Assembly: GCA_947630825.1 (NCBI GenBank)
Contig: CANRJA010000010.1
Coordinates: 1-64,000, forward strand
Source: an uncultured Clostridia bacterium
Lineage (GTDB): Bacteria; Bacillota; Clostridia; Oscillospirales; Ruminococcaceae
Length of the DNA stretch: 64,000 bases
Reading direction: 5' to 3'
Shown in pieces: positions 1 through 64,000 of this stretch (position 1 is the stretch's first letter; each line of letters starts with the position of its first letter). A program made the translations under genes and the position numbers. The notes beneath the pieces were generated by a model, which was not told where the DNA came from, ran no database searches, and worked only from the letters and a program-made list of their open reading frames with translations.

Positions 1-59
1 ACAAACGTCAACACGAGTTCCAGTCGTGCGCCATAAGCCGGACTAGGCGACATCTCCGT

Positions 60-100
60 ATAACAGACAGCCCAATGAGTTGAGCCGTCTGTGTTTTTTA
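60..100 (+). terminator. Rho-independent terminator-like hairpin (ACAGACAGCC...GCCGTCTGT + T run)
   Basis: Inverted repeat followed by GTTTTTT; oriented for a plus-strand transcript entering from outside the window. Confidence 0.6.
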
Positions 101-1408
101 ATATATAATTCTCTTAATTGCTGAAATCGGATTGTACTTTGAGAACGTCGATACATAAGATATAACTATTCCCGTGCTTGAGTTCTCAGCGTGTACCATC
201 TTTCCGTCTCCGATATACATAGCAACATGATAAATGCTGGAACCAAAGAAAATCAAATCTCCAGGCTGCATACTGTCATAGCTTACCGACTTGCCGTATC
301 CTGCCTGAGCAGCAGCATTGTGAGGAAGCGAAATTCCCACTTGCGCATAGGAAAGCATAACCAAACCTGAACAGTCTGTAGCCCTGTAGCTTGAACCGCC
401 CCATACGTATGAACCGCCAACCATGCTCTTTGCATATGAAATTACAGTGCCAATGTCTCCAGAGTATCCGCTGCCTGAATTGCCAGAGTTTCCACTATTC
501 CCCGAATAGCCACCGTTATCGGAGTTATTACTTCCTGAATTGCCGGACGAACCGTTGTTTGTATTATTATTCGGTCTCGGTCTGTATGACTGCGTTGTAG
601 TAGTTGTTGTTGTAGTGGTTGTAGTTGCATTGTATTCAGCCTGAGCCTTCTGACTAGATACTTGACCTTTCTTATTATTGAGCTCTGCATTCTGACTTTG
701 AATGCTTGCCGCATTAGCCTCGCTTTCGGCCTTTAGTGTTTCAAGGTTAGACTGCTCCTTCGATAAATTGGATAGCTGTTTTGCGTATTTTTGAGCAGTC
801 TCCTCCATTTTTTTCTTTTGCTCCTGATATTTCTTTTCAGCGTCCTCATATTGCTTTTTAAGCTCAAGAAGCTTGTCTATAGTGTCGTTGTCGTGCTTGG
901 CTATTCTCTTAACAAGCTCAACCCTCATCAGTACATCGTAAAAATCTTCTGACTCAAGCAGAACCTGCGTGTAAGATTCAGAACCGGATACATACATCGC
1001 CCTTAGCCTTGACTTGAAATCTGCAATACCATTCTTGATTTCTTTCTCTTTTTGCTCCATATTTGCCTGAGTTTCTCTGATTTTTGCGTCGGTTTGCGCT
1101 AAATCATCCTCAAGCTCTTTACTATATTTTTCAAATGTTGATATCTTATTCTCAATTGTTGAAATCTTTGCATTTAAAGCTTCCTGCTTTGCCTGTTCGT
1201 CTGCAAGACTTTCTGCGTTTTTTGCTATCTGTTCGTCAAGCTCTCTTTCCTGACTCTCTAAATCTGCTATTTGTCTTTGATAATCCTCATATGTAGGCGC
1301 TGCTGACGTCTGTATTTTGCTATCATAATTGCTTATTGAAAACACAGAAACTACTGCCAAAAACGAAAGAATTAAAGCAGTCAGCTTCTTAATTCCTCTG
1401 TTTTTCAT
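98..1408 (-). CDS. Secreted coiled-coil NlpC/P60 peptidoglycan hydrolase (PcsB-like)
   Basis: Signal peptide, long coiled coil, T-rich and G/S/N-rich linker, C-terminal DCSGLVMLSYAQ...LPHNAAAQ...PGDLIFF...HVAMYIGDGKMVHA catalytic motifs. Confidence 0.9.
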   Translation of the reverse strand: MKNRGIKKLTALILSFLAVVSVFSISNYDSKIQTSAAPTYEDYQRQIADLESQERELDEQIAKNAESLADEQAKQEALNAKISTIENKISTFEKYSKELEDDLAQTDAKIRETQANMEQKEKEIKNGIADFKSRLRAMYVSGSESYTQVLLESEDFYDVLMRVELVKRIAKHDNDTIDKLLELKKQYEDAEKKYQEQKKKMEETAQKYAKQLSNLSKEQSNLETLKAESEANAASIQSQNAELNNKKGQVSSQKAQAEYNATTTTTTTTTTTQSYRPRPNNNTNNGSSGNSGSNNSDNGGYSGNSGNSGNSGSGYSGDIGTVISYAKSMVGGSYVWGGSSYRATDCSGLVMLSYAQVGISLPHNAAAQAGYGKSVSYDSMQPGDLIFFGSSIYHVAMYIGDGKMVHAENSSTGIVISYVSTFSKYNPISAIKRIIY

Positions 1409-1703
1409 ATCAATAATCTCTTTTCCCTTTCCTTTGACTTTATTGCTTTTTCAGCACACATATTATCTATCTCTGTCTGTATGTTTTTATAACGTCTGTA
1501 AATCGGTGTAACCGATTTGTAACTATTGTATACCCTTTTTAGATAATTGTCAATAGCAATATTACTTTTTAATTGATTTTTAATATTTCTTTTTGTCAAT
1601 GTATATGTTATAATAACCTCAAAGCAAGAAATAAAAATTTATTTTTTAGATATTTTAGTATCTCCTGCTTCGTATTTTACCCTTAAATAAAGCTGTTTAA
1701 ATA

Positions 1704-3203
1704 ATGTTTGAAAGGAAAATACATATGAAAAAATATATTTTAGCCCTAGATCAGGGAACTACCTCCTCCCGCGCTATTCTGTTTAACAAATCCGGCGAAA
1801 TAATTGCTCAAAAGCAAAAAGAGTTTCCGCAGATCTTTAAACAAAACGGTTATGTGGAACATAATCCAAATGATATATGGTCCTCCCTGCTGACTGTTGC
1901 CAGAGAGGTTCTTTTGTGTAAAGGTCTTGACGCAGGAGATATTTCATCAATAGGCATAACCAACCAGCGTGAAACTACAATTATCTGGGATAAAGAAACC
2001 GGCGAGCCTGTATATAATGCTATCGTATGGCAGTGCAGAAGAACCTCTGACTACTGCAAGGAGCTTGTAAAAAACGAATACTCAGATATGATAAAGAAAA
2101 AAACAGGTCTTATAATTGACCCTTATTTTTCCGCTACAAAGATAAAGTGGATTCTTGATAATGTTCAGGGAGCCAGAGAAAAAGCTAAAGCCGGCAGACT
2201 GCTGTTTGGAACAGTAGACAGCTATATTATATGGAAACTCACCGACGGTCGGGTTCATGCCACCGATTATTCAAATGCATCAAGAACTATGCTGTTTAAC
2301 ATAAACACCCTTGAATGGGACGACGATATTTTAAAGCTTTTGGGCATTCCTAAAAATATGCTGCCAAGAGTTTTAGAGTCAAGCGATGACTACGGATACA
2401 CAACATTAATCGGAAAGGGCAAAATTAAAATCTGCGGTGTAGCAGGCGACCAGCAGGCGTCGCTTTTCGGTCAGGCGTGTTTTAATAAAGGCGACTTCAA
2501 ATGTACCTACGGTACGGGAGCATTTCTTCTTATGAATACAGATGAAAAGCCGATACCCTCTCAAAACGGACTTCTTACAACTGTTGCTTGGAGTGTTGAC
2601 GGAAAAGTAATATATGCCCTTGAGGGTTCTGTTTTTGTGGCAGGAGCAGCTATTCAATGGCTTCGCGACGGGCTTGGAATTATTGACTCTGCGGCGCAAA
2701 GCGAGCCTTTAGCGCTTTCTGTTTCTGACACAAACGGAGTTTATTTTGTACCTGCCTTTGTGGGACTGGGCGCTCCATACTGGAACGCTGATGCAAGAGG
2801 AATTCTTTGCGGACTTTCAAGAGGTACGACAAGAGAGCATATAGTTCGCTCGGCTCTTGAAGCGATAGCCTATCAGGTAAACGCAGTAATTAAAGTTATG
2901 GAAGCCGACGCAGAAATAAAAATAAAAACTCTTAAAGTCGACGGCGGAGCAAGTGAAAACAACTTTCTTATGCAGTTCCAAAGCGATATAACTAACTGTA
3001 ATGTACTGCGACCTATGTGTATAGAAACCACAGCGCTTGGCTGTGCATATCTTGCGGGGCTGAAATCTGGCTACTGGAAAAGTATGAACGATATTAAGGA
3101 CAATCAAAAGATTGACTATGAATTTATCCCTGATATTTCTGAAAGCAAAAGAGAAAAACTTTTAATAAACTGGAAAAAGGCTGTTGAGCGTACTATACTT
3201 TAA
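1704..3203 (+). CDS. glpK: Glycerol kinase (likely start at 1725)
   Basis: FGGY-kinase motifs: ALDQGTTSSRAILF, GITNQRETTIIWD, CGVAGDQQASLFGQ, KVDGGASENNFLMQFQSD. Confidence 0.95.
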   Translation: MFERKIHMKKYILALDQGTTSSRAILFNKSGEIIAQKQKEFPQIFKQNGYVEHNPNDIWSSLLTVAREVLLCKGLDAGDISSIGITNQRETTIIWDKETGEPVYNAIVWQCRRTSDYCKELVKNEYSDMIKKKTGLIIDPYFSATKIKWILDNVQGAREKAKAGRLLFGTVDSYIIWKLTDGRVHATDYSNASRTMLFNINTLEWDDDILKLLGIPKNMLPRVLESSDDYGYTTLIGKGKIKICGVAGDQQASLFGQACFNKGDFKCTYGTGAFLLMNTDEKPIPSQNGLLTTVAWSVDGKVIYALEGSVFVAGAAIQWLRDGLGIIDSAAQSEPLALSVSDTNGVYFVPAFVGLGAPYWNADARGILCGLSRGTTREHIVRSALEAIAYQVNAVIKVMEADAEIKIKTLKVDGGASENNFLMQFQSDITNCNVLRPMCIETTALGCAYLAGLKSGYWKSMNDIKDNQKIDYEFIPDISESKREKLLINWKKAVERTIL

Positions 3204-3209
3204 GATTCT

Positions 3210-3240
3210 AGTTGCACTAAAACGTGCAACTTTTTCTTTT
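3210..3240 (+). terminator. Terminator after glpK
   Basis: AGTTGCAC-taaaac-GTGCAACT followed by T-rich tract. Confidence 0.8.
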
Positions 3241-3299
3241 TAAAAGTTATTATTGAAAACATAATTTAGTTTTCAAGTATAATAGAAAGGAGGATATAT

Positions 3300-3971
3300 A
3301 TGCCAATAAATTATGAAAAATCACTAGGCAAGCGATTAGCAGATTTCAACAGCAAGTATTACAAACCGCCTGTCAATACCGCCTCAAGAGGTCAGTGCGT
3401 TTGGTATACGCAGGGACGAGCCTATGAAAAGAAAGACGTTTATATCGGTGCAAGAGGCGATGCTAAAGACGTTTATCAAAGCTGTAAGAACTCAGGCTAT
3501 CAAGTGTCGAAGTATCCAAAGCCTAATTCAATAGCTTGTTTTAACGTCGGCACATACGGCCATGTTAGATACGTTGAATATGTAATCGGTAATACAGTGT
3601 ATTTCACTGAGGCAAACTGGAACGCTGATAATTCACTTTCAGCCGATGACGGCATACTCAAAAAGATGTCACTATCTAACTGGATGACACAGCCGTTTTT
3701 ACAAGGCCACGTTGTAGTAAAGAAAGAGGAGCTTATAACCTTTGAAGTCATAACAAAAAAAGGCAAGCTGGGTCTTTACAAGTCAAGCAGTATCAAAAAG
3801 AAAAACAAGGTCAAGAGCATAAAGGCAAAAACAGTAAAGGTCGTCGCCGGAAGCGGAAAGGTTAAGGGCGGTCGAGAGCTTGTCAAGGTTCTTTATGATA
3901 ACCGCTATTACTGGGCGATAAGAAAAACCAGAACTAAAAAACAGCAGTTAAAAGCGCTTAAGCTTATTTAG
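3300..3971 (+). CDS. CHAP-domain amidase/endopeptidase with SH3-like C-terminus, no signal peptide
   Basis: SRGQCVWYTQGRAYE ... GHVRYVEYV ... EANWN CHAP Cys/His pattern; basic C-terminal region. Confidence 0.75.
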   Translation: MPINYEKSLGKRLADFNSKYYKPPVNTASRGQCVWYTQGRAYEKKDVYIGARGDAKDVYQSCKNSGYQVSKYPKPNSIACFNVGTYGHVRYVEYVIGNTVYFTEANWNADNSLSADDGILKKMSLSNWMTQPFLQGHVVVKKEELITFEVITKKGKLGLYKSSSIKKKNKVKSIKAKTVKVVAGSGKVKGGRELVKVLYDNRYYWAIRKTRTKKQQLKALKLI

Positions 3972-4002
3972 CATTATTTAGCACATAATTGTCAAAAAAT
4001 AA

Positions 4003-4037
4003 ACGCCTACCAAGAACGCTTTGTTCTCAGTAGGCGT
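4003..4037. terminator. Bidirectional terminator between convergent CDSs
   Basis: ACGCCTAC...GTAGGCGT hairpin flanked by A and T runs. Confidence 0.6.
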
Positions 4038-4065
4038 ATATTATTGTAATTAATTATAGCCGTTG

Positions 4066-5202
4066 CTACCATTTGTATGTCTTGTTTTTGGAAGTCGATG
4101 TTTTAACAGAGCTATCCTTATGGATAACTAATGCTGATGAAGCTCCCTTTTTGGAATAGCATTTGTTGTTCTTAGCTATAACCTTACCGAACTTAGACGA
4201 AGAATGTGAATAAACGAAAAATCCTTGACGTCCGCCCTTGATGGTGTTACCGGATACAGTGTATTTTGCCTTCTTAATAGACGAAGGAGCCTTTGCAAAC
4301 ATTGTAATATGAAGCCCTACCGAATAGGCTGTATCTACCCTGCTGCTTTTATTTGTCAGCTTGTTGTTCTTAACAGTTGCACCTATTACATTGAACAAGG
4401 CTACCGCTTCAGATGTCTTAGACGTTACCTTATTGCCTATGATTTTTATGTTTTTATGAAATTTATTTATATACTTGTTTTCAGTAGAAGCGTAATTTGC
4501 GCATATGCCTCTGCTGCCTCGAATTGTGTTATTCTTTACGGTAATATTTTTGCAGGTTTGTCCGCTCACGAACTTAGAGCCGTACTCTACTAATGTAGGA
4601 GCGGTTTTAGGCGTTACAATATCAATCTGAAGCTGTTCCTCGCAGCTATTTTTAACTACCTTGCCTATACCGAGTAGCTTGCATTTTTCCACAGTTACAT
4701 TTTTGCAAGCTAAAATCTCAAGTGCGTGACCCTCATAATTGCACTCAACCGTTGCATTTTTGATAGTTATATTTTTACCGTGTGAGAACTGCATCATAGT
4801 CTTTTTAAAGCCCTCAGACGATGAGTTCTTCCATGTTCCTCCGTCAAGAGTAAAATTTCTGATAGAGTTATAATTTACATCTGTTGGAATGTTGCGTATT
4901 ACTCCGTTTTTAGATATAACGGTAGCGCCTGTTGCAGTAATGGATTGATTGCTTTTCACATACAGTGTACCTTTTATATAGTAAACACCGCCGTTTTGTA
5001 AAACTACTGATCCATCATCTTCAAGAGCGGCTGTAATGTTGTCAAAGTCCTCTTTTCCCGATTTATCGCCGGTGGGCGCAACTGTAACAGTTGCTTCTGC
5101 GGTAATTGCTGAAGCAGCAAATGCGCAAATGCAAACAAATGCCGCCGCAATAAATATCTTCAGAATGTTCCTTGTAATATTGTCTTTTTTTGTTTCAGTC
5201 AT
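4066..5202 (-). CDS. Secreted right-handed parallel beta-helix (pectate-lyase-like) protein
   Basis: Signal peptide; repeated NITIKNATVE / NVTVEKCKL / NITVKNNTI beta-helix coils. Confidence 0.75.
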   Translation of the reverse strand: MTETKKDNITRNILKIFIAAAFVCICAFAASAITAEATVTVAPTGDKSGKEDFDNITAALEDDGSVVLQNGGVYYIKGTLYVKSNQSITATGATVISKNGVIRNIPTDVNYNSIRNFTLDGGTWKNSSSEGFKKTMMQFSHGKNITIKNATVECNYEGHALEILACKNVTVEKCKLLGIGKVVKNSCEEQLQIDIVTPKTAPTLVEYGSKFVSGQTCKNITVKNNTIRGSRGICANYASTENKYINKFHKNIKIIGNKVTSKTSEAVALFNVIGATVKNNKLTNKSSRVDTAYSVGLHITMFAKAPSSIKKAKYTVSGNTIKGGRQGFFVYSHSSSKFGKVIAKNNKCYSKKGASSALVIHKDSSVKTSTSKNKTYKW

Positions 5203-5390
5203 TTTTTATGTCCTTTCTGTTATAAATTTTATTATTAAAATTCAAGCTTTTGCATGAATATAATAATCTCAATATGGGAAGCCCCTTTTGACATATAAAG
5301 AAAATACGATACATTTATTATAACTTAATCTTGTTATCTTTGTCAATAAAATTACCAATTAAATTATTTCAAAAAAATTTTCGCTAACCC

Positions 5391-5443
5391 TTGACAACTT
5401 AAATTCATATGATATAATAAACATATGAACAATCATTCATATG
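5391..5443 (+). promoter_or_regulatory. Promoter (TTGACA-16-TATAAT) with ArsR/CzrA-type operator palindrome CATATGAA-caatca-TTCATATG
   Basis: -35 at 5391-5396, -10 at 5413-5418, inverted repeat 5422-5443 just upstream of the repressor gene. Confidence 0.75.
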
Positions 5444-5848
5444 AAAGGAGCAAAGAAAATGTCTGATAAATCTAATATGGAAGTTGAAAAGGAAGAACTG
5501 AAAACTGAGCACTCCGAATGCGGAGGAAGGTATGTAGAAATGGTAAAGAAAATTAATGATAGTATGCCCTGCGAGGAGGAATTTTACGACTTGTCCGAGC
5601 TTTTCAAAATGCTGGGCGACTCGACAAGGGTAAAGATATTGTATGCTCTGTCGCAAGGAGAGATGTGCGTGTGTGATATTGTCGAATTGCTTGATGTTAC
5701 TCAGTCGGCGGTTTCGCATCAGCTAAGACTTCTAAAGCAAGCAAGGCTTGTTAAATACAGACGAAGCGGAAAGTCAGCAATATACTCAATTTCTGACGAT
5801 CATGTATATACTATATTAAGTATGGGCATGGAGCATATATCAGAATAG
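5441..5848 (+). CDS. ArsR/SmtB-family metal-responsive repressor (likely start 5459)
   Basis: LFKMLGDSTRVKILYALSQGEMCVCDIVELLDVTQSAVSHQLRLLKQARLVKYRRSGKSAIYSI winged helix. Confidence 0.92.
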   Translation: MKGAKKMSDKSNMEVEKEELKTEHSECGGRYVEMVKKINDSMPCEEEFYDLSELFKMLGDSTRVKILYALSQGEMCVCDIVELLDVTQSAVSHQLRLLKQARLVKYRRSGKSAIYSISDDHVYTILSMGMEHISE

Positions 5849-5871
5849 ATTTTAGTAACGGAGATGATTTT

Positions 5872-7941
5872 GTGGAAAAGCTGGTGCTTGAGCTATCAGG
5901 GCTTGACTGTCCCAACTGCGCAGAGAAGATAAATAATAGAGTTTCAAGGCTTGCAGAGGTAAGCGAGTCCAATCTGGATTTTATTAATAAAAGGCTTACT
6001 GTATCAACTGAGAGCAGTTCTATTATAGATGATGTAAAGAGAATAGTTGGCGAGATAGAGCCTAATGTAGAGGTTAAACCGTTTAGCGGAGTGCAAATAC
6101 ATAAAAACAGAACCAGAGAGATTTTAGAGATAGTAATTTCTCTTGTGTTTTTTGTGCTTGCGTTTATATTTGACAGCGGTGTTTTAAATATTGTATTTTC
6201 ACTTCTTGTGTTTTTGGTGTCGGGCTACGGCGTTATAATTTCTGCCATAAGAAATCTTATAAATGGCGAGGCGTTTGACGAAACACTGCTTATGACGATA
6301 GCCTCTGTCGGCGCACTCTGCATTGGGGATATTAAAGAGGGTGCGGCAGTAATGATATTCTTCCGTTTGGGAGAGCTTTTTCAGGACATTGCGGTTGAGC
6401 GTTCGAGAAAGTCGATTACCAGTCTGCTCACTCTCAAAAGCGATACTGTAAATATAAAGGTCGGCAGTGAGATCAAAGAGATTGAAACTGATAAGGTTCA
6501 GGTTGGCGACATAATGGTCGTAAGAGTTGGTGAGAGAGTGCCTGTCGACGGCGTTTTAGTCAGCGGAAGCACTTCTTTTGACGCCTCTGCGTTAACGGGA
6601 GAGGCTGTTCCTGTTGAAGCATCTGAAGGCTCGGAGATTTTAAGCGGAAGCGTGAATTTGACTTCGGTTGTTGAGATAAAAGCAACAAAGAAATACAGTG
6701 ATTCTACTATAGCAAAGATTTTAGAGATGGTTGAAAACGCTTCAGAGAAAAAGGCAAAAGCCGAGAAGTTTATCACAAAGTTTGCTAGGGTCTACACACC
6801 TTTAGTTGTTGCGGCGGCTGTTTTGCTTGTTTTAATTCCATCAATAGTTACGGGCTTTTCACAGTTCAGCACATGGCTTTACAGAGGTCTGCTGTTTTTG
6901 GTAATATCCTGTCCCTGTGCGCTTGTTATATCCGTACCGCTCAGCTTCTTTGCAGGAATAGGCTGTGCCTCAAGAAAAGGCATACTTATCAAAGGAGCAA
7001 AGAATATAGAGAGCCTCAGCAGATTGAAGTCAATAGCATTTGACAAAACAGGAACTCTTACAGAGGGCAAATTTAAAGTAACTGATATTATTCCGAGCGG
7101 TGATTTAGCAAAGGATTATTTACTAAAAATTTGTGCATATGCTGAATCTATGTCAACGCATCCTATTGCGCTGTCAATAGTTGAGAGATATGGAGAAACT
7201 ATTGATAATAGTGTTCTGTCAGATGTAGATGAAATCGCAGGCAGTGGTGTTAAAGCAAAAATCAACGGTCACGAGGTTTTGTGCGGAACGAGAAAACTAT
7301 TAGAACAAAACTCAATACAGGCTGAGTTTGACTATGATGACAGCACATGTGTATATGTCGTTTTAGACGGTCGTTATTCGGGGGCAATTTTATTAGGAGA
7401 TTCTATAAAGAGCGGTTCCAAGTCAGCTGTTGAAACGCTTAGATCAAAGGGAATTTCAACAACACTTTTAACCGGAGACAAAGAGAATACTGCGATAAAA
7501 ACAGCCAACGAACTGGGGATTGACAATGTATACAGCGAGCTTTTGCCTGCTGATAAGGTTGAAAAGGTCGAGGAGCTTATAAGCGATAAAGAAAAAGGTT
7601 GTGTAGGCTTTGTAGGTGACGGAATTAATGACGCACCTGTAATTGCCAGAGCGGACGTAGGCTTTGCCATGGGAGGCTTAGGCTCAGACATTGCCATTGA
7701 AGCGGCAGATGTGGTTTTGATGAACGATGTTCCAACTAACATTCCTACTGCTGTATCAATTTCAAAAAAGACTATGAGAATTGTCAAGGAAAACATAGTT
7801 TTTGCAATAAGCGTTAAGCTATTGGTAATGCTCTTTGGGGCAATAGGTATTGCTGATATGTGGGTAGCAGTTTTTGCAGATGTTGGTGTATCAATAATTG
7901 CTATTTTAAATTCGTTGAGGGCGATGCTTATTAAAAGGTAA
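5872..7941 (+). CDS. Heavy-metal translocating P1B-type ATPase (Zn/Cd/Pb type), GTG start
   Basis: N-terminal HMA CPNC, membrane SCPCALVIS motif, DKTGTLT, GDGINDAPVIARADVG; next to ArsR-type regulator. Confidence 0.95.
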   Translation: MEKLVLELSGLDCPNCAEKINNRVSRLAEVSESNLDFINKRLTVSTESSSIIDDVKRIVGEIEPNVEVKPFSGVQIHKNRTREILEIVISLVFFVLAFIFDSGVLNIVFSLLVFLVSGYGVIISAIRNLINGEAFDETLLMTIASVGALCIGDIKEGAAVMIFFRLGELFQDIAVERSRKSITSLLTLKSDTVNIKVGSEIKEIETDKVQVGDIMVVRVGERVPVDGVLVSGSTSFDASALTGEAVPVEASEGSEILSGSVNLTSVVEIKATKKYSDSTIAKILEMVENASEKKAKAEKFITKFARVYTPLVVAAAVLLVLIPSIVTGFSQFSTWLYRGLLFLVISCPCALVISVPLSFFAGIGCASRKGILIKGAKNIESLSRLKSIAFDKTGTLTEGKFKVTDIIPSGDLAKDYLLKICAYAESMSTHPIALSIVERYGETIDNSVLSDVDEIAGSGVKAKINGHEVLCGTRKLLEQNSIQAEFDYDDSTCVYVVLDGRYSGAILLGDSIKSGSKSAVETLRSKGISTTLLTGDKENTAIKTANELGIDNVYSELLPADKVEKVEELISDKEKGCVGFVGDGINDAPVIARADVGFAMGGLGSDIAIEAADVVLMNDVPTNIPTAVSISKKTMRIVKENIVFAISVKLLVMLFGAIGIADMWVAVFADVGVSIIAILNSLRAMLIKR

Positions 7942-8060
7942 TGTTTGGTTGGATAGATTAACAAAACAATATGGTTTTTAAAATTAATGCTGAAAAAGTA
8001 TTGACAAAGGAAATTTGCTGTGATAAAATAATCAAGTCGTTTGAGAAAACGGCTTGATAA

Positions 8061-8145
8061 GCGGATGTGGCGGAATTGGCAGACGCGCTAGACTTAGGAT
8101 CTAGTGGGGTAACTCGTGAGTGTTCAAGTCACTTCATCCGCACCA
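8061..8145 (+). tRNA. tRNA-Leu (anticodon TAG), CCA encoded
   Basis: Acceptor GCGGATG/CATCCGC, anticodon loop CTTAGGA, T-arm GTTCAAGTC, long variable arm. Confidence 0.93.
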
Positions 8146-8240
8146 GCAGGGGTGACCCCTGCACGCATTGCCGCCTTTGGCAAATTAGCTGAAGGCGGTT
8201 ATTTTTATGCAACGGCGGACTAATACTTAGAAAAAAGAGC
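8146..8240 (+). repeat. Dispersed repeat family copy A (palindrome GCAGGGGTGACCCCTGC + GCCGCCTTTGG...GCAACGGCGGACTAATACTTAGAA)
   Basis: Shares a 24-nt identical core (TGACCCCTGCACGCATTGCCGCCT) with 50588-50611 and a right end with 46340-46360. Confidence 0.75.
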
Positions 8241-8336
8241 AACACTTCCGCCGCAGCCTGTTCGCGTTTTGCATTTGCAGAACGTGAATTTTTTGTATCT
8301 CATGTTAGTGGTGCATCTTTTTTGTTAGTATTTAAA

Positions 8337-8353
8337 GCAGGGGTGACCCCTGC
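8337..8353. repeat. Second exact copy of the 17-nt palindrome GCAGGGGTGACCCCTGC
   Basis: Identical to 8146-8162. Confidence 0.9.
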
Positions 8354-8357
8354 CTTT

Positions 8358-8648
8358 CTATAATAAAGATTTAAAGAAATCAACTATAAAAAATCTTACC
8401 TTTGGCTTATCATCTTCCTCGACCTCTACTACCAAATCGTCAGAGTCCTTTGCTTTGTTTTCGCTTTCCTCGTTCAATTTAACCGAGGGCGCTATGCTGA
8501 ATTCGGGAAATAAAAACGAAAGCTCTCTTATCTCTTCTCCTGCCGTAAAGGATATTAACGCCGCCAGCATAAAGCCTATTAGCAAAGCAATTTTTAGTCT
8601 TTCTCTCTTAAAGATTAGCCAATTTTTTTTTAATAATTTATCTTGCAT
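8358..8648 (-). CDS. Small single-TM protein of unknown function
   Basis: 96 aa, basic N-terminus, TM segment IALLIGFMLAALISFTAG, acidic C-terminal stretch, RBS upstream. Confidence 0.55.
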   Translation of the reverse strand: MQDKLLKKNWLIFKRERLKIALLIGFMLAALISFTAGEEIRELSFLFPEFSIAPSVKLNEESENKAKDSDDLVVEVEEDDKPKVRFFIVDFFKSLL

Positions 8649-8712
8649 ATGTATGCCTTCTTTCTAAATAGATTATTGGCATACTTTTCAAATTTATTCA
8701 ATAAAAACCAAA

Positions 8713-8752
8713 AGGCGGACAACTTTTTAATAAAAAGCGTCCGCCTATTATT
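8713..8752 (-). terminator. Terminator-like hairpin (AGGCGGAC...GTCCGCCT)
   Basis: 8-bp perfect stem with T-rich and A-rich flanks, between two minus-strand CDSs. Confidence 0.55.
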
Positions 8753-8758
8753 TTTTTA

Positions 8759-9616
8759 TTACTTTATATATGCTCCAGAAACCTCAGAATAGGACTTGCA
8801 AAATCTATAATAATTGATCTTTCCGTTTGTCATATCATCTTCAACCTGAGGGTCGAAAACATATGTATTGCCGTCAAGCTTAACCTCCGTCCACATATGA
8901 TAGCCGTATCCGCCAGCCGCCATAGCAGTGCTGCCGTCAACCGTTTTAGCGTTAAAGCCCAGATACTTCATCATAGCCATATATACATAAGAATACTCTG
9001 TACAGGTACCAAAACCCTTTTCAAGAACTGACTCGATCGGATTTCCCCAACCGCCGTATGCATAATAGGTATTGTTTATAATGTAATCATAGCAAGTCTT
9101 AGCCTTTTTATAGTTTGACATATCATCGTCAATTATTTTGTTTAAATGCTTTTTAAGGATTTTTTCATCCTTACCGTCAAGAAACTCTTTAGGCTTTAAC
9201 TCAGCAGAGTTTAATCTGCTTTTTTCTTTATTGTTTTTTGTTTTGTCAGTATCGGTTTTCTTTTTTGTCTTTGATTTTTTTGATTTTGACTTCTTTTTAG
9301 ATTTGAGCTTCTTTTTTGTTTTCTGCTTTAATTTCTTTTTATTAGACTTTTTACCCTTCCCTATCTTTTTTACGCTTGATGCAGCTACCGATCTTACACA
9401 AACCGCAGAATCTGTTATACTATCAGAACCAGATTCAGAATCAGATTTCCCGTCAAAGCTCATAGTGCTTATCCCATGAAACATAGATACAGCGATAAGC
9501 ATAGCCGAGACGCACGCCACGACCTTTTCAAAATGCTTAAATAAAAGCATCTTGACATAACAAATTATTCTCATTTCAATCCTCCAATCACAAGTGGCTA
9601 TCCACTCTGTCTCCAA
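8759..9616 (-). CDS. Secreted transglutaminase-like protein with Lys-rich linker
   Basis: N-terminal TM/signal, ~60-aa poly-Lys region, C-terminal GFGTCTEYSYVYMAMMKYLGFNAKTVDG ... YHMWTEVKLDG ... FDPQ (Cys-His-Asp). Confidence 0.75.
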   Translation of the reverse strand: METEWIATCDWRIEMRIICYVKMLLFKHFEKVVACVSAMLIAVSMFHGISTMSFDGKSDSESGSDSITDSAVCVRSVAASSVKKIGKGKKSNKKKLKQKTKKKLKSKKKSKSKKSKTKKKTDTDKTKNNKEKSRLNSAELKPKEFLDGKDEKILKKHLNKIIDDDMSNYKKAKTCYDYIINNTYYAYGGWGNPIESVLEKGFGTCTEYSYVYMAMMKYLGFNAKTVDGSTAMAAGGYGYHMWTEVKLDGNTYVFDPQVEDDMTNGKINYYRFCKSYSEVSGAYIK

Positions 9617-9956
9617 AATAATTACACTTTTTTATGTTTTCACATCCGCACAAAAACAGTAACCGGCTGTTTTCTTTTAGTGCTTTCGATATTCTAAAGC
9701 AAAAGGTTACAAAAGTCAAATCTTTTGTAACCATAATAAAATGTAATTTTTTATCTGTTTTGTATAATTTTTTGCTTAAATTTATCTGATTATTGTGCAA
9801 ATCATTGTCGATACATAGTTATTTATTACAAATTGATTACATTACCAGAATAATTCATAGTCAAATATTACAAACTTTGTTACCTTTATTAATCCATCAT
9901 AATGCGACAAAAAAAGAGGGCTTAATCCCTCTTTCCCAAAATTATATAGTAATCTT

Positions 9957-10868
9957 TTACCACGGCTTGACAGTTCCTACTATTTCGCTTATATTTTTTA
10001 CTCCGTTTTTATCACACCATTCATTAAGTCCGTCAATAATCTTAACAGGCGCATACGGGTCGTTAAACATAACAGCGCCTATCTGAAAACACTCCGCACC
10101 TGCCATCATTATTTCGACAGCGTCCTCGGCGCATGATATTCCGCCCATTCCACAAACAGGGATTTCAACAGCATTAGCAACCTGCCATACCATTCTGACC
10201 GCTATAGGAAATACAGCAGGACCAGAAAGCCCCCCTACATTATTTTTAAGTATAGGACGTCTTGACTTTATATCTATCCTCATACCAAGCAGAGTATTTA
10301 TCAAAGATATGGCGTCTGCACCTGCTGCCTCAACAGCCTTTGCAATATCAGATATACTGGTTACATTCGGAGAAAGCTTTACCATCAGCGGTTTAGAGGT
10401 AGCATTTCTTACTGCTTTTGTAATTTCAGCCGCACAGTCTTTGTTTGTTCCGAATGCCGCTCCGCCCTGCTTTACATTAGGACAGGAAATATTAAGCTCG
10501 ATCATATCAACGCTTGTTCCCTCAAGCATTGAAACAAGCTCAACGCACTCCTCAATAGTACCTCCTGCAACATTTGCAATTATAGCTATGTTTTGCTTTT
10601 CAAGATTGGGAAGCTCGTAAGTCAAAAACTTTTTTATACCGCCGTTTTGCAAACCTACAGAGTTTAACATACCGCTCGGTGTTTCGGCAATTCTCGGAGG
10701 AGGATTACCGTCCTTTTCATTAAGGGTCGTACCCTTAGTTGAGATACCGCCTATTTTAGAAAGCGGATAGAGGTCTGTATATTCACGTCCATAGCCGTAA
10801 GCTCCGCTGGCTGTAATTAAAGGGTTTTTCATTTCAACTCCGCAGAAATTTACAGATAAATCAGCCAT
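9957..10868 (-). CDS. pyrD: Dihydroorotate dehydrogenase B, catalytic subunit
   Basis: LSVNFCGVEMKNPLITASGAYGYGREY, NISCPNVKQGG, GGLSGPAVFPIAVRMV, GMGGISCAEDAVEIMMAGA. Confidence 0.95.
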   Translation of the reverse strand: MADLSVNFCGVEMKNPLITASGAYGYGREYTDLYPLSKIGGISTKGTTLNEKDGNPPPRIAETPSGMLNSVGLQNGGIKKFLTYELPNLEKQNIAIIANVAGGTIEECVELVSMLEGTSVDMIELNISCPNVKQGGAAFGTNKDCAAEITKAVRNATSKPLMVKLSPNVTSISDIAKAVEAAGADAISLINTLLGMRIDIKSRRPILKNNVGGLSGPAVFPIAVRMVWQVANAVEIPVCGMGGISCAEDAVEIMMAGAECFQIGAVMFNDPYAPVKIIDGLNEWCDKNGVKNISEIVGTVKPW

Positions 10869-11635
10869 TATAATACAACCTCCCTTGCGTCAAATACAGG
10901 TCCGTTTTTGCAAACGTGTCCGTAAAACTCACGTCCGCCACGTGTCATTTTCACAGCGCACCCTAAACACGCCCCGACTCCGCACGCCATTCGCTCCTCA
11001 AGAGATATCTGACATTGTATTTCATTTTCTATTGCAATCTTTGATACCGCCTTTAGCATCACAACAGGACCGCAGGCGTAGATTATATCCGGCTTTTCTT
11101 CTTTTATGCATTTTTTTAATGCGTCGGTAACAAAACCTTTTTCCCCTGCTGTTCCGTCGTCTGTACACAGTATTGTTTTATTGCCCTGTGCTTTGAAGTC
11201 GTCCTGAAGTATAACAAGGTTCTTTGTTCTGAAGCCTGAAATCGCAGTTGCGTTTTGCCCGTAATGCTTAGCAACAGCCAGCATAGGAGGTGTTCCAATT
11301 CCTCCGCCGACCGTTATTACCTTTTTATCAGTATTGAGCAGCTTAAAGCCGATACCCAGAGGTCCGAGCATATCAAGTCTCTCGCCTACTTCAAATTTAG
11401 AAAGCGCGTCTGTTCCCTTTCCCTTGATTTGAAAAACTATTCTAATCGTTCCGTTATCCTTGTCAATATCACAAATGGATATAGGACGCCTTAGAAAAAA
11501 ACCTGGTACGCTTATATGAACAAACTGTCCGGGATTTGCCAAATCACTTAATTCTCGGCAAGAGAGAGTAAGGTCGAACGTATCCTCAGCAGTTTGAGAT
11601 TTTTTTATAATTTCATACAAACCTTGTGTGAACAT
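10868..11635 (-). CDS. pyrK: Dihydroorotate dehydrogenase electron transfer subunit
   Basis: FAD/NAD-binding reductase motifs; C-terminal LEERMACGVGACLGCAVK 2Fe-2S cysteines; adjacent to pyrD. Confidence 0.93.
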   Translation of the reverse strand: MFTQGLYEIIKKSQTAEDTFDLTLSCRELSDLANPGQFVHISVPGFFLRRPISICDIDKDNGTIRIVFQIKGKGTDALSKFEVGERLDMLGPLGIGFKLLNTDKKVITVGGGIGTPPMLAVAKHYGQNATAISGFRTKNLVILQDDFKAQGNKTILCTDDGTAGEKGFVTDALKKCIKEEKPDIIYACGPVVMLKAVSKIAIENEIQCQISLEERMACGVGACLGCAVKMTRGGREFYGHVCKNGPVFDAREVVL

Positions 11636-11662
11636 AAAAATTTCCTTTCCAACTCATAATAT

Positions 11663-12526
11663 CTACAGCGTTTCGTAATCCTTGAAAACCTGAGTGTTAA
11701 TAAGCCAGCTTAAACAGCCCTCAAGCATAATTCCGTCGCTCGGCTCTGCCGAATAGCTGAATGTGGTTTTTATAGCAAGCTCAGTAAAAGCAGTTGCTCT
11801 GTTTATAGCAATAGGCAGACTGTCGCCCTTTAAAAGTCCTCCCACCAAAACGCTTGAAAACATATCTCCGCAGCCCGAATAATGCGCCGGCACATAATCG
11901 CACGAAACCTTCCAGAATGTCGAATGTTCCTTGTCGTACCCTACATTGCATAGTCCTGAGCCTGCCAGAGCAACACTTGTGATAACTACAACTTTTGGTC
12001 CTATCTCTGAAAGCCTCACAAGCCATGATTTGAGTTCTGTAGTTCTCATTGTAGCAGACTGGTATTCCTCTCCGAGCAAAATCGCCGCCTCGGTAAGGTT
12101 AGGCGTTATAACATCAGCTTTTCTTACAAGCTCTATCATTCTTTGGCACATTGTTTTTGTATATGTCGGATAAGGCTTTCCACCGTCGCCCATAACAGGA
12201 TCGCAGACCTTTAAAGAATTTTTAAAACTTTCAAAAAATTCAAGGCAATAATCCACCTGCTCCTGAGAGCTTAGAAAGCCTGTGTAAACGCAGTCGAATT
12301 TATATTTCATTTTATTATAGTGTCCGAGAGCGGGCTTAATATAATCGGTAAGGTCGCGAAAAACAAAATCGTCAAACCCTGTATGAGCTGACAAAACAGC
12401 AGTAGGAACAGGACAAACCTGAATCCCCATTGCCGACAAGGTCGGGATAATCACCGTAAGCGAACAGCGTCCGATGCCGGAAATGTCATTTATCGCCGCA
12501 ACCTTTTTACATTCAAGCATTAACAT
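11663..12526 (-). CDS. Pyridoxal/pyridoxine kinase (PfkB/ribokinase fold)
   Basis: NDISGIGRCSLTVIIPTLSAMGIQVCPVPTAVLSAHTGF; DPVMGDGGKPY; VPAHYSGCGDMFSSVLVGGLL. Confidence 0.88.
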   Translation of the reverse strand: MLMLECKKVAAINDISGIGRCSLTVIIPTLSAMGIQVCPVPTAVLSAHTGFDDFVFRDLTDYIKPALGHYNKMKYKFDCVYTGFLSSQEQVDYCLEFFESFKNSLKVCDPVMGDGGKPYPTYTKTMCQRMIELVRKADVITPNLTEAAILLGEEYQSATMRTTELKSWLVRLSEIGPKVVVITSVALAGSGLCNVGYDKEHSTFWKVSCDYVPAHYSGCGDMFSSVLVGGLLKGDSLPIAINRATAFTELAIKTTFSYSAEPSDGIMLEGCLSWLINTQVFKDYETL

Positions 12527-12671
12527 TTCTCCTAAAATATTTCTTTAATTTTCTAAAATAGTATATCATATTTTTCATAGTTTAACAACCTTATATTACA
12601 AAAAGTTCTCTGAATATACAATTGTTTTTTCGGGAAAATTACTATTACAAATCAAAAAAGGAGGATATATT

Positions 12672-12848
12672 ATGAAAATCAATTTCAGTTCGCTTGCTAA
12701 GGGCGTAACAATAGGAGTTGCTGTCGGTGCTGCGGCTTATGCATTATCAAATGCTACCAAAAAGGACAAGAGAATGCTAAAATCAAACACAGGTAAAGCA
12801 ATAAAAGCTATCGGTGAGGTTTTTGAAGACTTCGGTACAATGTTTTAA
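12672..12848 (+). CDS. Small hypothetical protein with N-terminal hydrophobic segment (58 aa; not in ORF track)
   Basis: AAAGGAGG RBS then ATG; MKINFSSLAKGVTIGVAVGAAAYALSNATKKDKRMLKSNTGKAIKAIGEVFEDFGTMF*. Confidence 0.65.
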   Translation: MKINFSSLAKGVTIGVAVGAAAYALSNATKKDKRMLKSNTGKAIKAIGEVFEDFGTMF

Positions 12849-13185
12849 TAAGCTCCACTAAATAAAACACATAACAAAAGAGCGGTGTATGCCGCTCGTT
12901 ACATAATATATAAAATCAAACCGCACAGCTTCGGATTTTCGCAATTAATTATCATAAAATTTCTCCGTACACCATTTTTCACAGTATTTCTCCGCAATCT
13001 TAACTTATATAATAATACACTTTGGGAAAAATATCATTATAAATACAAACTGCTCCTAAAATCATAAAAAGTTGCCTTATGTAAGGTTTTAATGTATAAT
13101 ATATTTGCAAATTATACCCTTTATGGGTAAGTTTAATTAAGTTAGGATTTAGAACTTTAATACAAGAGACAATCAAAATCAAGGA

Positions 13186-14253
13186 ATGGTGATAAAAATA
13201 AAAAGCAAAATCTTTTCGATCATCTGTGTTATTTTAACTTTAACCGCATCTTTTGCAGACAGTATTTTAACTGTCTTTGCAGAGCAGACAACAAAGCAGG
13301 TTGAGGTTTCCACACCGCAGTGTATGCTTGTTCTGGGGGATTCAATTTCTACCGGCTTTGGTCTTGCAAATTACAAAAAAGGAAATAACTATAACACAAA
13401 TTCATACGCCAATCTTCTTGCAAAAAAGTACAAGCTTTCTCAAAAGAGCGACTACTACAATTACGCAATAGACGGTCAGACGTCACTGGAGCTTTATTCA
13501 AGAGTTAGTGCGGGAAATTACGACGAGGATATTAAAAAATCCGATTTAATATTGATTTCAGTCGGAGGAAACGACCTTCTCAGCGCACTTTTAGATTTTA
13601 TTAACGGCACTATGGGCACGAGCCTGACCGGTGAAGAATCAGAAATTGATTTTGATTTTACCGCTCCTGATATTCTGGCTAAGCTAAACAAAATGGTTGA
13701 AACTATAAGCAATAACATTACAAAGTTAAAAGGCAATCTAATCGGCATTACCGATAAAATTTACGAGATTAACCCAAAGGCTGAGGTTGTTTTTCAAACG
13801 GTTTATAATCCGCTGGACGGCTTAAAAGTTAAAATGCCCAGCATTATAACCGATGTTTTCGTTTCAAGAATAGACGAGGTAAACCGAATTATAAATATGA
13901 ACGCTACAACAGACGACAACAAGCAAAGATACAACGTAGCTGATGTATATACCAGCTTTTCAGGCAAATCAACAGAGCTTACCAACATAAGCAAAACCGA
14001 CATCCACCCAAATGCAAAGGGACACGAAGCAATAAGCGAGTGCATAGCCCAAATAGTTGATGAAAAAACCTTCTACACAAGCATCACAGTGAACGAAAAA
14101 GTACCGAAAACTCAAACCACTTCAAGGGCGGTAAAATCTCCACTGTTTGCTCAGGTAATTATAATGATTACACTGGTGTTTATCGTTGCATTATCAGCGA
14201 TTATTATACTGCTGAAAAGAAGAAAAAACAAATACAGTATTAAGCGGTACTAA
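13186..14253 (+). CDS. Membrane-anchored SGNH/GDSL-family hydrolase
   Basis: LVLGDSISTGFGL, SVGGNDLL, DIHPNAKGH motifs; signal peptide and C-terminal TM + basic tail. Confidence 0.85.
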   Translation: MVIKIKSKIFSIICVILTLTASFADSILTVFAEQTTKQVEVSTPQCMLVLGDSISTGFGLANYKKGNNYNTNSYANLLAKKYKLSQKSDYYNYAIDGQTSLELYSRVSAGNYDEDIKKSDLILISVGGNDLLSALLDFINGTMGTSLTGEESEIDFDFTAPDILAKLNKMVETISNNITKLKGNLIGITDKIYEINPKAEVVFQTVYNPLDGLKVKMPSIITDVFVSRIDEVNRIINMNATTDDNKQRYNVADVYTSFSGKSTELTNISKTDIHPNAKGHEAISECIAQIVDEKTFYTSITVNEKVPKTQTTSRAVKSPLFAQVIIMITLVFIVALSAIIILLKRRKNKYSIKRY

Positions 14254-14421
14254 TCAAATATAAGATGACAGCAGGTAACGGCATACAAGCAAAAGTTTGT
14301 ATGTCTTATTTTTTTGACGGCAATTATGAATTAATATTTTCACAGAAATAAAGCGTCAGGAATACTATAACATAACGAATGTGTTCCGGGCTATGGGTTA
14401 ATCATTTTCAAGGTCAGCGAG

Positions 14422-15000
14422 GTGAACGGCTTGAGAATTGTTCGTATATCGAATAACACCTTAAAAATAGTTTTATCACAAAACGATTTAATAATGCTCG
14501 AAATAGACTTTTCAAAATGCGACAGAAATTCGCCCGAAGCAAAAAAGCTTGTTGACATTCTTCTTAACATTCTAAAACGAAGCGGATTTTACGACATTGG
14601 AAATAAAATATACGTCGAGATTTTTGAAGAGTTTACAGGCGGCTGCATAGTTTATATCACTAAAAAAGATTATTACAAGAAATCTTATAAGGAAAATTCT
14701 CATATGGTATCAGACGTAATGTTTCAGACAGACAGCATAAAGGAGCTTATTGAACTGAGCTCAACGCTTAAAAACGAAATGGGCTTAATAATAAAATCAA
14801 GCGTACTATATTATTCAGATAATATATACAGACTGATGATTTCCTTTCCTAAGGCATATATTAAGCAAACGGCAAAGATATTAAAAAAGATAAAATGCTA
14901 TAGCTCAAACGACAGCCTTATTATTGAGCAAACTAAAGAGCATTACGATTTATTGATAAACAGTAATGCTCTAAGTAAAATTTCCGAATTATATCAGTAA
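14422..15000 (+). CDS. mecA: Adaptor protein MecA-like
   Basis: Acidic/hydrophobic pattern MNGLRIVRISNNTLKIVLSQNDLIML and overall length typical of MecA/NegC. Confidence 0.65.
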   Translation: MNGLRIVRISNNTLKIVLSQNDLIMLEIDFSKCDRNSPEAKKLVDILLNILKRSGFYDIGNKIYVEIFEEFTGGCIVYITKKDYYKKSYKENSHMVSDVMFQTDSIKELIELSSTLKNEMGLIIKSSVLYYSDNIYRLMISFPKAYIKQTAKILKKIKCYSSNDSLIIEQTKEHYDLLINSNALSKISELYQ

Positions 15001-15002
15001 AG

Positions 15003-15656
15003 CTATTTAAGAAGCTCTACCGCTTTTGTCATATTATCAGCTTTAAACAAGTATGTTCCCGCAACAAGTATGTTTGCCCCTCTTTCCTTGACCTCTTTGC
15101 AGGTTTTATCGGTAATTCCGCCGTCAACCTGAATATCAACATCAAGACCGAGTTCATCTGCTCTTTTGCGGATTTGTTCTATCTTTTCCAAAGTAAAATA
15201 CAAAAATCCCTGACCGCCGAATCCCGGCTCAACAGTCATAACAAGAACCATATCAATCTCTCCCAGATACGGAAAAATCTCTGATGCCGGAGTGTTAGGC
15301 TTGATAGAAATCCCCGCCTTGCAGCCGTTCTTTTTACATATTTCAATGCACTTTTTTATGTCTTTAGTCGCCTCGAAATGAAAAGTTATAATATCTGCTC
15401 CTGCCCTTGCAAATTCAGCAATATACCTTTCAGGTTCGGTTATCATAAGATGAACATCAAAAGACAAGTCGGTTTTTGTTTTTGCCGATTTCAACACAGG
15501 AAGCCCAAAACTTATATTATCAACAAAAACGCCGTCCATCACATCAAAGTGAACAAAATCAGCGCCTGCTTTTTCTATCCGCTTTATCTCGCTTTCTATA
15601 TTCCCTAAGTCGCAACCTAAAATTGAAGCCGAGACTTTTATGCTTTTTTTTGTCAT
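15003..15656 (-). CDS. rpe: Ribulose-phosphate 3-epimerase
   Basis: KVSASILGCDLGNIE, GADFVHFDVMDGVFVDN, MTVEPGFGGQGF, QVDGGI. Confidence 0.96.
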   Translation of the reverse strand: MTKKSIKVSASILGCDLGNIESEIKRIEKAGADFVHFDVMDGVFVDNISFGLPVLKSAKTKTDLSFDVHLMITEPERYIAEFARAGADIITFHFEATKDIKKCIEICKKNGCKAGISIKPNTPASEIFPYLGEIDMVLVMTVEPGFGGQGFLYFTLEKIEQIRKRADELGLDVDIQVDGGITDKTCKEVKERGANILVAGTYLFKADNMTKAVELLK

Positions 15657-15687
15657 AATTTTAAACTTCCTTTCAAGATTTGAAAGC

Positions 15688-16605
15688 CTAATATTTCAGC
15701 TCGCTTCCGCCGTAGAATTCCCTTACGACCGAATTTTTAACTACAAACGAATCGTCAAGACTATCAATCTGCTCAAACATTTTTTCCAAAGATTTATATT
15801 TATAATAATCAGAATAGCTATCCTTTATTTCCAAAAGCATAGGCATAAGGTAATCCTTATATACGGACAACTCATACCCGATAAACGTATCTATCTCAAA
15901 GTGCGCGCGTTCTTTATACGGCATAATATAGAGATTCTCCCCGCGCTCAACGCTTTTAAAATGTTCAAGTACAGTCTCAGCGCTTCTCGCACGAAACTGC
16001 GTATCTCGAATTATCCGTCTAATAAGCCTGATTTTTGACGGGTGAAACGAAACGCCGTCTTTGTCAATTATTCTGGTTCTCACGCTTACATATATATTGT
16101 TTGAAAAATCGTCTCCGTCCCCTGTCACATCAGGGTTAAGGGCGTGAATACCCTCGATAACTACTATCTCGTTTTTTTCTCTTTTGTATCTTTCCTTCAA
16201 AACCCTTCTCTGAGTTTTAAAATCAAAATCCGGCAAAATAACCTCTTTGCAGTTCGCAATAGCCTCAAGCTGTTCTTTTAAGAAAGGTATGTCTATTCTC
16301 TCGGGAGCCTCAAAATCAATATTTTCCAAATTCCCTTCAAGAGGGAGAAAATAATTGTCAAGAGACAGCGTTTTTGATGGGTGTCCCAAATTTTCAAGAA
16401 GTTTTTCAAGCCTTAGCGCGGTTGTGGTTTTCCCTGAACCCGACGGACCTGAAAGCAGAATAATCGGTCTGTCAAACGAACGGTCGCTTATTGCGCTTGC
16501 CGTTTTAAGAAGCTGAGAATCATATTCTCTTTCACACTCGTTTATAAAACCTTTTCTATCGGTACGCAAATTCAAATTAATCTTATCGACAGAAATTTTA
16601 TTCAT
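15688..16605 (-). CDS. Nucleoside (uridine) kinase / phosphoribulokinase-family protein
   Basis: LSGPSGSGKTTTALRLEKLL Walker A, LSLDNYF, VIEGIHALNP. Confidence 0.85.
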   Translation of the reverse strand: MNKISVDKINLNLRTDRKGFINECEREYDSQLLKTASAISDRSFDRPIILLSGPSGSGKTTTALRLEKLLENLGHPSKTLSLDNYFLPLEGNLENIDFEAPERIDIPFLKEQLEAIANCKEVILPDFDFKTQRRVLKERYKREKNEIVVIEGIHALNPDVTGDGDDFSNNIYVSVRTRIIDKDGVSFHPSKIRLIRRIIRDTQFRARSAETVLEHFKSVERGENLYIMPYKERAHFEIDTFIGYELSVYKDYLMPMLLEIKDSYSDYYKYKSLEKMFEQIDSLDDSFVVKNSVVREFYGGSELKY

Positions 16606-16804
16606 ACCAATCTCCGTTTCTTATTAGTATTTCATCTTAAATCTAATCTATTCAAAATACAGAAAAAAGTTGATAATTCTTAAATTAAGTATAACATCAT
16701 TTAAAATCTTTTTCAATATTAACACAAAAGAAAATAACACATATAATGAACTATCCCTTATTTTTCTCATAATAAAAAATCTTATGCTTGGAGGGCTAAC
16801 CCTT

Positions 16805-17689
16805 ATGATTAAAAATAAAAATATATTAGTGCTTGGCGGTGATTCCCGTCAGACATTTTTAGCTAAGAGATTAAAAGATAAAGGACATGATGTATACTGC
16901 TTTGGCTTTAATCTTTTTGAAAACACTGAGTTGAAAAAAGTATCAAGCCTTAAAGAAATAAAAGAAAAAATAGACGTTTTAGTGCTTCCAATTATATCAA
17001 GCAACGACGACAAAACGGTAAACGCTCCGTTCTATGACGGAGAAATAACTCTAAGTGACGCTATTTCCACTATGAAGCCTCACAGCATAGTAGTAGGCGG
17101 AAATTTGAGCAAAAACCTGAGAACCTTGTTCTTTGAACACGGACATTTTTCCGTTGACTACTATATCCGTGATGAGCTTAAAATAAAAAACTGTATTCCC
17201 ACCGCAGAAGGCGCGTTATCTATCGCTATTGAAGAAATGCCCAGCACAGTTGCAGGCTCAAAGGTTCTTATCATAGGCTTTGGAAGGGTCGGCAAAGCCT
17301 GCGCTAAGCTGTTCAAGGCTTTGGAAAGCGACGTGACAATTTGCGCAAGAAACCTCAACGCTTTTGCATGGGCGGAATTATACGGCTACAAGTCGCTGGA
17401 AATTGATAAGATTGGCAACTTGCTTTCAGAATACGATTTAATTGTAAACACAGTGCCTGCAAAAATTCTTGACAAAGAAAAGCTGTCAAAGATAAACAAG
17501 AATACTCTTGTTATTGATTTGGCCTCAAAGCCGGGCGGTGTCGACTTTGAAAACGCAAGACAGCTTGGACTTAAAACCATATGGGCTCTTAGTCTGCCGG
17601 GAAAGGTTGCGCCTGTAACATCGGGACAAATAATAGCGGATACTATACTTAATATACTCGATGAAAGGGGCGACGATCCTTGGCAGTAA
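16805..17689 (+). CDS. dpaA: Dipicolinate synthase subunit A (track ORF from 16670; RBS supports start near 16805)
   Basis: NILVLGGDSRQTFLAKRLKDKGHDV, VLIIGFGRVGKACAKLF; adjacent to flavoprotein subunit B. Confidence 0.85.
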   Translation: MIKNKNILVLGGDSRQTFLAKRLKDKGHDVYCFGFNLFENTELKKVSSLKEIKEKIDVLVLPIISSNDDKTVNAPFYDGEITLSDAISTMKPHSIVVGGNLSKNLRTLFFEHGHFSVDYYIRDELKIKNCIPTAEGALSIAIEEMPSTVAGSKVLIIGFGRVGKACAKLFKALESDVTICARNLNAFAWAELYGYKSLEIDKIGNLLSEYDLIVNTVPAKILDKEKLSKINKNTLVIDLASKPGGVDFENARQLGLKTIWALSLPGKVAPVTSGQIIADTILNILDERGDDPWQ

Positions 17690-18279
17690 ACAAAGATAAC
17701 ATATTCGACGGGCTGAGAGTGGGGTTCTGCGTATGCGGATCCTTTTGTACGTTTGAAAAAGCGTTTTCCTGCGCATCTCAGCTTGTTCAGATAGGCTGTG
17801 AAGTAACGCCGATAATGTCGTTTAACTCAGCGACTATAAACACTCGCTTCGGAAAGGCGTCTGACAATGTTGAATGGCTTGAAAGAATATGCAAGCGCAA
17901 AGCTATAGTCACCATCGAGGACGCTGAGCCGATAGGACCTAAAAAGCTGTTTGACATTGTTGTGGTAGCTCCCTGTACGGCTAATACTCTTGCAAAGCTG
18001 GCGTTGGGTATAACAGATACCCCTGTGACAATGGCGTGCAAATCCCACTTGAGAAACTCAAGACCTGTACTTATTGCAATTTCAACAAACGACGCTCTTT
18101 CGGCAAGCGCCAAAAACATAGGAACGCTCCAAAATTATAAAAACTACTACTTCGTTCCCTACTCGCAGGACGATTACATCAACAAGCCCAATTCAATCGT
18201 GGCGCATTTTGAGCTTGTTCCCGAAGCTATATCATACGCTCTTGAAGGACGTCAAATTCAGCCTGTGCTGAAAAAATAA
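17680..18279 (+). CDS. dpaB: Dipicolinate synthase subunit B (flavoprotein)
   Basis: RVGFCVCGSFCTFEKAF, VVAPCTANTLAKLALGITDTPVTMACKSHLRNSRPVLIAISTND; overlaps dpaA. Confidence 0.88.
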   Translation: MAVNKDNIFDGLRVGFCVCGSFCTFEKAFSCASQLVQIGCEVTPIMSFNSATINTRFGKASDNVEWLERICKRKAIVTIEDAEPIGPKKLFDIVVVAPCTANTLAKLALGITDTPVTMACKSHLRNSRPVLIAISTNDALSASAKNIGTLQNYKNYYFVPYSQDDYINKPNSIVAHFELVPEAISYALEGRQIQPVLKK

Positions 18280-18314
18280 ATTTTAAATCGTTTATTAACC
18301 AAAAAAAGTAAAAA

Positions 18315-18345
18315 CAGCTAAGGAAAAACTCCTTAGCTGCTTTTT
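18315..18345. terminator. Bidirectional terminator CAGCTAAGG...CCTTAGCTG
   Basis: 9-bp stem, A and T flanks, between convergent genes. Confidence 0.75.
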
Positions 18346-18346
18346 T

Positions 18347-19276
18347 CTATCCAAGTTCAATCATTCTGTCAATACATTTCCTTGCCTTTTTCATAGTTTC
18401 CTCTTCAAGTTCAATAACCTCTCCGCCTGTCCCTTTACAGCAATTTAAAACATCAACAAGCGTTGTAGCTTTCATATTTCTACAGGTGATATTAACGCTG
18501 AGAGGGTAAAAGCTCTTTTCAGGACACTCATACTGAAGCGTTTCTACAATTGCCTGTTCTGTTCCTATAATAAATTCATCAGCGTCACAATTCTTTGCGT
18601 ATTCCATTATCCCAGACGTTGAGCCAACATAATCTGCATGCTTAACAACCTCAGGAACACATTCGGGGTGAACCAGAAGCAGAGCATTTGGATGAGCTTC
18701 TTTCGCTCTTAAAGTTTCACTCTCAGTAACGCACGCATGAACAGGACATCCCCCGTGAAGAAGCTGAATATTTTTACCCTTGACATTATTCTTTACATAT
18801 GTACCTAAATTAATATCAGGTATGAACAATATATCCTTTGCCTCAAGATTTTTAACTATTTTCAAAGCGGAAGAAGAAGTAACACAAACATCGCAGACCG
18901 TTTTAAGCTCGGTAGTTGTATTGATATAACAAACAACACAAGGATTTCCATTCTTTTTCTTTATATATTCTATTTCGTCTTTTTCAAACTGTTCTGCCAT
19001 AGGACAGCCTGCGTTTTTGTTTGATAATATTACCGTCTTTTCGGGAGATAAAAGCTTAACAGTTTCAGCCATAAAACGCACTCCGCACATTATAACAATT
19101 TTATTAGAAACACTCTTTGCTTTAACTGAAAGCGCATAGGAATCTCCTACAAAATCAGCAATTTCAATTATTTCTCTGCCCTGATAGCTGTGTGCCAGAA
19201 TACATATGTCTTTTTCATTTTTAAGCTTTAGTATTTCCTTTTGAACTTCTGCAATTGTTCTTGCCATTTTATTCAC
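18347..19276 (-). CDS. nadA: Quinolinate synthase A
   Basis: ILAHSYQGREIIEIADFVGDSYALS, VMCGVRFMAETVKLLSPEKTVI, PDINLGTYV, HPECVPEVVKHADYVGSTSGIM. Confidence 0.95.
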   Translation of the reverse strand: MNKMARTIAEVQKEILKLKNEKDICILAHSYQGREIIEIADFVGDSYALSVKAKSVSNKIVIMCGVRFMAETVKLLSPEKTVILSNKNAGCPMAEQFEKDEIEYIKKKNGNPCVVCYINTTTELKTVCDVCVTSSSALKIVKNLEAKDILFIPDINLGTYVKNNVKGKNIQLLHGGCPVHACVTESETLRAKEAHPNALLLVHPECVPEVVKHADYVGSTSGIMEYAKNCDADEFIIGTEQAIVETLQYECPEKSFYPLSVNITCRNMKATTLVDVLNCCKGTGGEVIELEEETMKKARKCIDRMIELG

Positions 19277-19398
19277 CTACTACATTGCAAAGTATAAATT
19301 ACATTCCTACTGTTATTATAGGACTATAGTATCATAATTACGGTTACTTGTCAATAATACAAAATAACCCGATAATGCAAAAAATTTTGAAAAAAGTA

Positions 19399-19427
19399 TT
19401 GACAAGCATTATCTCATTTGTTATAAT
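19399..19427 (+). promoter_or_regulatory. Sigma-A type promoter for tRNA-Lys
   Basis: TTGACA (19399) 17-bp spacer TATAAT (19422). Confidence 0.8.
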
Positions 19428-19460
19428 TATAAAGCTGTAATTTTTACACTTTATATTAAT

Positions 19461-19536
19461 GAGTTATTAGCTCAGTTGGCAGAGCATTTGACTTTTAATC
19501 AAAGGGTCCGGGGTTCGAATCCCCGATAGCTCACCA
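19461..19536 (+). tRNA. tRNA-Lys (anticodon TTT), CCA encoded
   Basis: GAGTTATTAGCTCAGTTGGCAGAGCATTTGACTTTTAATCAAAGGGTCCGGGGTTCGAATCCCCGATAGCTCACCA cloverleaf. Confidence 0.95.
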
Positions 19537-19550
19537 TTTGTTTATACCTA

Positions 19551-19584
19551 AAAGGCTGTATGAATTTCATACAGCCTTTTTTAT
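19551..19584 (+). terminator. Terminator after tRNA-Lys
   Basis: AAAGGCTGTATGAATTTCATACAGCCTTTTTT. Confidence 0.8.
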
Positions 19585-19628
19585 ACCTAATTAAAGCGCT
19601 TAAAGTTTCCTTTAAGCGCTTTAATTTG

Positions 19629-21464
19629 TTATTTAACCTTTACTTTCCTCGTCTTCTTGATCCAACTGCTGTATACCTTCTGTGGCTTGCCGTTTGAATC
19701 TTTATAGGTTGCATATGCCCTAACCCTTACAAAATATGTCTTCTTGCTCTTTAGCTTCTTGATTGTTATCTTCTTCTTTGATGTTGTCTTTGTAAGAATT
19801 ATCTTGCTCTTCTTGAACTTCTTATTTGTTGACACCTGTACCTGATAGCCATTTGCCTTGCTTACCTTCTTCCAGGTAACTGTTATCTTCTTCTTTGCTT
19901 TGCTCTTAACAGTAAGCTTTGTTATCTTTGCCTGCTTCATTGCATTTTCTGCGTTCTTTTGTGCCTGTGATTTTGTATTGGTTATTTTGTTATCAGTTGA
20001 TGGCTTAGCATCGCCTGGTTTAACTGAACCCTGCGAAGGCTTTTTAACAAGGGCTTTAACTGCAGAATTTATATCCTCTGTCAGATATCTCATGCCTAAA
20101 ACGTGTGATTTCTCGCTCTTGGTAGACGCTTGCTCTAGCAATTCCTTTAACACTCCATAGCTTTCTGCGGTGTAATCTTTCTCTGAGTATTTATTTGCTT
20201 CTTCTACTGCTTTGCTGAGCTCCTCATAGGTTTTTGACATTTCTTCCCCAATATCAAAACACATAGCCCCGTTTAGAATAGCAGTATTCCATTGTTTTGT
20301 ACCCGAATAACAGTAGACATTTTTTGCTTTTGGTAAAAGAGATGGATCTGTTATTTCTGAGTATAGATATAAATTTTCTACTGAACCACCAACATTACTA
20401 TATAAAATATTACTTTTAACACTTTCAGGGACTTCTAAAGCTTTAAGATTAACTTGATTTAATGTTTTTTGTCCGATCTCAGTAAGCTGAGAGCCATCTG
20501 CAAATGCTATTTCAAATTCCGGACTGATAGGAACACCATTTAAATTGCCTCCTGTAAAACCAAGAGTAATGTCTGTAACAGATGCAGGTACAAGTATCCT
20601 TTTTAGCATTGGACAAGCAAAAAATGGCGAACCCCAAATACTTGTAATTCCCTCTTTTAATGTAACCGATGAAAGTTTTGAACACTCCTTGAATGCATAA
20701 TTAGTAGTTGATGAATTATTCCCTGAAGCACGTCCAATCCATTTCTGTACCGTTGACGGAATTACTATACTTTCAATGGCTGTATCTCTAAATGCTAACG
20801 GTCCTATCCCGGTTAATCCTTCCGAAAGTGTTACATTTTTTAATGACGTGCAGCCAGAAAATACACCCTCTCCCCAGCCATCTATAGTAAGTGATGACGG
20901 AATTCTTACACTCTCAAGTGCTGTACATTTATAAAATGCATTTCCTCCTAAAGCAGTCATACCTTCTGATAAAGTAAGGTTTTTAAGCTTTGGACATTCT
21001 TCAAAAGAATAGCAAAGATAAGGATCCCCAGTGGTTCTTTTAACAGAATTAAATTTTGATATAGTTTTTGGCAAAACAACAGTTTCAAGGTTTGGCATCT
21101 GATAGAAAGCACAAAATCCTACTGATGTTACTCCTTCTTCAATAACAACTTCCTTGATGTCCTCTTTATGCTCTTTTTTATATGTATAGATATCAGGATA
21201 GTCTGTTAAATCTTGATCAACACCATATTCCCAATCATAAGGCGTAGCCATTGCTCCATTACCTGATAATGTAAGCACACCGTCTGAATCAAGCGTCCAA
21301 GTTAAATCTCCGCAAGTACCGTTAGCAACTTCACTTGCTGAAACGGTCATTGCACCTGTAAGGGATGTTACTGCCATTGCTGTCGCTGCTAGCAATGACA
21401 AAATTCTTTTAATTCTCATAATTTTTATCCTTTCCCTATATTGAATAAGTTCCATTTGAAACAA
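19629..21464 (-). CDS. Secreted BspA-like leucine-rich-repeat protein with basic Fn3-like C-terminal domain (likely start 21419)
   Basis: Signal peptide; LRR_5-type units (CTSLKNVTLSEGLTGIGPLAFRDTAIESIVIPSTV); C-terminal KITVTWKKVSKANGYQVQVSTNKKF...YFVRVRAY. Confidence 0.8.
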   Translation of the reverse strand: MFQMELIQYRERIKIMRIKRILSLLAATAMAVTSLTGAMTVSASEVANGTCGDLTWTLDSDGVLTLSGNGAMATPYDWEYGVDQDLTDYPDIYTYKKEHKEDIKEVVIEEGVTSVGFCAFYQMPNLETVVLPKTISKFNSVKRTTGDPYLCYSFEECPKLKNLTLSEGMTALGGNAFYKCTALESVRIPSSLTIDGWGEGVFSGCTSLKNVTLSEGLTGIGPLAFRDTAIESIVIPSTVQKWIGRASGNNSSTTNYAFKECSKLSSVTLKEGITSIWGSPFFACPMLKRILVPASVTDITLGFTGGNLNGVPISPEFEIAFADGSQLTEIGQKTLNQVNLKALEVPESVKSNILYSNVGGSVENLYLYSEITDPSLLPKAKNVYCYSGTKQWNTAILNGAMCFDIGEEMSKTYEELSKAVEEANKYSEKDYTAESYGVLKELLEQASTKSEKSHVLGMRYLTEDINSAVKALVKKPSQGSVKPGDAKPSTDNKITNTKSQAQKNAENAMKQAKITKLTVKSKAKKKITVTWKKVSKANGYQVQVSTNKKFKKSKIILTKTTSKKKITIKKLKSKKTYFVRVRAYATYKDSNGKPQKVYSSWIKKTRKVKVK

Positions 21465-21600
21465 ACGCCTGAGCAGTCCCTGTGTTCAGGCGTTGTTTAC
21501 CTATTAAGGCTTATATTTAGAAATATTTTAAAGAAGGCTTTTTACTGTTATAACCTTTACTAACAATATTATTTAATAAACGTCATATCGTATTTAATGC

Positions 21601-23982
21601 CTACTTTACCTTAACCTTTCTAAGCTTCTTATTCCAATCACTATATACCTTATTTGTTTTGCCGTTTGAAGCTTTATAAGTAGTATAAGCTCTTACTCTT
21701 ACAAAATATGTCTTCTTGCTCTTTAGCTTCTTAGTGATTGTGAGCTTTTTCTTTTTAGTTGTCTTTGTAAGAATTATCTTGCTCTTCTTGAACTTCTTGT
21801 TAGTTGATACCTGTACCTGATAACCCTTTGCCGTGCTTACCTTTTTCCAAGTAACTGTTATCTTTTTCTTTGCCTTGCTCTTAACAGTAAGCTTTGTTAT
21901 CTTAGCCTGCTTCATTGCCTTTTCAGCATTCTTCTGCGCCTGTGATTTTACATTTGGCGTTTTGTTTGAAGGCTTAGTTGACGTATTATTGTTATTGTTG
22001 CCTGGCTTTGGAGTATCAACAGCCGGTGTCTTATCTTTAAGTCCCTGAATTGCAGCAGTAATTGCATTTGCAGCTGCATTTACATCTGCTACTGTTGCGT
22101 CGTCTTTCAATGCCTTTGCGGCATCAATTGCCTTTGTAAGCGCTGCATAACTCTCAGCAGTATAATCATCTGCACTGAGTGCCTCTGCACTTTTAATTGC
22201 ACTTGCTAATTTTTCCTTTGCAATTGATACGTCATTCATTGTCTTTATAATGTGTCCCTTTGCGTCAACAAACTCTACCTTTGTTATTCCGTATACATAA
22301 TCTGATGCGTTATCCCAAGTATACGTGAACGCTACTAGCATAATGCTTTGTCCCGCTTTTATCGGATTAGCAAGATCTAAAACAGCCATACGATCCTTGA
22401 AGCCCACATCATTAATACCGTCGGTTCCTTTTATTCTTACATATGACTTTTCTTCGTCAATTACTGCCTGAAGGTCAATGCTTGCATCCTTATTAAAGCT
22501 TACATCGCTTGCGCAGTCAAATGTAAATTTAATGCTTGTCGTTCCTTCTAATGATTCGTCTGTTGTGCCGCTTAAAATAGTTGTAAGGTTTCCTTTTTTG
22601 TATACATACGCAAACGGTTCTCCTGCAGGTACTGCTCCAACAAGCTTATTTATTGCACTTGTAAGCTTTCTTATCATTTCATCAATTACCGTCTTTGTTG
22701 CTGTTTCCTTCGAAAGTGCCTTTGCATCCTTTAATACACTTTCAACATTAGCATAACTTTCCGCTGTATAATCCCCGGGGTTTGATTCTGCTTTTGTTAT
22801 TAAATCCTGCAGATTTGCCCACTCTGTCGTTGTATCAGCAGGTGATTTCTTTAATTTATCCATTGCATCAGTTAATGTTTTTGTTGCTGCGTCTATATCG
22901 TCTTGAGTTTGACTACCCTCTTGCCTTGCAACTGTTTTTGCATGAGGCAAAGCTTCAGAACCAGTATCCCTACCAGTGCCAAAAACAGCCTTCCAAGCTG
23001 CTGGATCATAGTCATTTTCAACTGCGCTTGATTTAAAGCTTTCAGCGTCTTCTATTGCCTTGTTTAGATTTGTCTTATCTACAACTGCTGCGGTTACATG
23101 AACCTCTTTAATTGCTGAATTACCTAAGTATGTATCAGTTCCTTCAGCTACTGCTTTAAAATAATATGTGCCAACTGGTATACTATCAGATTTATAACCG
23201 CCAACTCCTCCGAATTCATGCAGGCAATCTAAATCTGTATACAACACAATTGTATATTTTGCATCTTCAACAGGCTGTCCGTCTACTTTTACAGTGACAG
23301 TTGGCTTAAATCCGTCCTTTGTACCATAAGCAATATCTTCACAGGCTATTTCTACTTCAGCGGTTGGTAATTCGCTTTCCATGACTTCAATATTATCTGC
23401 TGAAACTGAAGCACGGCCGCCTGACGTAGAATTAACTATTGTATTTTTTACATCTTCAGAAGTAACATAAATTTTAACAGATTCATTTATACCAAAAAAT
23501 GCATTAGAATTAACAGTTACACTTGAAGCATAAATATAAACTTCTTGAACAGTTGAAGACATAAAAGTGTTTAGGCCTAAATTCATTGCCCCAGTATTTT
23601 TCCAAGTAACAGTTTTTAAATTCTTGAATTTCTGAAATTGCAATGTACCTGTACCTGCCTCACCTGTAGGATAGGTAATGCTAGTAATAAAATTATCATC
23701 GTTAGTAATTACTAAACCCATTCCTAAATTCCTAACACATGTAACTTTTTGCTCCCCATGTTCACCATCATTATAGGTTTCTGGTATTACCAAATCTCCC
23801 GATGACATTTTAGACTGATAATCACTGGCTAAATTAACTTGATATCCGTTATAGTACTCATTCCAATTAAATGTTAAATAATCATAGTCTTCCGCCGATG
23901 CAGTAAATGTCATCGCTCCTGTAAGCGATGTTAGTGCCATTGCTCCAGCTGATAGCAATGACAAAAGTTTTTTAACTTTCAT
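21601..23982 (-). CDS. Secreted FIVAR-like repeat protein with basic Fn3-like C-terminal domain
   Basis: Signal peptide; repeated YTAESYAALTKAIDAAKAL-type units; C-terminus nearly identical to the neighbouring CDS. Confidence 0.75.
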   Translation of the reverse strand: MKVKKLLSLLSAGAMALTSLTGAMTFTASAEDYDYLTFNWNEYYNGYQVNLASDYQSKMSSGDLVIPETYNDGEHGEQKVTCVRNLGMGLVITNDDNFITSITYPTGEAGTGTLQFQKFKNLKTVTWKNTGAMNLGLNTFMSSTVQEVYIYASSVTVNSNAFFGINESVKIYVTSEDVKNTIVNSTSGGRASVSADNIEVMESELPTAEVEIACEDIAYGTKDGFKPTVTVKVDGQPVEDAKYTIVLYTDLDCLHEFGGVGGYKSDSIPVGTYYFKAVAEGTDTYLGNSAIKEVHVTAAVVDKTNLNKAIEDAESFKSSAVENDYDPAAWKAVFGTGRDTGSEALPHAKTVARQEGSQTQDDIDAATKTLTDAMDKLKKSPADTTTEWANLQDLITKAESNPGDYTAESYANVESVLKDAKALSKETATKTVIDEMIRKLTSAINKLVGAVPAGEPFAYVYKKGNLTTILSGTTDESLEGTTSIKFTFDCASDVSFNKDASIDLQAVIDEEKSYVRIKGTDGINDVGFKDRMAVLDLANPIKAGQSIMLVAFTYTWDNASDYVYGITKVEFVDAKGHIIKTMNDVSIAKEKLASAIKSAEALSADDYTAESYAALTKAIDAAKALKDDATVADVNAAANAITAAIQGLKDKTPAVDTPKPGNNNNNTSTKPSNKTPNVKSQAQKNAEKAMKQAKITKLTVKSKAKKKITVTWKKVSTAKGYQVQVSTNKKFKKSKIILTKTTKKKKLTITKKLKSKKTYFVRVRAYTTYKASNGKTNKVYSDWNKKLRKVKVK

Positions 23983-24251
23983 TGTTTTAAAAACCTCCTA
24001 AATATTATATATCAAACTTTTTTGCAGGCTGATTTTAACATCTGCCAAACGCCTGCTGTGATTTGGAGATGAATTGTGAATGATATGTTTAAATCCTCCT
24101 TTATAAGATAAAAAAATATATGCAGAAAGATATCCTTTCTACATATAACAATTACGAAACTCCAATCCCAATTTGGACAAAGAAAATTAAAAAAATCAAT
24201 TCTTTGTATGCATGCACAAAACAAGCACAGTATTTTTGTTTAATTTGCCCA

Positions 24252-24557
24252 TTAAAGCGTCATAAACAGCTCAGCAAACTGCTTTAACACGCCTAATGAT
24301 GAAACCAGTATAACAAACGCAGCAACAATAATAAAAACCACTCGTCTTCCCGCCGTACTAATCAAAGCGAAATAAGGTTTCTTTTGCCGTTTAATAAGCC
24401 TTGTCATTTTCTTTTCAAATCTTTTAGAGAGCTCATACTGAGGCAAATCCATATCATTATAGATATTCTTACAATTTGGAACGTCTAAATTAGTAAACTG
24501 ACTGCAATCATTTTCAAAAGCCTTTTCCAACTCAGTCTTAAATTCAGACCTCTCCAC
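24252..24557 (-). CDS. Small single-TM protein, putative anti-sigma factor
   Basis: Cytosolic N-terminus, TM VVFIIVAAFVILVSSLGVL; immediately downstream of ECF-type sigma gene. Confidence 0.55.
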   Translation of the reverse strand: MERSEFKTELEKAFENDCSQFTNLDVPNCKNIYNDMDLPQYELSKRFEKKMTRLIKRQKKPYFALISTAGRRVVFIIVAAFVILVSSLGVLKQFAELFMTL

Positions 24558-24558
24558 T

Positions 24559-25071
24559 TTAATCCGCCTCCAAAATTTTCTTTAGATGTGATTTAGCGCG
24601 CTGAATACGTTTATGAACGGCATCCTCGCTTATTTCAAACAATTTTGAAATATCTTTAGTTGATCTGCCGTAGATATAGTACATATATAAAATATCCTTT
24701 TCATTCTGGTTAAGGTTAGAAAGTGCCGATTCCAAATCAGACGATTCAGTTTTATCAAAGGTTTTCAGATCCAAATCGTCCTGAAACGGAATTTCTTTTT
24801 TCTTTTTATTTTTTCTATATATATCTATTGAAACATTTCTTACAATTATAACAAATTGATTAGCAGTTTTAGGGCAAATTGTTTTTTCAACTTTAGAGAA
24901 ATTTTTAGCAATACGCAAAAAGGCTTCCGAAACCGCATCCTCGGCGTCCTGCTGATTGCCGAGAATATTATAGGCGGTATACAACATGAGATTAAGATAT
25001 TTGTCATACAATTTTTTAAAAATTGTCTTATCCTCATCGTTGTCGATCATCGTCATGCAAACCATAAACAT
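24559..25071 (-). CDS. ECF-type RNA polymerase sigma factor
   Basis: Region 2 (YDKYLNLMLYTAYNILGNQQDAEDAVSEAFLRIAK) and region 4 (LNQNEKDILYMYYIYGRSTKDISKLFEISEDAVHKRIQRAKSHLKKIL). Confidence 0.88.
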   Translation of the reverse strand: MFMVCMTMIDNDEDKTIFKKLYDKYLNLMLYTAYNILGNQQDAEDAVSEAFLRIAKNFSKVEKTICPKTANQFVIIVRNVSIDIYRKNKKKKEIPFQDDLDLKTFDKTESSDLESALSNLNQNEKDILYMYYIYGRSTKDISKLFEISEDAVHKRIQRAKSHLKKILEAD

Positions 25072-25075
25072 AATA

Positions 25076-25255
25076 TCACACTCCTTTTACAATAATTAAC
25101 ATCAACATAATTATTTTCTCGGTGCGAATAAATTTGCTTTTAAAAACTAAAAAAAGAGTGTTAAGCAATGCGTTGTATACATTTCCGGCCAATTCAGATA
25201 AACCTACGTCTTTAAGTTTAATCTCTCCAGTCTTAAATTCAATTATACTTTCCAA
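25076..25255 (-). CDS. Small ORF with TTG start upstream of the sigma gene (59 aa; not in ORF track)
   Basis: AGGAGG at 25263-25268, 7-nt spacing to TTG; LESIIEFKTGEIKLKDVGLSELAGNVYNALLNTLFLVFKSKFIRTEKIIMLMLIIVKGV*; stop 4 nt before sigma ATG. Confidence 0.5.
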   Translation of the reverse strand: MESIIEFKTGEIKLKDVGLSELAGNVYNALLNTLFLVFKSKFIRTEKIIMLMLIIVKGV

Positions 25256-25530
25256 AACCTCTCCTCCTTATAAATATTCCTTAAATACTATTTACAAAAT
25301 CATTTTACACAAATCCAAAAATTCTTCACTAATTCGGGATAAAATTTAAACCTCCTTCGCAAAAATCACAAAAAAATATGTAGAAGAAAAAACTTCTACA
25401 TATATTATTAAGTAATAACGAATTTTTTTTATGTTTTTGGACAAAATAAAATAAAATTATTTAATTTTCGTATCACTGCACAAATCATATGCAAATTTTT
25501 TGTTAAAATTGATCACACTTTATATAAGAA

Positions 25531-25794
25531 TCAATACAAAGTCTTAAACTGTTTACGCAAAGACTTAACCCAAAAAGCAATCACAATGAGTAAGACTGCA
25601 ATAAAACAAGCCGCACGTCTTTTCGCTGTAGTAATCAATGTGAAGTATGGTTTCTTTTGAAGTTGAATTAATTTTGTCATTTTCTTTTGAAACTTACTAG
25701 ATAACTCAATTTGAGGCAAATTCAAATCAGATAAATCATTACAATCATTTTCAAAAGTTTTTTCCAAAGCAGTCATAAATGAAGACTTTTTCAT
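25531..25794 (-). CDS. Paralogue of the putative anti-sigma protein, without an adjacent sigma gene
   Basis: FMTALEKTFENDCNDL...LSSKFQKKMTKLIQLQKKPYFTLITTAKRR aligns with FKTELEKAFENDCSQF...LSKRFEKKMTRLIKRQKKPYFALISTAGRR. Confidence 0.6.
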   Translation of the reverse strand: MKKSSFMTALEKTFENDCNDLSDLNLPQIELSSKFQKKMTKLIQLQKKPYFTLITTAKRRAACFIAVLLIVIAFWVKSLRKQFKTLY

Positions 25795-26138
25795 CTTTAT
25801 CCCCCTCTATGATTTCTGACAATTTATTCTAATTTTCATCTAAAATGTTATTTTAAAAATTAAAATTTCTAATTTATATAGCTTTAGTATATCAAATTAT
25901 AATAAATTTCTCAATATATTATACTATAAAATTCACTAGAAATTTCTGCATTGTAAATAAATGTCGCAGTACATAGATTTACGTTTTTTCTTTTTTGTAT
26001 ATTTTTCCAAAGAGGTAAATACATAAAAAACCACTTATACAAAAGTATAAGCGGTATTATACATACCTGTTTATTGAAAATGAAATAGTAACGTAGTATA
26101 ATAACTGTAGAGTTATATCAAACTTAAAGAAGGCATTT

Positions 26139-26534
26139 TTGATGAACAGAGAACAGTTATTGCAATTTATATCGGAGAGGTACGGTATAGATGAAGAACA
26201 CCCTTGGATTAAGTACCCTAATCATACTGTATTTAGGCACTACAATAATAAGAAGTGGTTTGCGCTTATTATGGACATACCTAAAAACAGGCTTGGATTG
26301 GACGGAACCGATATGATAGATATACTTAACATCAAGTGCGACCCGTTATTAATAGGGACGCTTAGACAGGAAAGTGGATTTTATCCAGCATACCATATGA
26401 ATAAAACAAATTGGATATCCATTGCTTTAGACGGTAGTGTAAGTGAAGATAAAATAAAATGGTTGCTTGATATAAGTTTTGAATTAACGGCAATAAAGGA
26501 AAGGCATACAAAGAAGCAAAAGACTAATCAGTAA
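26139..26534 (+). CDS. MmcQ/YjbR-family protein (likely ATG at 26142)
   Basis: NREQLLQFISERYGIDEEHPWIKYPNHTVFRHYNNKKWFALIMDIPKNRLGL ... HMNKTNWISIALDGSVSEDKIKWLLDISFELT. Confidence 0.85.
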   Translation: MMNREQLLQFISERYGIDEEHPWIKYPNHTVFRHYNNKKWFALIMDIPKNRLGLDGTDMIDILNIKCDPLLIGTLRQESGFYPAYHMNKTNWISIALDGSVSEDKIKWLLDISFELTAIKERHTKKQKTNQ

Positions 26535-26629
26535 GCAAAAATAAGAACGTGTAAACAAATAAATGAATATCAAACATAAGAAAAACCGCACTTTCACGAC
26601 GAAGTCCGTAATAATGCGGTTTTATCTAT

Positions 26630-26706
26630 TGGCGCGCCAGGAGGGACTCGAACCCCCGACCTACTGGTTCGTAGCCAGTCACTCTATCCAGCTGAGCTAC
26701 TGGCGC
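26630..26706 (-). tRNA. tRNA-Arg (anticodon ACG), CCA encoded
   Basis: Reverse complement GCGCCAGTAGCTCAGCTGGATAGAGTGACTGGCTACGAACCAGTAGGTCGGGGGTTCGAGTCCCTCCTGGCGCGCCA. Confidence 0.95.
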
Positions 26707-26892
26707 AATGATAAATTTAATATTTTAATTTTAACTTGTTTATTATATCAAACCAAAATGAAAAAGTCAAGCATTAAACTTAAAAAATATAATAACTGTT
26801 TTTCAACTCTAATTTTGTATTCTAACAACTTGCAGTAACACCGCATATATATCAAAAACCGCCGAAGTTTTAACCCTCGACGGTTCTTTTTA

Positions 26893-28323
26893 TTATTTTA
26901 CCTTGATCTTATCTATCGCACTCAATTTGCTGTAGATTTTTATCTCTTTACCCTTTTTATTTCTGTAAGATGCGTATGTACTTATTTTTACATAATAAGT
27001 TTTGTTCTTCTTTATTTTCTTGCTATTTATATTGATACTGTTTGTCTTAACATTTTTCTTGAAAACGGTTTTCTTAAAGTTCTTATCTTTAGACATCTGA
27101 ACCTTATAGCCCCATGCCTTCTTTACATTTTTCCATGATACTTGAATGTTCTTTGATTTGCTCTTTAACGAAAGCTTTTTAATCTTAGAATTTTGCATAG
27201 CCTTATTTGCAACTTTTTTATCCTTTGCAACTGCTTTTGCACTGCGGATTGAAGAAATAGGCTTCATTGATTTTTTACTGCCTATCTTTGCATATTTTGC
27301 CTTTTCCCAATAACCGCCTTTTCCTTTTCCGGATATCATGTTTCCTTTTGAATCGTAAGAATATTTCATCCAACCAATTTCAGTCTCATACTTATTTTTA
27401 AAATATGTTACATTTCCTTTTGAGTCATAAGTATACTTATCCCAGTTGCCCTCACTATCCCCATAATAAGTTTTGTTTCCTTTTGAATTATAACTGTATT
27501 TTGTCCATACTCCATCACTGTCTATTGTGTATGTTAAATTACCCATGATATCATAAGTCGATTTGGACCAATATCCATTAGTATCCTTAAAGTATTCTGT
27601 TTGCACTTTTTTATTGTTATAATAAGTATACGTTCTCGTAGATACTAAACCGCTTTTCTTATGTTTACAAGATGTCTCATTGCCATATGCGTCGTATGTA
27701 TACTCTATCAAACCATCAGTGTCATCATCACTGCTAATTATATTTCCGTTTTCATCATAGATGCATTTATACCAATCGCCGTCACTGTACTTTAAATCTT
27801 CTGTTTTTATTTTTCCGTTTGCAAAATAAGTATATGTTTTCTTGTACCACGAACCATCGCTGCTTTGATTAAAAGTACAATTTCCATGCGAGTCAAATTT
27901 GGATTTTTCCCAAGAGCCATCCAACGATTGATAATGATATGTTATATTTCCCAATTTATCATAATTATATTTTTCCCATGAACCGTCATTGTTCTCAATA
28001 TACTCAGTCTTCTTTTTTCCATTTTTATAGTAAGTGTATTTATGTATTTGAGAGTCACCATTTTTGTATTCTCTGTATATCTCATTTCCTTTTGAATCGT
28101 AAGTATACTTCTCCCAGCCGTTATCTTTATCCTCATAATATGTACAAACATATCCTTTTGTCGGTTTCACAACACCATTACTATCTGAATCATCGCTTTC
28201 TGCTGACGAAGGCAAAACACTAACTAAGCTGACTGCAATAACTGAAGCTGTTATCAAATTCAGAATTTTTTTCATAATACTATTTCTCCTATATTTAAAA
28301 TTATATAATAAAAGACACAGCAC
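26893..28323 (-). CDS. Secreted YD-like tandem repeat protein with basic Fn3-like C-terminus (likely start 28275)
   Basis: Signal peptide; ~14 tandem units of (D/S)GxWxKYxYDSKGNxTY; C-terminal NIQVSWKNVKKAWGYKVQMSKDKNF...YYVKISTYASY. Confidence 0.75.
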   Translation of the reverse strand: MLCLLLYNFKYRRNSIMKKILNLITASVIAVSLVSVLPSSAESDDSDSNGVVKPTKGYVCTYYEDKDNGWEKYTYDSKGNEIYREYKNGDSQIHKYTYYKNGKKKTEYIENNDGSWEKYNYDKLGNITYHYQSLDGSWEKSKFDSHGNCTFNQSSDGSWYKKTYTYFANGKIKTEDLKYSDGDWYKCIYDENGNIISSDDDTDGLIEYTYDAYGNETSCKHKKSGLVSTRTYTYYNNKKVQTEYFKDTNGYWSKSTYDIMGNLTYTIDSDGVWTKYSYNSKGNKTYYGDSEGNWDKYTYDSKGNVTYFKNKYETEIGWMKYSYDSKGNMISGKGKGGYWEKAKYAKIGSKKSMKPISSIRSAKAVAKDKKVANKAMQNSKIKKLSLKSKSKNIQVSWKNVKKAWGYKVQMSKDKNFKKTVFKKNVKTNSININSKKIKKNKTYYVKISTYASYRNKKGKEIKIYSKLSAIDKIKVK

Positions 28324-28572
28324 GCCCTAATAGCATACTACGTCCATTATCCTACAACTATAAATCAAAGCAGCATTTTGTGTACAACTAATAAAGGTTA
28401 AGCAATTAAGCCCCCCCCCGTTGACATTTAATGACATTAAATATTGTACACATAAACATTCCTCCATGATAATAAAATCATAACATCTTTCGGCAGGATT
28501 GTCAAGCATTTTAAGATAAAAGATAAAAACTTGTACTTTAGCATATAAAAGCCGTCGAAGTTCTTAGTCAGT

Positions 28573-28655
28573 TTTTATTTATTATATACCTTAATCTTTT
28601 TAACCGTAATAAATTTGCTGAAAAGCTTTACTTCCTTGACCTTTTTAATCAATGT
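28573..28655 (-). pseudogene. Remnant of the 3' end of a second Fn3-domain protein gene
   Basis: Minus-strand ...VKKVKEVKLFSKFITVKKIKVYNK* resembles KKGKEIKIYSKLSAIDKIKVK*; adjacent GCCGTCGAAGTTCTTAG resembles the 3' hairpin at 26855-26882. Confidence 0.5.
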
Positions 28656-28676
28656 GAAATTATAGATATTTCACTG

Positions 28677-28704
28677 TTGACAAAAAAATCTAAACTATTA
28701 TAAT
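28677..28704 (+). promoter_or_regulatory. Sigma-A type promoter for the GH27 gene
   Basis: TTGACA (28677) 16-bp spacer TATAAT (28699). Confidence 0.7.
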
Positions 28705-28741
28705 AAAGTTACTAATTTTATTTAATGAAAGGAAAGAAATT

Positions 28742-30004
28742 ATGATTACAAAAACAGCACCTATGGGCTGGAACAGCTGGGACTGTTACGGCACCTCTGT
28801 TACTGAGGAAATTGTAAAACAAAATGCCGACTTTATGGCAAAGCATTTGAAAAAATACGGCTGGGAATACATTGTAATTGACGCCCAATGGTTTGAACCT
28901 AAGGCTACAACACATAGCTATAATCAGTTTACCGAGCTTTGTATGGATGAATATTCAAGACTTATTCCCACAGAAAACCGTTTTCCGTCTTCAAAAGGAG
29001 GCAAGGGCTTTGCTCCTTTAGTAGAATATATTCATTCGCTTGGTCTTAAATTCGGAATACATATTATGAGAGGAATTCCTCGTCAGGCTGTTCACAGAAA
29101 CACCAAAATAAAAGGCTCTGACAAAACTGCCCGTCAGATTGCAAAAACCTCAAGCATTTGTAAATGGAACACCGATATGTACGGAGTTGACCCGTCTAAG
29201 GACGGCGCAAAGGAATATTACGATAGCATTTTTGAGCTATATGCTTCATGGGGCGTTGATTTTATCAAATGCGACGATATTGCCCGTGAGCTTCCGCACG
29301 AGGAGGAAGAGCTTTTAATGATCAGTGATTCCATTCATAACTGCGGACGGAATATGATATTTAGTATCTCGCCTGGTCCGGCACTTCTTGAAAAAGCCGA
29401 GCTTTACAAGCAAGTATCAAATATGTGGAGAATTACCGACGATTTCTGGGACGATTGGGAGCTTCTTTACGATATGTTTTCACGTGCCGAAAAATGGTGT
29501 ACACACGCAGGAGCAGGTCACTGGCCTGATGCAGATATGCTGCCGATTGGTCCTATCAAACAAGACTATGATAAGTCGATCCGCACCAACTTCGCTCGCA
29601 GCGAGCAAATTACAATGATGACTCTGTGGAGCATACTTCGTTCTCCTCTTATTATCGGCGGAGAGATGACCGGCTTTGATGATTTTACAATGGGTCTTGT
29701 TACCAATGAAGGAATTCTTGAAATGCACAGGAATGCACGTCATTCTCATCAGGTGTGGCGAAAGGAAATTGACGGCATTGAACATATTCTATGGATGGCT
29801 GTAAGTTCACAAGGCGGCATATACATAGCTGTATTTAATACCGGCAGTGCTGACAGCGAAATTGAAATACCTCTTACCGACCTTGAGATTTATGACAAGA
29901 TATTCGGAACAGAGCTTTGGAGCGGAAAAGATATTTCCGCAAAAGACAGCTTAAAAATTGCACTTGAAAGTCACGGGGCAAAGGCATACTTATTAAAGTC
30001 ATAA
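28742..30004 (+). CDS. GH27-like alpha-galactosidase
   Basis: TAPMGWNSWDCYGTSVTEEIVKQNADFMA, YIVIDAQWFEP, WGVDFIKCDDI, HWPDADMLPIG, SPLIIGGEM. Confidence 0.88.
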   Translation: MITKTAPMGWNSWDCYGTSVTEEIVKQNADFMAKHLKKYGWEYIVIDAQWFEPKATTHSYNQFTELCMDEYSRLIPTENRFPSSKGGKGFAPLVEYIHSLGLKFGIHIMRGIPRQAVHRNTKIKGSDKTARQIAKTSSICKWNTDMYGVDPSKDGAKEYYDSIFELYASWGVDFIKCDDIARELPHEEEELLMISDSIHNCGRNMIFSISPGPALLEKAELYKQVSNMWRITDDFWDDWELLYDMFSRAEKWCTHAGAGHWPDADMLPIGPIKQDYDKSIRTNFARSEQITMMTLWSILRSPLIIGGEMTGFDDFTMGLVTNEGILEMHRNARHSHQVWRKEIDGIEHILWMAVSSQGGIYIAVFNTGSADSEIEIPLTDLEIYDKIFGTELWSGKDISAKDSLKIALESHGAKAYLLKS

Positions 30005-30062
30005 TTTTTAATTAAATCATAAAAAAAGTATAAAGAAGTGAAAAATTACGCAGGAGCAATAA

Positions 30063-30800
30063 ATGGACTACAAAACAATTACGGACAAATATTATTCTAT
30101 GTGGGTCGGAATGGATATAAGCGGCAAACGTGAAAAAGTTGAATTTGTCTATTGCGCCGAACGCGATACAATTCAACCCGGCTATGGAAACAGTTTCGAT
30201 TTATGGATTTGGTCAGATGTAAATGGAATAATTGTTTCATACGGAACGCGTGTAAAACCGGTTATAGACGCTCTCAAAGAAAATTTATGTGGAGAATTGA
30301 AGCTAAGCGAAATCAAAGATATAGTACAGAATATTTATAGCGGAAAGTTTTCGTGTGGCAGAAAACTTGTGTATTGTGGGAGTAACTATATCTCCGAAAG
30401 AGCACATATTTTATCAAAAACAGATTATGATTTATACGAAAAATTTTATAAAAAATGCAACCCGAAACTACGCGATGTAAGTTGGCTGCGAGAGTATTTT
30501 GATGATATATCGGGTATGTGCTGTGGAATCGTTGAGGACGGTATTCTTGTATGTTGCACCGATGCACCGCAGATGCCTTATATGAATAATTTGGTTCAAG
30601 AAATAGGAATTAACACATTGACAGAATATCGTGGCAGACATTTTGCTTCGGACTGTGCGGCATTATGTGTTGAGCAAATTACGAAAAACGGTAAATGTCC
30701 ACAATGGTCGTGCGGCATAAATAATATTGCCTCTCTGAAAACCGCTGAAAGAGTCGGGTTTAAAACTCTTGGCGAATATATCTGCGTCACACGAGATTAA
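30063..30800 (+). CDS. GNAT-family N-acetyltransferase
   Basis: C-terminal LTEYRGRHFASDCAALCVEQITKNGKCPQWSCGINNIASLKTAERVGFKTLGEY acetyl-CoA/GNAT pattern. Confidence 0.75.
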   Translation: MDYKTITDKYYSMWVGMDISGKREKVEFVYCAERDTIQPGYGNSFDLWIWSDVNGIIVSYGTRVKPVIDALKENLCGELKLSEIKDIVQNIYSGKFSCGRKLVYCGSNYISERAHILSKTDYDLYEKFYKKCNPKLRDVSWLREYFDDISGMCCGIVEDGILVCCTDAPQMPYMNNLVQEIGINTLTEYRGRHFASDCAALCVEQITKNGKCPQWSCGINNIASLKTAERVGFKTLGEYICVTRD

Positions 30801-30849
30801 CGCATAAACAAAAAATGTGTATAATTGAGTATCGAACGCAACTTTCGCA

Positions 30850-31107
30850 ATGGCGGTTCCAGAGATACTGTCTTATGTCAATGCTATCAAACGTAAACGC
30901 TATTTTCATAAATTGATATTTTATTTTGTATATGCAATTTTCAATACCGGCGATAAAAACAGCGAAATCGAAATACCACTTTCCGACCTTGAGATTTACG
31001 ACAAGATATTCGGAACAGAGCTTTGGAGCAGAAAAGAAGTATCCGCAGAAAACACTTTGAAAGTCAAGCTCGAAAGCCATGGAGCTAAAGCGTATTTTTT
31101 TAAATAA
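30850..31107 (+). pseudogene. Truncated duplicate of the GH27 C-terminus
   Basis: FNTGDKNSEIEIPLSDLEIYDKIFGTELWSRKEVSAENTLKVKLESHGAKAYFFK vs FNTGSADSEIEIPLTDLEIYDKIFGTELWSGKDISAKDSLKIALESHGAKAYLLKS in the CDS at 28742-30004. Confidence 0.85.
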
Positions 31108-31184
31108 TAAAAATTATAAATCAATCGTTTAGAAATGTCTAAGTACAAAAGTTACGACCTTTTTTAGAACGATAAACCTTGCAT

Positions 31185-31218
31185 AAAGCCCCAAATCCGT
31201 TTAGGATTTGGGGCTTTA
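31185..31218. terminator. Bidirectional terminator AAAGCCCCAAATCC...GGATTTGGGGCTTTA
   Basis: Strong 14-bp stem. Confidence 0.75.
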
Positions 31219-31265
31219 TAAATTTTAATATGTAGTAATATTTAAGCTATCTGGTTCTTTTGCTT

Positions 31266-31730
31266 TTATTTTTTTACATCTAATGTGCTGAAATACTTTT
31301 CATCTAAATTCTTTGCGGCGAGCTCTACTAGCTCAACGCAAGGTCTTTTTTTATAGTAACCGTCAGTTCTCAACTCCGGCACAGGATTATCCGCTCCCTT
31401 TTGAGACAGACCCAAAAGCTCCCTGCATATTATTGAGCCGTTTTGCTGTCTAAACTTCTCAGCGAGTTCCTGAACGTTTTTATAGTGTTCGGCTTTGGCC
31501 TTGTTATCCCTTGCGTCATAACCGCCCTCTAACATTCCAAGCGCCATAAACGAACCTGTCAATGCACCGCAAACCTCTCTCATTCTACCCATTCCACCGC
31601 CGAATGACGACGAGATTTTAACAGCGGTATCAAAGTCAATACCAAGCTCTTCGGCGAACGCGCCAAAAACCGCCTGAGAACAATTATACCCGCTTTTAAA
31701 AAGCTCTACAGCTTTTTTCGAGTGGTCCAT
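31266..31730 (-). CDS. C_GCAxxG_C_C family (putative redox-active) protein
   Basis: GYNCSQAVFGAFAEELG, VCGALTGSFMALGM, CRELLG, RPCVELVELAA motif series. Confidence 0.88.
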   Translation of the reverse strand: MDHSKKAVELFKSGYNCSQAVFGAFAEELGIDFDTAVKISSSFGGGMGRMREVCGALTGSFMALGMLEGGYDARDNKAKAEHYKNVQELAEKFRQQNGSIICRELLGLSQKGADNPVPELRTDGYYKKRPCVELVELAAKNLDEKYFSTLDVKK

Positions 31731-31875
31731 ATAGTATCCCCCTTCAAAACATTTTGATATTATGCATTATAATATATTATATACTTTGAAAGAGGAAAAG
31801 TAAACTTTGTTTTTTGCTAACATTTATGCCTATCACCAATATGCTTAATTTAAGAGATTAATATAATCAGAAAAT

Positions 31876-32571
31876 CTACTTAGTTTTTTTCGATACATAT
31901 TTTGAATAATCGCCTTCGACCTTTACTCCGTAATTAATTGTAATAGCTTTTACTCTCACATAATAATTAGATTTCCTTTTCAAGCCCTTTACCATAACTG
32001 AATTTTTATCACTTGAAACAGTTTCGTAACTTACATTATTATTACCCTTTTTATTAGCAGAAACCTTTACCCTGTATTTAGTTGCACCGGGAATCTTCTT
32101 CCAAGTAATTTTAAAGCCTTTTTTTATTGCCCTTACCTTTGTAATTTTTACTCTTGACGGTTTAGTCATAGAAACTACCACCGGTTTTGCAGAGGTTGTT
32201 GAGGGCGGTGCAGCTGAAACCTGTGTAGTTGTTGTCTGACTTGTCATAACAGCATTTTTTGCCTCAAAGTTTTTTGTTTTATTTATATTACTGCTCGTTA
32301 TAACAAAGCATACTACAAGCACAACTGCTATAACTCCTCCGCAAATGCCGCAAATCATTCCTACCTTTTTTCCCTTCGGGTTTGGTTCACCGCTTTCGCC
32401 GAATACGAATTCATCATCATCCATATGAGAATCTTCATAACTATCATTAAACTGATCTTCAACAGAAGATTTTAGTTCGCCGCCACAATACGGACATACA
32501 TCATAGTCTTTATCCAGCGGTCTTCTGCAATATTGACAAGACTTAACTGTTTTTTGATCTACATATCTCAT
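31876..32571 (-). CDS. Zinc-ribbon / single-TM / extracellular Fn3-like domain protein
   Basis: N-terminal CQYCRRPLDKDYDVCPYCG, TM MICGICGGVIAVVLVVCFVI, Thr-rich linker, FKITWKKIPGATKYRVKVSANKKG...YYVRVKAI. Confidence 0.75.
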   Translation of the reverse strand: MRYVDQKTVKSCQYCRRPLDKDYDVCPYCGGELKSSVEDQFNDSYEDSHMDDDEFVFGESGEPNPKGKKVGMICGICGGVIAVVLVVCFVITSSNINKTKNFEAKNAVMTSQTTTTQVSAAPPSTTSAKPVVVSMTKPSRVKITKVRAIKKGFKITWKKIPGATKYRVKVSANKKGNNNVSYETVSSDKNSVMVKGLKRKSNYYVRVKAITINYGVKVEGDYSKYVSKKTK

Positions 32572-32588
32572 TTTGTTTTTCTCCTATC

Positions 32589-35387
32589 CTATTTTATAGT
32601 TTTGTAATTCAAATAAATACACTTTACATCCTTAAAGTTCTTTTCTTTCATACCTTTAAGTTCATATATTTCAATACGATAATTACCCTTTTTCTTTATT
32701 TGATAAAACTTTTTAAATTTCTTTTTTCCATTACCCTTCATATAATCTTGCTTTACTTTAAGACTTATTTCTTTATTCTTTTTGTTGTATATTTTAATTC
32801 TATACTTACATCCGCCTCTTCTGGAAAATTTAATTATAATTTTTTTCTTTTTAATCTTAACTTTAGTTTTATTGCGAGAATTTATAATTTTTACTATCTT
32901 TTCATTTTTTTTATTATTTTTACTAGTGTCTTTTGATGTTGTAACATTTGAACCGCTTTGTGTTAATACTTTTTGACCGCATAATTGGCAGATGCCATCA
33001 TTTTTATATTTGTGTGCAGAAGGATTCTTATCAATTATTACAATCTCTTTTTCATCACACCTTTTACAAGTTATTTCTCCTTCTCCTCCTGCTATACATG
33101 TTGGCTCTTTTGTTACTTGTAAAGTCCAATCCCAATCGTGTCCTATTGCAGGAATTACCTCAGTATATGTATCATTACAGGTTTCACAAGTGAATGTCTT
33201 GATACCATCTGCTGTACAGGTTGCTTCTTTAGTAATTATTCCATCATTGTAATTGTGTCCTGTTGCAGGAATTACCTCTGTATATTTGCTTCCGCAATTT
33301 GCATTCTGACAAGTAAATGTCTTTAATCCGTCAGATGTACAGGTTGCTTCCTTAGTTACTTCGCCTTGATTGTAGTTATGTCCCTTTGCCGGAACAAATG
33401 TCCTTGCCTCAAGAACCTTACCGCATACTGAACAGTATTTACCGCCGGACCAACCTGAATCTGTACATGTCGCTGCAACATCATCATAAGCTGTTGCAAC
33501 CTTTGCATTGTACTCTGTATCTAAGTGGCTCTTAATTTGGGTAACTATGTCAGCATCAGTTGCCTCGTTGAGATATATAGTCTCAGGCAGTGTTGTATTA
33601 ACATTCTTAAGTGTTATGCTTCCTACATTGTTATTAACATTATTGTTATCCAAATTTATGATACATACTGATAATGCAGTATATGAAGGAGCATCCGGAA
33701 CTGGATATAATAAATTATAACATACAGTGTATGTACCATCCTCAGGTATTTCTATTGCCGGATTTACAGCTTTGTTAGGAGCCAACATAGAGTTTCCAGA
33801 TTTTATGGTAAACTTCAAAAATGCTCTTGCTCCGCCTTCCGGAACACCGGTTACATCAAATGTTACATATAATGAATTTGTTTGTGCAAGGCTGGTAATT
33901 GGCATAGTACCAGTTACGAGTTTAAGCTCTCCATTATTACTTATTGTAGAGTTTCTCCAACTACCGATGTCAGGAAGTACCTCAGCAGGTGTTGTCAAAT
34001 AAGTTTCATCACAATTCTCTGAATCCTCTGTTGCTAAGAACAACTGTCCGCAATCACTACACTTATAGTGCTCTTTATTTCCTGTTGTGAGACAGGTTGC
34101 ATCTTTACTTTCAACAAATTCAATGTTCTTATGTCCTGTAGCTAAAATAACTAAATCATCATATTCAACTTCATGCTTATCTGTTGCATCAAAATACTTT
34201 TTACAAACCGAACATTGATAGTGTGCCTTTAATCCAGGTTCTGTACATGTTGCATCTTTTTGAGGAATAAGATCAGTATAATCATGATCTATTTTTTCAA
34301 GATTAGCTGCATCAGCATTAGCAATCTCTACATAAGGATCAATTGCATCTCCATTCTCATCAGTTGTACGGTAGAATTTGTTACATCTTGTACACATAAC
34401 CCAACCATAGTTTCCGTCTTCTGTACATGATGGAGCATTATATGCTGCACAGTTTACGCCTTCTTCAGTACCATATTCGTGACCAAGTGCAGGTGCAACA
34501 AAGTCATTTTCATCAATCACACCGTCTTCGTTTGTATCATCCGACTCTACAGTACATTCTGTATAATTATAATTGCCACTGTCGCCAGTTACCTTAGCAT
34601 AAGCGCCACATTTAGTACATGTTGTATAAGATGTACTAATGCCACTATCTTCACAAGTTGCTGCTTTTACAGCTACTATGCCAGCTTCATTCCAAGTGTG
34701 ATTGCCATTCGGATCAAGCTTATCGATTTTTAAAGCGTCTTCGCTTTCAACTTCTTCATACTCATAGTCAGGATCTTCTCCTGTAACCTTTGCATAAGTT
34801 TGACATACTGAACATTGAGCGAAAGCCTCTTTACCTTCTTTTGTGCAAGTTGCAGGTACCTTAGGAGTTACCTCACCCCATGTATGAGGAATTTTAGGAA
34901 TAACTAAATCATCAGGATTAACGTCATCACCGTTTAGAGTTAATTCTTCATAAGTATTTACGCCATCCTCGTCTGTGCTTATAATTTTATAATACTTATT
35001 ACATTCACTACATTGGATATAAGCATATATTCCTGTTGCAGTACATGTAGGATCTGTGCGAGTGCCCTTCAAATTATCATAAACATGTGCATTCTCATCC
35101 GATGCAACGATAATCTGATCCTTAACCTTTTCATATGTAGCCGGAGTTTCAAGATCTACGCCGTTAATTGAAATTACGCAGTTACAATCCTTACACAATA
35201 CATATGCCTTTCCACCAGATTTTTTACAAGTTGGATTATTAGCTTCTATATGTACTAATTTATCATCTGGATGCGTGCAATAGGTATTCTCACCATTATT
35301 CGCACTTACAAAAAATAATCCTGTCGTTTCAACTGCCGTAAAAGAAATAATTGTTGCTAAAATAATTGCTAAAACCCTTTTCACCAT
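32589..35387 (-). CDS. Large secreted Cys-rich tandem repeat protein
   Basis: Signal peptide; ~11-12 modules of the form ATCTxxGxxxxxxCxxCxxYxx...GHxW/Y; basic C-terminal beta domain. Confidence 0.75.
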   Translation of the reverse strand: MVKRVLAIILATIISFTAVETTGLFFVSANNGENTYCTHPDDKLVHIEANNPTCKKSGGKAYVLCKDCNCVISINGVDLETPATYEKVKDQIIVASDENAHVYDNLKGTRTDPTCTATGIYAYIQCSECNKYYKIISTDEDGVNTYEELTLNGDDVNPDDLVIPKIPHTWGEVTPKVPATCTKEGKEAFAQCSVCQTYAKVTGEDPDYEYEEVESEDALKIDKLDPNGNHTWNEAGIVAVKAATCEDSGISTSYTTCTKCGAYAKVTGDSGNYNYTECTVESDDTNEDGVIDENDFVAPALGHEYGTEEGVNCAAYNAPSCTEDGNYGWVMCTRCNKFYRTTDENGDAIDPYVEIANADAANLEKIDHDYTDLIPQKDATCTEPGLKAHYQCSVCKKYFDATDKHEVEYDDLVILATGHKNIEFVESKDATCLTTGNKEHYKCSDCGQLFLATEDSENCDETYLTTPAEVLPDIGSWRNSTISNNGELKLVTGTMPITSLAQTNSLYVTFDVTGVPEGGARAFLKFTIKSGNSMLAPNKAVNPAIEIPEDGTYTVCYNLLYPVPDAPSYTALSVCIINLDNNNVNNNVGSITLKNVNTTLPETIYLNEATDADIVTQIKSHLDTEYNAKVATAYDDVAATCTDSGWSGGKYCSVCGKVLEARTFVPAKGHNYNQGEVTKEATCTSDGLKTFTCQNANCGSKYTEVIPATGHNYNDGIITKEATCTADGIKTFTCETCNDTYTEVIPAIGHDWDWTLQVTKEPTCIAGGEGEITCKRCDEKEIVIIDKNPSAHKYKNDGICQLCGQKVLTQSGSNVTTSKDTSKNNKKNEKIVKIINSRNKTKVKIKKKKIIIKFSRRGGCKYRIKIYNKKNKEISLKVKQDYMKGNGKKKFKKFYQIKKKGNYRIEIYELKGMKEKNFKDVKCIYLNYKTIK

Positions 35388-35389
35388 TC

Positions 35390-36655
35390 TTAATACCTCT
35401 CTAATTCAATAAATTTTTTTGATATCCATCCGTATTGACCATTGTAGTATGTTAAATAAAATTGTCCGCTTGTGTTGTATATCGGAAGTCCATACTCGTC
35501 ATATGGAATCTGATCAAGTTCTTTTGAAGAATATGATGGAGAATCCCTAAGTATCAAATATGAATCGCTGTCTATATCAACCACATATCCCGAATATGAA
35601 CTGTACTTCAATTTAATTAGACATCTTGATGATATCCATCCGTTAAGAGTCGGAAAATACACCCATTTAGTACCTTTAACGCTTTTATAAGCCGACGCTG
35701 TATAGCTGTCGCCCACAGATACAGCGGTTTCGGCATAATAGCTTGTACCCGGTCCCCGCCTTACGTTAATTTCGGTTTCTCCCGTCATATATACCAAATA
35801 GTCGCTGGAATCGTTAGAATAGCTCGGTGTTATGTACTCCATATTATATTTCTCAAGCGTGCTTATGGAAGCTGATGACGGACTGCTCGCCAAAGTCGTA
35901 TCTGTTGCTTTAACTCGCTGATAGAAGGTATATTCTCTTCCGGGCTTTAAATTAGTAAAGTTGGTACTAGCCTGCCAGCTATTTCCGTTGATCGAATACT
36001 CGCACCCATCTACATTCTGAAGGGTTATTGAAGTTTTTGTTCTGCTAACGTCTACAGGCTCTGCCGGAGGATTTGCAGGCTGCATTATTATAACTTTGGT
36101 TGCCTGAGACTGCGGGGATTTGTACCGTACAAAATATGTATTCGGAGACAGTCCCGTTATCTCATTTGAAGTAATCTGCAAATATGAATTTCCTCCGTCA
36201 GCACTGTACTCCATTGTGTTATCCACGTTTTGAATTTTTCCGTCGTCAGCGCCGTTATAAGTACAGTTTACACCTTTAACTACAGGACCGCTGTTTTGAA
36301 CTGCAGGTTCGGAAATCAATATTTCCGTATCTTGACTCATGAAATTGCTGTCAGTCTTTTTGTATCTGACATAATACTTTCCTGCTTTAAGTCCTGTTAT
36401 TATGTCGGTTGTTATTTCAATATACGATTCAGAGCCTTCTGGCTTGTACTCCATTGAACTGTTTACTCCCGTTATCTGACCGTCAGCAGCTCCCTGTTTT
36501 GAGCAGTCAATACCTGCCACTCCCTCAGGGGCATCGGGTAATACACTGTAATCACACCCCGAAAATAATGAAATGCATATTATTATTAATAAACTTACGA
36601 CCTTTTTCATAATGTCCACTCCTTTACTCCCAACCATTATCTTTCGATTTGTCAT
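35390..36655 (-). CDS. Lipoprotein with two internal ~80-aa repeats and C-terminal SH3b domains (likely start 36610)
   Basis: Lipobox LFSGC; GxxCxxxGAxDGxIxxVxxxMEYxxxGxxSYxxI repeated; INVRRGPGTSYYAETAVSVGDSYT SH3b. Confidence 0.75.
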   Translation of the reverse strand: MTNRKIMVGSKGVDIMKKVVSLLIIICISLFSGCDYSVLPDAPEGVAGIDCSKQGAADGQITGVNSSMEYKPEGSESYIEITTDIITGLKAGKYYVRYKKTDSNFMSQDTEILISEPAVQNSGPVVKGVNCTYNGADDGKIQNVDNTMEYSADGGNSYLQITSNEITGLSPNTYFVRYKSPQSQATKVIIMQPANPPAEPVDVSRTKTSITLQNVDGCEYSINGNSWQASTNFTNLKPGREYTFYQRVKATDTTLASSPSSASISTLEKYNMEYITPSYSNDSSDYLVYMTGETEINVRRGPGTSYYAETAVSVGDSYTASAYKSVKGTKWVYFPTLNGWISSRCLIKLKYSSYSGYVVDIDSDSYLILRDSPSYSSKELDQIPYDEYGLPIYNTSGQFYLTYYNGQYGWISKKFIELERY

Positions 36656-37229
36656 TGCTTGATTTACGAGAAGTATTTTTTATGCTATAATTCGCAGTTG
36701 GTGCTTGTGTAAATTGACTTCTAGTTTGTGTTGTTATGGGTATTTCAGTTACTGCTTTTGGCTCAGTTGCAATAGGATTTGCTGTAGATTTTGCGGTTGT
36801 TGCTCTCTGCTTTTTCTCATTCAAATTGCTTTTATGAATATATCCTATTTTACCCTTGTATTTTACTTTCCAAATTTTTTTGTTATTTTTGTTAAGCACG
36901 ATTACCTTTATAGGTTTTTTGCCATTTGGAGTAAACTCTTCTAAAACCCTACTGTTAGTATCTGCCTTTTCATACATTGCGACATACTCTTTTTCCGGAT
37001 TATATTTTATGTAATAAGGTTCATTTAAAGTTATCTCCACTGTCGTTTGACGAGTCGTAGTAACATTATTAACAGTAGTAGTTGTGATTGTAGATGACTC
37101 ACTTTCTACATAACTGTTATATTTTTCATCAATTTTATCAGCTATGCTTAAAGTTGTTTCTAATCCGCTTTTACATCCTGTAAGTATTGCAATACAAACT
37201 ATCATTGTTACACTTGCTAATCTTTTCAT
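36624..37229 (-). CDS. SH3-like domain lipoprotein
   Basis: Lipobox AILTGC; Thr-rich linker; YYIKYNPEKEYVAMYEKADTNSRVLEEFTPNGKKPIKVIVL...GYIHKSNL. Confidence 0.75.
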   Translation of the reverse strand: MKRLASVTMIVCIAILTGCKSGLETTLSIADKIDEKYNSYVESESSTITTTTVNNVTTTRQTTVEITLNEPYYIKYNPEKEYVAMYEKADTNSRVLEEFTPNGKKPIKVIVLNKNNKKIWKVKYKGKIGYIHKSNLNEKKQRATTAKSTANPIATEPKAVTEIPITTQTRSQFTQAPTANYSIKNTSRKSSNDKSKDNGWE

Positions 37230-37242
37230 TTAATTTACTCCT

Positions 37243-38217
37243 TTACTCCAAACCATTATCTTTTGAATTATCATTATTTGGTTTATCATAACTCGCTTGA
37301 GGTTTTGTATATGTAGTCATTTGATAAGCTCTTGTATTTTGTGCAGTTGTTTCAGACATTTCAGTAGTAGTGGTAGTTGTCATTGCCTTTTGTTCATCCT
37401 TAACTAAATTGTCTCTGTGAATATAGCCTGTCTTGCCTTTGTATTTAACCTTCCACAAATTAGTCTCATCTTTGCTTATCAATGTTACTTTTATTGCCTT
37501 TTTACCGTTAGGACTAAATCGAGTTATAACTTCACTGTCTGTATTTGGTTCTCTGTACATTGCAACATATTCTTTTTCTGAATTATATTTTATGTAATAC
37601 GGTTCATTTAGACTAATTTCAATTGTTGTATTTTGTTTTGTTGTTATCATAGTTGTTGAAGATGTTGTTTGAGTCTTTTTATTTGTAGCTTCAGAGACTT
37701 CTGCCAAATACTTTTTCACATCTCGTTTTCTTATATATTTATCTTTGAATTTCCCATCAATTATACGGAAATATTTGTTTTCATTATTAACTTCAGAAGT
37801 TTTGCTTATAGTTAATTTATCACCGTCTTTCAATTGTTTATCTTGCTTAAACTTTTCGCTTTTCTTAGTATATACATACAGCTTCTCGCCTTTTGGTAAC
37901 TTAACGATTATTTCATCTCCTCTTTGAATTGAATCGCTTATATTTTTACCCGTTGGTAAATTAGTTAAAAGTCTTGGAAAAGCTATTGCTCCGACTACAA
38001 CCACTACAAAAACAAAACATATAGGCAGTATTACCGCAATTAAAGAACCTTTCCTCTTCTTTGACAGCGGCGGTGTATTAGGGATTCTGTCTAATTTCGT
38101 ATAAAGAAGTTTTTCTATAAATTCAAAATCATTTTTATCTTCACCAATCGGATCTTCTCCGCATTTACAAAACTTTTTATTAAATTCAATACTTCTTCCA
38201 CAATTTTTGCAAAGCAT
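37243..38217 (-). CDS. Zinc-ribbon / single-TM / SH3-domain protein
   Basis: MLCKNCGRSIEFNKKFCKCGED; TM LIAVILPICFVFVVVVVGAIAF; two SH3-like modules. Confidence 0.75.
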   Translation of the reverse strand: MLCKNCGRSIEFNKKFCKCGEDPIGEDKNDFEFIEKLLYTKLDRIPNTPPLSKKRKGSLIAVILPICFVFVVVVVGAIAFPRLLTNLPTGKNISDSIQRGDEIIVKLPKGEKLYVYTKKSEKFKQDKQLKDGDKLTISKTSEVNNENKYFRIIDGKFKDKYIRKRDVKKYLAEVSEATNKKTQTTSSTTMITTKQNTTIEISLNEPYYIKYNSEKEYVAMYREPNTDSEVITRFSPNGKKAIKVTLISKDETNLWKVKYKGKTGYIHRDNLVKDEQKAMTTTTTTEMSETTAQNTRAYQMTTYTKPQASYDKPNNDNSKDNGLE

Positions 38218-38244
38218 ATTTTTACTCCTTTATTTTATGAATTA

Positions 38245-39312
38245 TCACTTATGTATTCCCATATTGATTTTTAAACCGCCGCTAACAGGCTTGTCCTTAA
38301 TTTCTTTTTCAGGCGATTTTTTTATAGGCACAAATCTAGGCGCCGCAGAATGAGAATTTATTTTTACTTTGGTCAAATCTTCAAATACCTCGTTAATTGA
38401 AATTCTTTGATCAGGATCTTTAATAAGCATTCTTTTTATAATTGATCTTATATCATACGGGATACTATTATCCAAAACAGGAGGTTCATCATTCAATACC
38501 GATTCATAAATATAATGATAGTCTGATGATATTTCCGGAGTTTTCCCGCACATATACTGATGAAAAATTATTCCCAATGCAAACACATCTATTTTTGTTG
38601 TAAGCTTTGCGTCTTTACCTATCATTCTCAAAAATGTTTCAGGAGCCAAATATACAAAATCGCCTTTTATATCTTCAGAGCTTTTTGGCGGTTCACTTTC
38701 AAAATAGCTGTCGCTTATATCTATTATCTTAGCTGTATATGTACCGCTAGCCGTCTTTTTTACTATTATGTTGTTTAATTTTAAATCTGCGTGAACTACT
38801 GACACATTGTTTAACCCTATCAAACAATGTGCAAGAACCTTTAACAGTATGATTTTATTTTCCATCGGCAAGCTTGAAATTATATCTAAGCTTATTCCCT
38901 CTTCTATCTTTTCTGTTACTTGGTAAAATTTGTTTCCAAATTTAAAAAATTGTTTTACTACAACTATGTTTCCGTTTGATACACTTGTTATTGCCTTAAA
39001 TAGTCTTTGTCTATCATCATACCACTGTTTACATATCTCTTTTTGCTTGTTTTTTATGCTCTCCGATATCTCCGAGCTGCTCGGAAATACAGGAGATAAA
39101 AATTCCTTTATAAAATACTCTTTACCATTTTTATTGGCAAATCCCCATCGGGAAAAGCCTGAATTCTTTGTAGTAAATCCCTGCTCTACTACATATCCGT
39201 TTATTTCTTCTCTTTTTCCGCTGAATATGCTGTCGTTTTTCTTTACTTTTTTGTTTTTTATTTTTGTTTCAGTCATCTTCTTTTCAGAAGTAGACGGTAT
39301 ATATACTGGCAT
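38245..39312 (-). CDS. Atypical Ser/Thr protein kinase
   Basis: EYFIKEF (catalytic Lys), VVHADLKLNNIIVKK (HRD->HAD with D/K/N), KIIDISDSYF (DFG->DIS), YLAPETFL, KIDVFALGIIFHQYMCG, DPDQRISINEVFEDL. Confidence 0.88.
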   Translation of the reverse strand: MPVYIPSTSEKKMTETKIKNKKVKKNDSIFSGKREEINGYVVEQGFTTKNSGFSRWGFANKNGKEYFIKEFLSPVFPSSSEISESIKNKQKEICKQWYDDRQRLFKAITSVSNGNIVVVKQFFKFGNKFYQVTEKIEEGISLDIISSLPMENKIILLKVLAHCLIGLNNVSVVHADLKLNNIIVKKTASGTYTAKIIDISDSYFESEPPKSSEDIKGDFVYLAPETFLRMIGKDAKLTTKIDVFALGIIFHQYMCGKTPEISSDYHYIYESVLNDEPPVLDNSIPYDIRSIIKRMLIKDPDQRISINEVFEDLTKVKINSHSAAPRFVPIKKSPEKEIKDKPVSGGLKINMGIHK

Positions 39313-39334
39313 TTTTCAATTCACCTGATTTTCA

Positions 39335-40306
39335 TTAGTTACTATAATAATTTATCTTATATTTCTCCCACAGCTCGTATTTAATATCATCTATGTTCTC
39401 ATCATTCATAATTCTTATATAATTCTCATAAATATATCTTTCTCTATCCATAAAATACGATTTCATAGATTTAAACGAACCAAATCCTGTAGCTATAATT
39501 CCGAATGTAAAGTCGTCTGCTGTAAAAGTATTTATATAATCTCTTATCTTTTCTTCAAATTCCATTATGTTTTCCGATGAGCATATTGAATCCAAAATAA
39601 CATATTCAAAATGCATAGGTGTAGGAAAATACCCAAAACAACCGTCTGTTGCTGAAATAAATAGTGACGGTTTATTTACTTTTACCAATTTAAAATGAAT
39701 ATCAAAATCTACATCTAAATTAATTACATTGCTCATCGAGGCATCGCTTGAGATGTTACTCATTGCGTCCTGATCTCCGTTTAAATCATCCTCTGTAACC
39801 TGTCTTAAACCACTTGAATCCAATATGTAGCCTCTTGAATCTCCAACCCACAAAAATTCGCTGTTGATATGACCGTTTTGACAACTTACTGATATTATTG
39901 AGGCAGTCGTGGGGAAGCTTTTGCTTGCCAAGCTTCCCCTGAGCTCTGAACCTCTATTAAGACATTTATTGTTTATTTCATCAAGCGCTTTGCAATATTC
40001 ATATTTTAATTTTTTACAATCGCTTATATCAAAATCAAACGAACCGCTGTTTTCATAGTATTCCAATGTTTTATAGGCGCAGATCCTTGATGCAAGATAA
40101 GCGCCTGTATATGTTTCAGTGGTTTCAGCGTCTATTTTATATCTTTTTGCACCAATTCCTCCGCAGCCGTCAAAAACGGCTATAAACGCATTATTGTTTT
40201 GACATTCTCTAGGATATGAGTATGAAAAGTAGTCTTCCCCCATACCTTCTTTTTTTTCCTCACTGTAAACATCTACTATGTTAAAATATTCACTTAATTC
40301 GTACAC
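39335..40306 (-). CDS. PP2C-like Ser/Thr protein phosphatase
   Basis: FIAVFDGCGGIGAKRY, WVGDSRGYILDSSGLRQVTEDD, LFISATDGCFGYF, DDFTFGIIATGF. Confidence 0.82.
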   Translation of the reverse strand: MYELSEYFNIVDVYSEEKKEGMGEDYFSYSYPRECQNNNAFIAVFDGCGGIGAKRYKIDAETTETYTGAYLASRICAYKTLEYYENSGSFDFDISDCKKLKYEYCKALDEINNKCLNRGSELRGSLASKSFPTTASIISVSCQNGHINSEFLWVGDSRGYILDSSGLRQVTEDDLNGDQDAMSNISSDASMSNVINLDVDFDIHFKLVKVNKPSLFISATDGCFGYFPTPMHFEYVILDSICSSENIMEFEEKIRDYINTFTADDFTFGIIATGFGSFKSMKSYFMDRERYIYENYIRIMNDENIDDIKYELWEKYKINYYSN

Positions 40307-40402
40307 AATAAATACCTCCGAATTTATTTACCGTTATATAACTGTTATTAAGTATGTTTTGATATAAGTAATTAAACTAATGATAAATAATTCAATTTAA
40401 AA

Positions 40403-41089
40403 TTATATGCTGTTTGCTATTGCGTCAATGATTGTAGAATAGTCGTAATCATTTAATCCCTCTCCTGCCTGAGATGGAAAATGTATTACATTCTCCCAGT
40501 TATCTGATATTGTGTTCCAATAAGGCGCGTCCGGAGCAAAAAGCAGCAATCTCTTTTCTGAAAAGCCTACATATCCATTAAGCTGTGCGTTTCCCCACCA
40601 GGAGGTAAGCTCATTGAAATCCTTTGCCATATTTTTAGGATAGTTCGGGGCTTCAGCGCCATAACCAAGATTATGAGTCGACGCATCCGTCCAAACTACA
40701 ATAACCTCCCTTTTCTTTATTCCCTCAGTATCCCAAGGTGAACGAATTGCATAGCCTAGAGCTTCAAGACCGTCCTCAGGCTCGTCTCCTCCGCCCTCTG
40801 CTGCTATTGAATTTATGGTATTACTGAATTCTTCAATCTGGTCAGGCAACACGAAAAAATCTGTTTCCATCATCGCGTCATCGCCGTCAGCCAGATAATC
40901 TCTGAACGAAATAACTCTCACTCTAAGTTTATTTATCATTTTTGACTTTGCCGCCATTGCAGCCATAACATCTTCAAAAAAGTGCAGAGCATTGTCCTTA
41001 ACCATGTCTATAACAGGTACCATACTTGCCGTTGAATCAATGCACAATACTAAATCGATATTATATGTGATCTGATAATTTTCTGCCAT
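40403..41089 (-). CDS. von Willebrand factor A (vWA) domain protein, TerY-like
   Basis: MIDAS DLVLCIDSTASM; GGGDEPEDGLEALGYAI; EVIVVWTDAS. Confidence 0.88.
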   Translation of the reverse strand: MAENYQITYNIDLVLCIDSTASMVPVIDMVKDNALHFFEDVMAAMAAKSKMINKLRVRVISFRDYLADGDDAMMETDFFVLPDQIEEFSNTINSIAAEGGGDEPEDGLEALGYAIRSPWDTEGIKKREVIVVWTDASTHNLGYGAEAPNYPKNMAKDFNELTSWWGNAQLNGYVGFSEKRLLLFAPDAPYWNTISDNWENVIHFPSQAGEGLNDYDYSTIIDAIANSI

Positions 41090-41168
41090 AATAATCCTCC
41101 TGATATTTTTAGACTAAGATAAATCTAATAATTCTTTGATAAAAGCTGTATAAATCGTAAAGCCTTTA

Positions 41169-42269
41169 TTAATCCAAATCCTTTGCTTTTTTAAAGCTTC
41201 CGGTGCTGCGTGAAGTTGTTCCAGCCGGATAACTTCTGTGCGGATCTCCCGCAGCTTTTCCTGTTGGAGTATATCTGTGAGATTTAGTGGTATCTTTTAT
41301 GACACCGCTTCCCGAAATTGTCGTTGTTGTTCTCGAACTATAATCAACTTCCACAGGACGTTTCCACGACGCTCCTGACCTTGAACCTGAAACACCAACA
41401 GGTGTTTTCATTGCTTCCTGTCTTAGCTTGAACAAAGAAATTGCAAATAGAATATACGCTGTGCACTCACAGCCTAACGCTAATGCCAACGCCGGTGAAG
41501 GAACTAACATCAATAAAGCAGACAATCCGAACAAACAACCGTATATATACAGCATAACTCCGACAAAGGTCGGGATTTCTACAAGGTTGTTATTGTATTT
41601 TATAGAATTTATAAGAGACATCAAAGTATTTATAACATAGATTCCGAATATTAAATGCAGCACCAGATATCCGAGTACGAATAATGTTAATAATATCATC
41701 GGTCCCTGAAAGGCACTCGGGATATTCGGTATAAACATAATAGCGTAAATTAATACCACTAAAACTGACAGCCCGTCAAGAACTGTTTTTATAATTTCAA
41801 CAACTCTTATACCAATTAAAGCATTGATTTTTAATTCCGATTTTGAGAACCTTGCATAAAAGCAATATATCATTCCAAATACGCAAATTATAATTGCAGG
41901 TAGATTTGATATAAGAATTGCTGAAATTGAATAATTTACAATGCTTGATAATATTGCCTCTGACAAATCAGATAAGCCAAAAATCTCATTTGCCAATTCA
42001 TTTTGAAAAATACTCGTAGCTGAATTAACCATAAACATTACGCCAAGAAGCTGTAATAAAATATTTGCTGCATAAAATATCACAGCTGCTATTGAAACAT
42101 TTGATTGCGCACATCTTTTTATAGTTTCAATCAAAGGCGAATGTTTAACTCTCTTATGTTCACTATCATAACCGTCTGGTATAAAACTAGTCGGTCTGTC
42201 AAATCCGCAAACTCTGCATCTCACCTCCTCTTCTCTATTTTTGGTTTCACAATGATTGCATTTCCACAT
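41169..42269 (-). CDS. RanBP2-type zinc-finger multi-TM protein
   Basis: N-terminal WKCNHCETKNREEEVRCRVCGF; about six hydrophobic segments; basic Ser/Thr-rich C-terminus. Confidence 0.75.
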   Translation of the reverse strand: MWKCNHCETKNREEEVRCRVCGFDRPTSFIPDGYDSEHKRVKHSPLIETIKRCAQSNVSIAAVIFYAANILLQLLGVMFMVNSATSIFQNELANEIFGLSDLSEAILSSIVNYSISAILISNLPAIIICVFGMIYCFYARFSKSELKINALIGIRVVEIIKTVLDGLSVLVVLIYAIMFIPNIPSAFQGPMILLTLFVLGYLVLHLIFGIYVINTLMSLINSIKYNNNLVEIPTFVGVMLYIYGCLFGLSALLMLVPSPALALALGCECTAYILFAISLFKLRQEAMKTPVGVSGSRSGASWKRPVEVDYSSRTTTTISGSGVIKDTTKSHRYTPTGKAAGDPHRSYPAGTTSRSTGSFKKAKDLD

Positions 42270-42427
42270 ATGAATACGCTTCCTTTCTATTTTTAATCAT
42301 CAATAAATGATTGATTTTTAAACTTTTTTTAACCTGATTTTTTTGTTGTCCACTTTCCGCAGTACATTTTATTGCTAACTATTTTATAAGCTCTTACACT
42401 AAATTAAATCCTCATAAAATACGCTGG

Positions 42428-43108
42428 CTAATATTCTTCAATAACCACCATTTCTGTTTTCTTCTTTGTTTGCGGTTTTACATACGTAGTATACGTTTGA
42501 TAGGCTCTTGTATTTTGTGCTGTTGTTTCAGGTTGTTCTGTGGTTGTAGTTGTTGCTTTAGTCGCTTTCTGCTTGCTTTTTACTAAATTATCCTTGTGAA
42601 TATATCCTGTCTTGCCTTTGTATTTAACCTTCCACAAATTAGCGTCATCTTTGCTTATCAATGTTACTTTTATCGCCTTTTTACCGTTAGGACTAAACCG
42701 CGTTATAACTTCACTGTCTGTATTGGGTTCTCTGTACATTGCAACATATTCTTTTTCTGAATTATATTTTATGTAATACAGTTCGTTCAGAATAATTTCA
42801 ATTGTTGTATTTTGCGTCGTTGTTGTTGTGTTTGTGCTAACTGCATTACCAGTTGTGCTGACTGGATTGGGTGTTTCTGTATGCCTGTAAGTAAAAACTG
42901 TCGCTAAGCAAATAGCTCCGATAATTAGTGCTGATACCAAAATAATTATTACGTTTATTAAAGGTCTTGTACTTTTTACAGATTTGCTTTTTATATCAGC
43001 TGTTTCGGTTTCAATAACAACCTCGTCTCCATCAAATGCATTATCACATACCGGACAAACACTTACATTATCTTCGACTTCAGTTTCACAAATTTTACAT
43101 ATCTTCAT
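42428..43108 (-). CDS. Zinc-ribbon / single-TM / SH3-domain protein (paralogue of 37243-38217)
   Basis: MKICKICETEVEDNVSVCPVCDNAF; TM VIIILVSALIIGAICLATVF; SH3 almost identical to 37243-38217. Confidence 0.78.
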   Translation of the reverse strand: MKICKICETEVEDNVSVCPVCDNAFDGDEVVIETETADIKSKSVKSTRPLINVIIILVSALIIGAICLATVFTYRHTETPNPVSTTGNAVSTNTTTTTQNTTIEIILNELYYIKYNSEKEYVAMYREPNTDSEVITRFSPNGKKAIKVTLISKDDANLWKVKYKGKTGYIHKDNLVKSKQKATKATTTTTEQPETTAQNTRAYQTYTTYVKPQTKKKTEMVVIEEY

Positions 43109-43129
43109 ATAAACCTCTGAATTTAATTA

Positions 43130-44335
43130 TTATATTGAAAGACTCAATATCTTACTGTACTTTCCGAATATCTTTTTGCCTTTTTTCTTTTTATAAGCCC
43201 TTACTTTAATGTAATACTTATTGCTGTAAAGGTTTTTTAAAGCGACCCGCTTCTTCTTGGTAAGCTTTTTAACAGCATAGATAAAGCTTTTATTTGTAGC
43301 TACTTTTACTTGATATCCCTTAGCGCCTTTGACCTTCTTCCACGAAATGCGTGCTGTCCTTCTTCCGATTTTTGTTATTTTCAATCCCTTGACCTTTGCT
43401 GGCTTTTTAGCGGAAGACTTCTTCTTTGAAGTCGACTTCTTTGACTTGCTTGACGATGACGACTTCTTAGATGTGCTCTGCGGATTGAATTTTAGTACGT
43501 ATTTGCAGTCGTTAGAATAATCCCTGCTTATTCTTACATAATATGTACCCTTATTTAAGACGCTTGTAACTTTTAATGTCTCATTTGAATAGCTTGTATC
43601 GTCCCAGCCAATATCTATTTTATTTAAGTTGTTGTCATACAATGTAAAATCTGTACTGCTATCATAAGACGTTAGGTAGAAACTGTATACAGTCATTTTG
43701 CTTACATTAATTTTATAGTAATCATACTCATCATACTTTAGTTTTGTTATAGTACCGATAATTGTTGAACCATTACTTACAGACTGAGCTTGTAAATATG
43801 TGTCGTTAGGCTCTATTTCATTTGAACCTGCAGATGCAAAGCTGGCTTTTACTCTGTAGCTTGCTTGCGTGACCGACCAATAATCTTCTGAAACTCTAAT
43901 ATAATAAGTACCTTTTTCCAACCAGCTTGTAAAAGTACCATTTTTAGGATCTCCGCCGCTGCCATATAAACCGTAATCATCTATAGTATTGTAATCACTG
44001 TCTAATATCTCAAAATATAAATCCCCGAAAGATTGCATATCAATAGTTAATTTTCCTGTTGCTGAAGTATATATAGGATGATAGTCATATTCATTTATAT
44101 CTTCATAATATCCTATATAGCCATCTCTCCAAATTCCATTAGTAGCAAGAGCCGAGTAGTCATTTCTAATATCATCTGCACCTGCCGGCACAACCCCTGC
44201 CAATCCTCCAAGCATAATCAGCGTTAAAATCATACTGAATATTTTTTTCTTCATTTGTTTTCCTCCTATAAAAATAAGTTTTTTTAATGTAATTTTACTA
44301 AAAATATAAATTAATAGTACATATTGTAAAACCAT
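43130..44335 (-). CDS. Secreted protein with pre-peptidase C-terminal-like domains and basic Fn3-like C-terminus (likely start 44254)
   Basis: Signal peptide; EIEPNDTYLQAQSVSNGSTIIGTI...DYYKINVSK PPC signature; ARISWKKVKGAKGYQVKVATNKSF. Confidence 0.78.
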   Translation of the reverse strand: MVLQYVLLIYIFSKITLKKLIFIGGKQMKKKIFSMILTLIMLGGLAGVVPAGADDIRNDYSALATNGIWRDGYIGYYEDINEYDYHPIYTSATGKLTIDMQSFGDLYFEILDSDYNTIDDYGLYGSGGDPKNGTFTSWLEKGTYYIRVSEDYWSVTQASYRVKASFASAGSNEIEPNDTYLQAQSVSNGSTIIGTITKLKYDEYDYYKINVSKMTVYSFYLTSYDSSTDFTLYDNNLNKIDIGWDDTSYSNETLKVTSVLNKGTYYVRISRDYSNDCKYVLKFNPQSTSKKSSSSSKSKKSTSKKKSSAKKPAKVKGLKITKIGRRTARISWKKVKGAKGYQVKVATNKSFIYAVKKLTKKKRVALKNLYSNKYYIKVRAYKKKKGKKIFGKYSKILSLSI

Positions 44336-44470
44336 AAATAATTATAAAGTAATTTGGCTTATATTGTCAATACTAAATTTGTTAAATTTCATAATTTTTA
44401 CTTGAAATTATAAAAATTTCATTATTACTTGTAAAAAACAACTTTTCTGGTTATAATAATTACAAACAAT

Positions 44471-45247
44471 TTGAAAGAAGGACTTTCTATGAAAACCGCA
44501 CTTGTAACAGGAGCCAGTTCTGGAATAGGTTATGAAATGGCACGAGTTTTAAGCCACTTAGGATACGAGCTTATTCTGGTTGCTCGCCGTGAAAGCAGAC
44601 TTTTGAAACTTCAAAAGCTGCTAGAAACACGCTCTGAAATAATTACCTGCGACTTATCTAAAGAGGAAGAGTGCAAGGAACTATATAAAAAGGTCAAGGA
44701 AAAGGATATCTCTGTGCTTATTAATAACGCAGGCTTTGGTCTATGCGGAGACTTTACAGAAACTGACTTAGATAAAGAGCTTTCTATGATAAACGTAAAT
44801 ATTAAGGCTGTTCATATTCTTACAAAGCTGTTTTTAAAAGATTTTGTCAAGAAGGACGACGGTTATATTTTAAATGTCGCGTCATCGGCAGGACTGATGG
44901 CAGGCGGTCCTCTTATGGCGACTTACTACGCGACAAAAGGATATGTAGTGGATTTGACCCGTGCAATCAACACAGAGCTTGCCGATATGGGAAGTAACGT
45001 ATATATAGGCGCACTCTGCCCCGGACCTGTTGATACTGAATTCAGCAAGGTTGCCGACGTAAAATTTGAGATGAAAGGAATAGACAAAAAATACTGTGCA
45101 AAATATGCTCTTTACAATATGTTTGAAAACCGTAAAATGATTATTGTTCCAACCGCCGGTATGAAACTTTCGGTATGCGCTTCTAAATTTGTGCCAACTC
45201 GACCGCTTCTTGAAATAACAAGACAAATTCAAAAAAGGAAACGATGA
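44471..45247 (+). CDS. Short-chain dehydrogenase/reductase
   Basis: ALVTGASSGIGYEMARVL, INNAGFG, YYATKGYV (YxxxK), LCPGPVDTEF. Confidence 0.92.
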   Translation: MKEGLSMKTALVTGASSGIGYEMARVLSHLGYELILVARRESRLLKLQKLLETRSEIITCDLSKEEECKELYKKVKEKDISVLINNAGFGLCGDFTETDLDKELSMINVNIKAVHILTKLFLKDFVKKDDGYILNVASSAGLMAGGPLMATYYATKGYVVDLTRAINTELADMGSNVYIGALCPGPVDTEFSKVADVKFEMKGIDKKYCAKYALYNMFENRKMIIVPTAGMKLSVCASKFVPTRPLLEITRQIQKRKR

Positions 45248-45375
45248 AATCAACACATAATTGTGAAAAATAGATAATATTCTATTACTTTTTTTGGCTA
45301 TTTAGTACATTGCATAATTGAAATGATTGTAGTAGAATATATTATGTAAAATAATAAGAAAAGGAGTTTTCGAAT

Positions 45376-46206
45376 ATGAAACTTAAAAGAATTTTTGCAG
45401 GAGTAGCTGCTGCTGCATTGGCAGCTTCAACTTGTGCAAGCTTTTCAGCTTCCGCAGCTGAAAGCTACAACGCTTTTTTGATGTTTGGAGACCACAACTG
45501 GTTATGGAAAAGTATGAATGCTCAGGCAGGTGTTGGAACAGGAGCTTCAGAAGTTGCTGCTTACGGTGTTGACGCAAAGGTTACAAAGGATGGTACATAT
45601 ACAGTTTCCATCACAAGCGATTCTGTTGACAAGAACGCTGAAGGCGACAACCCACAGGGAAAAGGCGGAACTGATGCGGCTACCGGTGCAGTTGTATTCT
45701 GTGTTGATATCACAGGTATTTTAAAATGTAAAGACTTCAATGCTAATGATGAGTTGAAAAATGGTGTTACAAAACCAGGTCCATACTCAGAAGATGATAT
45801 CAAGTGTAAATTAAAGAGCATCAAACAAGACGGTAAAGAGTTAAAATTTGACGCAAGCAAGGTTCTTTATGGAAACATTGAAGATCAGAACTCAAACTAC
45901 AGAATTGAGATCTTTAACACATACGGTAAAACAAAGGATAATCCTGCTATTGATACGACTCAGGTTGTTTGGTCAAAGAGCTTAGACGTTACTTTTGAGA
46001 TTTCAGGTCTTAAAGGCGACGGCACAGAAAAAGCTGCTAAGACAAATGATTCTGCTGCAACTACACAGGCAGCTGCAGTAGGCGGCGGAGCATCTACATC
46101 TTCTAACACAACATCAAATACAAATACTGGTGCAGAGACAGGTCTTGCTCTTATAGGTCTTGCTCTTGCAGGCGGTGCAATCGTTCTCACAAAGAAGAGA
46201 AAGTAA
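45376..46206 (+). CDS. Secreted protein with C-terminal membrane/wall-anchor-like tail
   Basis: Signal peptide; C-terminal NTGAETGLALIGLALAGGAIVLTKKRK (hydrophobic + KKRK). Confidence 0.75.
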   Translation: MKLKRIFAGVAAAALAASTCASFSASAAESYNAFLMFGDHNWLWKSMNAQAGVGTGASEVAAYGVDAKVTKDGTYTVSITSDSVDKNAEGDNPQGKGGTDAATGAVVFCVDITGILKCKDFNANDELKNGVTKPGPYSEDDIKCKLKSIKQDGKELKFDASKVLYGNIEDQNSNYRIEIFNTYGKTKDNPAIDTTQVVWSKSLDVTFEISGLKGDGTEKAAKTNDSAATTQAAAVGGGASTSSNTTSNTNTGAETGLALIGLALAGGAIVLTKKRK

Positions 46207-46235
46207 TAAAATTGCATAATACGCATAATAAATAA

Positions 46236-46264
46236 AAAGGATCTCGAAAGAGGTCCTTTTGCTT
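46236..46264 (+). terminator. Terminator AAAAAGGATCTCGAAAGAGGTCCTTTT
   Basis: Hairpin plus T run after the preceding CDS. Confidence 0.7.
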
Positions 46265-46276
46265 TTAGAAGCAAGA

Positions 46277-46409
46277 CCAGCGTGACGCTGGCTGCCCTGC
46301 TGCCTTTGGGCAGTTTGCAAAATGTGTTCACTTTGTGCAACGGCAGACTAGTACCTAGAAGCAAGAAGTAAGAGCTTAAAAATTAGAAGTTAGAGACAAG
46401 AAGCCAGAT
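46277..46409 (+). repeat. Dispersed repeat family copy B (CCAGCG-TGA-CGCTGG palindrome, CTGCCTTTGG...GCAACGGCAGACTAGTACCTAGAA, heptad tail)
   Basis: Same architecture and right-end sequence as copies at 8146, 50581 and 50723-50841; tail tagaagc/aagaagt/aagagct... has 7-nt period. Confidence 0.7.
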
Positions 46410-46495
46410 AATATATTTCTGAAAATCTTCGTCTATCCTATGGCTTTTTACATCTAGCAATTGTCAACTGTCAGTTTTTACTAAATAAATCTTGT

Positions 46496-46524
46496 TTGAC
46501 AATGTTAAAAAAGTATGCTATACT
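46496..46524 (+). promoter_or_regulatory. Sigma-A promoter of rnpB
   Basis: TTGACA (46496), 17-bp spacer, TATACT (46519). Confidence 0.8.
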
Positions 46525-46530
46525 TCCCTT

Positions 46531-46873
46531 GCGAGTAAGCTATGCGGTAGCTGGACGGCGTTACGTTCAGAGGAAAGTCCGAGCATCACAGAGCAGGATA
46601 GCTGCTAACGGCAGCCGAGGGCGACCTTAGGGCTAGTGCAACAGAAATATACCGCCTTTTTATAAGGTAAGGTTGGAATGGCGAGGTAAGAGCTCACCGG
46701 AATGCGGGAGACCGTATTGCCATGTAAACCCTATCCGATGCAACTCCAATGGTAAGTACAAAGTCAATGGCTGCTCGTCAGGCTTTGGCTTATAGGGGGC
46801 TTGAGCCTTATGGCGACATAAGGTCTAGATAGATTACCGTACACGACAAAACTCGGCTTATCGGCTTAGTCGC
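46531..46873 (+). ncRNA. rnpB: RNase P RNA
   Basis: P1 GCGAG.TAAGC/GCTTAGTCGC, conserved GAGGAAAGTCCGAGC, GGGCTAGTGCAACAGAAA, GGTAAACCC-like and ACAAAACTCGGCTTAT elements. Confidence 0.93.
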
Positions 46874-46888
46874 ATAATTAAAAAATTT

Positions 46889-46916
46889 GACCTGACGAAA
46901 TCCGTCGGGTCTTTTA
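46889..46916 (+). terminator. Terminator after rnpB
   Basis: GACCTGACGaaatCCGTCGGGTCTTTT. Confidence 0.8.
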
Positions 46917-46935
46917 ATTAACTTCATAAAAACGC

Positions 46936-46963
46936 TTGACAAATACTTTTTTTTGTATATAAT
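46936..46963 (+). promoter_or_regulatory. Sigma-A promoter of the T-box leader
   Basis: TTGACA (46936), 16-bp spacer, TATAAT (46958). Confidence 0.75.
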
Positions 46964-46973
46964 GAAAATTAGT

Positions 46974-47250
46974 ATAAAAGCTGTGACGAGGACGAATCGG
47001 TTTTAGTCTTTACAGAAAGCTGACGGTCGATGCAAGTCAGTAAGACTTGACCAGTATTTTATCACCTCTGAGCTGACGGCTGAAATTTTCAGTAAGCTTG
47101 TTCGGGAACTCCCGTTATCGAGTAAAGCATTGTTTGATGCTTACGAGGGTAATGGATATACATAAAACCATTACCGAATAAGAGTGGTAACACGAACGGT
47201 ACTCGCTTCGTCTCTTAAAGCTTATGCTTTTGAGTGAAGCGTTTTTTGTT
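46974..47250 (+). promoter_or_regulatory. T-box riboswitch leader, likely isoleucine-specific (candidate specifier ATC)
   Basis: GACGAGGACG-type Stem I start, AAGAGTGGTAACACG T-box-like sequence, CGCTTC...GAAGCGTTTTTT terminator, directly upstream of acetolactate synthase. Confidence 0.82.
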
Positions 47251-47285
47251 GAAGATTATAAAACAAGCGTTAATAAAACGTAGGA

Positions 47286-48986
47286 ATGGGGATTAATATG
47301 AAATTAAACGGTTCTGATATTATTATCGAATGTCTTTTAGAGCAAGGGATAGACACTGTATTCGGATATCCCGGCGGCGCAGTATTAAACATCTACGATG
47401 CGCTTTACAAGTACAAGAAAAAAATCAGACATATCATCACCGCTCACGAGCAGGGCGCTTGTCACGCGGCAGACGGATATTCAAGAACAACCGGCAAAAC
47501 CGGCGTTGTAATTGCTACATCAGGTCCGGGTGCTACCAATCTCGTAACGGGAATTGCAACAGCGCATATGGACTCAATACCGCTCGTTGCGATAACAGGA
47601 AACGTCGGCACTTCCCTGCTTGGACTTGATTCTTTCCAAGAGGTCGACATCTGCGGTATAACAATGCCTGTCACAAAACACAACTACATAGTAAAAGATA
47701 TAAACAAGCTGGCAGACACAATCAGAGAGGCATTTTACATTGCAAACGAAGGCAGAAAAGGACCTGTTCTGATTGATATTCCAAAGGATATAACCGCCTC
47801 TGTTTGCGAATACAAGAAGAAGTCCCCTGTAAAGCCTGTTTATCACAACCCCGATAATATAAATGAGCAGTGCGAAAAGGTTGCCGAACTTATCAAAGAA
47901 AGCAAAAAGCCTTTTATTTATGCAGGCGGCGGAGTTGTTTCGGCTGACGCTAAAGATGACTTTGAAGCATTAGTCGAGAAAATCAACGCACCTGTTTCCC
48001 TTTCACTTATGGGTCAATGTGCTTTTGACAATACAAACGAGCTTTATACAGGTATGCTGGGTATGCACGGAACAAAAACCAGCGCTCTGGCTTTGCAAAA
48101 CTGCGATTTGTTTATTGTGTTCGGTTCGAGATTTTCAGACAGGGTTTTGTGCAATGCAGACACCTTTGCAAAGGGTAAAAAAATTATACACATAGACATT
48201 GACCCTGCAGAGATAGGAAAGAATGTAAACGCATACTTATCAGTAAACGGCGATGTTAAGTACATAATAAGTAAGCTGAACAGTCTGCTGACAGAGCAGG
48301 ACCACAGTGCTTGGATCAATGAAATTTCAAAGTGGAAAAAGGAATATACCCTTCATATGAAGCCGTTTAAAAATGACAGCGAGGTTCTTCCCAGCGACGT
48401 TATTACAACACTCGATGAATTAACCGATGGCAAAGCAGTCATAACTACAGAAGTAGGTCAGCATCAGATGTGGGCGGCTCAGTTTTACAACTTTAAAACT
48501 GCAAGACAGTTTGCTTCAAGCGGAGGCTTAGGAACAATGGGCTACGGATTAGGAGCGTCAATTGGCTCAAAAATAGGAAATCCCGACAAGCCCGTTATAA
48601 ATATCGCAGGAGACGGAAGTTTCTTTATGAATTTAAACGAGCTTTCAACTCTTAAAAAACACAACATACCCGTTATAGAGTTTGTGTTCAACAACAACGT
48701 ACTTGGAATGGTTCGCCAGTGGCAGAGACTTTTTTACAAAAAGCATTTCTCCGAAACTGATATTGACAGAAACACAGACTATATGAAACTTGCCGAAGCA
48801 TTCGGAATCGACGGCTATGTTATACAAAAGAAATCTGATATTAAGAACGTTCTTGAAAAGGCTCTTAAATCGGGCAGACCGTGTCTTATCGATTGCAGGA
48901 TACATAAGGATATAAATGTACTTCCTATGGTTCCTGCCGGAGCAGACATAAACGATCAGATAATGGAAATAGAGATAGACGATTGA
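47286..48986 (+). CDS. ilvB: Acetolactate synthase large subunit
   Basis: VFGYPGGAVLNIYDAL, HEQGACHAADGYSRTTGKTGVVIATSGPGATNLVTGIATA, TPP motif GDGSFFMNLNELSTL. Confidence 0.95.
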   Translation: MGINMKLNGSDIIIECLLEQGIDTVFGYPGGAVLNIYDALYKYKKKIRHIITAHEQGACHAADGYSRTTGKTGVVIATSGPGATNLVTGIATAHMDSIPLVAITGNVGTSLLGLDSFQEVDICGITMPVTKHNYIVKDINKLADTIREAFYIANEGRKGPVLIDIPKDITASVCEYKKKSPVKPVYHNPDNINEQCEKVAELIKESKKPFIYAGGGVVSADAKDDFEALVEKINAPVSLSLMGQCAFDNTNELYTGMLGMHGTKTSALALQNCDLFIVFGSRFSDRVLCNADTFAKGKKIIHIDIDPAEIGKNVNAYLSVNGDVKYIISKLNSLLTEQDHSAWINEISKWKKEYTLHMKPFKNDSEVLPSDVITTLDELTDGKAVITTEVGQHQMWAAQFYNFKTARQFASSGGLGTMGYGLGASIGSKIGNPDKPVINIAGDGSFFMNLNELSTLKKHNIPVIEFVFNNNVLGMVRQWQRLFYKKHFSETDIDRNTDYMKLAEAFGIDGYVIQKKSDIKNVLEKALKSGRPCLIDCRIHKDINVLPMVPAGADINDQIMEIEIDD

Positions 48987-49018
48987 TAAGTTTGATAAAT
49001 TAAGAATGGAGAATATAT

Positions 49019-50590
49019 ATGAGAGTTTCGATGTACGATTCAACCCTGCGTGACGGTGCTCAGGGTGAAAATATGAACTTCTCGGTTCAGGATAAAATTG
49101 CAATCACAAAGGCGCTTGACGAAATCGGCATAGATTTTATCGAAGCCGGAAACCCTTTTTCAAACCCGAAAGACAAGGAGTTCTTTGAAGCAAGCAAAAG
49201 CCTTGAGCTTTCACATTCTAAAATTGTCGCATTTGGCTCGACAAGACGGGCAAACACAGATGTCAAAGAGGATAAATCGGTAAACGTAATGGCAGAAGTG
49301 CCATGCGATTATGTTGCAATTTTCGGAAAAAGCTGGGATCTTCACGCAACTAAGATACTCAACACAACCCTTGAAGAAAATCTCAATATGATTTACGATA
49401 CGGTTAAGTATCTCACCGACAAGGGAAAGTTTGTTTTCTTTGACGCAGAGCATTTCTTTGACGGTTATAAAAACAACCCCGAGTATGCAATTGAGACGAT
49501 AAAGACCGCTGAAAGAGCAGGTGCGAAGTCCATTGCTCTTTGCGATACAAACGGAGGGTGTTTCCCTCACGAGATTGAAGATATAGTAAGAGAGGTTTGC
49601 AAGGTTGTATCCTGCGAGGTAGGAATACACTGCCATAACGATTCGGGATGCGCTGTTGCAAACACCGTCTCTGCCGTTATTGGCGGAGCAACTAGCGTTC
49701 AGGGAACATTCATCGGCATTGGAGAAAGATGCGGAAACACCTGTCTTTCGACCGTTATTCCAAATCTCCAGCTAAAACTGGGTTATGAGGTTATACCGGA
49801 AGTCTCTATGAAAAAGCTGACCTCATATGCGAGATACATAGCTGAACTTTCTAATATCACCCTGCCAGATGGGCTTTCATATGTAGGAAAATCGGCGTTT
49901 GCTCACAAGGGCGGAATGCACATAGACGGCGTTTCAAAGCTATCTAAATCATTTGAGCATATAGACCCCTCAGAGGTCGGAAATGAACGCCAATTTCTGC
50001 TAAGCGAGGTCTCAGGCAGAACAGCAATTCTCTCTAAAATAAAGACCTTTCTTCCCGATATTGAAAAAGGCTCGCCTGTTCTCGCAGACGTTCTTGAAAT
50101 GCTTAAACTTCAAGAGCAGAAGGGCTTTCAATATGAGGCGGCAGACGCATCTTTTGAGCTTTTAGTAAAGAGATTTTTAGGTCTTTTAAATCCATTTTTT
50201 CATATTGAATTTTTCAAAGTAATTACAGAGCCGGAGGGCGACAGAGAATCGCCTGCCTGCGCTATGGTGAAGGTAAAGGTTTCAGACAAGTGCAAAATGG
50301 CAGCAGACGAGGGCAACGGTCCTGTTAATGCACTTGACAAGGCAATCAGGAACGCACTTGCTGAATACTACCCCGATGTTCTTTCACATATTAATCTTAT
50401 CGACTACAAAGTAAGAGTTGTTGATACGGCGTCTGCAACAGCAGCGGCAGTAAGAGTTCTGATAGAATCTACCGACGGTCAGAATGTATGGACTACAGTA
50501 GGAGCGTCAACAGATATTATCAATGCTTCGGTTAAGGCTCTGGTAGACAGTATTGAATATAAGCTGATGAAAGTACAAGAGCAGGAATGA
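49019..50590 (+). CDS. cimA: Citramalate synthase (alpha-isopropylmalate synthase/homocitrate synthase family)
   Basis: MYDSTLRDGAQGENMNFSVQDKIAITKALDEIGIDFIEAGNP; HCHNDSGCAVANTVSAVIGGATSVQGTFIGIGERCGNTCLSTVIPNLQLK; C-terminal regulatory domain. Confidence 0.88.
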   Translation: MRVSMYDSTLRDGAQGENMNFSVQDKIAITKALDEIGIDFIEAGNPFSNPKDKEFFEASKSLELSHSKIVAFGSTRRANTDVKEDKSVNVMAEVPCDYVAIFGKSWDLHATKILNTTLEENLNMIYDTVKYLTDKGKFVFFDAEHFFDGYKNNPEYAIETIKTAERAGAKSIALCDTNGGCFPHEIEDIVREVCKVVSCEVGIHCHNDSGCAVANTVSAVIGGATSVQGTFIGIGERCGNTCLSTVIPNLQLKLGYEVIPEVSMKKLTSYARYIAELSNITLPDGLSYVGKSAFAHKGGMHIDGVSKLSKSFEHIDPSEVGNERQFLLSEVSGRTAILSKIKTFLPDIEKGSPVLADVLEMLKLQEQKGFQYEAADASFELLVKRFLGLLNPFFHIEFFKVITEPEGDRESPACAMVKVKVSDKCKMAADEGNGPVNALDKAIRNALAEYYPDVLSHINLIDYKVRVVDTASATAAAVRVLIESTDGQNVWTTVGASTDIINASVKALVDSIEYKLMKVQEQE

Positions 50591-50665
50591 CCCCTGCACG
50601 CATTGCCGCCTATAAAAATTTGACAATTGTTAAGCTTTAAGCTTGTTAAACGGCGGATATAATAT
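50581..50665 (+). repeat. Dispersed repeat family copy C, overlapping the cimA stop codon
   Basis: GCAGG-aaTGAc-CCCTGC then ACGCATTGCCGCCT identical to copy A; right end AACGGCGGATATAAT. Confidence 0.75.
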
Positions 50666-50682
50666 CATAGGCTAGACAATAC

Positions 50683-50713
50683 AAAAGCGTTCGGAAAAAT
50701 TTCGAACGCTTTT
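50683..50713. terminator. Bidirectional terminator AAAAGCGTTCGgaaaaattTCGAACGCTTTT
   Basis: Perfect inverted repeat with A/T flanks between convergent genes. Confidence 0.75.
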
Positions 50714-50722
50714 ATCTTTCTT

Positions 50723-50841
50723 CTGACAATTATCCATTATCCATTGTCAATTACCAATTGATAAGCCTGCCGTTTATCAAACTTTCACATTAAACAAACT
50801 ATCCAAAGGCAGCACTGGCAGCAACGTCACCGTTGCTGCCA
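50723..50841 (-). repeat. Dispersed repeat family copy D, overlapping the comM stop codon, with heptad tail
   Basis: Minus strand TGGCAGCAACG-GTGA-CGTTGCTGCCA, then GTGCTGCCTTTGG...AACGGCAGGC and 7-nt periodic CAATTGG/TAATTGA/CAATGGA/TAATGGA/TAATTGT. Confidence 0.75.
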
Positions 50842-52356
50842 ATACTTTCTGTCCAGACTTCGGTACTGAACAGCCTGTGCTATATGCGCCTTATCTATTA
50901 CCTCGCTTTTATCCATATCCGCGATTGTCCTTGCAACCTTAACTATTTTATCGTATGCACGGGCAGAAAGACCCAGCTTTTCAAAAACGTTTTTAAGTAT
51001 AGTATTGGCGCCGTCCGTCATTGGACACACCTCGTGAAGCAAATCAGAGGTAATGTTTGCATTGCAGGTGATTTTCGTGTTTCTAAATCTTCGGTTTTGG
51101 ATCTCTCTTGCCTCGAAAACTCGCTCTCTTATCTGAGATGAAGTCTCCGCCCTTATATTTGATGATATACTTTCATACTCAACAGGAGCGACATCTAAAT
51201 GAATGTCAAATCTGTCCATCAACGGTCCTGAAATTTTTGATAGATACCTCGCTACCTGACTTGGAGTACATATGCATTTTCTTGTAGGATGTCCATAATA
51301 TCCGCATGGGCAAGGATTCATAGCGGCAACAAGCATAACCGAGCAAGGATATGTAATATTCCCCCACGCTCTTGAAATAGTCACAACACCGTCCTCTAAC
51401 GGCTGGCGCAGAGCCTCTAAGGTTTTTCTGTCGAACTCGGCAAGCTCGTCTAAAAACAAAAGACCGTTATGAGAAAGAGATATTTCTCCGGGCTTAGGGA
51501 TAGTTCCCCCACCGGTTAATCCTGCTTGTGAAATCGTATGATGCGGGCTTCTGAACGGACGCTTTGTAATCAGCGGAGTGTCAGGGTTTAAAATTCCCGC
51601 AACCGAATAAAGATTAGTAGCTTCTATCGATTCCTCAAAGGTCATCTTGGGAAGAATGGTCGGTAGCCTTTTGGCAAGCATACTCTTTCCGCTTCCTGGC
51701 GAGCCTATCATAATTACATTATGACCTCCGCACGCAGCTATCTCAAGAGCCTTTTTAGCCCCTTCCTGACCCTTTACATCTGAAAAATCAAGCGCGTCGA
51801 AATAGTCAATATCCTTAGGTATATATTTCCTCTCAGGAGTAATCGGTACTGATAAGAAGTGGGACAAAAGCTCTTTAAGCGTGCTTACTCCATAGACGGT
51901 TATTCCCTCCACAACCGACGCTTCATACGCATTTTTCTTGGGAACAAATATCTCTTTAATTCCCTGCTTCTGTGCATACAAAACCATAGGGAGAACGCCG
52001 TTTACATCTCTTATTTCCCCACCCAGCGATACCTCGCCTATAAAAGCCTTGCCTTGTGTCACCGACTCCTGAATAACCCCTGATACAACAAGCACCGCTA
52101 CCGAAATCGCCATATCAAACGACGACTGTGTTTTTCTTATATCAGCAGGCGCGAGATTTACCGTAACAGACCGCTCGGGGAAATGTATATTGCTTGAACG
52201 AAACGCGCTTTTTATCCTGTCCCGACTTTCCCTTACCACAGTATCAGCCTGTCCGACAATATCAAACTTAGGCAATCCGTTTGAAGCCTCTATCTCGACC
52301 GTAACGCCGAATGAGTTCATACCCAAAAGACCTATGCTGTCAATTTTAGCAAACAT
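50827..52356 (-). CDS. comM: YifB/ComM-family Mg-chelatase-like AAA+ ATPase
   Basis: IDSIGLLGMNSFGVTVEIEASNGLPKFDIVGQ, GSPGSGKSMLAKRLPTILP, FRSPHHTISQAGLTGGG, AAMNPCPCGYYGHPTRKC. Confidence 0.93.
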   Translation of the reverse strand: MFAKIDSIGLLGMNSFGVTVEIEASNGLPKFDIVGQADTVVRESRDRIKSAFRSSNIHFPERSVTVNLAPADIRKTQSSFDMAISVAVLVVSGVIQESVTQGKAFIGEVSLGGEIRDVNGVLPMVLYAQKQGIKEIFVPKKNAYEASVVEGITVYGVSTLKELLSHFLSVPITPERKYIPKDIDYFDALDFSDVKGQEGAKKALEIAACGGHNVIMIGSPGSGKSMLAKRLPTILPKMTFEESIEATNLYSVAGILNPDTPLITKRPFRSPHHTISQAGLTGGGTIPKPGEISLSHNGLLFLDELAEFDRKTLEALRQPLEDGVVTISRAWGNITYPCSVMLVAAMNPCPCGYYGHPTRKCICTPSQVARYLSKISGPLMDRFDIHLDVAPVEYESISSNIRAETSSQIRERVFEAREIQNRRFRNTKITCNANITSDLLHEVCPMTDGANTILKNVFEKLGLSARAYDKIVKVARTIADMDKSEVIDKAHIAQAVQYRSLDRKYWQQR

Positions 52357-52494
52357 TATGTCAATCTCCTTTATCAGTATGATATTCTATTGTCAATTTT
52401 TGCTTACATCAAGCGGAGTTTTTAATCCCGATATAATTTCAGACGCTACCTTTTACCCTCTAACAGGTTAAGCTTGCAGAACAATTTATAAAAA

Positions 52495-52520
52495 TGGGTG
52501 ACATTATAAATGCCACCCAA
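52495..52520 (-). terminator. Putative terminator of the cdaAR operon
   Basis: Minus strand TGGGTGGCATTTATAATGTCACCCATTTTTAT. Confidence 0.45.
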
Positions 52521-52639
52521 AAATTCAGTAAGGACAAAACCCTATGTTATTATATCCTTCGGCTGTAACCAACCGCTTTGCTTAAAAATTCGGCTGACTT
52601 TATAGAAAAGGTTTATTTTTATGCAATTTAAAAAACAGT

Positions 52640-53917
52640 TTACCTTTCTGCGACTTCAAAAGTTATGTCATACAAACCATAAGCCCATACCTTGCCGTTA
52701 TTCGGCGCATATATCGTTACAGATTTTGTATATGAGCCTTCACTCAGCGATTCGCCTTTCAAATCCAACTCAGCTATAAAATCAGATGCTTTAATAGACG
52801 AAATAACCCTTTCAGGACCGTAAATTGTCACGTCTGTTATCTGATTAGTTCTTTTAGCGACTCTGTTGTCATCAGCCCTGTTAATAATTTTTATCTGTGA
52901 GCTATTAAGAGAGATAATCTTCTTACTGAGGTTATTCTTTTTCACTCTTACTGTAACCGTACTTATCCCCGAAGCGTTTATCTGACCGCTTTCGGTTTTA
53001 ACGTCCATATCAAATTTTGCACCGGGACGTATATCCCTTAATTGCAGATATCCCAAAGAATTTGTCGTTGTATCTTCAATATCATTATTCGGAGACAAAA
53101 CATCTATGCTTTCATCTGATAACGAATACTTTATAACAGAATCGTCAAAATTGTCCGGCGCACCCTGTATACCTACAGAAAACGGTAGCGTCTTTCTCAT
53201 ATAAACAGAAAAATCTATTTGAAAATCATAAGTGCTAAGAGTTATATCCGATTGATCTATCTCCAAATCATTCTGATACAAAATCACTTGGGATGATGTG
53301 GTTGAATAGGACTCAGACAAAGAAAGCCTTCCGTCGAATTTGACCTTGACATCGGTAATCAAATTGATCTTATCCTTAGGACCTCTTATTTCAACCTTTT
53401 CAGGAAATACAGATGCTTCTGTCAATGTGTAACCCTCTGAAGCACTAACTCCGGGCGCTTCAACAGAAAGCTCTTTTTCAACTGATTCAATATAATCAAG
53501 ATTTACCGTAACCTTATTAGGCGTTATGTTTTCAACAGTAAATTCATCGTCATTTTTAGACTGGATCTTTACATCTAGCACATATTCACCGGCTCTGTCA
53601 ACCTTGGAAGCGTCGACCGTTGCATAAAGATCGTCGTTTGAATAGTTTCCTATTTCATAACGCATTCCGTTTATTGTTGCACTGACTTGTTTGATGTTGT
53701 ATTTTACAACAGAAAGTCCCTCACGCTCTGCTTTTGTGCCTGTTAAATTAACCGATAGCGGAATGTTTGACACTGTTTTGTGTATCGAAGGGTAAAGAGT
53801 AAGCGACAATGCAACCCATATAATAACAGCTACAACAACTGAAAATATTCTTAAAAATAACTTGTTATCAAAAAGGTGTTCTAAATTTATTTTTGTTCTT
53901 TTTGTACGCTTTTCCAT
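52640..53917 (-). CDS. cdaR: YbbR-domain protein (CdaR-like regulator of diadenylate cyclase)
   Basis: N-terminal TM (NKLFLRIFSVVVAVIIWVALSLTLYPS) and repeated YbbR-type beta domains; overlaps cdaA. Confidence 0.85.
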   Translation of the reverse strand: MEKRTKRTKINLEHLFDNKLFLRIFSVVVAVIIWVALSLTLYPSIHKTVSNIPLSVNLTGTKAEREGLSVVKYNIKQVSATINGMRYEIGNYSNDDLYATVDASKVDRAGEYVLDVKIQSKNDDEFTVENITPNKVTVNLDYIESVEKELSVEAPGVSASEGYTLTEASVFPEKVEIRGPKDKINLITDVKVKFDGRLSLSESYSTTSSQVILYQNDLEIDQSDITLSTYDFQIDFSVYMRKTLPFSVGIQGAPDNFDDSVIKYSLSDESIDVLSPNNDIEDTTTNSLGYLQLRDIRPGAKFDMDVKTESGQINASGISTVTVRVKKNNLSKKIISLNSSQIKIINRADDNRVAKRTNQITDVTIYGPERVISSIKASDFIAELDLKGESLSEGSYTKSVTIYAPNNGKVWAYGLYDITFEVAER

Positions 53918-54783
53918 TTCTTCTTCACCTTCTTTGCAAATCCGCCCTTATCCTTTACCGATATGTCGGGTATGAAGCGTTTTTTCAAAAGTCTTCTTAA
54001 GCTTTCTTTAGAAAAACCTCGTGTAAGCTCTCCTTCCTCCGCAACGGAAATGTTACCTGTTTCCTCAGAAACAACTATTACTATCGCATCTGATACCTCG
54101 CTGATCCCGATCGCAGCCCTGTGTCTTGAGCCAAGCTGTTTATTAATAAGTTCCTCCTTCTGCGGAGTAGGAAGAAAACAGCCCGCCGCTAAAATCTTAG
54201 CGTCTCTTATTATTACTGCGCCGTCGTGAAGCGGAGAATTAGGGAAAAATATGTTCCCAAAAATCGAATCGCTTGGCTTACAATCAAGTATGATTCCGTT
54301 TGCAACCTGTTCACCGAGCTTTGTCTTCCTTTCACAAACTATCAAAGCGCCGGTTTTGGTTTTTGAAAGATTTGACACGGCGTCGCAAATAGAATCAATA
54401 CATCCCGTCCACACCGAGCGATCTTGCTCGTTCTCTGAATTGATAAACGATAGATTTGCGACCTTAGTACGTCCCATTTTTTCAAGAATCCTTCTCAACT
54501 CAGGCTGGAACACTATAATCAGTGCGACAAATCCCCACCTGAAAAAGTTTTCAAGCAAAAATGTCATTGTCTTTAATTGAAGAAGTGAAGATATCAAATA
54601 CCCTAAAAGAATGATAATTATTCCTTTTACAAGCTGTCCTGCTCTTGTCTCTCTAACGATTTGCGTGCCTTTAAAAATCAGATAAGACAAAATAGCCATA
54701 TCTATTAAATCAACAACAGTAATTGATTTAAAAACGCTTACAAAGGCTTGTAAAACTTCAGATATTGCAGACAAAATATTCAC
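53887..54783 (-). CDS. cdaA: Diadenylate cyclase CdaA (c-di-AMP synthase)
   Basis: DAC domain: FFPNSPLHDGAVIIRDAKILAAGCFLP, LGSRHRAAIGISEVSDAIVIVVSEETG; N-terminal TM helices. Confidence 0.95.
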   Translation of the reverse strand: MNILSAISEVLQAFVSVFKSITVVDLIDMAILSYLIFKGTQIVRETRAGQLVKGIIIILLGYLISSLLQLKTMTFLLENFFRWGFVALIIVFQPELRRILEKMGRTKVANLSFINSENEQDRSVWTGCIDSICDAVSNLSKTKTGALIVCERKTKLGEQVANGIILDCKPSDSIFGNIFFPNSPLHDGAVIIRDAKILAAGCFLPTPQKEELINKQLGSRHRAAIGISEVSDAIVIVVSEETGNISVAEEGELTRGFSKESLRRLLKKRFIPDISVKDKGGFAKKVKKKWKSVQKEQK

Positions 54784-54923
54784 TTCCCCTCTTGATTTCT
54801 ATATCCATTATTACCTATTAATTTCAACTATTAGAAAAATAAATATCCTTATATTTAAGATATTAAATACATATAAAACAATTCTATAAATATTATAACA
54901 CACCAATAAAATTTTAACAAGGG

Positions 54924-56063
54924 TTAAATCCCAATATTATTTACTTTTTTAAGCTCTGTTACTACCTTTCTAACCTCTAATTCACTGTTAAACACAGATG
55001 GCGAGAATCTTGTCAGTCCGTCCTCAACTGTTCCGAGCGATTTATGTGCCAGAGCAGAACAATGAAAACCTCCCCGAAGTGCAAAGCCGCGATTGCTCAG
55101 ATACTCTGTTACCTCGAATGAGTTAGCGTTTTTATAGCTAAACGAAACAAGCGGCGCATATTCTTTGTTATCCTCTCTTATAACAGTGAAATTATCTAGC
55201 TGTCCAACCTGCGATGCGAATATATCGCATAGTCTGTCCTCTTTTCTTCTTATGTTATCTATTCCGTTTTCTTTTACAAAATCAACTCCTGCTCCAAGTG
55301 AAATAATTCCCGGAACATTTATCGTTCCGCTTTCTAGCTGCTCAGGTAAAAAGTCTGTCTGCTTAAGTTCAAGTGAAGTCGCTCCTGTTCCGCCTTCAAT
55401 TATTGTACTCAGCGGATATTTACCGTCTGAAATAAGCACGCCCGTTCCCGAAAGTCCGTAAAGACCCTTGTGACCGGCGCAGCAGATAAAGTTTATTCCC
55501 TCACCCAGCTTGATATCCATAACGCCTGCTCCCTGCGCAGCGTCAAGAATAAAGCATATTCCTCGCTTTTGGCATACAGCCGCTATCTCCTTAAACGGCA
55601 GTATCTCTCCTGTAACATTAGACGCCGCCATCATACAAATGCACTTTGTATTTCGCCTTATAAGCGACTTGAAATTTGCTATAGTCTTTTCATTACTTTC
55701 TGCAACCTTTGCTACAGAAACGCTTACATTTTTTCTGTTATATGCAAGTGCAAAAGCAGGACGGGATACAGCGTTATGCTCTAAAGAGGAAATTATAATA
55801 TGTCCTCCGCTTTGCATTATTCCCTTCATTGCAAAGTTTATTGCATGGGTGCAGTTAAGCGTAAAAACAATATTCTCAGGCTTTGCATTAAAAAATTGAG
55901 CTATCTTTTCCCTTACCTTATAAACCTCGTCCGCCACTCTTACAGACATCTTGTGTCCGCTTCTTCCCGGATTTCCTCCCAGATATTTTAAAGAGTAGCA
56001 AGCTTTTGTGATTACGGCGCTGGGCTTTGGAAAGGTGGTAGCAGAATTATCAAAATATATCAT
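54924..56063 (-). CDS. Cysteine desulfurase-family PLP enzyme
   Basis: MIYFDNSATTFPKP; FILDAAQGAGV; CAGHKGLYGLSGTGVL; ALRGGFHCSALAHKSLGT. Confidence 0.9.
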   Translation of the reverse strand: MIYFDNSATTFPKPSAVITKACYSLKYLGGNPGRSGHKMSVRVADEVYKVREKIAQFFNAKPENIVFTLNCTHAINFAMKGIMQSGGHIIISSLEHNAVSRPAFALAYNRKNVSVSVAKVAESNEKTIANFKSLIRRNTKCICMMAASNVTGEILPFKEIAAVCQKRGICFILDAAQGAGVMDIKLGEGINFICCAGHKGLYGLSGTGVLISDGKYPLSTIIEGGTGATSLELKQTDFLPEQLESGTINVPGIISLGAGVDFVKENGIDNIRRKEDRLCDIFASQVGQLDNFTVIREDNKEYAPLVSFSYKNANSFEVTEYLSNRGFALRGGFHCSALAHKSLGTVEDGLTRFSPSVFNSELEVRKVVTELKKVNNIGI

Positions 56064-56167
56064 CTTTATCCACGCTCTGTTAAGAGCATACCTCCTTTTT
56101 TGTTTATTACAGTTTTGTGAGCATATTTGGATAATGACCTAATGCACAGACCTTACCTTCCACAAAG

Positions 56168-56389
56168 CTACTCAGGAAGCTTCTGATACGCTTTGTGAGC
56201 AATGTTTTCAGCGTCGAGAATTGAGAATATATATCTTAAATCATCACGGACTCTTATTGAATAACCGCATCCAGAACCCAGATTTTTAGGCGTTTTTTGT
56301 ATCTCGCAGTATAGTCCCATATTGTTGAGAAGCTTCTTTGCTTTCATGGCATAAGTTATAGATGAAACTGCTATCAGGCTTTTTTGCAT
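56168..56389 (-). CDS. DUF3343-like small protein (putative Se/S carrier family)
   Basis: SSITYAMKAKKLLNNMGLYCEIQKTPKNLGSGCGYSIRV. Confidence 0.75.
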   Translation of the reverse strand: MQKSLIAVSSITYAMKAKKLLNNMGLYCEIQKTPKNLGSGCGYSIRVRDDLRYIFSILDAENIAHKAYQKLPE

Positions 56390-56500
56390 TGTTTAATTAG
56401 TCCTCCTTTGTCGATTGACAATAAATATTAGGGGCATTAATATATTATGACTTTTTCATTTAATCGTGAACAAAAAACGATATATATTTACAAAAAAACA

Positions 56501-56519
56501 GACGGCTGTTAAAGCCGTC
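56501..56519 (-). terminator. Terminator GACGGCTGTTAAAGCCGTC with T run on the minus strand
   Basis: Short stem adjacent to the end of the esterase CDS; TTTTTTTG follows on the minus strand. Confidence 0.6.
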
Positions 56520-56542
56520 CAAAAATTATTTATATGTAGATT

Positions 56543-57418
56543 TTATTGTCTGTTTATCCAGTCTATCGCAAGCTCGACCCACTTTTCGTTTACAGGAACT
56601 ATATGATGCTCACCGGTCGAGGTCTGGTAATTGCAAAGCGAAAGCCCGTGGTTTCCCCACTCGAATATGTGAGCCTCAAACGAAATTTTATACTTCGACA
56701 AAGCCGTCATATAACGCAGTGAGTTTTCAACAGGTACAGCCGAATCATCAGCCGTGTGCCAGAGAAATGTGGGCGGCGTAGACTTTGAGACCCTATTCTC
56801 AAGAGAGACAAGCTCACGTATTTTTAACGCCTCGTCATTTGATTTGTCATCGCCCAAAAGATTTAATATGCTTGTTTCGTGGGTAAATTCACTGTCGCTG
56901 GTTATAACAGGATAGCATAAAATGCAACCATTGGGCTTTATATCTTCAGACTTTACACCTAATGGTTGTGTAAGAATATCCTTATCGTAGAAATTAGCAA
57001 CCGACGCCGCTAAATGGCCTCCTGCCGAAAAGCCAAGAACAAAAATCTTATCCTTATCGACCTGATATTTATCAGCATTGTCTCTTACATACTTAACTGC
57101 ACTTGCAAGCTCCAGAGCGGCAGTCGGAAACTTTTTATTCACGCAAGAGTATCTCAGCACAAATGACGCTATTCCGTGACCTGCAAACCTAAGTGCTACA
57201 GGCTCGTTTTCCCTGTCAGAATTGTAGTCGTATCCTCCGCCCGGGCAAATTATAACCGCAGGAAATCTTTTCTCTCCTATCTCCTCAGACTTAGACGTGC
57301 AATAGCTCGTCAGCGTTGGGGTACAGCCATCTCCGTTAAGACCTGCTTTTTCATAATCGACTTTGATATTGATAGTTTCAAAAATCATAATATTCTCCAT
57401 TCTTTTTACTTTATGCAT
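56543..57418 (-). CDS. Alpha/beta hydrolase, acetylxylan-esterase-like (likely start at the internal ATG near 57388)
   Basis: AVIICPGGGYDYNSDRENEPVALRFAGHGI, VLGFSAGGHLAASVA, TFLWHTADDSAVP, WGNHGL. Confidence 0.85.
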   Translation of the reverse strand: MHKVKRMENIMIFETINIKVDYEKAGLNGDGCTPTLTSYCTSKSEEIGEKRFPAVIICPGGGYDYNSDRENEPVALRFAGHGIASFVLRYSCVNKKFPTAALELASAVKYVRDNADKYQVDKDKIFVLGFSAGGHLAASVANFYDKDILTQPLGVKSEDIKPNGCILCYPVITSDSEFTHETSILNLLGDDKSNDEALKIRELVSLENRVSKSTPPTFLWHTADDSAVPVENSLRYMTALSKYKISFEAHIFEWGNHGLSLCNYQTSTGEHHIVPVNEKWVELAIDWINRQ

Positions 57419-57546
57419 TTATACTGTATTTTATAGTAACACAAAAGGTTAATAATTTCAACAAGAGAAGGTCATTCTATTGAGACATAAAATTGACATT
57501 ACATATAAGGCATGGTAAAATGTTATAAAATTTTTATATTAATTAA

Positions 57547-59031
57547 ATGGAGGTTTCTATGAAATACACAAACCCTGTTGTAAAGGGCTTTTACCCAGAT
57601 CCCAGCGTTTGCTTTGCTAATGGAAAATTCTATATGGTGTGCAGCTCTTTTCAATATTTTCCGGGCGTTCCACTGTTTGAAAGTGAAAACCTCGTGAACT
57701 GGACGCAGATAGGTCACGTTCTAACACGTAAAAGTCAGGTTATGCTTGAGAAAGTAAACAGCTCGGGCGGAGTTTTCGCACCTACCATAAGATACAACAA
57801 CGGCAGATTTTATATGGTAACCACCAACGATACTACGCATCAGAATTTTTATGTTTACACCGACGACATTTACAGCGAGTGGTCTGAACCGATTTATGTT
57901 GATCAGGGTGGAATTGACCCGTCTCTGTATTTTGAGAACGGCAGAGCATATTTTATCAGCAACGGAACCGACGATTATGGCGTCGGCGGAGTTGTTCAGT
58001 GTGAAATCAATATTGAAACAGGTGATAAGCTTTCTCACAGTAAATCTATATGGCAAGGCTCAGGCGGACGCTTTCTTGAAAGCCCGCATATGTATAAAAT
58101 CAACGGCAAATACTATCTTATGGCTGCCGAAGGCGGAACAGAGTACGGTCATATGATTACATACGCAAGAGCAGACGATATTTGGGGGAAATTTGAAAGC
58201 TATCCGAATAACCCTGTTCTCACCAACCGCAATAAAGCACCCTTTATAATTCAAGGTATAGGACACGGCGATCTGATACAGGATAAATACGGCGACTGGC
58301 ATATTCTTAGTCTGGGATTCCGTCAGATGGATTTATGGCGACCTTATCATCAGCTTGGCAGAGAGGTTTTTCTAACTCCTGTTAAATTTTATGAAAACGG
58401 CTGGTTCACCGCCGGCAAAAACGGCACAACTGACGAAAGCTACGAAATTCAAGGGGATTTTGTTCAACATGATAAAAAGCATTATACATTTGATAACACA
58501 AAGTGGAATATAGACTGGTGCTATCTTCGCCACCCCCATGAGGAGAACTATGAATTCTCTGATAATAAATTGACCTTAAACGGCACAAACATTACGCTTG
58601 ACGAAGCCGATTCGCCGACGTTTATCGGCATAAGGCAAAAGGATTTCAACCTCACACTCTCCTGCAATGTTACTGTTCATAACGGCGAGGGAGGAATAAC
58701 TTTCTATATGACCGAGAACGAGCATTACGATATTGCAATTAGCAGGACTGAAAGCGGTTACGAGGCTGTTCTAAAGCTCAATATCGGCGGAGTAAAGCAT
58801 ATTCAAAACAGGGTAAGTCTTAAATATGGAAATGCAAAGTTAGTTGTTTGTGCAAATAATTTTTGCTATAATTTTATTGTCGTTGATGAGGGCAAAGAGA
58901 TTAAGCTAGGTTGGGGCGACCCGAAATATCTTTCCAGCGAAGTTGCAGAAGGCTTTACGGGAGTTATTATGGCTCTTTATGCCATAAACGGCAGAGCCGA
59001 GTTTGAAAATTTCGACTGCTTATATGAATAA
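57547..59031 (+). CDS. GH43-like beta-xylosidase/arabinofuranosidase
   Basis: YTNPVVKGFYPDPSVCFANGKFYMVCSSFQYFPGVPLFESENLVNW; GIDPSLYFENGRAYFI; RFLESPHMYKINGKYYLMAAEGGTEYGHM. Confidence 0.92.
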   Translation: MEVSMKYTNPVVKGFYPDPSVCFANGKFYMVCSSFQYFPGVPLFESENLVNWTQIGHVLTRKSQVMLEKVNSSGGVFAPTIRYNNGRFYMVTTNDTTHQNFYVYTDDIYSEWSEPIYVDQGGIDPSLYFENGRAYFISNGTDDYGVGGVVQCEINIETGDKLSHSKSIWQGSGGRFLESPHMYKINGKYYLMAAEGGTEYGHMITYARADDIWGKFESYPNNPVLTNRNKAPFIIQGIGHGDLIQDKYGDWHILSLGFRQMDLWRPYHQLGREVFLTPVKFYENGWFTAGKNGTTDESYEIQGDFVQHDKKHYTFDNTKWNIDWCYLRHPHEENYEFSDNKLTLNGTNITLDEADSPTFIGIRQKDFNLTLSCNVTVHNGEGGITFYMTENEHYDIAISRTESGYEAVLKLNIGGVKHIQNRVSLKYGNAKLVVCANNFCYNFIVVDEGKEIKLGWGDPKYLSSEVAEGFTGVIMALYAINGRAEFENFDCLYE

Positions 59032-59067
59032 TTGATTTTTTATTATTTTTTATATAGTACGGATATT

Positions 59068-59110
59068 AATTTCACCTATCGGGCAAACTAAACCTGATAG
59101 GTGAAATTTT
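59068..59110 (+). terminator. Terminator after the GH43 gene
   Basis: AATTTCACCTATCgggcaaactaaacctGATAGGTGAAATTTTATTTT. Confidence 0.75.
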
Positions 59111-59162
59111 ATTTTCGTCAAAAACAAGAAGGGAGAAATCCCCTAAGTGGGGTAATTATATT

Positions 59163-59444
59163 ATGGCAAAGCAAGGTATGAAGCGTCCTGACAGGACGCA
59201 TACACATCCGCTTAATGAACAAGCGGCTGTTCCAGAAATTCAGGGAAAGGCTAAAAGCGGTAAGGAGAAGGCAAGACCGATTATACCGGGCACAAGTGCG
59301 CCTGCGCAAAAGGTTTACCACTCCACTCCGCATAAGCACAGCGGCGACAAGCCGATAGCTGACATTTATCCTGTGATAGACACTGATTTGGCAAGGGATA
59401 ATCTTGAAAATGACATTCCTGATGCGGATTTGCAGGATATGTAG
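59163..59444 (+). CDS. Small hypothetical protein (93 aa)
   Basis: Plausible coding composition: MAKQGMKRPDRTHTHPLNEQAAVPEIQGKAKSGKEKARPIIPGTSAPAQKVYHSTPHKHSGDKPIADIYPVIDTDLARDNLENDIPDADLQDM. Confidence 0.6.
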   Translation: MAKQGMKRPDRTHTHPLNEQAAVPEIQGKAKSGKEKARPIIPGTSAPAQKVYHSTPHKHSGDKPIADIYPVIDTDLARDNLENDIPDADLQDM

Positions 59445-59450
59445 CTATCA

Positions 59451-59555
59451 GAGGCAAGAGGCAAGAGGTAAGATGCAAGAGGTAAGAGGCAAGAGGAAAG
59501 AGGCAAGAGGTAAGAGGCAAGAGGTAAGATGCAAGAGGTAAGAGGTAAGAGGCAA
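59451..59555. repeat. Heptanucleotide tandem repeat, 15 units of GAGG(C/T)AA-like
   Basis: gaggcaa gaggcaa gaggtaa gatgcaa gaggtaa gaggcaa gaggaaa gaggcaa gaggtaa gaggcaa gaggtaa gatgcaa gaggtaa gaggtaa gaggcaa. Confidence 0.93.
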
Positions 59556-59842
59556 GTTTCGAGAGGTATTTTTAAATCAGCCCAAAAATAGCACCACGAA
59601 ATTATTTTTTCTGTATTTATTCTTGAACTAATGGTAATTTTATGATATAATTTGAATAATAGTACAATTAAGTATTATTTTACAACAATATGCATTAAAT
59701 TCTTACACATTTTGTACATTAAAAATCCCTATCAGCTGGGATATTAAGCTGATAGGGATTAGGTAAAATATGAAGAAATCCTCCACATTCCTACAAATAT
59801 ATTATATGACATTATTTAGAAAATGTCAAGGAGGAATTTTTC

Positions 59843-60403
59843 ATGAAAAGAATTGTATCAATTCTAACAACAATTACCATGCTGCTGACTATGATAATCG
59901 CACCAATTTCAACTTCGGCTGCAACCATCAAAAAACCAGCTAAAGTAAGTTTGAGAAGTGTTATCACTATTTCAACAAGTTCCGTAAAAGTAACATGGAA
60001 AAACATTGAAAAGGCGACCGGATATCAAATAAAGGTATCCACTAACAATAATTTTAGCAAAGCTAAAACTATAAACACAGTAAACGCCTCAAAAAAGACA
60101 ATAAAAAAGTTAAAGTCGGGTACAAAATACTATGTAAAGGTCAGAGCATACACAAAAATAAACGGTAACAAAAAGTACGGAAATTGGAGTAAAATCAAAA
60201 CAGCAAAAACAAAAGCAAAAGTAAAGAAAACCTCTTCTACCACTGCATCATATAGTTCTACCTATGTATTAAACCCTAACTCTATGAAAGTACATAAAAA
60301 AGGTTGCAGAACATTTAAATATGAAAGTCGATATCCAACGACGACAAGTTTATCTTGGGCATTAAAAAACGGATACTCTCAATGTAAAATATGTTGGAGA
60401 TAA
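59843..60403 (+). CDS. Secreted Fn3-like domain protein with C-terminal His/Cys motif
   Basis: Signal peptide; VKVTWKNIEKATGYQIKVSTNNNF...YYVKVRAY; C-terminal YVLNPNSMKVHKKGCRTFKYES...SLSWALKNGYSQCKICWR. Confidence 0.75.
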   Translation: MKRIVSILTTITMLLTMIIAPISTSAATIKKPAKVSLRSVITISTSSVKVTWKNIEKATGYQIKVSTNNNFSKAKTINTVNASKKTIKKLKSGTKYYVKVRAYTKINGNKKYGNWSKIKTAKTKAKVKKTSSTTASYSSTYVLNPNSMKVHKKGCRTFKYESRYPTTTSLSWALKNGYSQCKICWR

Positions 60404-60428
60404 AACATTAATAATTTAACAATAAAAA

Positions 60429-60465
60429 GAAAAAGAGCTACTAGACCAAAAGTCTAATAGCTCTT
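60429..60465. terminator. Bidirectional terminator AAAGAGCTAcTAGAC...GTCTAaTAGCTCTTT
   Basis: Strong stem between convergent genes. Confidence 0.75.
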
Positions 60466-60498
60466 TACTTTTACAATAATATTGACATTTTGTTGTCA

Positions 60499-63348
60499 TT
60501 ATCTTTGCTTATTATTTTCTAAAAACTTTTCGATTCTAAGATCTTTAACATCCATTTCTCTATCTCTATAATTTAGATACAATTCTTTATATATAACATC
60601 TCTTTCTGAAATATACAAACCTTTTTCTATTAATATGTTCTTAAATTTTTCAAAATCTCCATTTTCGTTTAAGAGTTTCCATATCCAATATGCTAAATCA
60701 ATAATTTGTTCTTTTTTATTTTTCTCTATTTCCTTAATACTATAGTCAATAAATAAAAGATATCCTATAAGAACATTTGTACATTTTTTTGAACAATGGA
60801 TTATAAGAATAAGCAAAAGCAGCAATTTTTCTTTATCCTCAGTTGCTTCACATACTAATTCTAATAGCATTTTAGGTGTAGAGTAGAAATAAAAAGAAGT
60901 ATTCGCCTCAAACTGATAATCAAAAAATCTACTTATATCTACCTCAGCTTTATTTAACATAATTAAAGAAATTATAGATGTATATACTTGCGGATATTTT
61001 AGCACATTTTCCATACCCTCATCTAAGAAGTATTGCAATAATATCTCATTTTTCTTATCTTTACTTTTTTTAATGTTATTTCTATTTCGCACTATAGAAA
61101 AAAGTTCAGAAGTATGTGTTATAAATTCCTTCTTTAATTGTTCAACAACATTTTGATTAAACTCATTATCTAAATAATACAATGAATCTATAACTTCTCC
61201 CAACTTGTCATTATTTAGTGTTTCTTCGCAAAACATTTTAGCCAACATTTTACTATCATATCTAATATCAGATTCTTCTATTCCCATATATTTTCGGTGG
61301 CGGAAACTGTTAGCTATTTCCACATAACGTGGATAAAATAAGATTGTTTTATTATATCTGGAATGGAATTTAGGTTTTAACATGTTATGACTATATAAAT
61401 CAGAAATGATTAAAAAAATATCAGTACTATTATCCAAATTATTAGTTTTTTCTAATTTTAGATTATCAAATAAGTAATTAATGATACCATTATGCTGTTT
61501 TGGATCATCCTTTTGAATTATAACTTCTATAATCAATCTTGCTAATTCATCGTGATTTGAATCTCCAATCCATTCTTGTAATAGTTTAGTGAGATCATCA
61601 TTATCATATTCCTTTGTAAAATACACAGCCAAAAAATATTCATAAAACGTCTTATGTGCAAAATCTAAAACATCCTCATCAATTTCTCGTATAAGCTCAG
61701 TCCTACCAACTAAATACTCCGCATATTGTTTTACTGCATCCCCCCAATTTATTTCATCCTCAACCTCTATGGCATTTAAAACGGCTTTTCTTAATTCATT
61801 ATAACTAAATCTATATCCAATATTTTCAGTAATATGTGAATATTTATAAAAAGCTATTCTAGGAAGCACAGAATCTATCCCTAAAATGTTTTTTGCTTTC
61901 TCACTTAATATAAATGCACCTTTTCTGTCTTCCCTTATTGTTAAGAACGTATCTATACATTTCTTGTAAAATTCAACTCTTCTATTAGGTAAGTTTTTTT
62001 CTATATCAAAAATAACTAATGCCAAAATAAGCACAATAGGATTTTTTATAAGATTTTTACATCTCGCTCTTTTTACCTCTTTAGAAAATTTATCCCAAAA
62101 ATCTTCAAAATCTTTTTTTTGATAATTAGAGCAAAACCAATTTTCACTGTATTCTTTTTTTTGTGTTTCTCTAAAATCATTTATTTTTATATGGAGAAAG
62201 CTATCATCAAATCTATTTCTTAAATATCCTGCCTCTCTTGTCGATATAATAAACCTATTAAGATAATATATTTCGCAGAAACTTGCTATCTCATTTCTAA
62301 CTTTTTCCCTTACCTTTTGAGTAGGAATTTCATCAAGCGCATCCAAAATTATTAAACATTTTCCTTCATCCAAAAATCCGGCTAAAAATTTTTCGATTTC
62401 TGAAAAATTCATTTTAGTTCTTTTAATTTTTTTGCTAAATTCTTTGGCAATACACCAGAGTAAGTCTTCATTATTTTCACCGATTTCTTTTGCATATTCT
62501 TTTAAATCAATCTTTATTTTTAAAGAATATGAATTATACATTTTTTCGTAGTTACAAAACAAATAATTTAGTGTTGTAGATTTTCCTAAACCTGCTGCAC
62601 CAATTAAAACAATTTTATTTCCAATATTAAAAAAATCCTTTAATTGTATTAATTCAATCCGTTGCAAACCATTTCTATATATATCTCGAGATTCTTTAGT
62701 AATATAATATGAGAATGTATTTTCTACATAAAACTTGTCAATATCCTGTGCCTTTTTATTTTCAACCCCAGATATTCCTGTAAAACGAATAATTCCATAC
62801 TCCTTTTTACAAGTCTCATGATATACTTTTATTTCTTCATCTTTTATTTGTACTCTACATTTACTTAAAGATGCAAAGTATTTCTTCATATTTTCTTCAC
62901 TTTCTGATATTTTAGTCATAATATACCTATGCGAAATTGTCATTAATTGTAATGTTGCATTTAATTCTGGGGACTCCATTATCATTTTATGCAGATATGA
63001 TTCGTATAATACCTTTATTGTATTAATAAAATCTCTTACCTCTGTATGTTTAACAGACGGACATTCTTCATATATGTATTCTTCAATATTATCTATATAT
63101 TCTGAATTACTCATACCATCCCTAATTGAGCAAAAATAATTTTTAATTATTTCAATAAAATTTCTACTTTGTACTAACAAATAAAACTCATTACAATCCA
63201 ATGATGTATCGGCAAAAGAATTCATATTTTTCTCAATCATTGAAGTAATTATATTATTAAGTTTTTCCCTTTTCCTTTTATCTATCCAATTAATACATAC
63301 TGCTTCACTTAATGCTGAAACTATCGATAGTATAATATCTTTCCACAT
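60499..63348 (-). CDS. NACHT-type STAND NTPase (NLR-like), candidate antiphage protein
   Basis: Walker A VLIGAAGLGKSTTLNYL, Walker B CLIILDALDEIPTQ, sensor-like FIISTREAGYL, downstream DFAHKTFYEYFLAVYFTKEY; helical C-terminal half. Confidence 0.85.
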   Translation of the reverse strand: MWKDIILSIVSALSEAVCINWIDKRKREKLNNIITSMIEKNMNSFADTSLDCNEFYLLVQSRNFIEIIKNYFCSIRDGMSNSEYIDNIEEYIYEECPSVKHTEVRDFINTIKVLYESYLHKMIMESPELNATLQLMTISHRYIMTKISESEENMKKYFASLSKCRVQIKDEEIKVYHETCKKEYGIIRFTGISGVENKKAQDIDKFYVENTFSYYITKESRDIYRNGLQRIELIQLKDFFNIGNKIVLIGAAGLGKSTTLNYLFCNYEKMYNSYSLKIKIDLKEYAKEIGENNEDLLWCIAKEFSKKIKRTKMNFSEIEKFLAGFLDEGKCLIILDALDEIPTQKVREKVRNEIASFCEIYYLNRFIISTREAGYLRNRFDDSFLHIKINDFRETQKKEYSENWFCSNYQKKDFEDFWDKFSKEVKRARCKNLIKNPIVLILALVIFDIEKNLPNRRVEFYKKCIDTFLTIREDRKGAFILSEKAKNILGIDSVLPRIAFYKYSHITENIGYRFSYNELRKAVLNAIEVEDEINWGDAVKQYAEYLVGRTELIREIDEDVLDFAHKTFYEYFLAVYFTKEYDNDDLTKLLQEWIGDSNHDELARLIIEVIIQKDDPKQHNGIINYLFDNLKLEKTNNLDNSTDIFLIISDLYSHNMLKPKFHSRYNKTILFYPRYVEIANSFRHRKYMGIEESDIRYDSKMLAKMFCEETLNNDKLGEVIDSLYYLDNEFNQNVVEQLKKEFITHTSELFSIVRNRNNIKKSKDKKNEILLQYFLDEGMENVLKYPQVYTSIISLIMLNKAEVDISRFFDYQFEANTSFYFYSTPKMLLELVCEATEDKEKLLLLLILIIHCSKKCTNVLIGYLLFIDYSIKEIEKNKKEQIIDLAYWIWKLLNENGDFEKFKNILIEKGLYISERDVIYKELYLNYRDREMDVKDLRIEKFLENNKQR

Positions 63349-63796
63349 TTTCTTTTTCTCCTTATTATTTCATCACTTTGCACTTACTTTAGGATAATTA
63401 CTTTAATTATACCGTAATTATGCTTATATTTATGTTTATTTATGTTTATTTACATCTTATTCGCTATGTTGCCACGTGATAAACCTGTTTTAACCTTATA
63501 AAATGTACTAACTCTGGCTACATTTTTTTATGTGTATCAAATAATATTTTACGTTTTTGCTTATAAATGAAGGAGTTTTATTATAACTTTTTTTATTTTC
63601 ACAAATAACATATTTTTCTTGCCAGTAATGATTCTCATTTTCTTGAATTTTTATTAATATAACATATTCTTTAAATAAAATCAAGTTTTTTCTTTTATTT
63701 TCTATAAATTTGTCGTTTTTAACCGCTGGGACTTCTAATAATTCATATGATATATGATAAATTTATCAGTTCAATTATTTAATTAAGGCCTTAAGT

Positions 63797-64000
63797 TCAA
63801 AAGCCTTTAACAAACGAATAGCCAAATTCAGTGCTTTGGAAGACATAACAATTAACATTGTCATTACTTTCTGACAGAGTAAAAACACAAATAGTCTGAA
63901 CAGTTACCGTTCTTTTTGTCACCATTCGGTCATAAACTTTTCCTTTCAAATCACCGGAATACATCCATCTTCTATCCTGCTCATAAAAACAGCAGTGTCC
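63797..64000 (-). CDS. 3' part of an uncharacterised CDS running off the right edge (not in ORF track)
   Basis: Open frame to window end: GHCCFYEQDRRWMYSGDLKGKVYDRMVTKRTVTVQTICVFTLSESNDNVNCYVFQSTEFGYSFVKGF*. Confidence 0.5.
   Translation of the reverse strand, partial: GHCCFYEQDRRWMYSGDLKGKVYDRMVTKRTVTVQTICVFTLSESNDNVNCYVFQSTEFGYSFVKGF

Follow-up and report, generated by a model that had tools for sequence, protein, structure and literature searches.

A patchily distributed kinase-PP2C-vWA gene block with predicted zinc-ribbon membrane partners in Clostridia

Eleven consecutive genes on the minus strand of the window (the whole stretch of 64,000 nucleotides of Clostridia DNA that was analysed) are best read as a conserved, mobile, membrane-linked kinase-PP2C-vWA system, a variant of the kinase-PP2C-vWA kind. 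We consider it somewhat more probable than its contrary that the block is one mobile operon for a membrane-spanning Ser/Thr-phosphorylation circuit running from the envelope to the cytosol. In the literature that we found, kinase-PP2C-vWA triads are tied to tellurite, restriction and conflict loci, and no paper describing the present gene set was encountered (subscription papers, including a 2012 Ter paper, were outside the scope of the search). In the present case a triad of this make-up is mobile, is wired to the envelope by zinc-ribbon membrane proteins of many different kinds, and bears a candidate docking label. The features of the locus are as follows.

31266-31730, minus strand: flanking C_GCAxxG_C_C-type gene
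31731..44423, no strand: extent of the insertion; flanks adjacent in four congeners
31876..32571, minus strand: zinc ribbon, one TM, Fn3 protein, 231 aa
32589..35387, minus strand: secreted Cys-rich repeat protein, 932 aa, no Pfam match
35390..36610, minus strand: SH3/Fn3 lipoprotein; ORF opens at 36655
36624..37229, minus strand: SH3 lipoprotein, 201 aa, paralogue of the SH3 part of both zinc-ribbon/SH3 proteins
37243..38217, minus strand: zinc ribbon (CxxC...CxC), one TM, SH3 protein, 324 aa
38245..39312, minus strand: Ser/Thr kinase with catalytic K, HxDxKxxN and D; tail ...GLKINMGIHK
39335..40306, minus strand: PP2C-type phosphatase
40403..41089, minus strand: vWA protein, predicted integrin beta-I-like fold, MIDAS DxTxS kept
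41169..42269, minus strand: RanBP2-type zinc finger and about six TM, 366 aa; C-terminus ...SFKKAKDLD, a shared docking-like motif
42428..43108, minus strand: zinc ribbon, one TM, extracellular SH3 protein, 226 aa
43130..44254, minus strand: secreted PPC and Fn3 protein; ORF opens at 44335
44341..44370, minus strand: sigma-70-type promoter match, perfect TTGACA-18-TATAAT, 5' of the first gene
44489-45247, plus strand: flanking SDR gene

All eleven genes were present where the initial annotation had placed them, and its domain calls could be supported. The kinase gave a Pkinase match of 7e-22, the vWA protein a VWA_4 match of 4e-9 and the PPC protein a domain match of 5e-11; the SH3, Fn3 and zinc-ribbon calls all stand. 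The Pfam match of the PP2C protein was weak (0.018) and its predicted fold was clear: the AlphaFold model (pLDDT 82, pTM 0.86) was matched by Foldseek to bacterial PP2C phosphatase structures with E ~1e-10, and the metal-binding Asp is conserved. The vWA model (pLDDT 87) resembles integrin beta-I domains and retains the MIDAS, and the kinase keeps its catalytic residues. Two translation starts should be moved. The signal peptide of the PPC protein begins at 44254, which suggests that this position, and not 44335, is the start; likewise, for the 421-aa lipoprotein the lipobox suggests 36610, where the signal peptide begins, as the probable start in place of 36655. No terminator match was found between the genes, all minus-strand terminator-like matches within the block being located inside genes. 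Transcription of the eleven genes as a single transcript is inferred, in the absence of expression data. The GC content of the block is 0.34, versus 0.37 elsewhere.

The eleven genes fill a 12.7-kb insertion, whose boundaries lie close to those proposed initially. In four congeners (G014, G005, G012 and G002) about 170-215 bases separate the SDR gene from the C_GCAxxG_C_C-type gene, leaving an empty site. Alignment revealed that window positions 31731-44423 are absent from G014 and that a nearly equal stretch is absent from G005, G012 and G002. The vWA gene was found in one of 14 congeners, and in the carrier G010 the block occupies the identical site, its triad proteins sharing about 95-96% identity with those of the window. 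The block was inserted as one unit. In the region 30850-31107, outside the block, the last part of a short ORF resembles the C-terminus of the 28742-30004 protein and has the look of a partial duplicate.

At the equivalent site, G007 (L045, L046) carries a different block of about 22 kb, with Tad-pilus, FHA, PP2C, kinase, macro-domain and integrase genes, and G004 (L044) carries a gene for a lipoprotein-like SGNH-type hydrolase. Judged from these genome comparisons, the site (window 31731-44488) is an insertion hotspot. Such varied occupancy, together with the fact that the two carriers of the genus differ in the repeat gene and in one secreted gene, is also what would be seen if the triad and the surface genes were passive cargo, merely co-inserted at a hotspot and without any joint function. 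We hold this to be quite improbable, since the association repeats in many unrelated contexts (Clostridia, Treponema, Herpetosiphon) and a tail motif, described below, is common to the kinases and their neighbours. In the sister island an additional 633-aa secreted protein is encoded (L009:6870-8771) and a different repeat protein replaces the 932-aa one (L009:15831-18254). The SH3 parts of the 37243-38217 and 42428-43108 proteins share about 87% DNA identity, and at the protein level the SH3 of the 324-aa protein looks nearer to its 226-aa paralogue than to the corresponding L009 protein, a pattern that suggests gene conversion of ectodomains.

The initial annotation would have been refuted by the lack of a conserved neighbourhood in other genomes. 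The neighbourhood proved to be conserved: the vWA-PP2C-kinase triad was present in 27 out of 28 neighbourhoods (Clostridia and one Treponema), and in all 27 complete loci the three genes were close and co-oriented. A scan of genome contigs revealed nine loci in which the three genes lie near one another, one of them in Treponema. In the order, the vWA profile matched 7 of 396 genomes and the PP2C profile the same seven plus one more weakly; at the class level 16 of 388 genomes were matched by the vWA profile (two of the 16 by weak partial matches), and in a sample of the phylum a strong match was obtained in the window genome only. On the Herpetosiphon plasmid pHAU01, genes for vWA, PP2C and kinase precede an 82-aa zinc-finger-TM ORF missing from the gene table of the record, while a Calothrix plasmid has the order vWA-kinase-PP2C. 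An unannotated, phage-labelled fecal contig marked UNVERIFIED contains PP2C-kinase-vWA near an integrase-like ORF; phage carriage of the triad rests on this single contig. As far as can be told from these searches, the triad block is mobile and patchily distributed. Divergence was correlated among the triad proteins of the 27 complete loci (Mantel r 0.85-0.90), a correlation that could stem in part from a common history of the organisms.

The membrane partners of the triad are recognisable by their zinc ribbons. A same-strand gene for an N-terminal zinc-ribbon protein was found at most 5 kb from the triad in 26 of 28 loci. Zinc-ribbon genes were far more frequent near the triad than in the background (62/195 within 3 kb versus 4/152 beyond 5 kb; P=1.1e-13, OR 17; 28 loci), as the proposed co-occurrence of the triad with zinc-ribbon/TM genes demands; the loci were pooled and are phylogenetically non-independent. 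A TM segment was predicted, by a simple hydropathy scan, in 58 of the 65 zinc-ribbon proteins near the triad. By charge, the N-terminus was assigned to the inside in 46 cases and to the outside in three, with nine ties (46/49 informative), and the zinc ribbons are thus predicted to face inside. The Pfam domains of these proteins and their neighbours include SH3, Fn3, TPR, NPCBM and lipocalin-like domains. Secreted genes and ectodomains vary among loci; SH3 ectodomains are special to the genus of the window, and other loci bear other ectodomains. Within the genus, the SH3 and RanBP2-TM genes are not distributed apart from the triad: full-length matches were obtained only in the two triad carriers, and in G002 and G005, which have no triad, matches were weak and limited to the N-terminal zinc-ribbon/TM part. 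Membrane proteins of the TcaA/YvbJ type consist of a cytosolic N-terminal zinc ribbon, one TM and an extracellular domain, an architecture similar to that of the present proteins; the TcaA/YvbJ genes are not known to be encoded with a kinase-PP2C-vWA triad.

The TerY-P triad comprises the vWA protein TerY, a PP2C and a Ser/Thr kinase with a C-terminal zinc ribbon (Anantharaman 2012, as cited in PMC11090510). The same three protein classes are adjacent here and zinc ribbons are present, and the TerY-P criterion of vWA, PP2C and kinase genes occurring together is met by the 27 complete, co-oriented loci. However, the zinc ribbons belong to distinct membrane proteins and not to the kinase, which has no C-terminal zinc ribbon or OB fold (no Pfam match, no CxxC pairs in the tail). 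The TerY and TerY-C proteins of R478 were not matched by the vWA profile at E<=10, and hhalign aligned the window vWA family with TerY at a probability of 15%. The R478 PP2C gave no profile match and a weak hhalign alignment, and the R478 kinase a weak profile match. Membership in TerY-P was rejected on these profile and hhalign results, and the system remains an architectural cousin. A search for TerY_C in 249 genomes gave no control match and so carries no weight. GAP1-N2 GTPase systems, reported from actinobacteria with a GTPase and GAP1, also have a kinase next to a PP2C and a standalone vWA, with zinc ribbons, TM and SH3-type domains (PMC7159879). No GTPase or GAP1 domain was found in the window operon, and that report lacks the membrane partners and the tail motif found here.

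It had also been stated that no TerD, FHA or secretion genes are seen at the locus. For TerD, this holds for the window genome but not for one divergent relative: of the 21 triad genomes, G739 alone has TerD, encoded on the strand of its triad and several kb further downstream. Similarly, no FHA is present in the window, but FHA-subtilase proteins adjoin the triad in L010 and L012. As for secretion genes, the block contains no T6SS gene. The T6SS threonine phosphorylation pathway is formed by PpkA, PppA and Fha. The present loci resemble it in having a kinase, a PP2C and a vWA, with FHA in some relatives, but differ in that the vWA is a separate gene, unfused to the kinase, and in the lack of T6SS genes in the block.

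In some relatives the triad is paired with FHA-subtilase, TIR-kinase, CHAT or toxin genes, which points to conflict and not to wall signalling, and counts against the envelope circuit. In the divergent relative G739 the triad lies in a run with SUKH, GHH-type toxin, TraG-like ATPase, M48, transglutaminase and TerD genes, and in G689, also divergent, it is accompanied by TerY_C-like, transglutaminase, CHAT and T4SS-coupling genes. The edge of the family therefore touches the Ter/conflict world, while close relatives mostly have zinc-ribbon membrane proteins. Together with the mobile, patchy distribution and a make-up like that of TerY-P (PMC11090510), these neighbours would suit a TerY-P-like conflict or anti-phage module, whose triad is a phospho-switch over toxic or protective effectors and whose envelope proteins are membrane effectors. 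We regard such a module as unlikely, though by no means excluded: the window operon contains no toxin, nuclease or TerD gene and no specific match to a defence model (with PADLOC models, the vWA and PP2C proteins had no match up to E=10 and the kinase general kinase matches only), its partners are secreted and of wall type, and in most close relatives the triad is accompanied by zinc-ribbon/TM proteins rather than effectors.

Many of the kinases have F-x-x-A-x-D-L at the C-terminus, ending in WFxxAGDL or a variant of it. When a matrix trained on the kinase tails of other loci was applied (leave-one-locus-out scoring), scores of at least 6 were reached by 23 of 206 same-strand neighbours and by none of the 187 proteins that were distant or on the opposite strand. 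The motif itself was recognised only on inspection of the sequences, with held-out loci used for the scoring, and here too the loci were pooled and are phylogenetically non-independent. The neighbours with the motif span 16 loci and include the 366-aa protein of the window, which alone in the window operon has AxDL; the window kinase lacks it. None of 41 single-TM zinc-ribbon proteins had an AxDL tail, versus 10 of 20 with no TM or an even number. Being absent from C-termini predicted to lie outside and present on predicted cytosolic ones, the tail fits action in the cytosol. GFxDIL was found right after the ribbon in 13 of 65 zinc-ribbon proteins versus 0 of 1120 other ORFs, often on the protein just ahead of vWA; the single-span zinc-ribbon proteins of the window have no clear GFxDIL. 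On the predicted topologies, the shared motif was located almost only on cytosolic ends.

Known C-terminal degrons are short C-terminal motifs, and AxDL, likewise short and C-terminal, could be a degron or processing signal and not a docking label, even if the envelope circuit is right. We consider the idea very improbable, as AxDL marks the kinases of one locus type together with their partners and was seen on 0/187 distant or opposite-strand proteins, and no protease was a constant partner in the neighbourhoods read.

In the envelope circuit that we favour, SH3, Fn3 or PPC domains outside the cell would contact the wall or a ligand, and the inner zinc-ribbon ends of the membrane proteins would pass the signal to a cytosolic complex of the kinase and the PP2C phosphatase assembled on the vWA protein. 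Short acidic-aromatic peptides (the C-terminal F-x-x-A-x-D-L and the GFxDIL after the zinc ribbon) may tether the cytosolic components to a common receptor, for which the integrin-like metal site of vWA is the simplest candidate, and the kinase and phosphatase would set the phosphorylation state of local or distant targets. Wall sensing, the signal, the docking receptor, and the substrates and their phosphorylation are all inferred, with no expression, phosphorylation or binding data. Physical docking of the zinc ribbons with the triad, put forward by the initial annotation, is likewise an inference; it gains backing because a C-terminal motif, which had escaped that annotation, is shared. A bolder version is offered only tentatively and may well be wrong: an intracellular peptide address code, in which F-x-x-A-x-D-L and GFxDIL on the kinase and membrane partners would be recognised by the vWA metal site, so that interchangeable receptors would assemble on a single core of kinase and phosphatase. 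The role of vWA in such triads is an open question, which the label makes directly testable by peptide binding.

Other tail features were observed. A second motif, LK-x-(T/N)-M-(R/K/G), is often found ahead of the AxDL end (L025, L026, L028 and L029), and the window kinase ends GLKINMGIHK; the motif is enriched near triads, more weakly than AxDL and with some chance matches. In L010:8917-9907 the kinase gene is present as two overlapping ORFs, and the tail EFFFRAGEDDL is in the second, which indicates a frameshift or an assembly error. In G739 (L036/L048) the kinase and a 191-aa zinc-ribbon protein share another, longer C-terminal region (WPE..I.FD ... GVKGY ... QF.R..M..I.KLAK), which looks, from its sequence, as if it were another docking domain.
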